From Amyelois transitella (lineage: Eukaryota; Arthropoda; Insecta; Lepidoptera; Pyralidae): a stretch of DNA of 64,000 bases. The notes beneath the pieces were generated by a model that worked only from the letters and a program-made list of their open reading frames with translations, searched no databases and was not told the origin of the DNA. The DNA lies in contig NC_083517.1 of NCBI RefSeq assembly GCF_032362555.1, forward strand, positions 764,001 through 828,000, written 5' to 3'. Below are positions 1 through 64,000 of the stretch, piece after piece. A program made the position numbers and the translations under genes. Within the stretch, counting starts at the first letter, position 1, and each line of letters opens with the position of its first letter.

Positions 1-589
1 AAAAATATGTAGAATATAAGGATTACTAAAGTAAGACTCACTTAAAACATCAGAGATTTGAAAACATTCGACAAAACTCAAAAGAGAATAATTAGACTGA
101 CATAGTTCTCAATGTAAAGCCGATGAATTTTGCTGAAATTTTGCGTGTAGATTTGACGAAGACAACTGTTTGAAAAAGTCTATCATAATGACCTAAATGA
201 TAAAAAAATATCTGATGTATTTCATAAAATTTCAGTAAAATAAATGTAAAAATTAAAAACACTTATTTCCGAATATACCTGGGGAATAACAATAGTTAAC
301 TTCAAAATAATAATTGAAATAAAGTCATACGATTAATCGGTTCCTTTGTTAAATTACAACTTACCACTCGGTTAATGTCGAAGATATGCATTTAGATATA
401 AGTTCAATCCTTCTTGAAGGAAATAAAGGTTATGGTGGTGACTTCTCGATGGCTGTATAATCTTCTAGCACGTTCAATCCTAATTTGGTTTCAAAGAAAA
501 GGTCAATGAATCAATGATTAGAAAAATAAATTATTGATGAGAAAACCAAAGAAATTATGGGCCACAAGAATGGAAAACTGTGGAGATGA

Positions 590-1040
590 ACAAACGTTGA
601 AACCACTGCTGCTCAACTAAGTTGCTCAAGGCGTAAAGCACAGCGAAATTTTATACGAAAGATCTGATGTTTTATCTAAAGAATGCGTGGGGAGTTTCTG
701 CTGTGTCGAAATATTTGATTCAGAAGTTGGCACACTTCTTGCTCTGAAGCCTCATATGAGAAGCGTCGTACTAACTCCAACAAATATTGTCTGCACTGCA
801 TTGGTAGCTTAAGAAGAACATTAGATAAACATCTGTTAATGGACAGAAAGCCAATTCAGGAAGACACAACTTTTGTGTTGTGGGGATCGAGCTGAAATAT
901 TAAAGATTATTAATTTCACGAGTATGATATTGAAAAAAGAACATTAATAGAAAGTTCAGAGGAATTCTTGGATTCGAATGATGAATTGACGGCGATTTTT
1001 AAATTCAACGGTAACAATTACATTAATGTTCTCTCATAGC
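590..1040 (+). pseudogene. possible decayed SET/MYND (SMYD4/SmydA-like) gene fragment
   Basis: Conceptual translation over about 640-1030 in shifting frames gives pieces that recall the start of a SMYD-type SET domain. One is ECVGSFCCVEIFDSEVG followed by TLLALKPHM, resembling the family's G-x-x-V-x-x-x-I-x-x-G-x-x-L-A-x-x-K-P pattern. After a frame change comes a cysteine-containing stretch (NKYCLHC), and later FHEYDIEKR, recalling the H-x-x-x-C end of a MYND finger. Stops and frame changes break every frame, so this is not a working exon. The family assignment rests on pattern memory only; an unrelated repeat remnant is the main alternative. There is no neighbouring gene to support it. Confidence 0.25.
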
Positions 1041-2200
1041 CTCAAAAATATTCAAATATTGTGAATCATTTTGCTAGAACCACAAAGGATATTTGACTTT
1101 GACAATATGTATATCGAGAAAGCAGATAAAGACAAACAAGAGTAAGTCCTATGATGTCATCTTCAAATAGGATAAAGCTACCCAAAGTGATAGTATTTTA
1201 AAAGCTTGTTAATTCTATAGAACTATCATAAGAATAAGATTGTCCGGCCAATATGGCCAGGTAAAAAATCTGGTGGGCTAGAGGTCGAAGAGAACTGACC
1301 AAAGATGGAAGTCCAGTAGAACAAGTTCCTTCAACAGACAATTTCCACCCGCGGCCGTCTAAGAAGTCGGTTTACGAATCCATTAAAGGCTTAACTTCAC
1401 CTGTTACTCTGGACAAGTACTGTTTACCATTTACGACTGGTTTCCCCCCCTACCCAATACATACATTACTGTCGATACTATGCAATGTGTAATTACTTGC
1501 TATAGATTTTCAAAACAGTAATCAGGCGTTCACACACATCGATCTGTCTACATCCCTTCCCCTCCCCTTTTTCCCTGACTTGTTGACTACAAATCGATAA
1601 ATGAATATCAGGAATCATTTAGTTGCTGTTGATCGTTCAACAAAGATGGCGTTCTCCTTTTTTGCCTGTAAAAAAAAACTATCCTCTGTCGAAAGTTGGA
1701 AGCATTTTTGTAGTCATTTCTTGAATTATGATTTAGAGTCCTTGATGTAATGTAAAATCCCATAAATGATGACTACTTAATTGTGTGAATTTTAACAGTA
1801 ACTGAGTAATATTAGTAATATTGAGGAACAAATCAAATGGCATAATGAAACATTTTTTGGACAACATGAGGACTGTAGTCTGTTAAACTAGGAAATATGT
1901 TATAAGTTTATGGCTTTCAGCAAAATAAATCTACACTGCATTACAAGACAATGCTCTAAAAAAATATAGGTTCAGTTGTTTTCTTTCAGGCTAGTTACCA
2001 GAAACTTAAAAACAAAAATGTTGCGATATCATTTCTGTAAACTAAATAAGAAACGGCATATAATCTTGTGATTCGTTGCATTAAGAAATTGAGTTGCAGC
2101 GAGAGTTTAATCGCCCGAGAGGGTTGGATTTACAACCCCAATAAGACATATTTTAGTAATGGTCAGACAAACCCTTACAAGTATTTTAGTACAATAAATA
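1041..2200. other. gene-free stretch, nothing recognised
   Basis: AT-rich sequence with no open frame of convincing composition and no repeat end that I recognise. Confidence 0.5.
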
Positions 2201-2204
2201 TAAT

Positions 2205-2325
2205 TCGAGAGAGTACCATTTTCAGTGCTGCCCTCAAAAATAAAAATTCTTTAAAACAGCACTCGGCCGTTTAAGAATATTTTTATTTCATGAGGGTAGC
2301 ACTGAACATAATACGCTCTCTTTCT
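2205..2325. repeat. imperfect inverted repeat (hairpin), about 50-bp arms
   Basis: TTCAGTGCTGCCCTCAAAAA near 2221 is mirrored by an imperfect reverse complement ending GGTAGCACTGAAC near 2308. Flanking GAGAGAG and CTCTCTTTC extend the symmetry. The spacer is only about 20 bp. It looks like the two ends of a short fold-back or terminal-inverted-repeat element that lost its interior. Confidence 0.6.
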
Positions 2326-2480
2326 TTCTTTAAATATATGATCCATTAAAATTAGGCCTCGTCTTGTTTACCGCCAGGCAGATGGAGGTCAAATCTATTT
2401 TAAAATATAAATTGTCTGTTTGTCATGTCTTTTTTATGTACACGAATAGTCTATTTCTAATTGATACTACTATAAAATAC

Positions 2481-2620
2481 GTACATACATAATATCACGC
2501 CTCTATCCCAGAGGTTAAGGCAGAGACTACATCTTTCTACTTGTCACGATCCCTGCATAATTCTTTCGCTTCATCCACATTCAGACCTTTCTTCATACAC
2601 ATTTGTCGGCTTTGGGTTCT
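2481..2620 (-). mobile_element. 3' end of a non-LTR retrotransposon, CATA-tailed
   Basis: A degenerate copy of the family best seen at 23263-23490. It has the ATCACGCCTCTATCCCAGAGG block, a CTTGTCACGATCCCTGCATA block and a short CATACAT tail. Read on the minus strand this is the 3' terminus. The copy is 5'-truncated and non-coding. Confidence 0.6.
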
Positions 2621-3105
2621 ACGATATAAATTATCATTTTCGACATATCTGTGGCAGTTTAGTCACTTTTACGTCACTTAAAAACGTAAATATAAATGAT
2701 TGACTGACAGACAAGACAACGCATAGCAGCTACGTAGCGTTGGAAATTTGAAGTAAATTTGACACAAAGAAAGTAAAGAAAATATAAATGTATGAATAAA
2801 GCTAACTTAGAAATTGATTTTCCATTTCCCAATGAAACTTGGCAGTAATAAGAATTTATTCTCTGCCAAACACTCGGCATAACATATTACTCGGGGAATC
2901 GGACTTAAGTAATTACAATAATCACTGGCATAGATTTGCCCCGTATATTTTTGAGTCATAGCTCCTTTTCATAATAAAGGGTGCATGTATGATGCACGCC
3001 TTATCACTAATACTCGTAGCTTCGTTACGCTTACCAAAGACACCATTGAAGATACTTTACCCGCTAAGAGAGTCCCAATTTACAGACGCAAATTGGGTAA
3101 ATTGT

Positions 3106-3198
3106 AAAAGCGGTTATTGGTAAAAACTAGTGACTACTAGTTTAAACTAGTAAGTAGTGAAAACTAGTAGTCACTAGTTTTTACCAATAACCGCTTTT
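3106..3198. repeat. perfect 38-bp-arm hairpin
   Basis: AAAAGCGGTTATTGGTAAAA continuing to ACTACTAGTTT (3106-3143) is exactly mirrored by its reverse complement ending at about 3198. The spacer is about 15 bp. The CTAGT motif recurs inside the arms and the spacer. Such perfect symmetry implies a recent fold-back or a small palindromic element. Confidence 0.75.
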
Positions 3199-3559
3199 GC
3201 ATAAAGTCGTACCCTTGCGGCACGTTTGATCTGATTACTGGAGTGTGCAGTCGGTTTTACATTTACATAATTGTAGAAAGAAATCATGTGAAAAATTATT
3301 CTTAAAGACACCGGACAGCTTCAATGCTTTGTCCTTAAAACGTGTGGATTATTAGAATGACTCCCAAGATTGTAATAAATCTACAAATAATGATGAAAAA
3401 TAAAATATTTAACATTTAGCGTTGCAAAACTGTTTTTTTTAATCTCCTTTATCGTCGGCAAGTCTTTAACTTTGGATCTCGACTGATACAAAAGCTGTTC
3501 ATAATGTTAATAGGTATACTCGTATTAAGTCCGGATAATTTCCGAGATTGCTTTGTATA

Positions 3560-3700
3560 ACTAAGCATTATACTGAGGAGGCACCCTTTCCGGGACACCA
3601 TCTTACTACATAATGTACAATTCTACTTTAATTTTTGTTTAATTTTTTGTGTTATGGTGTTCGTTGAATAAATACTTTTAACTTTTTTAAAATTAATATA
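3560..3700 (+). mobile_element. short retroelement 3' tail (CTGAGGAGGCACCCTTTCCG type)
   Basis: The block from CTGAGGAGGCACCCTTTCCG through TTATGGTGTTCGTTGAATAA, ending in an A/T-rich tail, recurs at about 12215-12350, where it sits inside a decayed reverse-transcriptase sequence. The repeated 3' AATAAA-like end suggests a short retroposon or LINE tail. Confidence 0.5.
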
Positions 3701-3839
3701 GCAACTTAGCTACATTAAAATAAAGTGTTGCTGAACAAAAATCTTACCATCATTGTCACCATCTTAACCTCGTGTTGATGAAAACATGACCAAAACAAAA
3801 ACACATGGCAAATAAAGAAATTATCTGAATTCTCCTAGC

Positions 3840-4085
3840 TTTAGTCCCGGTCGTGTCCTCGCCTCTCTGGAGAGGAGCCCAGGACACGCCTTTTCATTTT
3901 GGGTAAGAAAGGTTTTTACAAGAAGCGACTCCCGTCTGACCTCCGCAACCTTTGCATTGGAACCTACCCAAATTTGATCATGGTAACACATCGTTACATG
4001 AATGTGCAGGTTTCCTCACGATGCTTTCCCCAATGTAAATTTAAAGTAACGTGTTGTGTATCGTACATCCTTATAGGATCTAAAG
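3840..4085 (+). mobile_element. interspersed repeat, GAAGCGACTCCCGTCTGACC family
   Basis: One of about eight copies of a moth repeat with the landmarks GAGAGGAGCCC, AGCGACTCCCGTCTGACCTC, CGCAACCTTTGC and a later TTTCCTCACGATG block. Other copies are near 11413-11560(-), 28845-29120(+), 42170-42450(+), 42970-43075(+), 44645-44905(-) and 62640-62855(-). No coding capacity is visible. It is probably a SINE or the 3' part of a LINE. Confidence 0.6.
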
Positions 4086-4129
4086 CGAATTAGACGTCGC
4101 AACCAATAACCCCGAAATGTGTTTAGTTT

Positions 4130-4265
4130 TGCATACATACATACCATCACGCCTGTCTCTCATTTGGGTAGACAGAGACTAAGGATTTTCACTTGCTACG
4201 ATCCTTACAGACCTCTCCCGCTTCCTTCACACTCATTTCTCTTTTCATGCGTCTCCCATTTTTAA
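4130..4265 (-). mobile_element. degenerate CATA-tailed LINE 3' end
   Basis: A CATACATACATACC tail is followed by ATCACGCCTGTCTCTC and a CTTGCTACGATCCTTACAG block. This matches the LINE tail family at 23263-23490, in minus orientation. Confidence 0.55.
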
Positions 4266-4299
4266 GACATTCGAAATTTGGTCCTTAAGAGTTCGACAA

Positions 4300-7200
4300 G
4301 GCCGGCCCTGTACCAGTTTTACAGTCAGCTCAGCCTTAATTAGTTAGTTGCCGTGTTTTGTTTTGGTCACACTTAACACATGTTTTACACGTAGAAACAG
4401 CCACAGTAAACCTCGTTAGTATAAACAAGATCCATAAATGCTGTTGCCGTCACTATTGATAAAATTATAATGATGATTTAACGAAAACATTTATTTATCC
4501 ACATTTACTAAAAAAGAAGTAATGGAATTGTTAACCTCGAAAAGCTTATAAAACAAAAGTATTTACAATTTATTCAATAATATAATTTTACAATACAAAA
4601 AAAATTAGAACTTTTTTTTATGTGTGCTGGAAACGTAAATAAATGTCTTCTTACTTATTTGGTAATAGAGATGATATGTGCAAATAGAGGTCGAAGCCTC
4701 TATGGTTGTACCTGAGTCTCCCCCAGGAAAAATACGTTACAATATTCATAAAGCTATAATCGATATTCGTCAAAAAATTACAATTTTTATCGGAATTCCC
4801 GCCCCACACATGCATTTTCATCAATTTAAAAAGCTATCAATTTTCGTAGCTTAGACTGTTATCAGTTGATAGTATCAAGGAATTATTATTAGTTGTATTT
4901 ACAAATAAAGAATCTGATAGGTATGTGACGGTAAGTTTAAGTTAGTACCCATCTGCAAAAAAAGAAAAAGTGACTGACCACTGAACGATTTTACTAAATA
5001 TAGAGCTTTCAGATAAGACTTAAAATAATTAATTTTGCTTTAAAGCGAAGGGTTTATTCCTAATAAGTGTTTTTGATCAAATTCCAGTAGATGCTGAAAA
5101 AATTGTAAAAATATAACCCGTCGTCCACCCCGGCTAACTGATTCCCAGGTAATTGTCCTACAATTTAGGTCGAATAATTTCACCTGCATTGGGGACACTA
5201 AAAAGTCTAGTTTGTTCACTCTGGTTATATCGCCGAGTTGCATAAACCGACCGTAGGTTGACCGAAAATTTGTAACCCACAGATACATAAATAAAAAAAT
5301 TTATGTATAGATATAATAGTCGGTCGACATTATCAGAACTGTTAACTTAACAAAAATAAAAAAGAAAGTATCTAAAGCGAAACAAAAAAAGCAACGTATA
5401 CTACCTAACTTTGCACCTATAAAAATTAATGAAACAGATTGATAATAGCGGCAACAAATTATGGCCAATTACTTAAAATACTTTGAAATCATAAAAATAC
5501 GATAAACAGATAAATCAATATTTCCAAAATAAGCTATATGGTAATACATATTCACAAAACTTGAGCAACAGGTCCTTTCTCGTTGGCTTATGTTGATGAT
5601 ATAATAAAGGCATGCAATATGAAAGCATGTCAAAAGCAATGAAAATAATATATTATATGAAAGAAAAAATATTTAAAAGCAAGCAAATTGAGCTTTTGAA
5701 ATAATTAGTATTAAAATAATTATGAACAAATTGTTGGTGAAAATGAATCTACTTTGCATCTTGGCGACGGTCTTAGATCTGATTAATATTGAAAGTGCCA
5801 CAGAATATCATATGGAGGCAATTAAAAAAAATCTAAGACCGTTCCGAGTCGCCTAAATAAATATGAGTAATAAATTAGTATAATTGTGTTACATGCAGTA
5901 ATCTATCGTTAGTCTACTTTTTGTTGATCAATTCATATTAATTAATCAAATTTTTGATGATGTTTTTTTTTCTTATCTCACCATTGTACTCACCATAATT
6001 TTAGAATAAATAGTTAGGTATTTTGCCCGCGGGATCGTCCGCGTGTTTTGTTATAAATACAAAACGTCAAAAAAATATAAGATTTTTAAGTTCCTGATTT
6101 CACGACTATGGTGAACAATTTTACGGTTTAACCGTAAAAAATAACAGTGTAGCTTTCGCAATCATAGTACATATTAGAATAGAATAATGATGCTTCATGA
6201 CAACAATGTCCAAAATTTAAAACGTGTTTTTGAGCAAGGCTTTTGGACCGTTGACTAAATAACATGGTATGTATTATTGGGGTTAAAATTATTTTTTGGG
6301 ATAATTCTGAGAATGGTCATGGTCACGCCATGAAATGACCACTTCCTTGCTTGAGTGTATGATTATGATTTTTTAACTTACACGAACTAAAAGAATACCA
6401 TCACACTCTTCTCGTCACAGCGTAGTCTTGATTGCATTACCCTTTTTTGGTTTCCAAGCTCAACAACCCAACATATTAACGTTAACTTCACAAATTTAAT
6501 TTTATTAATGAAGGAATTATTGATGAAGAGATAAAGCGGTCCCATAATACTCATAATCTCAAGGATCATATGTACTAACACGATATTGTTAATATATTCC
6601 GACGAAACACAACATCTCAATGATGAATCTATAATATTGTCAAACCTGTGTCTCTGAATTTTCAGACTGAAAATGCAGGTAAAACAGACATGAAAAATGT
6701 CATTAAGACTTTTAAGTACCTTTCATTTTGAGAAGGTTTATATTTTACTACATATGATGCAGTAAATAAAATAGAACCATTCAACGGTTAATATTATAAG
6801 TAATTAAAAAATATATATTGGTAAAGTAACCAATGACCATACCATTTTTATGAACCTGAATTGTACCCGGGTTATATTTTGTTCAATTTAATTCAAATTG
6901 AAAAGATGTTTGCATTTACCTTCATTTTGTAATGCAATTACTGAGATTTCTTTTCGGATATCACTGATTGTAATATACATTACTTCTTTAGTTCCGGACA
7001 AAATAAAACGTGAAATTCTTCTGAATAAAAGGTATCTGATAAATTTAAAAACATTTTACTTGATAAAGTCTCATTTATTATCTAAATACTTATTTTTTAA
7101 AATATTAAATAATGTTCACATTCATTCACGTAGCATCAAACACAATCTTCGATTTTTAAAAATTCAATTCTGGCATCACGTAAACCTATTCACTGCTCTG

Positions 7201-7880
7201 TCATTTTAAGGAATAGACAAACAACGAATTATTTTTTTCCCGCATTTAAAAATATCTATTAATCTATGAAATTAAAACTGAAGTGTACTTTACCACAAGT
7301 TTCATTTTATAAAGTATCGCGTGTTATTATTAAACGAAAGAAGCGTCAAATATAACCATATTGTGACGACTTCTACAAGATTTCTATATCTATTTCTACA
7401 TTTAAAAATGAGAGATATTAAACGAAACGTGATTACAATTCATTGAATAAAAACGTTTCAAATGATCACGCAATTTTTTTTTACAATACTCGTATTAGTG
7501 CTGAAAAGTATTTTTTTAATACTGGTGTAAAACGAAGGTTTCATTCACCGTTTTATCACGTTGGCGGGCAAAAAAAATGTTCTTAGCTATAAATATAACT
7601 TACGATATTTAACCTACGTATTTGATAGAAATGTAAATTATATTTTTATAAACGGCTATTCGCCAGAATGACGTCCTCAGTTAGGTTAAATATTGGGGGT
7701 TAAAATATGAAATGACAATTTGGGTCAATAATAAAATACTTAAGATATCCGGATTTAAGATGCGTTTCCACGTTTTCATATAGACATTCCTCCCTATATT
7801 TAACCCTAACTAACGACTGCATTCGCTGATCAAGTCAGTGAGCCACCTAAGTGAACTTCACTATTCCTCTTCACAAGATA
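4300..7880. other. gene-free stretch 3' of nonA
   Basis: AT-rich DNA with short open frames only. None has a recognisable domain, and none shows splice-flanked continuity. A shared GGCGAC..GGTCTTAGAT / ATCTAAGACC..GTCGCC inverted match lies at 5763-5854. The 3' UTR of nonA should begin just below 7886, but no polyadenylation site could be fixed with confidence. Confidence 0.5.
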
Positions 7881-7885
7881 GTGGT

Positions 7886-10800
7886 TTAGAAACGACGACG
7901 TTTGTTAGGAAAATCGTCCATTTGGCGCGGCCCATCCCAACCGCGGCCCTGCGGCATGTCATCAAAGCCTCCACGCGGCATGTCGAACTGCTCTCTGAAG
8001 CCTCCATCCTAGGTAAATCAATACTTTCCAATAGTTTCACTTCAAACAAATATGACAACAAAACGGTACATCATAAAATTAAAATTACATTTGGCGTGCG
8101 CTGCCCTATCACGGACGAAAAATAACGACGCCCGAATTTAAGTTATATCAAAAAAAAAATATAACGTCAGTTATCGTCATCCAGAGTGCAATGAAATCTT
8201 AAGATTTAAATGACAAAGTTCGTGAGAAAAAGAACAAAATATATGCCCTTCTCGACTTGTCTCAAATGAGCATTTTCTCTAAATATACCCCATTCGATTT
8301 ACAGATGTCGAATTAATCATCAACGTCAAACCGTGCACGCACGTAAAGTTCATCGTAATGATCGTATTGTTACAACAGAATGGCTGAGAAAAATAAAATA
8401 CCGATGGGTAATTTTCCTTGAGGAAAAATATGTCTCCATATAGAGAAAATATTTTCAAAGTACAATTCGCAATAAAGAACTTAAAGATAAAATGCATGTA
8501 GTATAACACGACAGACGTCTGCGGGGACCCTTACAGAGTTTGTCTACATATGGATACGCGTTGTCAAGTAAAGAAGGCGTGGTCAAATGGCCTTCAAATT
8601 GATCAATGAGTGAATACGAGTAGTCAACGAATATTAATTAGATGATATCCTTCTAAAATTCACAAAAAAAAATGAGTTGTGCGACCGACTGTTCCACATT
8701 TTGGAACAAAGACTACTGTTAGTATTATACCAACTATGAATCGTGTTCAGCGGGTAATCACCGACTACAGTCTACAAGTAATCATGCTGGCGCTCTGCTG
8801 GGCTAGCACGGCTCGCGTGTCACCGTTTTTAACTATCGCTGTCTCGTTTCACGTCATAATGAAAATCGAAACAGCTATATAACTGTACGATTAAATATGT
8901 TGGGGAGTGAACGTTTAGTATAGTATAGTTATATGTAGAACGTTTAGTATAGTATAGTTAGTATAGTAGTTATCAGCCACACTGTTTGAGGCTCTACATA
9001 CATACATACATAAAATCACGCCTCTTTCCCGGAGGGGTAGGCAGAGACTACATCTTTCCACTTGCCACGATCTCTGCATACTTCCTTCGCTGAGGCTCAA
9101 CGATTGGAATAATTTCAATACCGCTTACACTGAGTTTTCAATTCGCTATGTCAATTTTTTTGTAAATTTAGGATCAGCTATGTACGTGGCTACGACCCTT
9201 ACTCCATCTTTGAAACTTTTTACCTCAAATTGGTATCAAATATCAGTATGAGAATGAATCGACGAAGCTAAACCGCATGACAAGGCTCACAAGACCCAAG
9301 ATAATATTGTTATATGCACTACTAGCGACCCGCCCCGGCTTCGCACGGGTGCAAAATTCGGAAAAAAATTTACATAAAAACCTTCCTCTTGAATCACTCT
9401 ACCTGTTACAAAAAACCGCATCAAAATCTGTTGCGTAATTTTAAAGATTTAAGCATACAGACAAACAGACTAAAATAGCGACTTTGTTTTATACTATGTA
9501 GTGATTTACGGCCCTTTGAGCCATCACGATTGCATCATTGACCCTACGAGCCCCACGCCAACGTCTGTCGACCCTAAAACTTATTTACCAATCATGTTTC
9601 ATCACCATGAGCTGGTAATTTTATTGTATTTATTATTTTTCCCTACCTGATATGAAAAAAAAAACTATTTCAAGCAGTTTCAAATTAACACCTGTTTTAG
9701 AAGAAAAAATTATTTAATACTGGCAATACTTAGGATTGATAAAACGGTAATGTTTTCAAACAGGAAAAGAATGCATGTAAATTTTAAAACGTGTATAATT
9801 GTATATTGGATCAGAAGAATTCCAATGGATAAAAATCATTTGAATACATTTGACGCTTGCGCGATCCCTATTCACGTCTTTTTCTCTCTTAAGGTGGGTT
9901 CATATAGTCCCGAATAATTCTTTTGCATCATTGTAAATTTTCGCTCTTTCTCATCTTATAGTCTCTGTCTCAAAAATTGTACGTAGAAATCCTTTCCCAA
10001 CGTTAAAATTATTACAAGGGAATGCATTATGACACTTAAATGTCGTGAAAAGATTAATCCCCGGCTTTGCACGCGTAATATTTACAAATATAAACCTTCT
10101 TCAGACAAACCTCTTTCCAACATTTCAAACAGGAACAAAATTCGCCAACAACTTTCCGAGATAAGCGCATACATACAGACAGAGAAAATAGGGACTTTAT
10201 AATACGTAGTGATTTTAAATATTCTGCCGTTCATTCTACATAAATCACTTATTAAGTCATTCTTTCGACGTTATTACCAACCTTACGAGAGAAAACATCA
10301 TGATATAATCCACGAAAGCTATCAAATGATTCAGTGAATGTTTATAACGGGAATAGGTTCCACTACAGTGTAAACTTGAACACAATCATCGATTTAACAT
10401 ATACCTGTTGATTCAAGTTGGTAATGAGATAATTATGTTTCATATGCCAATAAATATGTCACGTAAACTCGAACAGAATTAAGACGTAGTACTCACCATT
10501 GGCTGCTGTTGGTCGAACATGCCCTGCTCTTGACGATCCAGCATTGAGTTCAATCGCTGGGCCTGTTGACAAAAAAAAAAACGTTCAAAAAAACCTTCGT
10601 ATTATAAATTTGCAAAGTTATAAAAGACCTTGATTAAAGTATGGATACAAAATATACCACATTACACATTAACACATCTCACTTCTGACACATACACATC
10701 CCCCTTCTGACATACACACACACCCCCCTGCCGGCCAGCTCCCCCTCCTGCCGCAGCCCCCCCCCCCCCCCGACACACACCGACCTGCACAAACAGCGTG

Positions 10801-13800
10801 TTCTCCTGCTGCCGCCGCCGCAGCTCGTCGTCCTGCAGCCGCATGCGCGCGGCCAGCTCCCCCTCCTGCCGCAGCCCCCCCCCCCCACACACACCGACCT
10901 GCACAAACAGCGTGTTCTCCTGCTGCCGCCGCCGCAGCTCGTCGTCCTGCAGCCGCATGCGCGCGGCCAGCTCCCCCTCCTGCCGCAGCCCCCCCCCCCC
11001 ACACACACCGACCTGCACAAACAGCGTGTTCTCCTGCTGCCGCCGCCGCAGCTCGTCGTCCTGCAGCCGCATGCGCGCGGCCAGCTCCCCCTCCAGCCGC
11101 AGCCCCCCCCACACACACACACCGACCTGCACAAACAGCGTGTTCTCCTGCTGCCGCCGCCGCAGCTCGTCGTCCTGCAGCCGCATGCGCGCGGCCAGCT
11201 CCTCCTCCTGCCGCAGCAGCTGCGCGCGCTCGCAGTCGCGGCGCTCGTCGGCCGCGCGCGACGCCAGCTCCCAGCTGCGCTTCTGCCGCTCGCGGTCCTG
11301 CTCGCGCTGCCGGAGCTGCTCGCGCAGCAGCTCCGTCTCGTGCTCGTATCTGCAGGGAGAACATCGTTCAGCCAACTGCATGTGTATACCATAATGATCA
11401 AATACCAGTTAGGTTGGGTTGCGGAGGTCAGACGGGAGTCGCTTCGTTTAAAAACCTAAATCATCCAATCCAGGATCCATAGTCAAGGGCTTTACCCCCC
11501 AGCTCCTCTCCAGAATGATAAGGATGCAACCGGGACTATAGCCAAGAAGAAGAATTAATTACAGATGTTCAGACAAAAAAACGGCTAAATGTTCCTGAAC
11601 AAATTGCTGAGTTTGGCAGCATATATTTATAATTATGGCACAGTTCCCAACATCCTTCAGACAAGCAAGCATACAATAAAACATCCAAGAACCTAAAGCG
11701 TACGCTGCTGCAGCCGAGCATATAGTCACTAACAGCTACAAGCGCCATTAATTACTCGCTATGGAAGACATGCAAAAGTTCGGACAAACCAACTGACCAT
11801 AAACCTCCAATAAAAGGTCATGCTCATTCTTGAGCTCGAACAAGCCAGGAAAAAGCCTATGCTTTTACTGAACATCTGGCTAAGATATTCATACCCAATA
11901 ATCCTAAACCTGGGATTGATGAAACAGACATTAACAGGGTTCTTGCATAGAACTTCCAGTTGGACCTATCTATGAAGGCAACGAGTCCCAGAGAAGTATG
12001 TAAACTCATAAGAAGTCTAGATAAGGCGCCAGGATATGACCTGATAGATAAAAAAGTGCTGATGGAACTACCTCGTAAGGCTGTAGTATAAATGACTAGT
12101 ATCTTCAATGCTATAATTAGAATAGGGAATTTCCAGGGCAATCCTTAAAAAGGCTTCTAAGCGTCCTTGCCGAACACTCAATAATTCCAGAACACAACAT
12201 TCCAGAACAGCCAGCATTATGCTGAGGGGGTACCCTTTCGGGAGCACCATACTACATGTTTATTTTTGTACATATTTTTGTTTCCTTTTTTTGTCTTTTT
12301 GTTATGGTGTTCTTTGAATAAATTCTTTTTTACTTTTTACTTTTTTTTTTTTTTTTTAACACCAGTTTGGATTTCGGCAACAACACTTAACCATGAAGCG
12401 GGTTCAGAGTGTCTGTCAAGCTATCAGAATATCGCTGGAACGAGGGGAATTCTGCTCATCAGCTTTCATTGACATACAACAGGCATTTGATAGAGTTATG
12501 GCAGAAAGGACTGTTATATAAAATAAAATAAAACCTCCCTCACACGTTCTATAGTTTACTGGCGTCCTAACTTTCGGATAGAATATTTCAAGTCCTGAAA
12601 AGAGCAGTACGTCAAAATTCTACGATTTACACATAGGAGTTCCCCAAGGTTCGGTTCTTGGACCAGTACTTTATACAATTTTTACGTCAGATCTACCAAA
12701 CCATCCCAGTTACAGTGACCACCTTCGCAGATGATACGGCGATCCTTGCAACTAGACAAGATCACGTTGACGCTTTACGTACACTACAAAATAGCCTCAA
12801 CTAAATACAAAAATGGTTAGATAAGTTGAGGATAACTGCAAGCGCGTCAAAGTCAACCCAAAAAACCTTCACGTGAGGTTAAACCTCCCGTACAACAGGG
12901 TGGCCAACAACTACTACATAGTGATTCTGTAAAATACCTGAGAATTCATCTAGACCGCAGACTAACTTGGAGAAGACACATTGAACGTAAAAGAGAAGAA
13001 TTAAGTATAAGTTATGGAGGGCTTCAATGGCTTTATAAAGCAATATACAAGCTAATATGGACATATAGCATCCAACTGTTGGAATCAGCATGTAACTAAA
13101 AAGTTAATACTATACAAATAGCTAAATACTCCATACTAAAACATCTCGCCAACACACCATGGTTCATAAGAAATTCTAAGATCCATGAGCATCTACAAAT
13201 AATAACAGTTAAGGAAGAGATTCCTCTTATCAAAATGTGGCGTGTGATCCCGGCACTAATAGAAAAAAAGAATACAACCACTCCATCACTTTCCCATGGA
13301 TGTTGTAAAAGGCGACTAAGGAATAAGTTTATAATCTTGAGATTCTTTTAGGCTTTAGACTAGCAACATGTCACTATTAGAATCTCAATTCTATCATTGA
13401 GCCAAACAGCTGTGTGTGTCATATCAGTATTTTCAAACATAACCCGCCACAAAGGATATAGACTTGATGATATGTATCACACATATTCACTACTAGCAAA
13501 TCTAGTACTAACTTGGCATATTCCATCTGAGCTTCGAGTTTCTCCTCCTCCGCGGCGAGCTCCTTCTTGAGGGTTTCTTCCTTCTGGCGGTGCAGCTCAT
13601 GCAGCTGCTTCCATCTGGTGCCGTACTCGTGCTCGAAACTGCTCAACTCCGAGAACCGTGGGCCAAGCTGTGTTTGTAAAAATATATTTATTACATTTAC
13701 CATTAAAATTGATTTCACTTTAGTTTCCCCTTTCGAGAGGAGCCTGACTCCTATATCATAGGGAAGCCTTTAAATGGGAGGTCAGCACAACAAACTTTTG

Positions 13801-16800
13801 TAGACTCATACTGAATAAACGATATTTGTATATTATAACAATTTGAGGGACATTAATGATAGGAGAATATGATCAAGCCGCTAAAATGTGAAATAGTGTG
13901 AGTTGAAACAGAATTATTTGTGTCTACAACTAGCAAACTGACCTGGATTTTCACGGGTAGCTTTTATAGATATAAACCTTCCTGTGAAAATTCGCCAACA
14001 TTTCAAACAGGAACAAAATCCGTCAACAACTTTCAGAAGATAAAATAAAGAAAATAGGTGGACTTTAGTAATAGTTATAATCATCATAATGACCGAAGTG
14101 TTTGTTTGGACAAATTAAGTCTGGAGATGCGTAGTTCAAGCATTATAATACACAAAACGTGTTCCCATGACACAGAGCAATGAAACTAAAAGAAAATAAA
14201 ATGTTTGGTGGCAAATTCAAGATCTTACCTCACGGGCCTTCAGGAACTCCGGATGCTTCTTGGGCAAGTTCTTCTCAGGGTAACCGTCAAACTCATCAGG
14301 CTCCTCGAAGCTCTCGACAATAACTGGACGAAGGGATCTAAAAGGCAAGATACAATTAAAATATCTGACCAAAATATCAAATGTAATGCAATAAATCACA
14401 AATGTTTTGCAACTTACGAAGTTAGGAAGAAACATTTTTCCGTGCAATTCCTAATGGCGGCCAATGCGCTAGGTTTTCGCGCGTATTCAACAACGCCTTC
14501 GCCAAGAGTCTTTCCTCTATCGTCAACCTTCACATAGGCTCTCTCAATTTTCCCGAATATCTCAAAGGCTCGGTACAACAATTCGTTAGACACAAACGGA
14601 GGTAGGTTCTTGACTCGGATAGCGCTGTTGTGCGGGGCGAATCTCACTCTCAATGTTCTACCGTTTCTCATCTGGCCGTCAAGCTCACGCTTTGCTTTTT
14701 CTGCGCTTACTCTAAAATCCTATAAAAAAAAATACTTTAGTCACAAAAAAAAATCATTTGATTTAATAGTGTGATAAATATGTACAAAGACAGACACATC
14801 AATTCACATACTATATAATAGTTACATCTCACGAAAAATTCTATCCTTAGAATTTGCATAATAATTAAATAAGAATATTAGTTAACTTACCATTTTAATA
14901 AATCCAAAATTCTTCTCTTTGTTGAGGAACAACTCCGATGTCTCACCAAAGGGAGCAAACAATGCCAGGATTTCTTCTTCGGTCACATCATTGGTAAGGT
15001 TCCCGATGTACAGACGGCTCCTGCCATTAAATTTCACTTCGGTCTGATCAATTGGGGGCAAGTCCAGCAGTGGCCCCACTAAATCCTTCAGCTTATTTGC
15101 TAGCATTACTTCCTAGAATCACATTATACCTTTAAAATTAATGTAAACAACAAAGAGCCTTACTACTATAAACATAAGAAGCTTATCATTAGAGTTATTC
15201 AGCTCTGACCGCCAAAATCTGATATCCTGACTGTGGATTATTTAGTTAAGATCAAACCAAAAGAGAAAAGTAATAATTATAATTAATAGTGGATTGTTTG
15301 GGAGATCAGACCAGAACAGGTCAAGTTTTTGATCAAAGCATAACTTTTTGTAAACCTTGTGGGCACAAGTTACACTTTGATGACTGAACAGTCTTTTTAA
15401 AAGACCCTTTATTAAAATGCTGTAATAGTCATCTTGTCAAGGGAAATATAATCTAAACATTCTGAATATCAAAAAAGTCTTACTTCTCTCTGCGCAGGTT
15501 TCAGGCCATCCAAATTGCCATGCATAGGTCCTCGTCCACCTCTCTGTTGCTGTTGGTTGCGCGGTGGACCACCTGGTCCGCCTGGACCGCCACCTTGCTT
15601 CGGTCCAAAAGGCCTGTTGCCTTGGTTGATGTTGTTGCCACCAGGTTTATTACCAGGGCCACCTTGACCTTGGTTAAAGTTGTTACCACCGGGCTTGTTC
15701 CCGGGACCACCCTGGTTAAAGTTACCACCCTGTTTGTTGCCTGGACCACCCGGGCCTTGGTTGAAGTTTCCGCCAGGTTTGTTACCGGGCCCACCTTGGT
15801 TCCAGCCTCCTTGCTTATTGGGACCTCCAAAGCTCCCATTCATGTTCTGTTGAAAGAGCATCCATGTAAAAAAATGTAACACTGCTTTGAATTATTTATA
15901 GAAAGAATATTCTTTATAGAAAGAATTTTAAACCAATTCTTTCTATCGCACAGCTTGGCAAGGGCACTTTTTTTTATAATAAATTTGAGTGTTTTTGATG
16001 ATTTCATTTGAGAGTGGACATTGTAAGACATTGTAATACAGGTGCATTATCAAGCCAGTGAGGTTCCTACATGTGGTAAACTTACCCTTTGCTGTTGGTT
16101 CTGGTTGCCTTGATTTTGGTTTTGATTCTGATTCTTTGTCTCTGGAGCAGCTCTGTCAACCTTGTCCTGGGACTCCGTTGCATTCTGAGCAGGCTTGGCT
16201 TGTTGCTGTTGAGGCGGAGTTGTTTTCTGTTGCTGTGGTGACGGTTTCTGAGTGGGAGTCTCCGGCTTCTGTGGTTGGTTTTGTTGTTGAGGCTTAGTCT
16301 GTTGTTGTTGGGCTGCCGGTTTCTGTTGCTGGGGCTGTTGCTGGTTTTGTTGTTGACCTTGTTGCTGCTGGGGCTTTGCAGCAGGTTGATTCTGTTTGAT
16401 CTAAAATATTGTTACAATATTTAGCATCACTTTCATAAACATGAGTAGTGATAAATATGGTGAAAGTGTACAAAAATAAACAGGGTTCGTGTTGGAGACC
16501 AACCTCTTTTGAGTTTCAGTGGCTTTTTCGCTTCTTCTAATTCTCATATTTGGTGCGATTCCATTTTTTTCATAATTTTATTTTAACGGTATACTAATAG
16601 TTTGTTTATTGCATGATAAGAGTAAAACAGTAATGAGAAAATGTAAAATGACTTCAGTGAATTTTCATCTCAATGAAGCTTAAGTATCACTGACTGTAAA
16701 CTCTTTGCCTGACTAATATTTATGCATTACATTTAACATATATTTTTAATTCCAAACAGTCAGCATTTTCCAAATTGAGATGACTCACTGGTTAAAGATA

Positions 16801-17165
16801 AATGAGCTCCCAAGTAGCAAAATTGAGGTTATAATTTGAATGGAATCATCACGTCAAAATGGCGCTGACGCTTAGAAAAATCAATATCAATTATAAATAA
16901 TATAGCTATTTATTCATATACTTAAATATCAATCTAGAAAATAAAGCTAATAGTTAAACAAAGATTTTGTGAAATGCATAGATACCTCATTATTAGGTCG
17001 TTGACCTCCTTGACCCTGATTTTGATTCCTCTGGTTCTGGTTGTGTTCAAATCTAGAATTTCCACGGAAACCTCCACGATTATTACCGCGTCGACCACCT
17101 TGCCTTTGAGGTTGCGGCGGTCCGCCAAAACCTCTATTGTATTGATTCATAGCTTGCATTTGCAT
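7886..17165 (-). CDS. nonA: nonA / SFPQ-NONO (DBHS) family RNA-binding protein
   Basis: A nuclear DBHS protein. The family binds RNA and DNA as dimers and acts in transcription, splicing, RNA retention and repair. Coding exons in transcript order: 17165-16986, 16400-16086, 15846-15484, 15112-14891, 14719-14418, 14337-14229, 13667-13513, 11349-11127, 10562-10497, 8008-7886. All phases agree and give 685 aa. Residues 1-60 are RGG/N-rich, 61-165 Q/P-rich, and 166-286 hold GGPGNKPGGN-type repeats. RRM1 is about 317-388 (RNP2 LYIGNL, RNP1-like NFGFIKM) and RRM2 about 393-470 (IRVKNLPP). Then come a NOPS segment (RPVIVESFEEPDEFDGYPEK), a long charged coiled coil (about 505-640) and the basic end NKRRRF. 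The start is the first ATG after a 3' splice site; MQMQAM gives nearby alternatives. The length of exon 8 is uncertain because three more in-frame donors follow it. Confidence 0.93.
8930..8990. repeat. short direct repeat (GTTTAGTATAGTATAGTTA)
   Basis: GAACGTTTAGTATAGTATAG occurs twice, about 30 bp apart, followed by a further TTAGTATAGTAG. This is a small tandem array in the last intron of nonA. Confidence 0.6.
8997..9095 (-). mobile_element. CATA-tailed LINE 3' end
   Basis: A CATACATACATACATA tail precedes ATCACGCCTCTTTCCCGGAG and the CCACTTGCCACGATCTCTGC block. It is very close to the copy at 23263-23490 but shorter. It lies in the last nonA intron. Confidence 0.75.
9323..9510. mobile_element. 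interspersed repeat beginning ACTAGCGACCCGCCCCGGC
   Basis: Begins ACTAGCGACCCGCCCCGGCT, then ACAAAAAACCGCATCAAAAT, and ends near CTATGTAGTGATTT. Degenerate relatives are at about 10055-10215 and 13915-14065. It is non-coding and of a type common in moth genomes; its class is not certain. Confidence 0.6.
10730..11216 (-). repeat. 114-bp tandem array duplicating an exon end plus its 5' splice site
   Basis: On the minus strand, four units start at 11216, 11102, 10988 and 10874; a fifth, truncated copy starts at 10756. Each unit carries the nonA exon-8 segment ending ENTLFVQ, then the donor CAG|GTCGGTGTGTG and a GT/G-rich spacer. The donor-proximal exon ends are 11127, 11013, 10899 and 10785, exactly 114 bp apart, so using any of them keeps the frame. 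Spacers 1-3 are each 22 bp although their C-run/AC-run mixes differ (8 versus 12 C). Spacer 4 is 26 bp and would break the frame. Read-through adds 38 aa per unit. Confidence 0.9.
11413..11560 (-). mobile_element. GAAGCGACTCCCGTCTGACC-family repeat, minus copy
   Basis: The blocks GCGGAGGTCAGACGGGAGTC and CCAGGATCCATAGTC, in reverse order, mark a minus-strand copy of the family at 28845-29120. It lies in nonA intron 7, between the tandem exon array and the decayed reverse transcriptase. Confidence 0.6.
11640..13255 (+). pseudogene. decayed jockey-like LINE reverse transcriptase
   Basis: Plus-strand pieces in changing frames match the order of a jockey-type RT. An upstream segment reads SLDKAPGYDLIDKKVLMELP and IFNAIIRIGNF. 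Then comes a QHSTMEQ-like and FIDIQQAFDRV region at about 12375-12500, VPQGSVLGPVLY and FADDTAIL at about 12640-12745, and late segments TWRRHIE, LIWTYSIQL and PWFIRNSKIH at about 12965-13180. The FADD catalytic motif is still readable, but stops and frameshifts disable the gene. A short retroelement tail is inserted at about 12215-12350. It is antisense to nonA within intron 7. Confidence 0.75.
12215..12355 (+). mobile_element. short retroelement tail nested in the LINE remnant
   Basis: GCTGAGGGGGTACCCTTTCG through TTATGGTGTTCTTTGAATAA plus a long T-rich end. It is related to 3560-3700. Reverse-transcriptase similarity stops before it and resumes after it, so it inserted later. Confidence 0.55.
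13262..13440 (+). mobile_element. GGATGTCGTAAAAGGCGACT-family repeat
   Basis: The landmarks CCACTCCATC, CCCATGGATGTTGTAAAAGG, CGACTAAGG and AGCCAAACAGCTG identify the most abundant repeat of the window. Other copies include 24680-24895, 32545-32765, 43970-44250, 46005-46215, 53725-53890 and 60135-60310 on plus, and 20548-20705, 24064-24298, 26648-26765, 27326-27590, 29155-29375, 40895-41148, 47075-47325 and 63615-63785 on minus. Full copies end in GATATAGACGTGATTATATG plus (TATG)n. Probably a SINE or LINE tail. Confidence 0.65.
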
Positions 17166-17269
17166 TCTGGAAAACAGAAATAATACCACTTTCTAAAATT
17201 CAGCGTCACATCACATTTACATGCCTAAAATGATAACTCACGTTAGGTAAATAACTTTTAAATACTTAC

Positions 17270-17420
17270 AGCTGATATCTTAAAGATGTAAAATTTCTTG
17301 TGCGCTAATTAAGCGAATTATATATGTATGTATCTAAAAATTCACCCGGTTCACGCACGCAATTTTACAACGCAAAACGGGGACACAATAAGAAAAGAAT
17401 GGTGGCATGCAAAATGGCGG
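17270..17420 (-). other. nonA: predicted 5' non-coding exon of nonA
   Basis: The nonA start codon lies one base after a 3' splice site (TTCTGTTTTCCAG), so a 5' leader exon must lie upstream. A strong donor, CAGCT|GTAAGTAT, ends at 17270 on the minus strand. The leader exon therefore likely runs from about 17420 to 17270. Its upstream limit is a guess. Confidence 0.5.
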
Positions 17421-17734
17421 CAGGCCCGGTGACGCGCTCGTGACGTGGGGCCTTCAGTGTTACCAATCGAAATATAGGAAGGAACGAATAAAAAATGCAA
17501 TGCAATGTTTTTATTCCAGCCCAACGAAGGATGAAAAAATAACAATAGTTGTCAATGTCAGTAAGTTAATGCCAAAACAAATCCAGAACTTATTCACAAT
17601 CATCACATTCGCAGGTTCAGTGTTTTCTTTCATAACAGTTGAATTTTTCAGCTTGTGAAAGAATTTATCAATGGTTTGAAAGCAGTTTTTGTCTTAGCGC
17701 AGGAAAGAAAGAAAATCTTTTATTTATTTTAGCC
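17340..17734. promoter_or_regulatory. bidirectional promoter region, nonA (-) / XPF (+)
   Basis: This is the interval between two divergent genes. It holds the only locally GC-rich stretch, with CAAAATGGCGGC at 17410-17421, an exact match to the YY1/Pho-type consensus CAAnATGGCGGC, and TCGTGACGTGGGG (CRE-like core TGACGT). No TATA box is obvious. Shared regulation is inferred from the geometry. Confidence 0.5.
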
Positions 17735-19368
17735 ATGGATAATAATGAAACAGCTACCTTGCCTGTGAATAAGGATTATAAATATCCGTTATTAACATTT
17801 GAAAAACAAATATTTATTGATGTGTTTGAGAAGGATTCTCTACTTATTATGGCCAAGTAAGTAAAATTACTGTGCTCTTTGGTTTTCTGCCCAGTTGCCA
17901 TAACTTTAATTTTAACTATAAAGTTTGAAATAAATTATAAGCCCAAGTTAGCCAATTTTCAATTTCATTCAAATTAATTTCTAGGCATAGGCCTGCCTAG
18001 AAATTAATTACGATTTTGGAACTGGGCCCATAACCTGATAGATTACAGAAGAAAAATCAGAATAGTAAATGTAATGAATTATATTAATCAGAGCTTGCAT
18101 GAAGAGAGTTATGAATGCAGATGTAGCAAAGGAAGTATGCAGAGATCTTGGCAAGTGGTAAGATGTAGTCTCTGCCTACCACACTGGGAAAAGGCGTGAT
18201 TTTATGTATGTATGTTATATTAATTGTAATATATCATTCATAAAGAGATGTATGTATGTTAAAATTGTAATTTTTTATATCTGACTTTCTATTACGCTAA
18301 AAGTGTATCTATATAATAAAAGGTAAACAGGAAATTAAATCGAAATTTTTTTTGTAAATATTATTTTAATATTGCAGAGGTATGAGCTACAACAACATTT
18401 TGTCTAATTTGCTATGGGTGTATAAAGACCCTGAAAACTTAGTTCTGGTATTAAACAGCAGCGACCATGAGGAGAAATATTTCACTGATCAGTTCAGCCT
18501 GGTGCCATTACCTAACCTTGGTTCTGAAAGGTAAGAACAATTAAAACCAGATAAATGTGAATTTATTATTATGTATTTACCTACATGGTGTATGTTTTTT
18601 ACTGAACTTCTATTTTTACTCTACAACTAGTTGCACATGGGTTTTCACCAGCATTAATTTTCAGAATAAAGTAGCCAATGTTACTCCTAAGGCTTTTTCT
18701 CTCTTTATATATCAATTATCATCTAAAACTGTACAGTAGTTCTTTGAATATTTTTTATTAAATAGATATTTGAATATTTTTTTTATAAACTTGTCTCATT
18801 AAAAAGTTGGTAAGTATATAAAATTATCAGACATTTCCTTTTGAGTTAATTTAAAACTAAACACTAATAATATTTTCAGAGAAAAAGCCTATCTGGAGGG
18901 CGGAGTCCATTTTGTGTCCACAAGGATTCTGGTAGTGGACTTACTGAAGAAAAGAGTGCCAATATCCCACATCACCGGTATTATAGTTCTCAGAGCACAC
19001 ACAGTTTTGGAGTCATGTCAAGAAGCATTTGCTCTAAGACTTTATAGGCAAAGCAATAAGGTAAAGTCATGGTTATGGAATTATTAGTGTTAACTGTATA
19101 AACTGTTGTACAGTCAACATCATATAAACCTAGCTGAATTCACCTCTATTATTGCATTAAAGAGTTCCATGGTAACTTCCTTAACTAAATGTAAGGTTTA
19201 AGCAATTATAGGTACCTAGAAGGAAAAATAAGGACGAAAATAGGAGGAAAGAACTAATGCATGTATGAAGTCTTAGGTAGTGAAAAAGTACTGAAAATAT
19301 CTATTAAAAATGTGTTTAGAGCAAGTGAATCAATACTATTTTTACTACGCTTTTATTAGCTTGGGTTG

Positions 19369-19399
<31 letters not shown>

Positions 19400-22300
19400 C
19401 GGAATCTTTGAGCTTAATTTTCACTGATTTCTAAACGTCTGATCAACTTGAAACTTTGCACACGTATCAAGGACCGATGACAATGCAATATTTTGATAAG
19501 AGTTTCTCATTATCCTTATTAAAACTGCCAGGATTAATAAATTCATTTTTAGATCCTTCGTATGAGAGTAAGAGAGACAGAGATAGCACCAGTGCCAGTA
19601 ATCTCCATACAAGAAACCAAGAAGTTCTGACGCATAAGGAGTCCAAAAAGAGATGTAATATATTTCCATATAATGTTACTATTAACCTGAGGCTTTTTTA
19701 TTTCATCGCATCGCTCTATTTAGAATTACCATTAGAAACAATAGTAGAATTAGTAGAATATTTTAAAACAATAAAAAATATATAAGTAATAAAACAAAAG
19801 TAATAAATGAAAATTGAACAACTAAATTTACAACAATACAAGAATAAAGTTACTACCTACAGAACTTTGCGATATTTAATACGTATTTAACATATTAATG
19901 CGATTCTTGAATTAACATTATGTAACTTTTGCATATTTATAATAGCAACACTGTAATACTCGCTTGGAAAATGAGTGACAGTTTGTTTATTTATGTAAAA
20001 TAAGTTTTGCAGTAAGTTTTGAATTCGATTCTAACACCTGTAAACTTTCTTTCTGTTTTTTTACCGGTGCCTGTGTATTTACCTATTTGCACTTTGTTTT
20101 GTGCTGATAACTTGTCGTTATTTGGAGTTTGGAATCTTCCGTTGAGTCGAGCTTTGTTCTTCCGGATATTCGTGTGATTTTATCATCTGAGATTGGACTC
20201 TGACTGTGTTCACTGTGTTGTGCAGATATTTTGAGATAGGACTCCTGTAAAAAGTACCTGATTATTTGAGATAGGAGTCCCAAGTTTGTGTTTGTTTTTG
20301 TGAAAGACAGATTTTACTACAAAAGTGCCACGATGTCTTCAGATAAACATTGTTGCGTTCCTGGTTGTAAAGGCAGTGGAGGTATGTTTGAAATATTTTT
20401 GTTCCTGTAGCAATCTGCCTCTTAATCTTGTGGTTTGATTCCTGGCAAGGCCACAATCGAAAATTGTTATGTTTGCTGGATAGTCAAAAATATTATTAAC
20501 AGTGATTTATCACTATAAAATTCTTTTCAACTGGGTTTAACAATCATCATACATACATGCATACATATAATCACGTCTATATCCCTTGCGGGGTAGACAG
20601 AGCCAACAGTCTTGTAAAGACTGATAGGCCACCTTCAGCTATTGGGCTTTAAGATAGAATTGAGATTCAAATAGTGACAGGTTGCTAGCCCATCGCCTAA
20701 AAAAGAATCATGATGATGAGAATATTATGAGATTTAATCCAATCAGGCCACATATAACTTTAAGAAAGTTAGTTGTGAAAACCTCCGGCGATGGGCGCAT
20801 GGTTGCGAAAGTCATTTCTAGTAAGATAGTTATACAGCGTAGTAGAAGTAGTAGGAAGTTAACACTTCTACCAAAAAATAATACTAGGCGTTTTATTGCT
20901 AATCAAACTAAAAAATAGAAAATAAATAATAGTTTAAAAAAAACTAAAAAACTACGCTTTATTGCTAATCAAACTAAAAAATAGAAAATAAAATTTAAAG
21001 ACAAAGGAATTATAAAACAGTAGTAGCAAGTCGAACAATCGGTTATAGTCAATTACCTCCGATTAAAATTATAACAAAATTAAATTTATAAACAAAACAA
21101 TTTAAATCAGAGTAAAAAGCGTGGGGTGCATTTTACTTCATTTTCATAACTCTCTTGTCATAAATATATGCTAATAGAATGATTTTAATATTTACTACAT
21201 CAGGCACCCCACGCTTTTTACTCAGATTTCAATTGTTTTGTTTATAAATTTAATTTTGTTATAATTTTAATCGGAGGTAATTGACTATAACCGATTGTTC
21301 GACTTGCTACTACTGTTTTATAATTCCTTTGTCTTTAAATTTTATTTTCTATTTTTTAGTTTGATTAGCAATAAAGCGTAGTTTTTTAGTTTTTTTTAAA
21401 CTATTATTATAAATGTGTTTGTGTGTCTGTCTTTCACGTCAAAACCACTGAACTGATATATATTATTGAGTATGGAGAACAACATAGTATACTTTTCACG
21501 AGGGCAAAGCTACAATAAAAGGCTAGTGAGAATAAAAAATAATTTCAAACGTATCCCAAGTGTGAAACTAAAAACATATTGTCTGAAATTGAAAAAATAT
21601 CTGATCGACATTATTTTTATTTACAGACAGGATTCATCAAAGCATTTTCAAATTCCCCAATATCTTTCACATTTGGGTATCACCAAGTTGAAAAAGTGAT
21701 GAGGGCGCTGTTTGTGACTGAACTGTTCTTGTGGCCAAGGTGATAATAAACTTTTTTAACGAACTCCCAAAAAAAAAAAAACGGAGCAGGTTCCAATTCC
21801 CACATAAATTTTTAAGGTCGAGTGTCTGTTAAAAAAAGTATACATACTAAATTTATGTGACAATTACTGAATAGAATACCTACTTTATGGCGTTACGCGC
21901 GCGGGGACATCAGTTCCAGAAATAAATGTATTGTCGATTCCATTTTCAATTTATTTTTATTTTTTTAGTGTATTTTAAAGTCAGTTTATTTTTTTTTTAT
22001 TTTTTTTTTAAGCAAATAAGAATCTTACTTAGTAGTCGTGGCGCTAATCCCTGTTACTACTTCTCTAGAAGGAGCCCTGTTCTAACACGCGAGCTGCAGA
22101 TTGCACACTGAATCAATGGTATCGTGTCTAAAGGTCTTGGTTTGTCTACAAAGCTTGGTATCTGTTAAAGCTTCTATATGACCACTACACCACACTTTCT
22201 ACTCGTAAAATATACCACAATTTGCCGACAAATTCAACACATTCATCATTATTTTCCATATAACAGATTCCATGGCGTCATAATTCAAGATCTGAAATGT

Positions 22301-25300
22301 CGCCAGCCGCCAGTAATAGAGTTGCATGTAGACCTGACTTCCAACATGGATCAGATTCAAACCTGCCTTCTGGATATTATGAACTATACAGTAAGGCAGC
22401 TCAAAACTGTCAACAGAACCCTGGATATGAGGGTAAGCGATGACATACATATCTAAATCAATGAGTTAATGTACCTATTTAATTTCAATTTCAAATTTCA
22501 AAAGCCTTTATTGCTGACTTAAAGATTTACAATTACACAATTGTGTTATATATGTATAGCGAAATAAGTAAGTATGCTAGGGTCGTGGCAAGCACTAAGT
22601 TAGACTCTGCCTACCCTTCCGGGAAAAAGGTGTGATAATTTGCATGTTTATTCATATGAATCTATTGTACATCAGCAAAAAACTGTTGACATAACTTGAT
22701 TCAATACTAGTAAATATACAGGGTGTCTAGTAAATTGCGTTGTATATATATATTTTTTTTGTTGGAAATTGTAAATCATGAACACGCTTAATTCTATAAA
22801 TATAAAAATAACAAAATAGCGCACAATCTCAGAATGTTTGCACACAAAGCGGCCGCCACGCTAGAGACTTGTCGTTTGAATTAACGCCGCCCGTGTGGTT
22901 TCCCCCACTCCTTGTTTTTGTAGGATAATAGGTAAAATTTTAGGTTCATATTTTTTCTAAATAATTTTATTGCGCATAAATATATACAGTTATAAAAATA
23001 TAGTACATAGTTATAAAAGAAATAAATCACTTGCAATAGCGGACTTATCTCATGAAAGGATCTCTACCAGTCTACCGGCAAACAATAAAGTAACAAGACA
23101 ATTAAGTAAAAAGTGGCAAGTTGATTATTTGGAACGAGAATCAGAAACTGAGTGAATTTTAGTATGCTACAAGATTTACTAGACACCCTGTATTGTTCAG
23201 TTCTCTCACATTTTGTAAATCGAAAGCTAGTAGCATATGTTAGTAGTGTTGCCAGAAGTAGATATACATACATACATAAAATCACGCCTCTTTCCCGGAG
23301 GGGTAGGCAGAGACTACCTCTTTCCACTTGCCACGATCTCTGCATACTTCCTTCGCTTCATCCGCATTCATAACTCTCTTCATGCAAGCTCGGCGGTTTC
23401 GTGTACTTTTGACCTGACCCTTTACCAGGACGTCCTTAATTTGATCAAGATACGTTCGTCTAGGTCTTCCCACTCCGACCTTACCCAAAGTACTAAGTTA
23501 CCAGAAGTAGATATCCTACTACTATTATAAAGGCGAAAGTTTTTATGGATGTATGGATGTTTGTTACTCTTTCACGCAAAAACTACTGAGCCGATTACCA
23601 TGAAATTTGGTATGTAGGTAGCTGAAGACCCAGAATAACACATAGGCTACTTTTTATGCCAGAGTTCCCGCGGGATTGATAGGGTTTCCATGCGGACGAA
23701 GTCGCGGGCGGCCTCTAGTGTTTATATATTTTCACATTATTTCAGGAAATAACTACAGAGAATTGTATGACGAAGAAGTTCCACAAAATATTACAATCTC
23801 AGTTGGACTGTGTGTGGCATCAGCTCAGCACGAGAACAAAGGAATACATTCAGGATCTGAAAGTTCTTAGGAGTATGATCATGTAAGGTACAATTGTTTG
23901 TTTGTTGATGATTTTGTTGGATTTTTTAACGGTGTTTCATATAGGAATTTATGAAATAAAACACATTCGAGCTTCGGTTGCATGATGACGCCATCACAAA
24001 ACTGTTTTATTGTATGTCCGTTACAAACTGTTAGTCTATCTCTCTTGACAATGACATTGACACTCATACATACATATGGTCACGTCTATATCCCTTGCGG
24101 GGTAGACAGAGCCAACAGTCTTGAAAAGACTGAATGGCCACGTTCAGCTATTAGGCTTAACGATAGAATTGAGATTCAACTAGTGACAGGTTGCTAGCCC
24201 ATCGCCTAAAAAAGAATTCCAAGTTTGTAAGCCTATCCCTTAGTCACCTTTTACGACATCCATGGGAAAGATATGGAGTGGTCCTATTCGGCACATTGAC
24301 ACTCATAGATAATAATTAATCATATGATACAATCGGGCGCTTTATCTTGCTCTGCGCCAACGCCAATCTCCTGTTTGGTTTCCTTCCACCCAAAGGTTGA
24401 CTGGAAGAGATTGCATTAGCGATAAGTCCGCCTTTGTACCATCTATGTCTGTTATGTGCTGTTTTGTATGTTTTACTGTTATGGTGCAATAAAGAGTTTT
24501 ATCTAGCTATCTCTTTATTGTACTTTATATTTCTTCTTCTTGTTCGTGTTCTTCTTACTTATTTTTGCTTCTACGTTCATTGCTAAAGGTCGTATACGTC
24601 TTGAAAGGTTTTGATAGATTCGCTAACGAACTGAGTATTTATCTAAGTTTATTTAATTAGTTTAGCGCTGTTTGTTTCTCGGCACCAATAAAAAAACAGA
24701 ATAGGACCACTCCATCTCGTTCCCATGGATTTCATAAAAGGCGAGTAAGGGATAGGGCTAGCAACCTGCCACTATTAGAATCTCAATTCTATCTTTAAGC
24801 AAAACAACTGAACATGACCTATCAGTCTTTTCAAGACTGTTAACTCTGTCTTCCCCGCAAGGGATATAGACGTGATTACATTTATGTATGTATTCATGAC
24901 TATCTTACTATTTTTGGACATGTTTAGAATATAATAGAATTAAAAAATATTTAATTTAAGATCACATAAATTACTAGTAATTTTCAGCAATTTGATTCAC
25001 GATGACTCTGTATCGTTCTACGCGTTAGTATCAAAGTATCGCAGTCCGGAGTACGCCAAAATGAATTCCGGTTGGATCCTACTGGACTCCGCTGAACACC
25101 TCTTCAGGGCGGCCAAGGCAAGAGTGTATAATCACAAAAATGGTATATATTGTTTTTTATTTTGCTAGTATAATCACAAGAATGGTATATATTGTCTTTT
25201 ATCTCGCTAGTTTTTAAATGCGTCTCTGCTTGCACTATTGGCTGAGTTCTTTTTATAATACACTAGCTGTGCCCGCGATTTCGTCCGCGTGGTGTAGTTG

Positions 25301-28300
25301 TTTTGGGCATCATTGTAGCCCTCAAGGATTAATAATTTCCCCCCTTTTTTTTCACATTTTCCATTATTTTTTTGCTCTTTATAGATGCAGCGTGATGTTA
25401 TACAGCCTAAAGCCTTCCTCGATAAATGGTCTATTCAACGCAAAAATATTTTTTCTATTCGAACCAGAAGTACTTGAGATTAGCGCTTTCAAACAAACAA
25501 ATTCTTAGCTTTATAATATTAATATAGATAGGTATTTTCCATATATATATTTTTTTAAAGTAAAACTGTATTTTAAAACGACCTTTTTTTCTTTATCTGT
25601 AGGAAAAGCTTTATAATGTTTTCATTAAAAAAAATCATTTTGTTTGCGTGACGTCATGCACTTAACGCAGCAGGACACTGCGTTTTGCATTTTTTCATCG
25701 TAAACTTCTTTTTAATTTACAATTGTGTTTTTAATTTTTGGATTATTTCTCATTTGCTTGAATTAGAGTTCCCCACTAGAACATTGAAGCCGCAACCGAT
25801 ACTAATATCAGAATGATAAGTAATAATACATTGTACCAATTTTGAAAATACATCTATTCTATTCTAATGATGAATATTCTAAACCTAATCCAAGCCTTTG
25901 TACCTCCTTACCTGTGTTTTTTTTTCTGTTTTTCTTTTTTTCTTATGGTGCAAAAAAGAGTCTATCTAGCTAGATAGATAGATAGATAGAGTCTTTATTC
26001 TTAAGATATACTCTTTATTCTTTATATATTAAGAGTCTATCTAGATAAATAGATAGACTCTTTATTGCACCATAAGAAAAAGAAAAACAGAAAAAAAACA
26101 CAGGTAATGAGATACAAAAATGCATTAGGTTTAGAATATTCATCTATCTACTTATCTATCTATCCTATTTTAGAATTCGACCCAGAACCATCGCCTAAAT
26201 GGAAATGCCTCAGCGATTTGCTAGCCAACGAAATACCAGAAGAAGTTAAGAAAAAGAATAATGGTAACTTGAACAATACCAAAATACTCATACTGTGTCA
26301 AGACGGCAGAACTTGTTCTCAACTAAACCACTATTTGACAATGGGTGGTAACAAGTACTTATTTTACATGGCGTTCAGAAGAGATTTGACTGTGAACACT
26401 TTGTCTTCGAAATACAAAAAGTTGAAGCCGCCAGACTCTGTCAAGGCTAAAGAGAAGGCGGACGTGACTGATGCGGAGAATGATGATGATGATGACGCGT
26501 TCGATGATGCGAAGTCGAATTATGTGTTGACGTTGACACAAGTACCTGAATGTAAGAAGAGAGAGCCACAAAATGATAGTGTATTCGAATCTTTGTCTCA
26601 GGTATGTTTTTTTGTTAACTCTGTTTTTTATTTTAATGTTATTGTTAACATACATACATACATATTATCACGTCTATATCCTTTGCGGGGTAGACAGAGC
26701 TAACAGTCTTGTAAAGGCTGAAAGGCCACGTTCAGCTGTTTGGCTTGATGATAGAATTTTAAGTAATTTATTTTACGTCAACCAATGTTGTGAAACCAAA
26801 AGATATGACAATTATTAATTGATATGAATTATCCCATGATAATGAATAAAAATTTTTGAATTCTTAATTCTTTGAAATTTGTGGTTGCATATCCCTTAAG
26901 GTAAAAATAAAAGGGCTTATAGTATGTGTATTTTGTTCGCAGATGGAAAACTTAGACATCACCCAAATCGAAACCGAAAAACCGTTGATTTTCATACAAA
27001 CATTCAAAGAGAACGGCAACAATTTCTCCCTTACTCATACTTTGCAAACTTTGAAACCCGACTACATCGTATTATACCACAGTGACGTGTCCGCCGTGCG
27101 TCAAATAGAGCTGTCCGAGTGCCGGAAGGGGGGGCATGAAACGGCATGTAAAGTGTACTTGATGATTCACGACAGGACCGTGGAGGAGCAGGCGTACTTG
27201 ACCTCGCTGAAGAGAGAGAAGCAGGCGTTTGAGCTGCTCATCGAAACTAAAAGCGTGCGTATTGTTTACAAGTTTATTTTCATTTATTCATAAGAAGACG
27301 CCCGCGGTTTTGCCCGCGTATAACGAAAACATACATACATATCATCACGTCTATATCCCTCGCGGGGTAGACAGAGCCAACAGTCTTGAAAAGACTGAAT
27401 ATCCACGCTCAGCTGTTCGGCTTAAATTGTGACTCAAACAGTGACAGGTTGCTAGCCCATCGCCTAAAAGAAGAATCCCAAGTTTATAAGCCAATCCCAT
27501 AGTCGCCTTTTACGACATCCATGGGAAAGAGATGGAGTTGTCCTATTCTTTTTATTATTGGTGCCGGGAACCACACGGCACCGATAACGACGTTATAACG
27601 AAAAAAACACCATAATTAACAACATTTTTTTTTTAAGACCGCAAACAAAAATAACCATTTCTCCATTTTAATATTTCCGATCAAAAATTTTCTCAAAAAA
27701 AAAATCCAAAAAAATTCTATTAATGTTTTTTATGGATGATTTATTTTTGAGACAATAAAATCCAATATTAGAGCTGTGACGTCATCTCTATGACGAAGAG
27801 AAGTTAGTTACATATCGAAATCTGCGGCTGCTAGCTGCTAATTTATCAACTGAAAGTATTTTTATCTATCAATTGTCAGGGAAAATAACATTGGCAAGCA
27901 TAAACATTACCTTTTTTACCGACATTTTAAAATAACAAAAAGTGAAAATGAATTAACAACTCAATAACTTAATTATCTGAATATAAAACACCTGCTGTCA
28001 GTATCAATAATGCCATTTAGTTTTTTTTTTAAAGACAGAAAACGTAATATAGTTATATACACTATAAGCTCATACAGATGACGTCATTGCGTTGTAACGT
28101 CCTTTTAGAATGAGTCAAATTTCAAACATTAAATTTGATATGTTAACGACCTCAAATCAAAGAATAAAAAAATACGGGTATGGCAATTTTGTTTAAAGTT
28201 TCATAAAAAAATTAGTTATAAATTTTAAAAGTTAATTTCTGTTCCCGCGAACTCCTCTCTTAGTGCACACCTAGACTTTCCATAATTTAAGTGATTTATT

Positions 28301-31300
28301 TATTTTTATAACTTTGTTGTATATCTTGTATCTGTGTAATAAAGTTGTTACAAACAAACAAACAAAAATACGTATTGCAGGTAATGGTAGTACCGTCATA
28401 CCAGGATGGTAAAACTGATGAATATTTCAATCTGAACGTGGAGGAGGAAGACGAGAATGTAGACACGAGGAAAGCAGGTAATTATTGTTTAATATCAGCT
28501 TTAGAACTCTTCAAAGTTTTGGGAATTTTTTATTTTTAGATCACACTAGCTGTGCCCGCGACTTCGTCCGTGTGGAATAGTTATTTTGGGCATCATTGGA
28601 GCCCTCAAGGATGAATAATTTTGCCCGTTTTTTTTTTCACATATTCCATTATTTCTTTGCTCTTTATAAATTATGTTATCTAGCCTAAAGCCTTACTCGA
28701 TAAATGGTCTATTTAACAAAAAAGTATTTTTCAACTCAAACCAGTTCCTGAGATTAGCGCGTTCAAACAAACAAACTCTTCAGCTTTATAATATAAGTAA
28801 AGATTTATAGAAAATTTAAAAAAATAATATTCTTTGTCCTGGCGATGGTCCTGGTCAGGTTTTTACACGAAGCGACTCCCGTCTGACCTCCGCAACCTTT
28901 GCAGGGGAACCTAACCCGTATTGCATCATGATTACACATCCATTTGTTTGAATGTGCAGGTTTTCTCACGATGTTTTCCTCGCCGTAAGACCATCGGTTA
29001 GTATTCAAACTAATGTAGATACATAGCTTTTAAAATGGTCATTGGTACATGGCCGCTGTGGGATATGAACCTGTGCCATTATTGCGCATCATGCATTTTA
29101 ACCAGGCATCTTAGAGATTCAACCACCGGCGCTTAACCGGTACCCTTCCTAGTTTACTACATACATACCTGAAACGCTAAGTCCTGAAAAGACTGTAAAT
29201 ACACGTTCAGCTGTATGAAGGCATTGAGATACAAATAGTGACAGGTTGCGAGCCCATCGCCAAGAAGAGGAATCCCAAGTTTATTAACCTATCCCTTAGC
29301 CGCCTTTTACGACATCCATGGGAAAGATATAGAGCGGTTCTATTCTTAAGTGCCGGAAACCACACGGCAATCCTTGTTTACTAAGAAACCCTTAAACGTT
29401 GATAACTACCGTAAGAACATGACCTATTTATCTCCTAAACTATTTCTGATTAAGGAGGTCAAGGCCAGAAGGAGAAGCCGATGGTGATAGTGGACATGCG
29501 GGAGTTCCGCTCTGACCTCCCCGCCCTGTTGCACAAGAAGGGGGTCACCATTGAACCTGTAACTATAGCGGTGAGCTGTCATTTGTTTAAGAAAAAAAAA
29601 TCGGTGTGTGTAAAGTCGGTTTACTGACGATAGTTGAACGTGACAACGTCTTAAGGTAATACTTTAATACCTTTTTGTTACCTGATTTTAATAATAATAA
29701 TAAATAACACTCGCCTGTTTGCTTGAAAGTTGTGTTCACCTGTAATTGGGTTGCATGCTAGCACATAAATTGAATGTTACTCCTAAATTTATTTCATGTA
29801 ACCTGTTGGTGTACCTAAATAAATAAATACTGATGGAATGGTAGTATGTCCACTCAGACGCATCGCTCACTCAAGTAGGAGAGAGACGGAATGTCGAACG
29901 CTGCCGAACGCGAAGGCCGATTGTGCATCTTTGTCGCTCGTTCCGCGCTCTCGCTTGCACTTCAAGCCTTATATGGAACGCCTCAGAGCGAGGTAACGCC
30001 GCGTGAGTCATGTTTTTTCGTGCGTGCAGTCGGCTCAATCGGATTATAAGACGTTGTCACGTCAATAAATACTTTTCATAGGAATGATATCATCCACAGT
30101 AGGATAAAACGAAATATTTTTTAATACCAGATTTGCCAATTTAAAAATTAGTTTGTTAACGTGACTTTGCCCACGTGAAATGTCGCGAACGTCGCAAAAT
30201 TTCATGGAGATGTGTTCAGTGGTTTTAGAAAAAAAACAAAAAAATCCGAGAATTGTTACCTGCCCGAGTAGCACACGATAGATTTAATTATTTTTTAATA
30301 CTGTAGTGTATATATAATAAATATTGTGACATGACAGTGTCTTTCTTTTAATTTCTTGCTTGTGCTATACAACGTTAACAGTTTTGACTTGAATTGAAAG
30401 ACTGAAAAGGACATACTTTCACATTTATAATATGTTCTCGTATTAGTATTGATTATGAGAAAAAATCTCCCGACCTGCGGCCATTCAACGGTTGACGGCC
30501 TCGTGGCGCAACGGCAGTACGTTTGTCTGTGACACCGGAGGTTCCGGGTTCGAATCCCGACCAGGGCACGATGAGAAAAGAACTTTTTCTGATTGGCCTG
30601 GGTCTTGGATGTTTATCGTTTATATAAGTATTTATTGTAAAATATAGTATCGTTGAGTTAGCATCTCGTAACACAAGTCTCGAACATACTACGAGGCTAA
30701 CTATTGAGTTAGCCTGATTGCAGTGTAATTTGTCCCGTATATATTTCTTTATCCAATTGTGAAACAAATTTTCCACACAATAGATTGGCGATTACATCCT
30801 GACCCCGGATATATGCGTCGAACGCAAGTCCATATCCGACCTGATCGGGTCATTGAACTCCGGCCGCCTCTATACGCAGTGCACGCAGATGTGCAGGAAC
30901 TACAGCCGGCCCATACTGCTCATAGAGTTCGATCAGAACAAGCCTTTCAATTTACAGGTCAGTGGCATACCCTTTGTAACTTGCTTGAGTAAACTGTATA
31001 TAGATTTGGTCATTGTATCTTTGATAAAAAGACTCATTTAGAAATTATGATACAATTTGACAAGACAAAGGATCTATGACAACGCAAGAATATTAAGAGG
31101 TTCAACGACTCGCGAATTTGCTTGTCTTCTGTGATATTTAGTACATTGGGCTGCATAGACGGCCTCTGTGGCGCAGCGGTAGTACGCTTGTCTGTGACAC
31201 CGGAGGTCCCGATTTCGAATCCCGGTCAGGGCACAATGAGAAAAGAACTTAACTTTATCTGATTGGCCTGGGACTTGGATGTTTATTTGTATAAGTTTTT

Positions 31301-33142
31301 ATTATAAAATATAGTGTCGTTGAGTTAGTATCTTGAAACACAAATCTCGAACTTACTTCGAGGCTAACTCAATCAGTGTAATTTGTCCAGTATATATTTA
31401 TTTATTGAGTCAGTGGTTGTATGAGATCGAATTACTTTCGTATACTGGCCTAACTAAGGGTTGGGAAAATTGTCTGTCACTAACTTCAAATATTTCAATT
31501 CGACTGTTCATTGGTTATATCATATTATCATAATAATAACCAATTTTATTTCATCTAATCAAACAGTCCACCTTTTCAGAACAATTGAAGTATAAATTAG
31601 TAAATCTTAGGCTCAGAAGCAACACCGAATCAATTTCTCATTTTAGCAGCCTGTATGTATACCTGCTTGATAATAGCCAAAGTTTCTACAACACACGTAT
31701 CCTTACATTATTTCTAAGCACTGTGTCAAAACAAGGAACCTAATTAAACCAGTGATTTAGGCTATGTGTTAATATTATGTAAATCAATCAGTCAGTTAGT
31801 GTCCTCTATTATATATTTAGATTTTGTTTCCAGGGCCATCTAGTCGTTTCCTCGGACATGTCTGGCGCGGACGTCCAGCAGAAGTTACAGCTGCTCACGA
31901 TTCACTTCCCAAGACTCAAACTGGTCTGGTCTCCAAGCCCTTACGCCACCGCGGAACTGTTTTACGAACTCAAGGTAAGACTTATATGTCAATTGAACTG
32001 CTTCAGATCTGGCTCGAAGGACCATACATTTAGGTCCTTCAAAATGTACGTTAGCACATAATACTATGACAAACTCAAGATATTATAATCCTCAATGTGT
32101 ATGGTTCAAATCCGGCTTGAAGGACCATAAAATTGGTCCTTCGAGCCGGATTCACGCACTGTTATTGCTCCCCTAGTCAGTGTTTTTGGTTGTACCTTCT
32201 CTGTAAGTCACTTTTGAAACTAAATAATCTTTTTTTTATTTCTTACAGCAAAATAGAAAAAACCCGAACATAGCCGAAGCTTTAGCCTTAAGCGGCGACC
32301 ACACCGCCGAAGATATGCACTACGAGCGATACAACATATCCGTACACGATTTCGTTCAGAAACTGCCCGGAGTCACTTCTAAGAATATAACGAGAATCAT
32401 GAATAGAGGGGTGTCGTTGGATCATCTTATTACTTTGAGCAAGGTCCGTAAGCTTAATACGCTTTTGCACGAGACTCTGTCCTCATATTGCTGGCTCAAG
32501 ACTTTTCTCGCTTATGTGCTACAAATTTTCTAAAGCGAAAAGAAGAAGAAGCATAGTATCACTCCATCTCTATCCCATGGATATCGTAAAAGGCGACCAA
32601 AGGATAGGCTTATGAACTTGGGACTCTTAGGCGATGGGCTAGCAACCTTTCAATATTTGAATCTCAATTCTATCATTAACCCAAACAGCTGAACGTGGCC
32701 TTTAAGTCTATTCAAGACTGTTGGCTCTGTCTACCCAGTAAGGGATATAGGCGTGACTACGCTAACAGTCTTGAAACGACTGAAAAGCCACAATTAGCCC
32801 TGCGAATTTTAGAATGCTATTGACAGATATATAGACCTTTAAAATTTCATCAAAATTAGACCAGCAGTTCAAAAGTTATCGCTTTACAAACACACATACA
32901 CACAATAAAAAATGTGGCTTCAAGTTCAATACTATACCCCGCTCGCTCGGTCAATAAACATTACATTGTTGCAGGAAGAGATAGCGAAGATAACTGAAAA
33001 TAAAAACGAGGCAGATACTCTTTACTCTATTTTACATATAGAGGCAAAACCGTCGGATGCCGGCAAAGATGATAAATCTTATGGAAAAAAAAGAAATGCT
33101 GGAAAACCACTTTTCAGGAGTAAAAAACGGGAACAAACATAA
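17735..33142 (+). CDS. Xpf: DNA repair endonuclease XPF (ERCC4 / mei-9)
   Basis: Catalytic subunit of the XPF-ERCC1 nuclease, which cuts 5' of bulky lesions in nucleotide excision repair and also acts in crosslink repair and meiotic recombination. Exons: 17735-17856, 18378-18530, 18880-19060, 21627-21739, 22267-22432, 23746-23882, 24988-25142, 26174-26601, 26943-27254, 28381-28477, 29458-29570, 30784-30957, 31834-31974, 32249-32443, 32975-33142. All phases agree; 884 aa, near the family length (human 916). The N-terminal two-thirds is the degenerate SF2 helicase-like part (ARILVVDLL-type core, [23 protein letters not shown]). An acidic linker lies near 510-520. The nuclease motif G661-D662 and V671-E-R-K-S-I-S-D678 is intact. 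Tandem helix-hairpin-helix follows ([12 protein letters not shown], about 798-829). The tail is Lys-rich. The start has a good GCCATGG context; an in-frame ATG at 17639 is an alternative. Confidence 0.95.
18090..18225 (+). mobile_element. CATA-tailed LINE 3' end, plus copy
   Basis: GCATGAAGAGAGTTATGAAT, GGAAGTATGCAGAGATCTTG and AAGGCGTGATTTTATGTATG form the plus-strand copy of the 23263-23490 family, ending in TATG repeats. It lies in XPF intron 1. Confidence 0.75.
19365..20330. mobile_element. unclassified repeat region after a (TATG)n tract
   Basis: A (TATG)n run at 19370-19398 is followed by ACGGAATCTTTGAGCTTAAT and CTTGAAACTTTGCACACGTA. I associate these words with dispersed moth elements, without a firm class. 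The rest up to the THAP fragment at 20332 is AT-rich and non-coding. All of it lies in XPF intron 3. Confidence 0.4.
20332..20381 (+). pseudogene. THAP-domain N-terminal fragment in XPF intron 3
   Basis: ATG opens [17 protein letters not shown], the canonical start of a THAP zinc finger (C-x4-C with VPGC), and runs straight into a good donor, GGAG|GTATGTTT. THAP domains are C2CH DNA-binding modules shared by P-type transposases and host factors. No second half of the finger (C-x2-H and a distal P) was found in the following 1.2 kb. It is most simply an exon relic of a transposon or a nested gene lacking its later exons. It is on the same strand as XPF. Confidence 0.45.
20548..20705 (-). mobile_element. 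GGATGTCGTAAAAGGCGACT-family repeat, minus copy
   Basis: A CATACATGCATACATATAAT tail, TCCCTTGCGGGGTAGACAGA, CAACAGTCTTGTAAAGACTG and GGTTGCTAGCCCATCGCCTA are the reverse-complement landmarks of the family. Confidence 0.65.
20925..21408. repeat. near-perfect palindrome: 205-bp arms, 74-bp spacer
   Basis: The left arm 20925-21129 is the reverse complement of 21204-21408 without any indel. I could find only two mismatches, both near the spacer-proximal part of the arms. The spacer is 21130-21203. Arm ends are AATAATAGTTTAAAAA and the inner ends are GCGTGGGGTGC / GCACCCCACGC. A separate direct copy of the segment TTGCTAATCAAACTAAAAAA lies just outside at about 20896-20930. No target-site duplication or transposase is evident. 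It lies in XPF intron 3 and would be transcribed with XPF as a long hairpin. Confidence 0.9.
22575..22655 (+). mobile_element. fragment of the CATA-tailed LINE family
   Basis: CTAGGGTCGTGGCAAGCACT, GACTCTGCCTACCCTTCCGG and AAAAGGTGTGAT match the tail of the plus-orientation LINE family, degenerate. Confidence 0.5.
22719..23190. mobile_element. 472-bp TIR element flanked by TA (Tc1/mariner-type MITE)
   Basis: The ends are CAGGGTGTCTAGTAAAT and its exact reverse complement ATTTACTAGACACCCTG, giving a 17-bp perfect TIR. TA flanks both sides (22717-22718 and 23191-23192), which fits TA target duplication. The interior has no transposase. A GC-richer block at 22850-22900 contains GCGGCCGCCACGC. 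It is a non-autonomous element in XPF intron 5. The TA could also belong to the TIR, so the superfamily is inferred. Confidence 0.75.
23263..23490 (-). mobile_element. best copy of the CATA-tailed LINE 3' end, with C-terminal ORF piece
   Basis: The minus strand has an intact 68-codon open end (23488 to 23282). It reads [38 protein letters not shown], then [16 protein letters not shown], a stop and a (TATG)n tail. The GRPRRT-x-DQI and D-R-x-x-W pattern is the usual C-terminal tail after the reverse transcriptase in RTE- or CR1-type moth LINEs. It is severely 5'-truncated and sits in XPF intron 5. Confidence 0.75.
23513..23719 (+). mobile_element. moth repeat with TC..CTAGT ends (Helitron-like)
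   Basis: Starts TCCTACTACTATTATAAAGG and carries TTTCACGCAAAAACTACTGA, GAAATTTGGTATGTAGGTAG and GTTCCCGCGGGATTGATAGG. It ends GTCGCGGGCGGCCTCTAGT. A minus copy is at 46358-46580. The TC start and CTAGT end suggest a non-autonomous Helitron, but the class is not proven. Its 3' end is only 26 bp from the acceptor of XPF exon 6. Confidence 0.65.
24064..24298 (-). mobile_element. GGATGTCGTAAAAGGCGACT-family repeat, minus copy
   Basis: A near-complete copy: CATACATACATATGGTCACG tail, GGGGTAGACAGAGCCAACAG, GTGACAGGTTGCTAGCCCAT and TTACGACATCCATGGGAAAG. It lies in XPF intron 6. Confidence 0.7.
24680..24895 (+). mobile_element. GGATGTCGTAAAAGGCGACT-family repeat, plus copy
   Basis: CACCAATAAAAAAACAGAAT, CCACTCCATCTCGTTCCCAT and GGGATATAGACGTGATTACA landmarks in plus orientation. 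It is about 400 bp from an opposite-orientation copy in the same intron. Confidence 0.7.
25261..25535. mobile_element. ACTAGCTGTGCCCGCG-type moth repeat
   Basis: Starts ACTAGCTGTGCCCGCGATTT, followed by TTTTGGGCATCATTGTAGCC and GATAAATGGTCTATTCAAC. It ends TTATAATATTAATATAGAT. A sister copy is at 28545-28803. Non-coding; in XPF intron 7. Confidence 0.65.
25869..26144. repeat. ~100-bp-arm inverted repeat with a GATA core, beside XPF exon 8
   Basis: GATGAATATTCTAAACCTAA at 25869 is mirrored at 26125-26144. Both arms carry the words CTTATGGTGCAA-AAAGAGT and ACCTGTGTTTTTTTT (or complements) and meet at TCTATCTAGATA/GATA repeats near 25970-26050. The arms are similar, not identical. They look like two opposed insertions of one retroposon. 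The right arm ends about 30 bp before exon 8, which begins at 26174. Confidence 0.7.
26648..26765 (-). mobile_element. GGATGTCGTAAAAGGCGACT-family fragment
   Basis: A CATACATACATACATATTAT tail, then TATCCTTTGCGGGGTAGACA and GGCCACGTTCAGCTGTTTGG. A truncated minus copy in XPF intron 8. Confidence 0.65.
27326..27590 (-). mobile_element. GGATGTCGTAAAAGGCGACT-family repeat, minus copy
   Basis: A full-length copy running from the CATACATACATATCATCACG tail to GTGCCGGGAACCACACGGCA, which marks the 5' border of the family. It lies in XPF intron 9. Confidence 0.7.
28545..28803. mobile_element. ACTAGCTGTGCCCGCG-type moth repeat
   Basis: Begins ACTAGCTGTGCCCGCGACTT and ends GCTTTATAATATAAGTAAAG. It is the sister of 25261-25535 and lies in XPF intron 10. 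Confidence 0.65.
28845..29120 (+). mobile_element. GAAGCGACTCCCGTCTGACC-family repeat, best copy
   Basis: AGGTTTTTACACGAAGCGAC, CCGCAACCTTTGCAGGGGAA, GTTTTCTCACGATGTTTTCC and GTGGGATATGAACCTGTGCC, in order. It has no ORF. It lies in XPF intron 10, just upstream of a minus GGATGTCG-family copy at 29155-29375. Confidence 0.65.
29155..29375 (-). mobile_element. GGATGTCGTAAAAGGCGACT-family repeat, minus copy
   Basis: ACTACATACATACCTGAAAC, GTGACAGGTTGCGAGCCCAT and TTACGACATCCATGGGAAAG. The copy ends about 80 bp before XPF exon 11. Confidence 0.65.
29638..30062. mobile_element. ~425-bp TIR element (ACGTGACAACGTCTTA ends)
   Basis: ACGTGACAACGTCTTA at 29638-29653 and its exact reverse complement at 30047-30062 form 16-bp TIRs. 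A weak extension (TTGA / TTG with one indel) lies outside. The interior carries a GC-rich block of C-G-C-T-C motifs (29870-30000) with no ORF. No clear target duplication was found, so the superfamily is open. It lies in XPF intron 11. Confidence 0.7.
30493..30753 (+). mobile_element. tRNA-derived SINE, copy 1
   Basis: The head has an intact pol III A box (TGGCGCAACGG) and B box (GGTTCGAATCC) inside a tRNA-like stretch ending CCAGGGCA. A shared body follows (AGAAAAGAACTTTTTCTGAT, GCTAACTATTGAGTTAGCC) and an AT-rich end. It is not a tRNA gene, because the anticodon arm does not fold properly. It ends about 30 bp before XPF exon 12. Confidence 0.8.
31158..31406 (+). mobile_element. tRNA-derived SINE, copy 2
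   Basis: Head GACGGCCTCTGTGGCGCAGC, A box TGGCGCAGCGG, degraded B box (ATTTCGAATCC), then the same body as copy 1 (GATTGGCCTGGGACTTGGAT, CTTCGAGGCTAACTCAATC). It lies in XPF intron 12, same orientation as the gene. Confidence 0.8.
32545..32765 (+). mobile_element. GGATGTCGTAAAAGGCGACT-family repeat, plus copy
   Basis: CACTCCATCTCTATCCCATG, GACTCTTAGGCGATGGGCTA and TTGGCTCTGTCTACCCAGTA in plus orientation, in the last XPF intron. Confidence 0.65.
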
Positions 33143-35600
33143 ACTTATTTATTTGTAGATACAATTTGTGAATAAATTTCAAGATAAATATAGCAGCAAT
33201 AAATAAATTATAATTATTTTTACAAATTTTGTTTTTTTTATGTCTGTCAATATTAATACCTGTTTATAGATAGGAATAATGCCAACGTCAAGAAAATATG
33301 TTTTATTTTATAATCTGTGCGTGATTTTGAAAAGTGAAATTAGCGCCACATACCTTAAACAAATTAAATGAAGTGTGTTCAAAACATTACTTTAATATTT
33401 TTAGATAAAGGTAATTCTCATCATCCTTTTAGCGATGGGGAGCCATTATAGATGTATATAATGTATTATTAAATTTTCAGTCGCAACAGATGGAGATTTT
33501 CATAGGTATTACATCTCTATTCCAAGATTTATTTACCACCTTTACAGCATGCGACACGTCATTCCTGTATTCTCCAAATAAAAAATGGCATTTCTATTGC
33601 ACAATTTATTCCGAGTTCTATAAAATAAAAACTTACCTGTATGGTCGAAATAAGCCTGCCTCATTTATACTCCCCCTTTCCACCTGCAAATCCAAAGTGT
33701 TAACTAATATTCACCGACGCACCCACTCATTTGAGAAATTGAAATAGAGGAATTAAGAACCGATAGATGGAGCATAGTCATGGCAACGAACTTATCGCAA
33801 AATTAGTTTAACAAATGAAGGGTTGCGTCAATCGTACGCTAACAGGCCTTAAGCTAAGAGCTACCACTTGGATTCCCAAAGACGAGTAAAGGAAGAGAGA
33901 AACACTGAGTATTTAGTTGGGTGATGGATTATTGACTCGTGGTTCCTCCAATTTTGTCAAGGCTCAATGGGTCAAAATGACTGGGATTTGATCAGCGCCA
34001 TCTAGTGGTAACGCGATGGCACTAATGTAATTCCATACAAATTCGTGATTACACGCTCGACGCGTTTGATCGAGTAAAACTCGCACTAACCCCTCATGTA
34101 TCAAAAATCGGATGAATGGCTTCGGTGAGAAATGGATCAAGAAGACATCAATGGATAGAAATATCTGGGAAGAAAGAGGAAAAGGTATTGCTCAATAATG
34201 TCTATCAATAAAAAATTGTGAAATACAAGGTTTTTCCTGCAAATGATTTGCAAATCCCGTTCAGTTGCTATGAAAAAGAAAGACAGTAAGCACAAGTTGA
34301 TAATATATATATTAAAAACATTCCGATTATTCTAAATACAAAAAGTAGTTACATGACTAATTAATGATGATGATATGAATGAACTTACAACTACATCACA
34401 TACAATATATACAATAATAATGTACGTGGATGAAAATAAATTATTATTTCTTAATGAAAGTTCTTACAGATAACAGCATTTTGAGTTACCTCAAAGGTTT
34501 TAAGAATTCTCATATATGTCTTCTGTATCTTCCTATTATTTCAGATTACTTTTTCTGGTCGACCAACTGATATGCACGTTGTGCCATTAGGATTTTTTTA
34601 ATTATTCCCGTAGATACAACTACATACATACTTGACAATATTTTTATTTCCCAGACGCACAATTAAGAACAATCGTGTGCAACACAGTAAAAAGTTAGAA
34701 TCTTTCTAAAATAGCATCTTTTAATACACATCCAGTGAGTATTTAGAGCAAATTTGCAAAGAAAAATGTATGGACTTTTGCAATCACTTTGATGCAGAAT
34801 GACAAATTTCATTGACATTACATTTCACTAGATGGCGCTGATGACAAAAACAAGCTTTACATTTTCTGCGGGTAGTTGAGAAATAATTTTGTTGATAAAT
34901 ACTGTTATCTGTACTCTATTTCGTAATGTGAATATGACAGTTTAACTGTTTCGCTAATTTTATAAGTTACAGCTAGATATTACAAGTTAAATCCATACAT
35001 CAATTGATACATTTAGTATTACATAATACAAATGGTTCGACATTAGTCTAGTACCTAATGAAAACACAAGAATGAGAAAATGCACAATAACAAATATATA
35101 GGATCTTTATTATATTTAATTAAAAACGAAAAGTCTTGAAACTCTAGGACTATAAATTTTATGTTATTATTGTTTAAACTTATTAGGATGCCAATGAAAT
35201 ATAATTCAATAAAAATTAAATAAAATTACAAGCGTTTGACACTAAATAAATACTTTTATTACTTAATAAAATAATTGACGAAAGTTAAATATTTTTGGTT
35301 AGATTCTTATGAATTAATTAGTTCAATTTCCTTGTATTGCAATGTTTTATATTTTTAAGTTAATTATTAATATGATAAGCTATCTTAATTATTATTACGA
35401 CCTAGCCTTGTTTTCCGTTTATGAGTATTTCTTCTAAGTTTTACACATTTATATTTGTGCACATGAAGTATTGCAAAATTTAAAAATAATAACAAGCCCT
35501 TGCCAAGGAAGTAGTGAAAATTTAAAATAAAAAAAAATATTATCGTCTCATAATTATTGTTTTTTTTTTTAAAGTATTGTAACAATAAAAAGAGCAATTT
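33143..35600. other. XPF 3' UTR start, then gene-free DNA
   Basis: AATAAA-type signals lie at about 33171 and 33199, so XPF transcripts probably end near 33.2 kb. Beyond this only small remnants show. At about 34100-34200 MNGFGEKWIKKTSMDRNIWE recalls the C-terminal tail of a LINE polyprotein (D-R-x-x-W). The rest is AT-rich and featureless. Confidence 0.5.
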
Positions 35601-35607
35601 AATTGAG

Positions 35608-36110
35608 GAGCAGACAATTTTTTTATTTTTGAATATTCTACACAATTGCCATCCCACTAGTAAGCAAAAGATATCGAATCTACGATTACATCACTACAAC
35701 TATCGATATAGGTACAGCGTCACTCAAAATAGTGATGATCTTTATTTAGTGATAATATTAAAATTAAAGTTTCATCAAATAAAATAAAATAAATAAATAA
35801 ATAAAATAAACAGTAGACAAACTCTTTTTTTAAATTATGGAGTATCGTTACAAATCCCATTCCACCAGTAAACGAAAGATATCGTAACTACAAGAAAATC
35901 ACTATGATTATCGATATATAGCGTCACACACGGTATTAATGTTCTGTACTCAATATTTTACAGTAGACAAAATCATTTTTTTTAATTATGAAGTATCGAT
36001 ACAAGCCCCATCCCGCCAGTATACGAAAGCTACCGTCACTACGAGTACCATCACTACGACTATCGATATATAGCGTCACTCACGGTATTGGTGACCTTTG
36101 TCAGTCAGAG
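35608..36110. repeat. degenerate ~150-bp tandem repeat reaching into the PCMT stop-codon exon
   Basis: Three diverged units start at about 35608, 35810 and 35961. Each runs (CAGTAGACAA), a T-run, then CCCAT-CC-CCAGTA-ACGAAAG, ACTATCGATATA and GCGTCACTCACGGTATT (variants at 35717, 35931 and 36073). The last unit's GCGTCACTCACGGTATTGG is, on the minus strand, the HQYRE-stop end of PCMT. The 3' end of the gene is therefore part of the array. Confidence 0.75.
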
Positions 36111-38873
36111 GCACGTAAATGACACTCATCAGCTTTTTGACCGTCGTGGTTCCGTCAGCGGCTTTGTCCACCTTTCAAAAGTTAGAATTAATTCATTCTT
36201 AATAATAAATTCATCTATAAGAAATGTACGTTGTAATTACATACACACATAAAATAACGCCTTTTTCCCGGAGGGGTAGGCAGAGACTACATCTTTCTAC
36301 TTGCCACGATCTCTGCACACTTCCTTCGCTTCATTCACATTCATAACTATCTACAACTATTACGTTGTGATTGGCGTAAATAAATACAAATAATTTTGTA
36401 TAAATAAAGTATAAATGAAAGCAGTCCCAGAAGAACGGCGCGCGCGCCGCTTCCTGGCAGAAATAAGTAGTGCTCCTGTGCTAAGTTTTTCCTTAGTTCA
36501 AGTTGTATTTTCCTTGATAAACATAAATATATATAAATAAATAAGTTGAACCTTTGTACTAGAATAACTGTATTAAATACTCCTGTACATATAATTTTGT
36601 GTACATAAATAAATAAGTAAAAATAAAGTATACTTTTCATCCCAAAATCCACGGAAGTGAAGCCTCATGGTGCAGTTAGTATAAGAACAATATAATAGGA
36701 ACATGCGCATATAAGAACTCTACCTGGGTGAGATGTTGCTCCCCTCCTTCTGGCCCCACGGGAACTATAAGACGCCCACCAGGTTTCAGCTGCTCCACCA
36801 ACTAAAATAATAATTGCTTTACAGAATAAAGTGCTTGCGACACGAAATAGGAATAAAAAAGGATGCAATTATGTATTAAAAAAAATGTGTCGAAGTATTT
36901 TATTATGGTTTAAGACTTCTTTGGTTTTTTATAACTTTCATATTAAATTCAAAACCAAATAAATATTTCTTTTATCTAACCGACTCTTTGATAAAGGTTT
37001 GTCCCATAGATATATATTTATTAAATTATCCTTTCTACTGCTAATTTGCGTGACCATATTTTTTTAATGAAGGCAGTTCAAAACTAACAGTGTCGTGTTT
37101 TGAACTACCTCTATCCATAAAATTGCTATATGGCTGCATTTTAAGAGAACACAGACTAAAAAATAATGCTATTACACTTCTTGAAAGAAATTATTTATCT
37201 GAGGGGCGCGCAGGAGTGCCCCCGTCAAGACGAGACAAGCGAAGCGCAAGGGAGTTGAAAGGTTTTGACGTTTTTTATTTATTTTCCACACTGAATGCAT
37301 ACTTACAGCTTGCGGTAAATGAGGTGCCGCCGCTCCAACATGAATGGCGTTGTACGGAGCCCCTTCCGGATATCCCAAGCGACCATCACCAACTAAAAAT
37401 TTTTTAATAGATAGTTTTATTTTCAGACATATGTATATTCACTTGTCTATGTGAACACTCTTACATTGAAGTACATAAGTATACATACTTTTTTGACATA
37501 AAATTTAATTCAACTCTGCCAAACATAGATACTTAAGGATGTTCATAATTGTGTGTTGTTATTATATTAAACTTAATATACATAGTACAAAGTATAAATT
37601 TATTCAAAAAAAGACAAATTTTTACCAATCAATTTAATTCTCTCCGAAGTGAGTAGGCTTGGGTTGTCATTCTTTATATTCTTTGTTGCTAAGGTCACCA
37701 GTTCAGGTATATGTTCAATGCCAACCACCTTCCCGGACTCTCCGACCATGATCGCCATACACGCAGTCAGGTAACCCGACCCCGAGCCAACGTCTAATGC
37801 ATTCTCTCCGGGAATCAGTTGCATCTTAAGTCTTTCTAAGGCATGCGCATGCTGCAAGGGGTAATAAAATAGTATATTTATTGCAAACACTAGTTTCAAG
37901 AAAATGGAATGTAAAAATCACAAAATGACATATTTTCACCTGATTTTACAAAAACGCAAATTACTCGGAAACTATATGCTATGTTAATGTGCAGAATGCC
38001 ACATTTACTTAACGAAAATTTTTGCAGTCTTGACTTTTGATCTAATAATAATTTCCTTTATAATTAAGCTATTTTGTATTTGCCTCTATTTTGTATATGA
38101 TCCTCTTATTGTCAGGTTGGCTGGAATAAATCCCACTTAGGGATAAGCCCGCCTTTGTACTGTACTGTTTTTATTTGTAATGTACTCCTTTAGTGAACTT
38201 AACTTACTTAAGCTAAAAGACAATAAATACTGTAAAAGCTTGGAATTCAATTTTTTTGTGTGTGTGTGTAACAGTTTTTAAATCATACCATGTGTGGAGC
38301 ACTGATGGTAGCAGAATATCCAATGGATTGCGGAGAATCATGGTACGGTGCATAAGGGCAATAGTTTTTACGATCCACTTGTTTCATTGCATTCTCAACT
38401 ACATCCGATTTAATAATGCCATTCACTAAAAGTAATATTTAATAATATGAGAAGGCAGTTCGGAAGAAAACTCAAATTAATGCATTAGTACATAAAATTG
38501 ATTTAAAAGGTTTTATTTCTCTGGAGATGAGCTTCGGGTGCGCCTTTGATCATGATCTTAGATTAGATAATTGTCAGGTTTTGGTTTCAAAACATTTGCA
38601 TGGCCGGTATTTATTGCTTAATCTATAGTTTTCGTATATTTTGTACGACATCCAATCTAAAGTTTATGATGGTCCGATTGGAATATACTCCACATAAGAA
38701 CATACTTTAAGACACTAAGCTTTAAGATCAAAGCGACCATAAATCACTTGCACTGAAACAATGGAAAATAAAATTCTTCAAGTACATTTTTATGGGCATC
38801 GTAATCAGTCATTCATACCTCGAAGGTTTCGCACCAAATCAGCATTGTTAACTCCGTGACTTCTCCAAGCCAT
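36076..38873 (-). CDS. Pcmt: protein-L-isoaspartate(D-aspartate) O-methyltransferase
   Basis: A cytosolic repair enzyme that methylates isoaspartyl residues of aged proteins using S-adenosylmethionine. Exons in transcript order: 38873-38819, 38425-38289, 37851-37626, 37392-37307, 36801-36724, 36171-36076. All phases agree; 225 aa, against about 227 in the family. The N-terminus [18 protein letters not shown], then [17 protein letters not shown], matches the family core. SAM motif I is [13 protein letters not shown] (about 82-94). Then come [28 protein letters not shown] (motif II), [16 protein letters not shown] (motif III) and VIYVPLTDK near the end. The start is the family Met, with the upstream region shared with the plus-strand neighbour. 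The 3' end lies in a tandem repeat. Confidence 0.95.
36239..36358 (-). mobile_element. CATA-tailed LINE 3' end in PCMT intron 5
   Basis: An ACATACACACATAAAATAAC tail, CCCGGAGGGGTAGGCAGAGA and CCACGATCTCTGCACACTTC. It matches the family at 23263-23490 and lies in the same orientation as PCMT. Confidence 0.75.
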
Positions 38874-39484
38874 AGTTGACAACAGAATAGGAATTACAAG
38901 ATTTAACTTATGCCATGGATGTGCTCCAAATTTTTTGGAAGAATAATGTTTCAAGATCATGAAATTTTATTATTTCGTGTTATTGGGGTAAATTTTTTGT
39001 TGATTTGTTTTTGTACTTGACAAATGACAATCGTATCTTTATTGACACTGACGTTTAGCATTAACGGTCAATGGTCTACTGTCGATAATCTATCGATAAA
39101 AGCAAAGAATTTACAAAGCAATAAAATTCTTTGAGTAAAAACAATAGAATTGATAGTCGAGTTTCCGTAAAATAAAATACATTTGACTTGCAACAATATA
39201 ACACAATTTTTTCCACTTATTTTAAATTACTCACCTTTTAGTTGCAGTATCGATATAAAATTGTTAACCTAGGTACTGTACACACCATTGCTGTCAATGT
39301 CTTCCTGACAAAACACTGACAATATGGTGAGAGTTCACGTCAACGTCAACTTGAAGATAAGCTTTTAGTCATCCATCTCATCTTTTCTCCGTAAAATAAA
39401 TAAATAATTTTTCCATAAACTTTATTTCGTGCTCAACCATAAAATTATTCTTTATTTGTGTTTAGGGTTAAGGTGAAATAGATA
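38874..39484. promoter_or_regulatory. bidirectional promoter / 5' leader region, PCMT (-) and MEA1 (+)
   Basis: About 610 bp separate two divergent start codons. A 3' splice site, TTTGTGTTTAG|GGTTAAGG, at about 39465 suggests a 5' leader intron for the plus gene. No TATA box or GC island is visible. Shared control is inferred from spacing. Confidence 0.45.
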
Positions 39485-40613
39485 ATGGTGTGTGACGGAC
39501 CTGACCCGCCGGAAAACAATCCTCAGGAGCTAACCCCGCCTCCGAGACACGAGCTGATGATGACAGGAACCATGCCAGAAGATAGCGATGATGAAAATGA
39601 ATACTTTGGATATTTACCCTTGTCTCAAGCACCAGAGAACGCTATGACAGACCACGACAGTGATGATGAGGAGGTCAGTACTTTTTTAATTGATCTATGA
39701 CCAATTTTCTTTGGGGCCTGGCTTTTCATTTCAATTGCCCGGAATTACAGTGAAGCTCCTGTTCGGACCAGTCCCAAAGATTGAAATTATTGTTACAAAC
39801 ACAAATACTTTCTTCGTCATATACATAATGTGATTTTTAACTTTAATTAAACGAAAATTGAGTTATAAAAAAAACAATATAATTTGATTTTAAAACTTTT
39901 TCCTAATACTGGCCTTATGATAGCCACAATGCTACTGAATTATTGATATATTAAAAAAAACGAAACTTACAACTGTTGATCACAGACCAGCAATGCGAGT
40001 CCCGTACCAGCTAGCGACCTGCCTCCAATAGAACCAATGGATGCGGCTCTAGTGCGAGAAGTGTGGAGCACTCCTCAAGCAGACACAATCCAGATGGACA
40101 ATGAGCGTGCTAGACAGGTTATCTCATTTTAATTGTTTCTCAAATATATGAAGAAAATGCTGCAGTGCATTTCGTTACCGTTTCTTCTGCACTGACGCCT
40201 TGGAAGCAGCAGTAAACTTGGTTTTAAGTAATTTATTTGACGTCAACCAATGCTGTTAAACCATATGTTTTGACAATTATTAAGCAATATGAAGTACCTA
40301 TCCTAAAATAATGAATAAAAATTTTGAGTTTTGATATATGTATATAAAATTAGAGGACGCCTACAGCTCCACCTGTGTAAAACTCAAAAGATTGAAAAGA
40401 GATCAATAAGCCCTGTTTTGTGCCGGGAACCACACACACCAACACACAATTCCATTAAATAAAAATTCCTCATTACTTTTTCAGGTAATGAATGCTATGG
40501 CCAATTTCGCACTGCCAATGTCCTCCATACCGGAATGGGCTCAGAGCATATCAGAGGAACAATGGAAGCAGACTCTACAAGACAAGATTGACAGGTTGAG
40601 AAATAATAGATAA
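39485..40613 (+). CDS. Mea1: MEA1 (male-enhanced antigen 1) family protein
   Basis: Three exons, 39485-39673, 39986-40117 and 40485-40613, all phase 0, give 149 aa. The first part is acidic and Pro-rich, with EDSDDENEYFGYLPLSQAPE resembling the GYxPLxQ motif of MEA1. The middle has DLPPIEPMDAALVREVW. The C-terminus PMSSIPEWAQSISEEQWKQT fits the conserved (P-x-W-A-x-x-I-S-x-x-Q-W) end of the family. Molecular function is poorly known; in mammals the gene is linked to spermatogenesis. It lacks a signal peptide or membrane segment. It is short and convergent with the serpin downstream; an AATAAA at about 40677 may end the transcript. Confidence 0.88.
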
Positions 40614-40894
40614 TTTGTGTAGATTTGTATTTAGGATATTACAAAGGAGACTTTATGTAATAATGGATGTAAGACAAATAAATCAATTAACTAATGTAAG
40701 CTATAACCATATGTGTAGTTAGAATTAGAGATCAAATTACGGTGGTTGTAAAAATCTGGTTCAATATTCATAATACTGAGTTCAAAAACTATATGTATAC
40801 CTAATTATATAAGACATAGAACCATATGTGAGAATTAATGGTGTTGAAAGTCTAATTATATAGTTAAAAACCTTTCACTGTGCTGCATCTTTAC

Positions 40895-41148
40895 ATATAT
40901 ACATAAAGCCAAGTCATGTCTATATCCCTTGCAGGGTAGACAGAGCTAACATTCTCGAAAAGACTGAAATGCCACGTTCTGCTGTATGGCTTTATGATGG
41001 GATTTAGAAGTAGTGACAGGTTGCTAGCCCATTACCTACAAGAGGAATCCCAAGTTTATAAGAATATCCGTTAGTCGCCTTTAACGATATACATGGGAAA
41101 GATATGGAGTGGTTCTATTCTATAATGCCAGAAACCACAAGGCGGCCG
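40895..41148 (-). mobile_element. GGATGTCGTAAAAGGCGACT-family repeat between MEA1 and serpin
   Basis: CTATATCCCTTGCAGGGTAG, GTGACAGGTTGCTAGCCCAT and CATGGGAAAGATATGGAGTG, ending GCCAGAAACCACAAGGCGG. Minus copy. Confidence 0.65.
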
Positions 41149-41792
41149 TATCTTTAAAGTTTCGAAATGAAGGTTTTCAATTGCTAGTTATGAAATGAAA
41201 GTAAAAAAATGTCAACACAATACTTATTTATTATTTTACTTACATATTTATTTAATTACATGACAGTCTGTGCACATTTTGTATAAGTTATTAATTTCCA
41301 ATGAAATAGAACATACCTATGATAGGTACTTAAACTTCCTCTTAATATGGCAACACACTCAAATTGCTACATACAATATGTTGCACGTTATTAGTAACCA
41401 AATTACAATGAGTAAGAGAATTTTATATATAGAAACTGATTTGATTGTGTTATAAAGAGAAAAACTTAATCACAGATAAGTTTACTTTAAAATAAAACAA
41501 TATATATTTATTTCAATGTTTTATTTATATTGTTGTGTAAGATAGTGAAATTACAACTCTTCCCTAATTACTCTGTGGTTCATGGCATCAAATTTTACAA
41601 ATACATTGTTATTCTTAAATACTACTTACATATTATTTAGTACATTATAATATTTAATCATTATTGTACAAAATAAAATCTGTATGGCACAGAAGAATAC
41701 TAAAAATTGCATCGCTGCATACTTCCCTCGTTTCATCCACATTCATCAAATCGGTTTCAGGTATTTCTGACCTGACCTTTTTCTGTTAATAT

Positions 41793-44700
41793 TTATGTTT
41801 GTGTAGGATCATATATAACAGCGCTAAAAGTGACCAGTCTAGTTCGCTCGTTTCGAATGAACATGAAGAATGGCGAATCAGCGTAGAACAACTCGGCCGT
41901 CCTCGACATAATGCCGGCTGTAGCCGAAGTTGCCTCCGTGCCGTGTTCTAAAAATTAAAAAAGAAAATTTTGACAACTAATTGTAATTGAATTTAAAAAT
42001 GGCGCCTTTGTTCAGGGTGATTTAATTCTAAGGTGCATAAATATATCTTTTATTTGGAATAAAACCGGGAGATAAAGTAGAATGAATTGCAGTCTATAAA
42101 AATCATAAATACTTCAATTATACATATATTAGAAGCAAAGATTAATAAATTTGTAATACCCTTCTTCCATCTGACTTTAGTCGCGGTTGCATCCTCACCA
42201 CTCTAGAGAGGAGCCCGGGGTATGCTATGACCATGGATCCTGGATTGGGCGAGTCAGGTTTTTACACCAAGCGACTCCCGTCTGACCTCCTCAATCTTTG
42301 CAGGGGAACCTAACAAAGATGTGCCAAAATGTGAATGTAACGAGGGAGACATCCCTCACCGTAAAAGCATCGGTTAGTATTAAAACGTATGTCCATAACT
42401 TCGAAATTAGTCATTGGTGCATGGCAATCTCACGGGAGCGGAGTCAAATCAAAAGTAAAAATTGTCTTTATAAAGCGTTAAACCTTACCGTCGATGTTAA
42501 TTTTCACTTTCTGTATAATCGAATCTATATGAATCCCAGGGTTGGGAAGTCTGTCTATTAACTCCTTGTATTCCATCGATTCTCTATCATCGCTTCCCAT
42601 TCTCGATAGCACATCAATTTCTGATTTGTTCTCATCCTTATTGAAAACCTCTACCATGAGAGCGAAATTTGCTTTCTCAGCATCAAACATAGATGGCGCT
42701 CCAACAAGTTTTACATACTCTTCAAGATTTAAACTACTCGATATATTCATTTTGGGAAATCTCACTATGCACTTTTGTTTCGTCATTTTACTGATTAATT
42801 TGTGTATTTGCATATAATCGAGCGTCTCAAGAAGTTGTAACAGACTCGTGCGTTTTGGATCCTTTGGTTTGAGGGCATATAATGTGGTGACATTGTCATT
42901 GTAAGGTAAAGCCACCATGTGTAGATCTGCAAAGGGAATTTTAAAAGAAATTATTAAATCTCGATGTCACATCAGCAGCATCCTCGCGTTTCTGGAAAAG
43001 AGCCCAGGGTGCGCCTTTACGACCATGATCTTGGAGTGGGAGAGTTAGATCTTTACACGAACCGACTACTATCTGAATCTCAATTCTATCGTTAAGCCTA
43101 ACAGCTAAACTTCGTCTATCAGTCTTTCAAGACTGCTGGCTCTGTCAACCTAGCAAGGGCTATAGATGTGAAATTGTAGACTCCTATCTGACCTCCGCAA
43201 CCGAACGAAGTAGCGGAAAAAGCTAGTCTAACTATACAATTTATAAGTCGTACGCACCATGTTCTTTAGATGAAATGTAGTTGAACTTTCCAAAATTCAA
43301 CATGAAGTCTGTAACAACTTTTCTGGATGCACCCCGGAATACCATTCTGAAAAGATAACATTAAAAATATGAATCCAAATAAATTCAAAATTTTTGTTCA
43401 TTATTATAGGATACTTCATACTTCGTAGGTATCGCTTAATAATTGTCAAAACGTTTGGTTTCACAACATTGGTTGACGTCAAATACTAAATAGCTGGAAA
43501 GATAAATCTTGACTGACCATCTTCTTGGCGAACCAGCTCCCTTTTTGGGTCTTTTGAGGAGCATTACGTTCTGTTCTTTAAATGGATTCTGTGTTCGTTT
43601 TGAAGAGCCATTAGTCTTTAGCCTCCCTTAATTTTTTATATATTTTTTTTTGTTAACAACGTTGTTGGCAACCGAAATACGTAGTTTGTGAAATTTTGAG
43701 CTTTCTAGCTGTCACATTTTTACGTTTCAGGTACGGAAGCTCGATAAGAGAGAGAGATTACTTATTCGTCAGTTCTGGTCGAAATGGACGCGCCCAATGT
43801 CCTTTGAAGTACAGAGCGTTCAGCAACACCACTTTTGTGGTAGATGGCAGGGTTTTATCCAGGAATTCCTCAATTTTATCTTCTGTGTGTGCTCTCACCC
43901 ACCTAAAAATACACAAAAGATTATAAATTTATTGAAGCCGTTAGGATTGGATCAGGAAATTAATATAATTATGTGCCGCGTGGTTCATGGCACCAATAGA
44001 AAAAATAATACTAAAATGGACCACTCCATCTCTTTCCCATGGATGTCGTTAAAGGCGACTAAGGGATAGGCTTATTAACTTGGTATGCTTCTTACAGGCA
44101 ACGAGCTAGTGACCTGTCACTCTTAGATCAATTCAATTCCATCATTTAGCCATACGGCTGAACATGGCCTTTCAGTATTTTCAAGACTGTTGGCTCTGTC
44201 TACCCCGCAAGTAATATAGACGTGACTATATATATATGTGTATGTATGTAAGTAGGTACCTACATCGAATGCATCTGATGTTAAAATCATGCAACATGCA
44301 TTTTTACCATATTATCAGCGTGTCAAATACCTACATTATTTTCAGACATTTCTCTCCGCTTTAACAAGCAAATTCTTACTTGATATGGGAGCAAATGTTT
44401 CAATTGAAACTTACTCATTAATGGTCTGCTTCGCCACGTTCCCATCTTGGAAGTCGACACTCATGACTTCCCCCCTGTACACACGGTCAAGGTACGTCTT
44501 GTACATATCACGCAGACGCGACCTCTGATCCACGAAAACGGCATCAGCCAATATTGTCTTCGCGGTGGTGTCATTTAGATTTTGAAGCAGGATACCTAAA
44601 TCTTCATGGTGTTGCCGGTTTTTAAGGATGTCTGCAAACATTAGTTTGGGTACTAACCGATGCTGTTACGGCGAGGGAAAACATCGTGAGGAAACATGAA

Positions 44701-46833
44701 TATTCAGGCAACTGGATGTGTAACCGTGATCGATCCAATACGGGTTGCCCTGCAAAGGTTGCGGAGGTCAGACGGGAGTCGCTTTGTGTAAGAACCTGAT
44801 TTAATCTATCCAGGATCCATGGCAAAGGCAAAGGCACACCCCGGGCTCCTCTCCGGAGTGGTGAGGATGCAACTTGGACTGAAGCCAGGAGGAACAAGAA
44901 GCAAACAATTAAAGCGCCAGCTAAAATAGTTCTCATTTCGTGATATAAGTACAGTCAACCGCATATTTATGTATCTAATACTATTTTGAGCCTCAATGAA
45001 CATTATGTGAAGTTATCTAATGTTGACGTCTATAAGCGATACCTTGTATCCTTTTTTATAAAATAGGTACTTAAATCAATTTATTTCCTCCACCGTTTTT
45101 CGCGAGAAAAATTTTGAATAAATTTGGCGAATTTGCAATAAATTTGGCCAGGTTTATATCTTTTTGACTGCTCATACACATGCGGACGTTACATTTATTT
45201 ATTTTTTGTTTGTAAACGCTATCTGTGACAGACTTTTATGCAAAATAAGAGACGTGTCGTGCTGTTAAATACTCAAAATCTAATAAACTCACCACGGGAA
45301 AAGCCCAAAATATCAGCTATTTCCTCATACGTTGTTCCAGTGCTTCCCAGAAGAGCCATGGCCAGCAGTACTGACAAATCAATAAAGGTATTAAAAACAT
45401 TGTTTAGTGACGTCACTATGCTAAAAATAAAATTTGAAAAACCCATTTATTTCTCCAGTTACTTTAGTAGTACACATCAGCTTAAACAAATATTCATTCT
45501 AGAGCTGCCATGCTTGTCTGGCAGCAAAGAAAAGGCATTGAGTCTGTTAATTGCGTTTCTTCCCGCGCAGTTAGTGAAATTCAAAGGATTGATATTATTT
45601 TTTTTAAGCGAGATGGGCTAACAACCTGTCCAGAGGCGGCGTAAGGCGTGGCGGTGAGGGCCACCGGCCAGGGCAAATTTTTTTTTAATCCGAAATAGCA
45701 TGTTTTTTTATAATTATAGTTAAATACTTACCACAATAAAATGTAAACAAGTGCAAAAATATTGTATGCAAATGGACAGGGGGCAAAAATAAAAAAAAAA
45801 CAGAGAAAATATACTTATAACATACCAGTGACACCAACAGGTGATATCGCGATGTTAGTCACGTTCCTGTGTTCCAGTGCCTTCATCATGAGTCGATAAC
45901 CAAGGTCATTCAGAGCTTCATGACTGTCGTTTGAACCTTCAGGCAACTTGGTGCTAAAATTATAAGAGATATTATGCGTGCGTGCTGTCGTGTAGTTCCC
46001 GACACTTTACAATAGGACCACTCCATATCATTCCCTTGGATGTAGTAAAGGGCGACAAAGGGGAAGGCTTATTAACTTGGCATTCTCCTTGTAGGCAATG
46101 GGCTAACAACCTGTCACTATTTTTGTTGAATCTGGATTCCAACCAACCGAACAGCTGAACATGGCCTTTCAGGATTTTTTAAAACAGTTAATTCTGTTTT
46201 TCCAGTAAAGTATGACATTATTAGACATAGAAGTAGACATGCTTATATCCTATGTATGTTTTATTAGTGAAAATATTCAAAGGACAATGATGTTTGGCGA
46301 GTTTACAATGCGCGGAATTATATAAATTCATACTTACATACTTATTATTATTATATACTAGAGGCCGCCCGTAACTTCGTTCGCATGGAAACCCTATCAA
46401 TCCCGCGGGAACTCTGGGATAAAAGTAGCCTATACGCAATTCTGGGTCTTCAGCTACCTACATACCAAATTTCATCGTAATCGGTTCAATAGTTATTGCG
46501 TGTTAGAGTAACAAACATCCATACTGACATCCTGACATAAGTACTCACAAACTTTCGCATTTATAATATTAGTAACTAGGATATGTAAAGAAAAAGATTT
46601 TTATTTTTGTAAAATAATATTCTTTTTCTTTAATAAATTTGGTGAAATTTGGCACATTGATAAAATGGACCTTAGAGTAACATAACTTTCTTTTCGGGAA
46701 ATTAGGTAGGTACCTACCTACCAAGGTAATAAAAAAGAACACTTGTGTCGTTTACTTACTCAGAACTTATGTCTTGGCCTAAAATTTGAACACCCATCAG
46801 AAAAGCCATCATTAAAATCTGTGTACAAGTCAT
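41793..46833 (-). CDS. secreted inhibitory-type serpin
   Basis: A serine protease inhibitor of the serpin fold, probably in hemolymph. Exons in transcript order: 46833-46760, 45953-45826, 45370-45293, 44631-44415, 43902-43762, 43346-43258, 42926-42489, 41947-41793. All phases agree; 439 aa. A signal peptide is likely (MTCTQILMMAFLMGVQILGQ). Family landmarks follow in order: NVTNIAISPVG, LADAVFVDQ, the shutter-region INEWV, VVLLNALYFKGHW, FGKFNYI and the breach-strand MVALPYND. The hinge is DEHGTEATSATAG (about 388-400). The serpin signature FYADSPFFMFI (409-419) is a full match. The reactive loop IMSRTAELF suggests Arg404 or Thr405 as P1. The hinge is Ala/Thr-rich, so it should be inhibitory. 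The start is preceded by a 3' splice site, so a 5' leader exon lies upstream (perhaps 47.47-47.58 kb). Confidence 0.93.
42170..42450 (+). mobile_element. GAAGCGACTCCCGTCTGACC-family repeat in the last serpin intron
   Basis: GCATCCTCACCACTCTAGAG, CCATGGATCCTGGATTGGGC and AAGCGACTCCCGTCTGACCT in plus orientation, antisense to the serpin. Confidence 0.65.
43500..43650 (-). other. open LINE-tail-like remnant in serpin intron 5
   Basis: The minus strand encodes TNGSSKRTQNPFKEQNVMLL then KRPKKGAGSPRRWSVKI. A GxPRRW segment recalls C-terminal tails of LINE polyproteins. It is not a serpin exon: joining exons 5 and 6 directly gives the expected serpin length here. Confidence 0.3.
43970..44250 (+). 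mobile_element. GGATGTCGTAAAAGGCGACT-family repeat, full copy
   Basis: Starts GTGCCGCGTGGTTCATGGCA, with CCATCTCTTTCCCATGGATG, GGCTGAACATGGCCTTTCAG, TAATATAGACGTGACTATAT and a TATG tail. It lies in serpin intron 4. Confidence 0.7.
44645..44905 (-). mobile_element. GAAGCGACTCCCGTCTGACC-family repeat, minus copy
   Basis: CGAGGGAAAACATCGTGAGG, CCTGCAAAGGTTGCGGAGGT, GACGGGAGTCGCTTTGTGTA and CCGGGCTCCTCTCCGGAGTG. It begins about 15 bp upstream of serpin exon 4, inside intron 3, same orientation as the gene. Confidence 0.65.
46005..46215 (+). mobile_element. GGATGTCGTAAAAGGCGACT-family repeat, degenerate plus copy
   Basis: ATAGGACCACTCCATATCAT, GGATGTAGTAAAGGGCGACA and GGGCTAACAACCTGTCACTA. Serpin intron 1. 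Confidence 0.6.
46358..46580 (-). mobile_element. Helitron-like moth repeat, minus copy
   Basis: Starts ACTAGAGGCCGCCCGTAACT and runs through CAATCCCGCGGGAACTCTGG and TAATCGGTTCAATAGTTATT to TTATAATATTAGTAACTAGG. It is the reverse complement of the element at 23513-23719. Confidence 0.65.
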
Positions 46834-47074
46834 GATTGATGAGAAATCCAACAAATCTGTGAAACAAAAGCATACAAAGTGTACAAAATATTTTATTTTT
46901 ATCATGTAAAAAATTCTGGAGTAGATAAATAACATTCAGTACCTATTTTTGTCATGCGGATATATTGAATTACAAACGCACGTCTGTTATAATGAGGTTT
47001 TTTTATCGTTATTTCGAAGGATACCTAACTATAATGATGTGTTGTATATAGTATCGCGACAATTATTAGGTATT

Positions 47075-47325
47075 TACATACATACGTATAATCACGTCTA
47101 TATCCCTAGCAGGGATGACAGAGCCAACAATCTTGAAAGGATTGATAGGCCACGTTCAGCTGTTTGACTTGATGATAGAATTGAGATTAAAAAACTGACA
47201 GGTTGCTATTGCTAGCCCATCGCATGAAAAAAGAATCCCAAGTTTATAAGCCCATCCCTTAGTCGCCTTTAACGACATCCATGGAAACAAGATGGAGTGG
47301 TCCTATTCTTTTTTTATATAAGGTA
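47075..47325 (-). mobile_element. GGATGTCGTAAAAGGCGACT-family repeat, minus copy
   Basis: A TTACATACATACGTATAATC tail, CGTCTATATCCCTAGCAGGG, TTTAACGACATCCATGGAAA and GGAGTGGTCCTATTC. Upstream of the serpin start codon, probably in its 5' leader intron. Confidence 0.65.
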
Positions 47326-47599
47326 TTTGTTGAAGCAAATTTTTTATTCCATTTACACAACTACAAAGGAAATTAAAAAAATATCTTCTTTTAACCGACT
47401 TCAAAAAAATAAAGCCGTTCATATTATTTAACAAATATGTAAAAAGCAAAATATTGTAACTAGGTACTTACTATTTACTATTCTCATCTCACTGCCAATT
47501 TTCACATACACCATAAAAAAAACTGAATATCCTATATTTCTATAAAGGAATCGACAATTAGCGGCGTCTCACCGCGTTAAATCACAATGGCGCACTGAC

Positions 47600-50500
47600 A
47601 TGACAACAATTCACACATGCTGTTACCCAATGAGCTGTGATCAGCAAGTACAGTCAACGGCAGATCAAGTTACCCTGCGTGGAGAAGTAGCGAATTTGGG
47701 ATGTTGATATGTTTTCGTCTGTACATAGAATTCGGAAAAATTATAGAAATGATATAAATTGGAAGATAAACACCACCATTCACTATAGCTACACCGTAAA
47801 GTCTTCATCTCTTCTTTACAAATGCACGCAGCATTGCAAGACGACAACACATTCTATTTACTGTCAAGTTAATTATTATTTTTCAGATTTCTATTATTGT
47901 GTATAATATTAAATTCAAAGTCATTCAGATTTATCGCAAGCCACAAGGTGATTTACATTTTTGTCATTTACATAAACCTTGTGTGCTAAACTGGAAGATT
48001 ATAAATGAATGAATGAGATTTTCAAGGCAAGAGTGAATCGGCACTATTTGAGCTTGCATGCACCACCTTAAGCCTCATCTTGCTTACCGCCAGGTAGATT
48101 GTGAGCAAGCTCACCCAATTCTTAAAAAAAAAAATTCTGTATCGACAAATAAAAGTATACTAACTATATAAAGATTATATAAATGACTAAAACATATGTT
48201 TATCAGCTGTTAGGATATTTAAAAAATAAAACACATAAATTAGGAATCTTTTATAAATATTCGTAAATATAGGTCGAATGTGGTACAATTAAAATCAGAC
48301 GAAATATTCTTATCAATTTCATATCAAAAAAGAAATGTTTACGGATTATTTTCTACACTTTATCTTAAATTGTAAAGCATAATACTTACTATCTATTATA
48401 ACTAGGAACACATAACATTAAAGATAGGGTGACGTCAAGTTATTTAACACGATTTCCCACAAAATATAAACGGGTGGGAACATTTAGTACTATCAAATCA
48501 CGGACACTTCATAGTTATTTCGTTGACTGATATTATAATGGCGTCTGCTTACGCGTCTATGCTTTCGTGACGCCTCGCCTCTATCAGCCAACAGCAAAGC
48601 AAACGTTTTTGTAATTTAATACAATTTTACCCCTTACGTGCAAAAGGTAGTTCTATTAATCTAGTAGGGGATGAGTGTCCGTTCTCTATGCTAGTACTAT
48701 TACAAATTCCGTATCCTAGAATAAATATAAGAAATAGAAATTGTTCAATACATCTCTTTCTATGATCTGTCGCCTGTTTTGTAAACCTTGGGAGGTTATA
48801 ACAGAACCGATAGCACAAAAGACGTGTATTCTAACACCCTATCACTAACATAACGCATAAGACTCGAGAATCCGAAGACTCATATCAACGAGCCTTGAAC
48901 AAAATAATATAAATGCAGTACAAATGTTGTTTCCATTCTTAATAATAAACAAGAAATACGACTTATTTCCATGATATTAAAATCCTATTTGTAGTTAGTA
49001 AATCAATAAAATAAAATGATTCATAACGATAGAGTGTAGAAAATAGAAATATTATTTTTAGTTAGGCGTAAAACCAATAAAACTTTATTTATGAATCAGG
49101 ATAATTAACATATTGATGCCAGACCAATTGCATACATTTTTAATATATATTGACAATGATATAACTATCATTAAATTAGTATTTCAAATAAGTTTATTTT
49201 ATGGTTTACCATAAATATTAATGTTTGAAAAAAATCTTCAATTCGACCATAAATGTGAAAATTTAATTGGTTCTCGCTTGATAAATTAGCTGTCTAGTCC
49301 TTTCAGAATACAGATGTCGTTTACAAACTAATTAATAAGAAATAACCATTTTAATACTTTAAGACATAAATAATAACACATTTTAAACAATTTAACTTGC
49401 TTCTTTGACTTAAAATCTCTTATTACTATTTGACTACGCTAATATATAACCAAGTCCGTTATGGTACAATTGAATTAACCTATACTGACATATTGTAAAA
49501 GGCGGTAGGCAGACGATTTCTTAAAACTATGACTCAGGAACAGAGCGCAGAACTAAATTTTGTAAAGTTTCATTCATAGCTGAGACAGACTTTAGATTTG
49601 TAAAACCTTCCCAAATACACACCGTGTACTTGAAACTATCTTTGATTCAAATCATTCTGGGTTGGTGACAAGTTTGAAACGGTTGGATGAAGCAAAGACA
49701 AGAGTTATCAGACTGTCATCCTCACTTCATCCCAACAGTGGGTCGGAAAACTTTTCATTCGAATTCTATCCTCAGTGGACTGTAATTTTGGAAACTTTTT
49801 TTATAACAAAGTCAATCTTTCAAGTTAACAGTCAATCATAAACAAAAAAGAAATACACAGCCAAAATTTCGAAAATATAAATTCTTCAAAATTTTTTTTC
49901 ATGAGTCGGTTTATTAGTATTTAAGGAAAAAAAAAGTTTGTAAAAATACAGTCCATTCCCCCAAGTCCCAAAACGAAACTGGAATTTACAATAAAGTGCA
50001 TCAAAAGTTGACTTATGTCATAATTTATTGGTAGTCCAGCAATGTAGGAGATTCGTTGGTAATGTAACTTAGTTTCACTGGTAAATGTCTGATAATCTCA
50101 AAAATCTCAGTACAACGCTGGACTAACACTATCTCGATACAAATACCAACAAATACAAACACACATACAGTCAAATAGTACACACACATACACATTTCAC
50201 TAACTATACGATGGTTGGACCTAGCATAACTTAATAATGAATAAAATGATCAGTCTTAAAATCATAATCCTATGCGCATAGGACCATTCTGTTTCTATTG
50301 TTACAATGCAACTCGTGAACCACTCTGTCGCTGAGTCCAACTTAAAAATAAGGTACAATCAAAACTTACACGGGAAGTTATTAACAAAAAGCATTGCGTG
50401 TTAATATCCAACAAAAGTCAGCACATCAAAGCGAACAATAATAAAATCACTGTTAATTACCTAAATCATTGAAACCAGCACAACACACAAGCAACCGCCG

Positions 50501-51992
50501 CGTGGCACAGCTATCGACGCCTCAGCTAGGATGATCTGATCATCAGCTTTGACACGTTGCTCGCCAGGTTGGCAGTCAGATTCAAGAATTTTCAAGATAC
50601 ACAGGAGCACTTATAACATACAATATTATAATATTCACGACGGGTACCTATTTACCAGTTCCTATCTGAGTAATGAGCTAATAGAATTTTTAATGAAATA
50701 CATAATTACACTAATAAGTTGAATAAGATATACAACTTCTGCTTGAATTAACTATATCTCATAATGTAGATTAACTTCTAAGAGTAGAGATAATTCAAAA
50801 AAAATGTGGAATGGTCAAATATTCTGTTTTTCTAAGCAAGAGTAATGCCAATTGCTTCTAATTTTTATAATGTCAAAAATAAAACAACGAGCGATGGATA
50901 TTTGAGAAAACAAGAATTACACTGGATTAATAAATTAATGGTTCCGTATAGAGGGACAGTGCGCGAGTTACCCAGTGACGCCTCATCGCCGCAGCCGCAT
51001 GCCTCACATTATCATACATTTTATCTAGAAAGTGTTAAATTCATCTAGAACTTTCAATTTAATTAATATTGCTGCTAGGTCTCACAAGTAACAAACAACC
51101 CTTGTCATTTTATTGCTCACACGAGATATTTTCGTCTTAAATTTCCCATTCATATAGCAATCCAAACAAATTATCACATAGCTTATTTCGTTTACAAGAT
51201 ATTCCACCCTAAAATTACCCTATACGTTTTCATTCGACGTCGTGAAGAAAATTGGCACGCGGCACCTTGGATCAAACCTTCACCAAACCTTACTCGAATC
51301 AGTCAATCCTCAATCTTTCTTAAACTGTAAGATTAAATATGATGTGAAATACTAGACTAAATGAAACCCTAAAGTTACTGATTCATGTCGCGTGTTCCTC
51401 AGGGAACATCACCGATACAGGGAATGTTGCAAACAGTTCCCGCAAGCAAGATTAAATTACATTCATACCTAAACTAGATGATTCTCTGACACGATCTCCT
51501 CTTTTTGCATAATGAAAAACAAAAAAAAATCCCACTAACTTAGTAGTGAGTACAATAATAAATAAAATCAAAATCGTAATAGCTTCTCTCTTAAAGTAAT
51601 ATTGTGTAACGAGACTAGGTCCTTCACCTCTAATGAGACGCCATAATATTCCAGTGTTTTCTATCATATAAGTCTGTGAATATAATCAGAGACGTATATA
51701 GTACAAGATTTCTCAATCCAGAATATTTGATGAAAATTTATCGACTGTTATATATAACAATGTATTGAAAGACAAATTAATTACAATCGGGACTAATCTA
51801 TGCACAGCACTGAGTTAAGTGACAATGATCAGCTATGTAATAACAATGACATATCGCTTCGATCAAAAATTTAGACGATGCGGGGAGACTTATCGCGACT
51901 CGACTTTGGAAAGAACACCTAAACAACTAAAACGTTAAAACTATATTCGAGGAGGGTCGGGAGCTCACAGCAAGCCAGTCCTCTCAACACAA
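47600..51992. other. gene-free stretch; left part intergenic, right part possible long 3' UTR of cropped
   Basis: No coding exon was found. The part 49.0-51.99 kb is unusually free of the repeat families that fill the other gaps, and it lies directly downstream of the minus-strand bHLH gene. A long 3' UTR is therefore possible. A CACTC/ACACA-rich patch lies at 50140-50200. One interspersed fragment (CACCTTAAGCCTCATCTTGC) sits at 48060-48120. Confidence 0.4.
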
Positions 51993-54752
51993 TCACGAGT
52001 GCTTGACCACGATGACGCCGGGGCGCGGCGGCGGGCGCTCCGCCTTCTTGGTGAGCGCCAGCGGCGCGTCGCCGCACTCCTCGCGGAACAGGTGGTCGCC
52101 CTCCAGGTGGCGGATCGCCTCCACGATGGTCTCCAGGTTCTGGCGGCTGGTGTTGGGGAGGTAGAGGCGCGCCGCCGCCTCGGGCAGCACCTCCACCTCC
52201 ACGCGCGGCTCCGCCTTGATGGCCGCCTCCAGCAGCGGCGCCGCGCCCGCCGCCTCCGCGCCCGCCGCCGCCGCCGCCGCCGCCGCCGGCTCGGGCTCCT
52301 CCTTCTCCGCCTTGCATTCCGACGCCGGGGCGCTGGCCTTCTCGTAATGTATTACGGGATGTGTCAGCTCGCACACGGTTTCCGGATACATCTGGGCTTC
52401 CAAGGCGTGCAGTCTATCTTCAAGTAAACGGCGGTGTCGTCTCTCCCTATCGAGTTGTGCCCTCAAGTCGCTCCCTTCGGCTTCCTTCTTCTGGTTGACG
52501 CTTGTCACGGTTATGACAGCTACGGGCTCGGGTGACCGAGAATTGGCGGTTTCATCAGTAGAGTCGGGAATAATTGTAGGAATGATGGCCTCATTTTTTC
52601 TTTTCTTCAGAGGTATCTCTCCTCCTTCATGCTGGTTCAGCAACCTCTTCAACTGGCAATTTTGTGAAAGAAGTCTTGTTTTCTCTTGCTCCAGAGAGTA
52701 AATGTATTCTGCAGTCTGTTGTAAAATAGCAGCCTAGAAAAAGAAAAAATGCAATTTTAAAAAAATTCACCACAGATTCTCAAAGTTTTAAAGTTTTTTC
52801 AACACATTCATACATTGAAAGAGTGTCACAATATATATTAGTTTTAATTTGCCAACATATTTATTTCCATATGATACTTAATCTGGCAAAGGAAGACTCA
52901 AAAAATAAAAATATTCATTATAATTATATCAACTACCAAGAGTTGGTATGTTTGTTTGGCTGACACGTGCTGCATTTAATATTGACATACTTCATCAAAG
53001 GGAAGGTTTTTACCTTGCTAAGTTTCTCTCCCTCGTGGCGGGGCAGTAGTGTCCGCAAAGCTTGGAATCCGGCATTAATGCTCTGCATTCGTCTGCGCTC
53101 ATTGCTGTTAGCAATCTCTCGCCTGATCCTCTTCTCGGCCTCCATTGTTTTGCCTCCCGAGTTTAGTTGTTTTTCTCTGAAAACAATATTTACACATATT
53201 ACTTTCTCAACACTCTACTTACAAGAGTTAGCTCTTAAATTTAGGAAGAAGATTACTTTCTTAGTTAAACATTTTAATACAGGTCAGTTTGGCTCTCATT
53301 TCCAAGTTACAAGATATAATATGTGATATTTATGCTTTGGTAAACTTTAATCAAAATACAATGTAGTAACAAGCATATGAAACCAACACGATATATGCAT
53401 AACATGAAAATTTTATTTATGATTTGATTTATTTATTTATTTATTTATTTATTGTGACAAAAACGGTTTACACCTATTACAATTATCACACTTTACAATT
53501 TGAAACACAGGTATATCATATTAAGTTAACCATATTAAATCATATAAAAAATTTGAATAATGAAATTAAATTTGAATACACATAAATTAAAAACAACAAA
53601 AATAATATTTTAAAAATTTGTCAATAAAAGTTTTGTCCGTCAGATCTTATATGATGATGAAAACCAAATGACTGCTGGCCAGTTTATCTTCTTATTAGAC
53701 AAATAAGTAATAACTATTGAAAATGATAGGCTTATAAACTTGGGATTCTTGTTTTAAGCAATGGGCTAACAACCTGTCATTATTTGAATCTCAATTCTAT
53801 CATAAAGCCAAACAGCTGAACATGGCCTACCAATCTTTTTAGAACTGTTGGTTCTATCTACCCTTCAGGGCATTATAAGTGTAATTAAAAATATTTAATT
53901 TTCAGACAGTAACTTTCATTTTTAATTTACAATTACCACCTACCCAATACCAATGAGACTCAAACTGAACCAATTTTAATAGAATTTTAAATATTTGTAA
54001 ATTGATGTCGTGGAATTAATCAAATATAGTTTTTATTTTATGTAGGTATCATTTGAATACTCTAAGCGTAAGCAATGCAAAGCTGAGTCAGTGAGTGAGT
54101 AGTTTTTTGTATGTTGTGTATAGTGTAGTTGTTTTTATGTTTTTGTTTTTGTACATGTTTTTAATGCTACAAATGATCATTACTTATGTCAAACAGTTAT
54201 GTAGGGAAAATGAAATAATAAGAACCTTGTATGACAAATATCTTATGTTTTAGTTTTATATAAAAAAATACTATCATTTATAACCTACTATTTTAGTGTT
54301 AGTGAAATTTATGTATTGTAGGGTTCCTTTGAACACAGTCAATTGGAAAAAATAAATGAATGACAGTATTTACGTTAAAAACGTAAGTGTATACATGTGA
54401 TTCATAGTAGCGTATAACGCGACACATAGGTAGTGGCGCCTACTACGCCTATTCGATTTGACCAAACATGGCGCCCCAACAGCTGACTACACACCGGCAC
54501 GGGCGCCAGCGTCATCATATGGCGCGCGAGATCTTTCACCTCTATCATAAAAAATAACCATAAATAAATACGTAAACTAAAAACAAACAAAAAGTAACTG
54601 ATAAACAACGCTTAACCGTAAAATACGTCATAAGTTTAGAAACCACGCCGGCCCAGGCCTTACCTAGCAAATGCGTGATCCGATGCTTCTTCTTCGTACA
54701 AGTTGTAATCGTCCACTTCTAGCAAACAAACATCATTTCCGTGTAAGGACAT
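51993..54752 (-). CDS. crp: bHLH-leucine-zipper transcription factor AP-4 / cropped
   Basis: Ortholog of vertebrate TFAP4 and Drosophila cropped, which binds E-boxes (CAGCTG type) as a homodimer. Exons in transcript order: 54752-54664, 53176-53014, 52733-51993. Phases agree; 330 aa. The start ATG has an in-frame stop two codons upstream. The bHLH is about 46-99: basic RIRREIANSNERRRMQSINA, loop PRHEGEKLSK, helix 2 AAILQQTAEYIYSLEQEK. It continues into a zipper (TRLLSQNCQLKRLL). A second leucine-repeat segment, LRAQLDRERRHRRLLEDRL, is at about 174-192, followed by ALEAQMYPE as in TFAP4. Then come an Ala-rich tract (234-241) and the family C-terminal motif TSRQNLETIVEAIRHLEG (279-296). The end is Pro-rich. 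The Ala tract is encoded by GCC repeats in GC-rich DNA unlike its surroundings. Confidence 0.94.
53725..53890 (+). mobile_element. GGATGTCGTAAAAGGCGACT-family repeat in crp intron 1
   Basis: GATAGGCTTATAAACTTGGG, GGGCTAACAACCTGTCATTA and TCATAAAGCCAAACAGCTGA. A truncated plus copy, antisense to crp. Confidence 0.6.
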
Positions 54753-55060
54753 AACTTAGGTGTAATATGTACCTGCTTAAATAGCAATTTACGCACAAAA
54801 CAACATGATATTAATAAAGTTAATGTTCGGATGGAGCTACAATGGCGGGAAACGACAATGAGCTCCGTCAGGTGACGCTTTACATTTAATACACACTGCG
54901 GATCGGTTTCACACAATTTTCACTGTTTATAACACAAGTCACATTTAGTTTATTTATTTCCAAAGTAATTTTACTCACTTACACTAAAATAACTTTTTAA
55001 AAACAGCAATTAAAATGGAGGGAGTCAAGGGCAACGCGACATCGATGCAGCTGGAAATCG
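54753..55060 (-). promoter_or_regulatory. crp: crp 5' leader and promoter region
   Basis: This lies upstream of the start codon. It contains TCCATTTTAATTGC and a minus-strand CCCGCCATTG (54834-54843, ATGGCGGG-type core). The transcription start cannot be fixed; placement is by position only. Confidence 0.35.
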
Positions 55061-55275
55061 ACCATAGACAAAATCTATGTCATACCATAGACATTATTCG
55101 TTTATTGTCAATGGTATTCTTTTAGTGCCAACATAAAAGAAAAATTTTATACTCTGCCGTCTAACTTGCTTTGTCGCTTTGATTGATGTTCCAGTTCTAC
55201 CACCCCATGAATGTCGTAAAAGGCGACTAAGAGAATAAGCACACTTTCTTGCAAGTTTCTATGCTGGTCAAGAAA

Positions 55276-55352
55276 ACATACATACATAAAATCACGCCTC
55301 TTTCCCGGTGGGGTAGGCAGAGACTACTTCTTTACACTTGCCACGATCTAAA
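55276..55352 (-). mobile_element. CATA-tailed LINE 3' end
   Basis: An ACATACATACATAAAATCAC tail and CTCTTTCCCGGTGGGGTAGG, then CTTGCCACGATC, where similarity stops abruptly. Confidence 0.7.
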
Positions 55353-55654
55353 GGTAAGGTACAAATTGGGTATAAACTCTTCTTCTAGAGGATAATATAT
55401 CATCCTGTCTCCATTTGAATCCCATTTATTAAGCCATATATCTGGACGTGGCTTTAAGTCTTTTTTGAGCTCGGTCTGCCCCGTAACCCGTAATGGATAA
55501 AGACTTAATTATATTTAAGTTTGTAATAATGCCGTGGGTGTCGTAAAGGCAACTCTAAACTAAGGTATAGACTCATAAACTTGAGATTCCTTTGTAAGGG
55601 ATTCTTTAAAGAACATGTAGCGGGAGCGATGATTCGGCTCGACCGCCACCAAAG

Positions 55655-55735
55655 GGAAGATCTTCCCCCAGGCTAGGTGTTATGCCTGGGGAACCGCGGC
55701 TCCGACGATGTTGAGTCGGAGGTTGTATATATAGC
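55655..55735. repeat. two adjacent short hairpins
   Basis: CCCCAGGC..GCCTGGGG (about 55664-55690) and CTCCGAC..GTCGGAG (about 55700-55723) form two consecutive stem-loops with GC-rich 7-8-bp stems, in an otherwise AT-rich region. No gene context explains them. Confidence 0.6.
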
Positions 55736-56454
55736 TCCAATCCGTGAAATCTCTGAAATCGCGATTTGGGTTCTTCGCTGCTATTGACTGAGCGCGTCAA
55801 TTTCTTCGCGATGATTGACAGTTGTTGTGTGATTTGATGTTGTTGACGAGTGGCGTAGAGATGTCGCCACAAACAGAACGGGACGCTCGTCAAAACGGAC
55901 ACAGTATCCCTTTAAAGAAAAGAACGAAAAGCTCTTAGAAATGGACACCCTTCCCAAAAAGGTGCTGGAACTGGTAGCTGAAGAAAATTTTTCAGTTTTG
56001 GTCGTTTTTTCACCAGAATGGCTGAATATTCTTTTCATTATTTCATTTACTTTTCATTTACTCTTTTTTCATAATAATATACAATTCAGATGTAGATGAT
56101 TTCGGTTACATGTTATGTTGATGATCGAGAGAGCAATAATAAAAAAATGAAAAAAGTGGTCACAAAGAGATCGAGTGGACCATTTACGCATGACATGCTT
56201 GAGCTCCAACACTTTGTCAGTTTGCTCACTTTGAGCATGACATATTTTGTCAATTTCATTCATAAAAAGTTTGCCCGCTAGTTAATAATATGAGTACCCT
56301 ATTGAAGAGTGGAATAGGCTATTTGACAAAGTTCTAAAAACTATCTAAGGGTATTTATTTGTTTATAAGGAGCCCTACAAAAATACTTTTCTGCCTTTAT
56401 TACAGCTATTTTATTAAAAAATCGAAAAAGAAAATGAAATATTCAAATATGCCG

Positions 56455-56608
56455 CCAAAACGCGACTTTTAGCAATATGGCGGCCATAGCATGCAGTGAC
56501 GTAAATTTCGTGTAAATATCATACAAAGCTTGTTGGTGTTTCGAAAAGTTTTGATTTCCTCTTGTTTTATTTAACTTGTGCCACGTCATATGTGTGAAAA
56601 TTATTAAA
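56455..56608 (+). promoter_or_regulatory. putative promoter with a YY1/Pho-type motif upstream of the THAP ORF
   Basis: CAATATGGCGGC at 56473-56484 matches CAAnATGGCGGC, and GCAGTGACGTAAAT carries a CRE-like core. Together with the ATG at 56609 this looks like a housekeeping-type start region; activity is unproven. Confidence 0.3.
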
Positions 56609-56800
56609 ATGAGTTCCTATAAATGTTGTGCAGTGCCTCAATGCACTAATACAACAATAAAATCTCCTACGAAACTGTTTTTATCTATGCCGATGGATTT
56701 GAATATTCGTAAGAAGTGGTTTCAGATCATGATCTCAGATCAGTGGTTACCAAGATATACTTACATTGATGTTTTCACATTCCTCAGTTCGGCAGCATAG
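56609..56800 (+). pseudogene. THAP-domain protein fragment
   Basis: Reads MSSYKCCAVPQCTNTTIKSP then TKLFLSMPMDLNIRKKWFQI, which is the N-terminal half of a THAP C2CH zinc finger: C-x4-C and then the W at the usual spacing. The expected C-x2-H and distal Pro are absent. The frame instead runs through DQWLPRYTYIDVFTF to a stop at 56800. Either an intron interrupts the finger or the gene is broken. A perfect short palindrome immediately follows the stop. THAP proteins may be host factors or domesticated/parasitic P-type transposases; which one applies cannot be told here. Confidence 0.5.
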
Positions 56801-56840
56801 AAATCTGGATTGTCTTTGAAGAAGACAATCCAGATTTCTT
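56799..56840. repeat. perfect short palindrome (18-bp arms)
   Basis: AGAAATCTGGATTGTCTT and its exact complement AAGACAATCCAGATTTCT are separated by about 5 bp. It overlaps the end of the THAP fragment. Confidence 0.75.
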
Positions 56841-57939
56841 CTTCCAACCATTATTGCGTCCACTTTTGGTAGGTTTCAACTGTCAGCTTTCGCGGAATTG
56901 GTTTCCATTATTAAATACCTACGTTATCTGAGTAAACCTGAGCGATCAAACACTTATAAAATCTTGAAAAATAATAGCGAACACTAAGGAACGGTACGAT
57001 CCACAGTCTGTTTATGGATAATTGACGTCATAATAGAAATAGCCAATCACGTTCGTTTTTAGTCACGTGACAGCTGCATATAAAAACCAAATTTTCTGAG
57101 ACGGATTTTGTTTAAATAATGCAATATTTTTATCTCGCGTTATTACAAATCGCTCCAAAAAAATAATATTAAGACTGATGACATAAAAGAAATGTATATT
57201 TTTAATACAGTCAAATAGCCTATTGATTGTTATCCCAATAAATGTTGTTTTACCTTCCAAATCTATTATTTTATTATTGGCGACTGCGTGTATTTTTTTT
57301 TTTGCATTTTGAAATAATTTATTAGCTGTAAACCATTTCAACACTTGAGATGTTAAGACATGCCTTGTCCATGTCCGTATAATGATATTACCAAAGAAAT
57401 TTAACTACACTTTTTAGATATAACTTGAGAATGACAGTAGGGCGGCAGATTTATGACCATGCTATGATGGATGAGTGACACTGATTGAACTAAAAATGTA
57501 TAAATTTTACAGCTGTCATTGTAATCATCAATTTATGACGTTTACAGCCTACTGGAATCTTTAAGTTACTTTTTAATCCCTAGACTTAATCCATTATCCG
57601 TCACTTATTTTAAAAGAAATTTAATAAAGCACAATTTTTTTTTAATTCGAAAGTCTGCCTTCTGTCTTCTTTCGCTTTCATAGCTTAATCGCTTTTGTAC
57701 TTATTTTACATTAACGAATAAATAAACAAACATCGTAAATCTCCATTTTAAATGTATTGTATGCTTCAATCAATTCAATAGACAATAAAATCATTACTGA
57801 AAGCGGAAATCATAAACCATAAGAAAAAAATGGTCTTTTTAATTTTGTTAAAATGTTGGCTATACATATTGAAGCGTCGTGGTTCGAGCAACCAATCACA
57901 AACGGGTTTCATATTTGAAATTTTCTGGTGGGGGTTTCC
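56841..57939. other. gene-free stretch
   Basis: AT-rich DNA without a recognisable exon or repeat end. A CCAATCAC box at 57891 precedes the predicted exon at 57940. Confidence 0.4.
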
Positions 57940-58041
57940 TCCTGCCGCCATATTGTGTTGAGCTGTGAGTGCTAGAAGTGAATATTTTACATTTTTAGTG
58001 TAAATTCTTTGTCAATATATTTCGGATTGCTTTGTCCTAAG
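57940..58041 (+). other. predicted 5' non-coding exon of a plus-strand gene leaving the window
   Basis: A GC-richer start (CCTCCTGCCGCCATATTGTG, an inverted YY1/Pho-type motif at 57944-57955) lies 50 bp after a CCAAT box. It ends in a strong donor, TCCTAAG|GTGAGTTC, at 58041. No coding exon follows before 64000, so the coding part would lie beyond the right edge after a long intron. It is an inference from signals only. Confidence 0.4.
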
Positions 58042-60134
58042 GTGAGTTCTAAATAACATATGTAGTTGGCTCTAATTTGTGGTGATTTTTATGAAAGCAT
58101 AACATTACTTTCGTTTCGTACCGGCATTTGAATTTTAATTCATATTTTCTGTAGGCTGTAGTAAAATTATTCGGTACGTTACTTTTACGCATAATATTGA
58201 AACAATTTGTTGGGCCTTAAAAGAAACGCACTTTTTTAAGGTACATTTGTGTCATAAAAATTGTCTGCAATACAAATAATCACAGAAATGTGTATTAGTT
58301 CGACGTAATACATTCGCTATGGTTCAATTTTTGGGAGTTGGAAGGTAGTGTTGAAAGTAAATGTGTACTAAATGTGCATGGGAAAAAAATAAATTACGTT
58401 CTTATTAATACGTGATCCATTTGTGAGGGTGTTGTCTTTCGTACTTAGTAAAGGAACAAAAGGTTCTCGGAACGAATAATTTCCTTTGTGAATTACTGAC
58501 ACAATGATGATTCATCGTTGTGAGTAACAAGGGGAGGCAGGGTGGGTCGGCGAATGTTCTTACACATTATAACATGTCGCACGTTACTTTTACTTAATTT
58601 TCACATAAGTTTTATTTCATAATAATAATAAACTTATTTGTAAAATCTAAGTTGGGATTCCCGTCAATGAACTGAATGCGCGTAGGCAGTTAGCTATTTA
58701 TATAGTATAAACAATTGATAACTACATTCTCAGCTAATTACTCATGTGTCTATTTTGGGAAGAGTTCCCACTTAATTTTTACTATGGTGATTGGTAAAAT
58801 TTTTATAAGTCCAGAAATTTCTAATAGGCGTGACTGGAAACTTGGTGCTTAGATATGAAATATCAACATTTTTGAGACTGATTTTATTTATGATCCCAGT
58901 CTCATTGAACATCCATCCATCTTCATCATCATCATCAAGGTCCATCTATCACATAACAAAATGCATGCATTTTGTTTTAACTTTCTCAAATTAAGCTTTA
59001 ATTTAGTCTTTCTTTCATAATTTTTTTGCTTTATATCTTTCCTGTGGATGTCGTCAGTCTTTCTAAGACTGGTGGCTCTGTCTGCCCCACAGGGATTTAG
59101 ACTTGTTTATATGTATGTTCTCTAAACTAGAAGTGTGCAGTAAGACTTTTTTACAAATGTCCGTTATTCCAAGCTTCAATTTTGCCCTGGTAGTGAAGTT
59201 AAAACATTTTAGCCAATAGTAAGTCAATTAATTAAAATTCAAATTTCTTTATTTTTCTCTACACAAACTTAATTAAGGAAAAATTAAGGAAAGGGCTTTT
59301 AATTTGGGATTTTTTTTAAGGCTATGGGCTAGCAACATGTCACTATTTCAATATCATTAAGCCATACAAGACCCTTTGAGGCCATTGGTTCTACCCTATA
59401 AAGGATAAAGATGTGGTTATATATCTATTTCTATTATTGCCCCCTGTGTCTTATTACAGTTTGTAGGGCAACAAACATTTATTTAATCTAAAACAGTGTT
59501 AGATGACGTCCAGTAGGCGGCCTTATTGCTTAATGCAATCTCTTCCAGACAACTTCATGAACATTACATGAAATATCATAATCATATTGAAATAATTAGT
59601 TCTACATTAATTCATGTTTTTTAATGTAGACAATGTGCACACATGGGCTTTGGAAGCAGTAGTAGTTATAATTAGATTTAAGTGATGAGATGTCAATAAG
59701 TGATACCTTGCATCCAATTTTGAAAATGAATCTATTCTATTCTAATAGATTAGGGAATGCACTACCATGACAGAAATACTGGCTTAACATAGCCACTGTC
59801 TTTCATACTATTAACCAACTTAAAAAGGAGAACTTAATCCGACTGTTATTAGAAACGTAATATTAATCAGGCAACAATATTATTGTAGCGGTCGATCATC
59901 CATTTACAATAGTCAGTTTGATAGCTCGCGCGTAGGGTTGTCAACAGTCAGGCATTTTGGGTGCATGTCCAGTGCCAAAATATATGGTGTCCGGCTTTTT
60001 ATATTGCCTTAGTATTTCTTGATGTACTAATGAAAGTTCATTCCGTCGAGAAAGTACCCCAACGTCTCGAAAAATAAAGATACAAAAATCCAGGTTGTCC
60101 AGCTTTTTTTTTACCAAAACAAAAATATAGCATG
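58042..60134. other. probable long first intron; AT-rich with repeat fragments
   Basis: No coding exon. It contains truncated GGATGTCG-family pieces at about 59045-59115 and 59285-59425. Confidence 0.4.
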
Positions 60135-60310
60135 CCAGCTTCTAGGGAAGGCTAATAAACTTGGGATTCGTCTTTTAGGCGATGGGCTAACCTGTCACTA
60201 TTTGACTCCGAATCCCATCATAAAGCTACGTGGCCTTTCAGTCTTTGCGAGACTTCGCTCTTGTCTACCCTGTAAGGGATAAAGACGTGATTATTATGTA
60301 TGTATGTTGG
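60135..60310 (+). mobile_element. GGATGTCGTAAAAGGCGACT-family repeat, plus copy
   Basis: GGGAAGGCTAATAAACTTGG, GGCGATGGGCTAACCTGTCA, GTAAGGGATAAAGACGTGAT and a TATG tail. Confidence 0.65.
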
Positions 60311-60334
60311 CATATCTATCAGTTCTGATTAGTA

Positions 60335-60420
60335 CGTATGATGACGGTAAGAGGTAGTCTCTGCCTACCCCTCCGGGAAAGGCGTGATTTTATGTATGTA
60401 TGTATGTATGTATGTATGAC
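60335..60420 (+). mobile_element. CATA-tailed LINE 3' end, plus copy
   Basis: GAGGTAGTCTCTGCCTACCC, CTCCGGGAAAGGCGTGATTT and (TATG)n. It lies 25 bp after a GGATGTCG-family tail, so two TATG-tailed elements sit in tandem. Confidence 0.7.
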
Positions 60421-62639
60421 GGTGACTCGGCAACCCTACTCGCGTGTTATGTTCACGTCGGTGCAGGGTTACCGTTTGCGGTCTAACTGACCGCTGCCTA
60501 TCGATTTTCCACTTACCGTCTACTTATTACGTGTTGCATTGTCAGTTTTAATGTCTGTTTGTACGTCGTGTCATGTTCTTTTGAGATTGAAATGTAATTA
60601 TTATAGCATTAGTAGTGGTAAGTTACATTATTTTTAACAATAGCTTCGAGAACGCATGACAATACTATCCGTAAGTCAAAATAGGTTGAATTTCATATAT
60701 AAATTCACGCCTCTTTCACGGGGTAGAGACTACATCTATCCTCTTATCACGATTCTTACAATAAAAATTAACTTGCAAGTTCTGATAACATGCAGTTAAA
60801 AATTGCTTTGACCGCGTCTTTCATGAACACAACATCATGTGATATCTTCCTCTTTTTTAAAGTGGATTCGGTTATTTATATTAGTACTCTCCGAGTACTT
60901 AAGTTGTTAAACTTATGTACCGATGTTGAATGATAGATAGATTTTTATCCGACAATGCTACAGACACAAAACTAATATAACAAGGTATGGTGTAGCAAGT
61001 CGAAATGGTTACAACGACGTCTGATATTATTTGCAACTACCAAACACATACATTATTAACAAGAGAAAATAAAAGTTTGCCTTAAAAGGTAATCAATCAT
61101 ATATGAATGAGCTATTGTAATAATGAGTCTAATAAAGAAAAAAAAGGTAAAAACAAACCACGTATGCGTGTGCTGCAGATATACAAAAAGGCAGCAATTC
61201 AGCGACAATATATATGTTTGTTTTTTAGTTGAAAATAAAAAAAATATCTATCCATCTATACCAAGTGATTGTGTCGGACAGACACCTTGTTGTGAAAGCT
61301 TCGAATTGTCTCAGCATGCGAAGTTAAATTGAGGATGCAACCTACTTTACTTCAATACGACAAACAAGACTAAAAGCTTTATTTATATTGCATTTGGTGG
61401 CGCTGTATCGTGACTGCTAAGCGCATAGACTAGCTGCGCGACACTTACTAAATTATAAATTACTTTAATGGGAGAATTTCGTCGTACTTTTAAACCCTCA
61501 ATATTGCAAGGTTACTCGTTAAAGGACTTGAAGTAAGTTTTCACTTTAAAAAGCTTTTCCTCTTAAAACCTTAACAAACCCTTTACATCTCGGGTTCAAC
61601 TACGAGAACAATACAATAAAGACTTAATTGCTAGTGATGAGTTCGTGGGAATGCCTGTATCCCAGAAATTCCCACGCGACCGTGGTCTCTAGCAGCAGCT
61701 AGCTTTTGAAAAAATTATGACCATATTATATATATGCCACCCGCCACAATCACTGCATACTTCTTTCGCTTCATTCTCATTTTTCAAGATTATTTTCTAA
61801 ATCGAAAAATCCGCTATCTATTATTCCTTAACAGAGGGAAAGCGTTTATGGAACCAGTTACGGAAATAGTTAAATATACATAAATAACTAAAATCAATTA
61901 TGGTAATTACGGTATTATAAACATCTTTTACAAATGACATAGATAACAGAAAAATTAAATAATGAATAGGGTGTGAAATGTAAATAAAGTTACCTAAATG
62001 AGTTCTTTTAATTAACCTAATTAATAATCCTTATTTTTTTTAACTATGGCTTTATCATTTTCTTAATGTATTCTCATGATAAGGACTGATTAAGATACAT
62101 TTCAAAAACGGTTTTTTTTTATTAAAGACTGATTTTAGCACGAACCACCCATTGCCATTTTGATTGGTATGAATGGCAAATCATGTCTATCTGCCTTTGA
62201 CTGTACTTATTAAATAAATCATACAAGCTTAAACTAGTCTCAAATTAATAATTTTTTTGGGTGGTAGTTCTTTAGTTTACGTGACAAATTTTTGTTGGTA
62301 ATATACTGCTTATTAAATGTTTCACGAATTATGTTAAGCTCTTACAAACAATACTAAAGGCGTTATCAGTCCATTCTGGTGGCGCGTTTTGTCGTCATGA
62401 CTGACTAGACTGACACATTGTTTATTTCTAAGAATATAGTGATGACTGGTACCGTTTCATGATATGTGTTTGTTTTTCCGCTTGTAAACCTACACGTGGC
62501 ATTTGTTGGGGTTCTCGCTAACACTATTGTGCGCGTCTTCTTTTTCAGACTTAATTTTATATATGCGTAATTTCAAGAAGATTGATTCAATAAAAAAAAG
62601 CGTAGTCCTACTATGTTTATTGGGCAGAAAATCCCAGTA
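60421..62639. other. gene-free stretch with LINE-tail scraps
   Basis: Scraps of the CATA-tailed LINE family are at 60695-60765 and 61739-61790 (minus). A GTAAGT donor at 60618 follows a GC-richer segment (60440-60617) and could end another leader exon. No coding exon was recognised. Confidence 0.4.
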
Positions 62640-62855
62640 GTAACTAAGTAATTCTACTCGTTAGGACTACCGTGACCATGATCGATTCAATATGGGTTAG
62701 GTACCCCTGCAAAGGTTGCGGTGGTCAGATGGGAGTCGCTTTGTGTAAAAACCTGAATCACCCAATCGAGGATCCATGGTCAAAGGTATACCCCGGGCTC
62801 CTCTCCAGAGTAGTGAGGATGTAACTGGGACTAAAGCCAGCAGGAAAAAGGCTAC
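62640..62855 (-). mobile_element. GAAGCGACTCCCGTCTGACC-family repeat, minus copy
   Basis: CCCTGCAAAGGTTGCGGTGG, GGGAGTCGCTTTGTGTAAAA and CGAGGATCCATGGTC, then CCCCGGGCTCCTCTCCAGAG. Confidence 0.65.
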
Positions 62856-63614
62856 TCGGTAGAACTACGCGTGTAAAGACAACAAACAAACAAATTTTCG
62901 CATTTTGAATATTAGTTCTGATTGGTAATAATTTCACAACGTTGTCGGCTTCGCTATTTACGGTCTGCAGCAAATCAAACGACCATTGCAAATTCGCCTC
63001 TATTATGGCATCACAGATAACATGCAGGGTAACTTGATATGCGGTTGACTGTACACGTCAATCTACAAAGCGGTACATCCTCACAAGTCTATAAAAATTA
63101 ATGTATATCTTTCTGTACAACTCTTTTGTATTGTAACCACTGCGCTGCGTTATGCTAATTGAGATTTCTAATTTTATCGGATATCGGCAGAATAATCAAC
63201 GCAATGCAATGCTAATGCAAAACTTGTAATTAAGTATTCATAGAGATGTGTTTTGTACATTTACATACATCACGCCTCTTTCCCGGAGGAGTAGGGCAAG
63301 ACTACATTTTTTCATTTGGTATGATTACTGAAGTACCCTAGTACTATAAGTTAGGTTTACATATGCTTAGCCTTTCCTGTCCAACTTTCCCGTTATCATT
63401 AGCTTTGTATATTTGCTAAACTTTTTTTATCCTTTTAATAAAAAAAATCCTCTCAACACACATATATTCCCTTTTTTATTTCTGTCCCTGTCTTCTTTAA
63501 TTTTTTATTCCTTTTTCCAATTTTTTATTTCCTTATTCACACCGATCATGCTTCTAAATTCTCAGTTCCAATGCGTTTATGCTTCTTCTGCCACGCCCAA
63601 CTTTTTTCTTACAT

Positions 63615-63785
63615 ACGTATACATACATATCGATTACGGGGTAGATAGTCTCGAAAATACTAAAAAGATAACCTTCAGCTGTATGGATATGTGAAGGAAT
63701 TGAGATTCAGACAGTGACAGGTTGCTAGCCCATCGCCTAAGAGAAGAATACCAAGTTTAGCCTTTCCCTTTATTAACTTTTACAG
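63615..63785 (-). mobile_element. GGATGTCGTAAAAGGCGACT-family repeat, minus copy
   Basis: An ACGTATACATACATATCGAT tail, ACGGGGTAGATAGTCTCG, GACAGTGACAGGTTGCTAGC and CCATCGCCTAAGAGAAGAAT. Degenerate, with the 5' border lost. Confidence 0.6.
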
Positions 63786-64000
63786 TCTGCTACTAAAAGA
63801 GAAACCAGCTGGCACACACTATGTTTTTTCATCGCTAGCATACCAGGATGAAAGCTTAAGATGTATAATATGTTTTATTTTTGACTTGATTTTCGATCAG
63901 TGTGTGAGAATGCTCATTAATAACAAACCGAAATTAGGCTGAACATGTGCACTACATGTGTGTTTTAAACGAATATTGAACTCGCATTTTGAGTGTATTA

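Follow-up and report, generated by a model that had tools for sequence, protein, structure and literature searches.

Tandemly repeated in-frame 5' splice sites at the end of a coiled-coil exon of nonA in Amyelois transitella

At the end of a coiled-coil exon of the nonA gene of Amyelois transitella, a block that spans the exon end, the 5' splice site, and the first part of the intron is repeated in tandem, which gives four identical candidate donors that are all in the same reading frame. The array was analyzed in a 64,000-nucleotide stretch of DNA (assembly GCF_032362555.1, contig NC_083517.1, positions 764,001 to 828,000), here termed the window; all coordinates refer to the window, plus and minus signs in parentheses give the strand, and a slash within a sequence marks a splice junction. 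With roughly even confidence, we read the array as a young tandem duplication across the exon-intron boundary that is tolerated owing to its frame, the first donor (last exon base 11127) being the one mainly used and the others giving rise to minor in-frame extensions of the protein.

The nonA gene, as spliced according to reading frame and splice sites, occupies positions 7886 to 17165 (-) and consists of ten coding exons, which encode a protein of 685 amino acids with the C-terminal end NKRRRF when the first donor is used; the exon chain was picked by eye, and exons may have been missed, notably within 8009 to 10496 and upstream of 17165. The protein matches the Pfam profiles RRM_1, in two stretches (5e-32), and NOPS (1.6e-22), and phmmer aligns ~300 residues (query 26 to 332) with human SFPQ (4wij_A; 2.1e-79), including the long coiled coil that follows NOPS. 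The gene is nonA, of the DBHS family, whose members SFPQ, NONO, PSPC1, and NonA have the order RRM1-RRM2-NOPS-coiled coil in common. In searches of the assembly that score the best candidates only, NOPS was found in nonA alone, on two exons, and no second copy of nonA was found. Since NOPS was found in a single gene, nonA is probably the sole DBHS gene of the assembly. The distal coiled-coil exon (11127 to 11349, -; 223 nt) starts at the acceptor TGCAG/ATACGAG, ends at the donor CAG/GTCGGT, and holds the first copy of the repeated segment. Its frame is continuous with those of the neighboring exons and it aligns with the SFPQ coiled coil; together with the RRM_1 and NOPS matches, this bears out the placement of the array inside a coiled-coil exon of nonA in the initial annotation. 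The acceptor partner is the next exon (10497 to 10562, -; AQRLNSMLDRQEQGMFDQQQPM), the first base of which is 10562.

The repeated segment aligns with SFPQ residues ~571 to 601, which represent most of the distal charged helix (566 to 598), the alignment itself ending at ~596; this placement uses an inferred chain-to-protein offset of ~210, based on the construct limits given in PMC11754644. According to the same source, the distal charged helix of SFPQ is important for localization, presumably via oligomerization, and worm NONO-1 is said to be without it. Region 2 of NONO/SFPQ filaments sits at this helix (PMC12848012). A tandem arrangement of the helix, as present in the array, is absent from all three SFPQ alignments listed. 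A DUF7312 hit in the 188-aa read-through exon remained below the cutoff (23.9 bits against 27, over 11 residues) and was set aside.

The composition of the exon differs from that of the rest of the gene. G or C is found at 73 of its 75 third positions but at 312 of 611 when the other nine exons are pooled (Fisher p = 1.6e-17), and a G+C peak of 0.68 to 0.76 (200-bp bins) coincides with exon and array; our guess is that this excess reflects biased conversion at a place where repeats form. Also observed within nonA were a 48-bp repeat (1.9 copies; 15620 to 15711, -) in the Gly/Asn-rich coding part upstream of the RRMs and, inside the 2.2-kb intron, open reading frame pieces distributed over several frames (11951 to 12804, +). 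In their motifs GVPQGSVLGP and FADD, these pieces resemble a non-LTR reverse transcriptase; none of the four matched Pfam. Elsewhere in the window, an open stretch at 42481 to 42966 (-) has a serpin match (E, 2.8e-12), and another at 51996 to 52733 (-) encodes 246 aa with a coiled-coil look, contains a CGCCGC-rich tract (52239 to 52288), and has no Pfam match. Presumably, the latter resembles AP-4/cropped.

Tandem Repeats Finder assigned to the array positions 10732 to 11217 (-), a period of 114, 4.2 copies, 97% matches, and a score of 908; the same program reported a 151-bp unit elsewhere in the window (35810 to 36089; 1.9 copies, 84% matches). An exact search with CAGGTCGGTG returned four matches, with last exon bases 11127, 11013, 10899, and 10785 and a spacing of exactly 114 bp, and the four donors CAG/GTCGGT initially annotated every 114 bp are thus confirmed. 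Several details had to be revised. The total unit length stands, but its division into 92 and 22 bp does not, since homology starts at CTGCGG and the unit thus comprises 90 bp of exon and 24 bp of spacer. Past the last donor, the frame is indeed broken, but by a spacer of 28 bp (+4) and not of 26 bp. The spacers between units keep the frame as claimed, and the difference in composition ascribed to them amounts to only two T/G changes between spacers 0 and 1. As these two are of equal length, compensating indels are unnecessary; spacers 1 and 2 are identical. Following the exon are the first extra unit (11013 to 11126, -), composed of spacer and exon-end copy and comprising 38 codons (VGVCVWGGLRLEGELAARMRLQDDELRRRQQENTLFVQ), the second (10899 to 11012, -) and the third (10785 to 10898, -), likewise of 38 codons each, which end at donors 11013, 10899, and 10785, respectively, and finally the 28-bp spacer with a broken fifth unit that has no donor (10732 to 10784, -).

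With the donor as the anchor of the alignment, 5, 4, and 5 of 114 positions distinguish unit 0 from units 1, 2, and 3, respectively, and units 1 to 3 differ among themselves at 1 or 2 positions (units 1 and 2 at a single base). Two of the differences are located within the copied exon part, one is the junction base that precedes it, and the others are in the spacer. Around the splice site, all four units are letter-identical over 76 exon bases before the cut and 12 intron bases after it, and the sameness of the exon bases indicates that the array is young or homogenized. Both differences in the copied exon part are nonsynonymous (Q to L in unit 1, E to G in units 1 to 3), and the extra copies thus show no sign of constraint, although two changes are few and most random ones would be nonsynonymous. 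The donors are followed by runs of 8, 12, 12, and 15 G. In the 327-Mb assembly, the array sequence gave one DNA match (in a search that skips simple repeats), and no dispersed repeat was found among the best candidates that the search scores.

Joining donors 11127, 11013, 10899, and 10785 to 10562 results in predicted products of 685, 723, 761, and 799 aa, in which the only stop is terminal, in agreement with the 38-aa steps that donor choice had been proposed to cause. This openness was rejected as coding evidence. None of the six frames has a stop within the array, and dinucleotide shuffling of the unit left one given frame open in 60% and all six open in 13% of 2,000 trials; for shuffled 114-base pieces from four other nonA exons, one frame was open in 12.5%. 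The frequent openness of the shuffled unit indicates that the open frame is largely due to composition. The remaining informative point is that 114 equals 3 x 38, for which the chance is 1 in 3, or ~1 in 9 with one spacer comparison counted as independent; the identity of spacers 1 and 2 permits no more than one such comparison. Among human coding-sequence tandem repeats at exon-intron boundaries, 9 of 10 are in frame (PMC2812944, Table 2), which suggests that frame keeping is the usual filter.

Donors and acceptors were scored with matrices of approximate textbook frequencies, not trained on this insect, so that the scores are suited to ranking alone. A score of 5.94 was obtained for the array donors, within the 4.72 to 10.52 of the other eight nonA donors, and 274 of the 7,026 GT sites within the 64-kb window score at least 5.94. 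A fifth in-frame donor-like site, which was overlooked when four candidates were counted, is located at 10677 to 10685 (-; GAA/GTGAGA, last exon base 10683). It scores 6.45 versus 5.94 for the array donors and would add 34 further codons, the frame being open up to a stop at 10664. Other donor-like sites are out of frame, namely, TCG/GTGTGT four bases past each array donor (5.55), 10724 (6.02), and 10658 (3.51). As the four donors are letter-identical, U1 would be unable to distinguish them by sequence, and position and wider context would have to decide among them; judged by these letters, the array donors have no ranking. A special RNA fold of the stretch from exon to acceptor found no support, because its energy is ordinary for the composition (z, 0.23; stability equaled or exceeded by 14 of 20 shuffles; G-quadruplexes are outside the fold model).

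According to the explanation that we favor, a recent duplication would have copied the final 90 bp of the coiled-coil exon along with the 5' splice site and the intron start, and unequal exchange or slippage would then have produced four copies and a fragment. With a unit of 114 bp, any donor choice would remain in frame, and the array would for this reason not have been purged by selection. The main product would be the ordinary 685-aa protein spliced from 11127, the remaining array leaving as intron, and minor in-frame products would contain one, two, or three additional distal charged helices preceded by Gly/Cys linkers, probably in an unregulated manner. We place the first donor ahead of the others with modest confidence. 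In its product, VQ is joined to AQRLNSML without an insert, and the alignment of the DBHS part to SFPQ extends to the final residues of the exon. Long G runs are frameshift-prone as coding sequence, which favors an intronic status of the runs in most mRNAs. The ordinary protein, the exon length of 223 nt, and the G runs thus favor the first donor, whereas the short intron and the strong acceptor favor the last.

The latter choice leads to the main competing explanation, which we consider unlikely. Here, the donor nearest to the acceptor (10785) would be the main one, and a 799-aa NONA, in which the distal charged helix is present four times, would be produced constitutively. In splicing experiments with identical competing donors, the one nearest to the acceptor is often preferred. 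Applied to the identical donors of nonA, this preference would select 10785 (222-nt intron, versus 564 nt from 11127), and the acceptor at 10562 scores 11.29, the second best of the nine nonA acceptors scored. In addition, the frame is held across three spacers of equal length and lost after the last donor (+4), which fits frame selection on distal donors in use and counts, like the intron lengths, against the favored explanation. However, the coding sequence would then contain runs of 8 to 12 G, the exon, preceded by a 2.2-kb intron, would be extended from 223 to 565 nt, both unit differences are nonsynonymous, and the helix is lost in the structural model of the full array, albeit with low confidence.

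This model and a shorter one were obtained with AlphaFold2 from single sequences without an alignment. For the exon plus one extra unit, a single helix covers residues 2 to 111 (mean pLDDT, 95.7), and for the exon plus three extra units, a helix at residues 2 to 68 is followed mostly by low-confidence strands (mean pLDDT, 65.4), with the caveat that repeats may mislead such array models. The first linker reads VGVCVWGG and the other two read VGVCGGGG. The lengthening of the coiled coil that had been put forward thus agrees with the continuous helix predicted for one extra unit, where a longer coiled coil is possible, but may not hold for three extra units, for which the model loses the helix (at low confidence). 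The continuous helix also means that an extended protein need not be harmful, which is a further point against the favored explanation.

It is quite unlikely, in our estimation, that the array is a regulated length switch, in which tissue or state would set the number of coiled-coil units through donor choice. The unit does coincide with a functional segment (SFPQ ~571 to 601, the CSAH/region 2 stretch), the products are 38 aa apart, and the helix is continuous with one extra unit in the model, but the open frame is expected from composition, the linkers are by-products of intron-start sequence, and the near-identical units suggest that a switch has had too little time to evolve from the array. 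The length-variable protein switch of the initial annotation is consequently not supported, given that the open frame is uninformative and that one in three unit lengths would be in frame by chance. We consider it very unlikely that the copy number or the spacer lengths are an assembly artifact. Runs of 8 to 15 G are hard to sequence, those of 12 and 15 G are present here, and a single haplotype is available; however, the units carry small private changes and do not look like one stretch repeated by mistake, except for units 1 and 2 with their single-base difference, and the array has a single placement in the assembly.

An explanation by intron gain appears highly improbable. The AG/GT at the unit ends would act as acceptor plus donor, with 114-nt in-frame introns or recursive splicing, and the array would be a snapshot of an intron being gained. 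Stepwise removal of units would restore the ordinary mRNA at any copy number, CTGTTTGTGCAG/G scores 6.41 as an acceptor and thus above two of the nine scored nonA acceptors, and intron gain via tandem duplication of AG/GY sites is described in Drosophila (PMC2891723). Against this, the authentic acceptor scores 11.29, a yUnAy branch-point word (rough consensus) is present at all three authentic acceptors inspected (10562, 11349, and 13667) but not within 60 nt upstream of the unit ends, and 24 of the 408 AGGT sites of the window match both scores, 4 being those of the array. Barely credible is an autoregulated valency rheostat, in which NONA on the G runs would mask its own donors and its level would set the number of region-2 helices; human DBHS proteins bind G-rich RNA, with the G-quadruplex form preferred (PMC7367201).

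Four identical in-frame donors with near-identical exon context in one gene amount to a naturally occurring competition experiment on 5' splice-site choice. The closest known counterpart is the donor minisatellite of human IFI6, said to be described by Turri, Cuin and Porter in 1995, the unit of which is reportedly 12 bp long. In IFI6 (6-16, G1P3), downstream minisatellite units act as splice donors and three mRNA species result (PMC4526556), so that alternative donors built from a minisatellite have, as a kind, a precedent. In both genes, tandem units each contain a donor, nonA having four identical CAG/GTCGGT sites 114 bp apart; IFI6 has a short unit and reported donor use, whereas nonA has a 114-bp unit with a 30-codon functional segment and candidate donors. 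Internal tandem repeats at exon-intron boundaries of human segmental duplications alter splicing (PMC2812944); those are found in recent human paralogues with transcript support, whereas the nonA array occurs once in the assembly, in an insect gene, and is known from genomic sequence. The Drosophila cases of intron gain resemble nonA in their duplicated AG/GT and in a multiple-of-three size that permits splicing or retention, but they start from a duplicated piece of coding exon and lead to a new intron (PMC2891723), whereas in nonA an existing donor was copied into its own intron, with no branch-point word seen. A mosquito DBHS gene copy is the subject of a paper on male determination (PMC10121658). 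Among the matches listed from the open-licence literature, no paper is about lepidopteran nonA by its title, and no title or abstract start describes a nonA donor array. Taken together, the kind of array is already known from IFI6, and what is new is that the unit encodes a domain and belongs to the gene of an RNA-binding DBHS protein; should the distal donors be in use, a minisatellite would add oligomerization segments to a nuclear protein and leave its frame unharmed.
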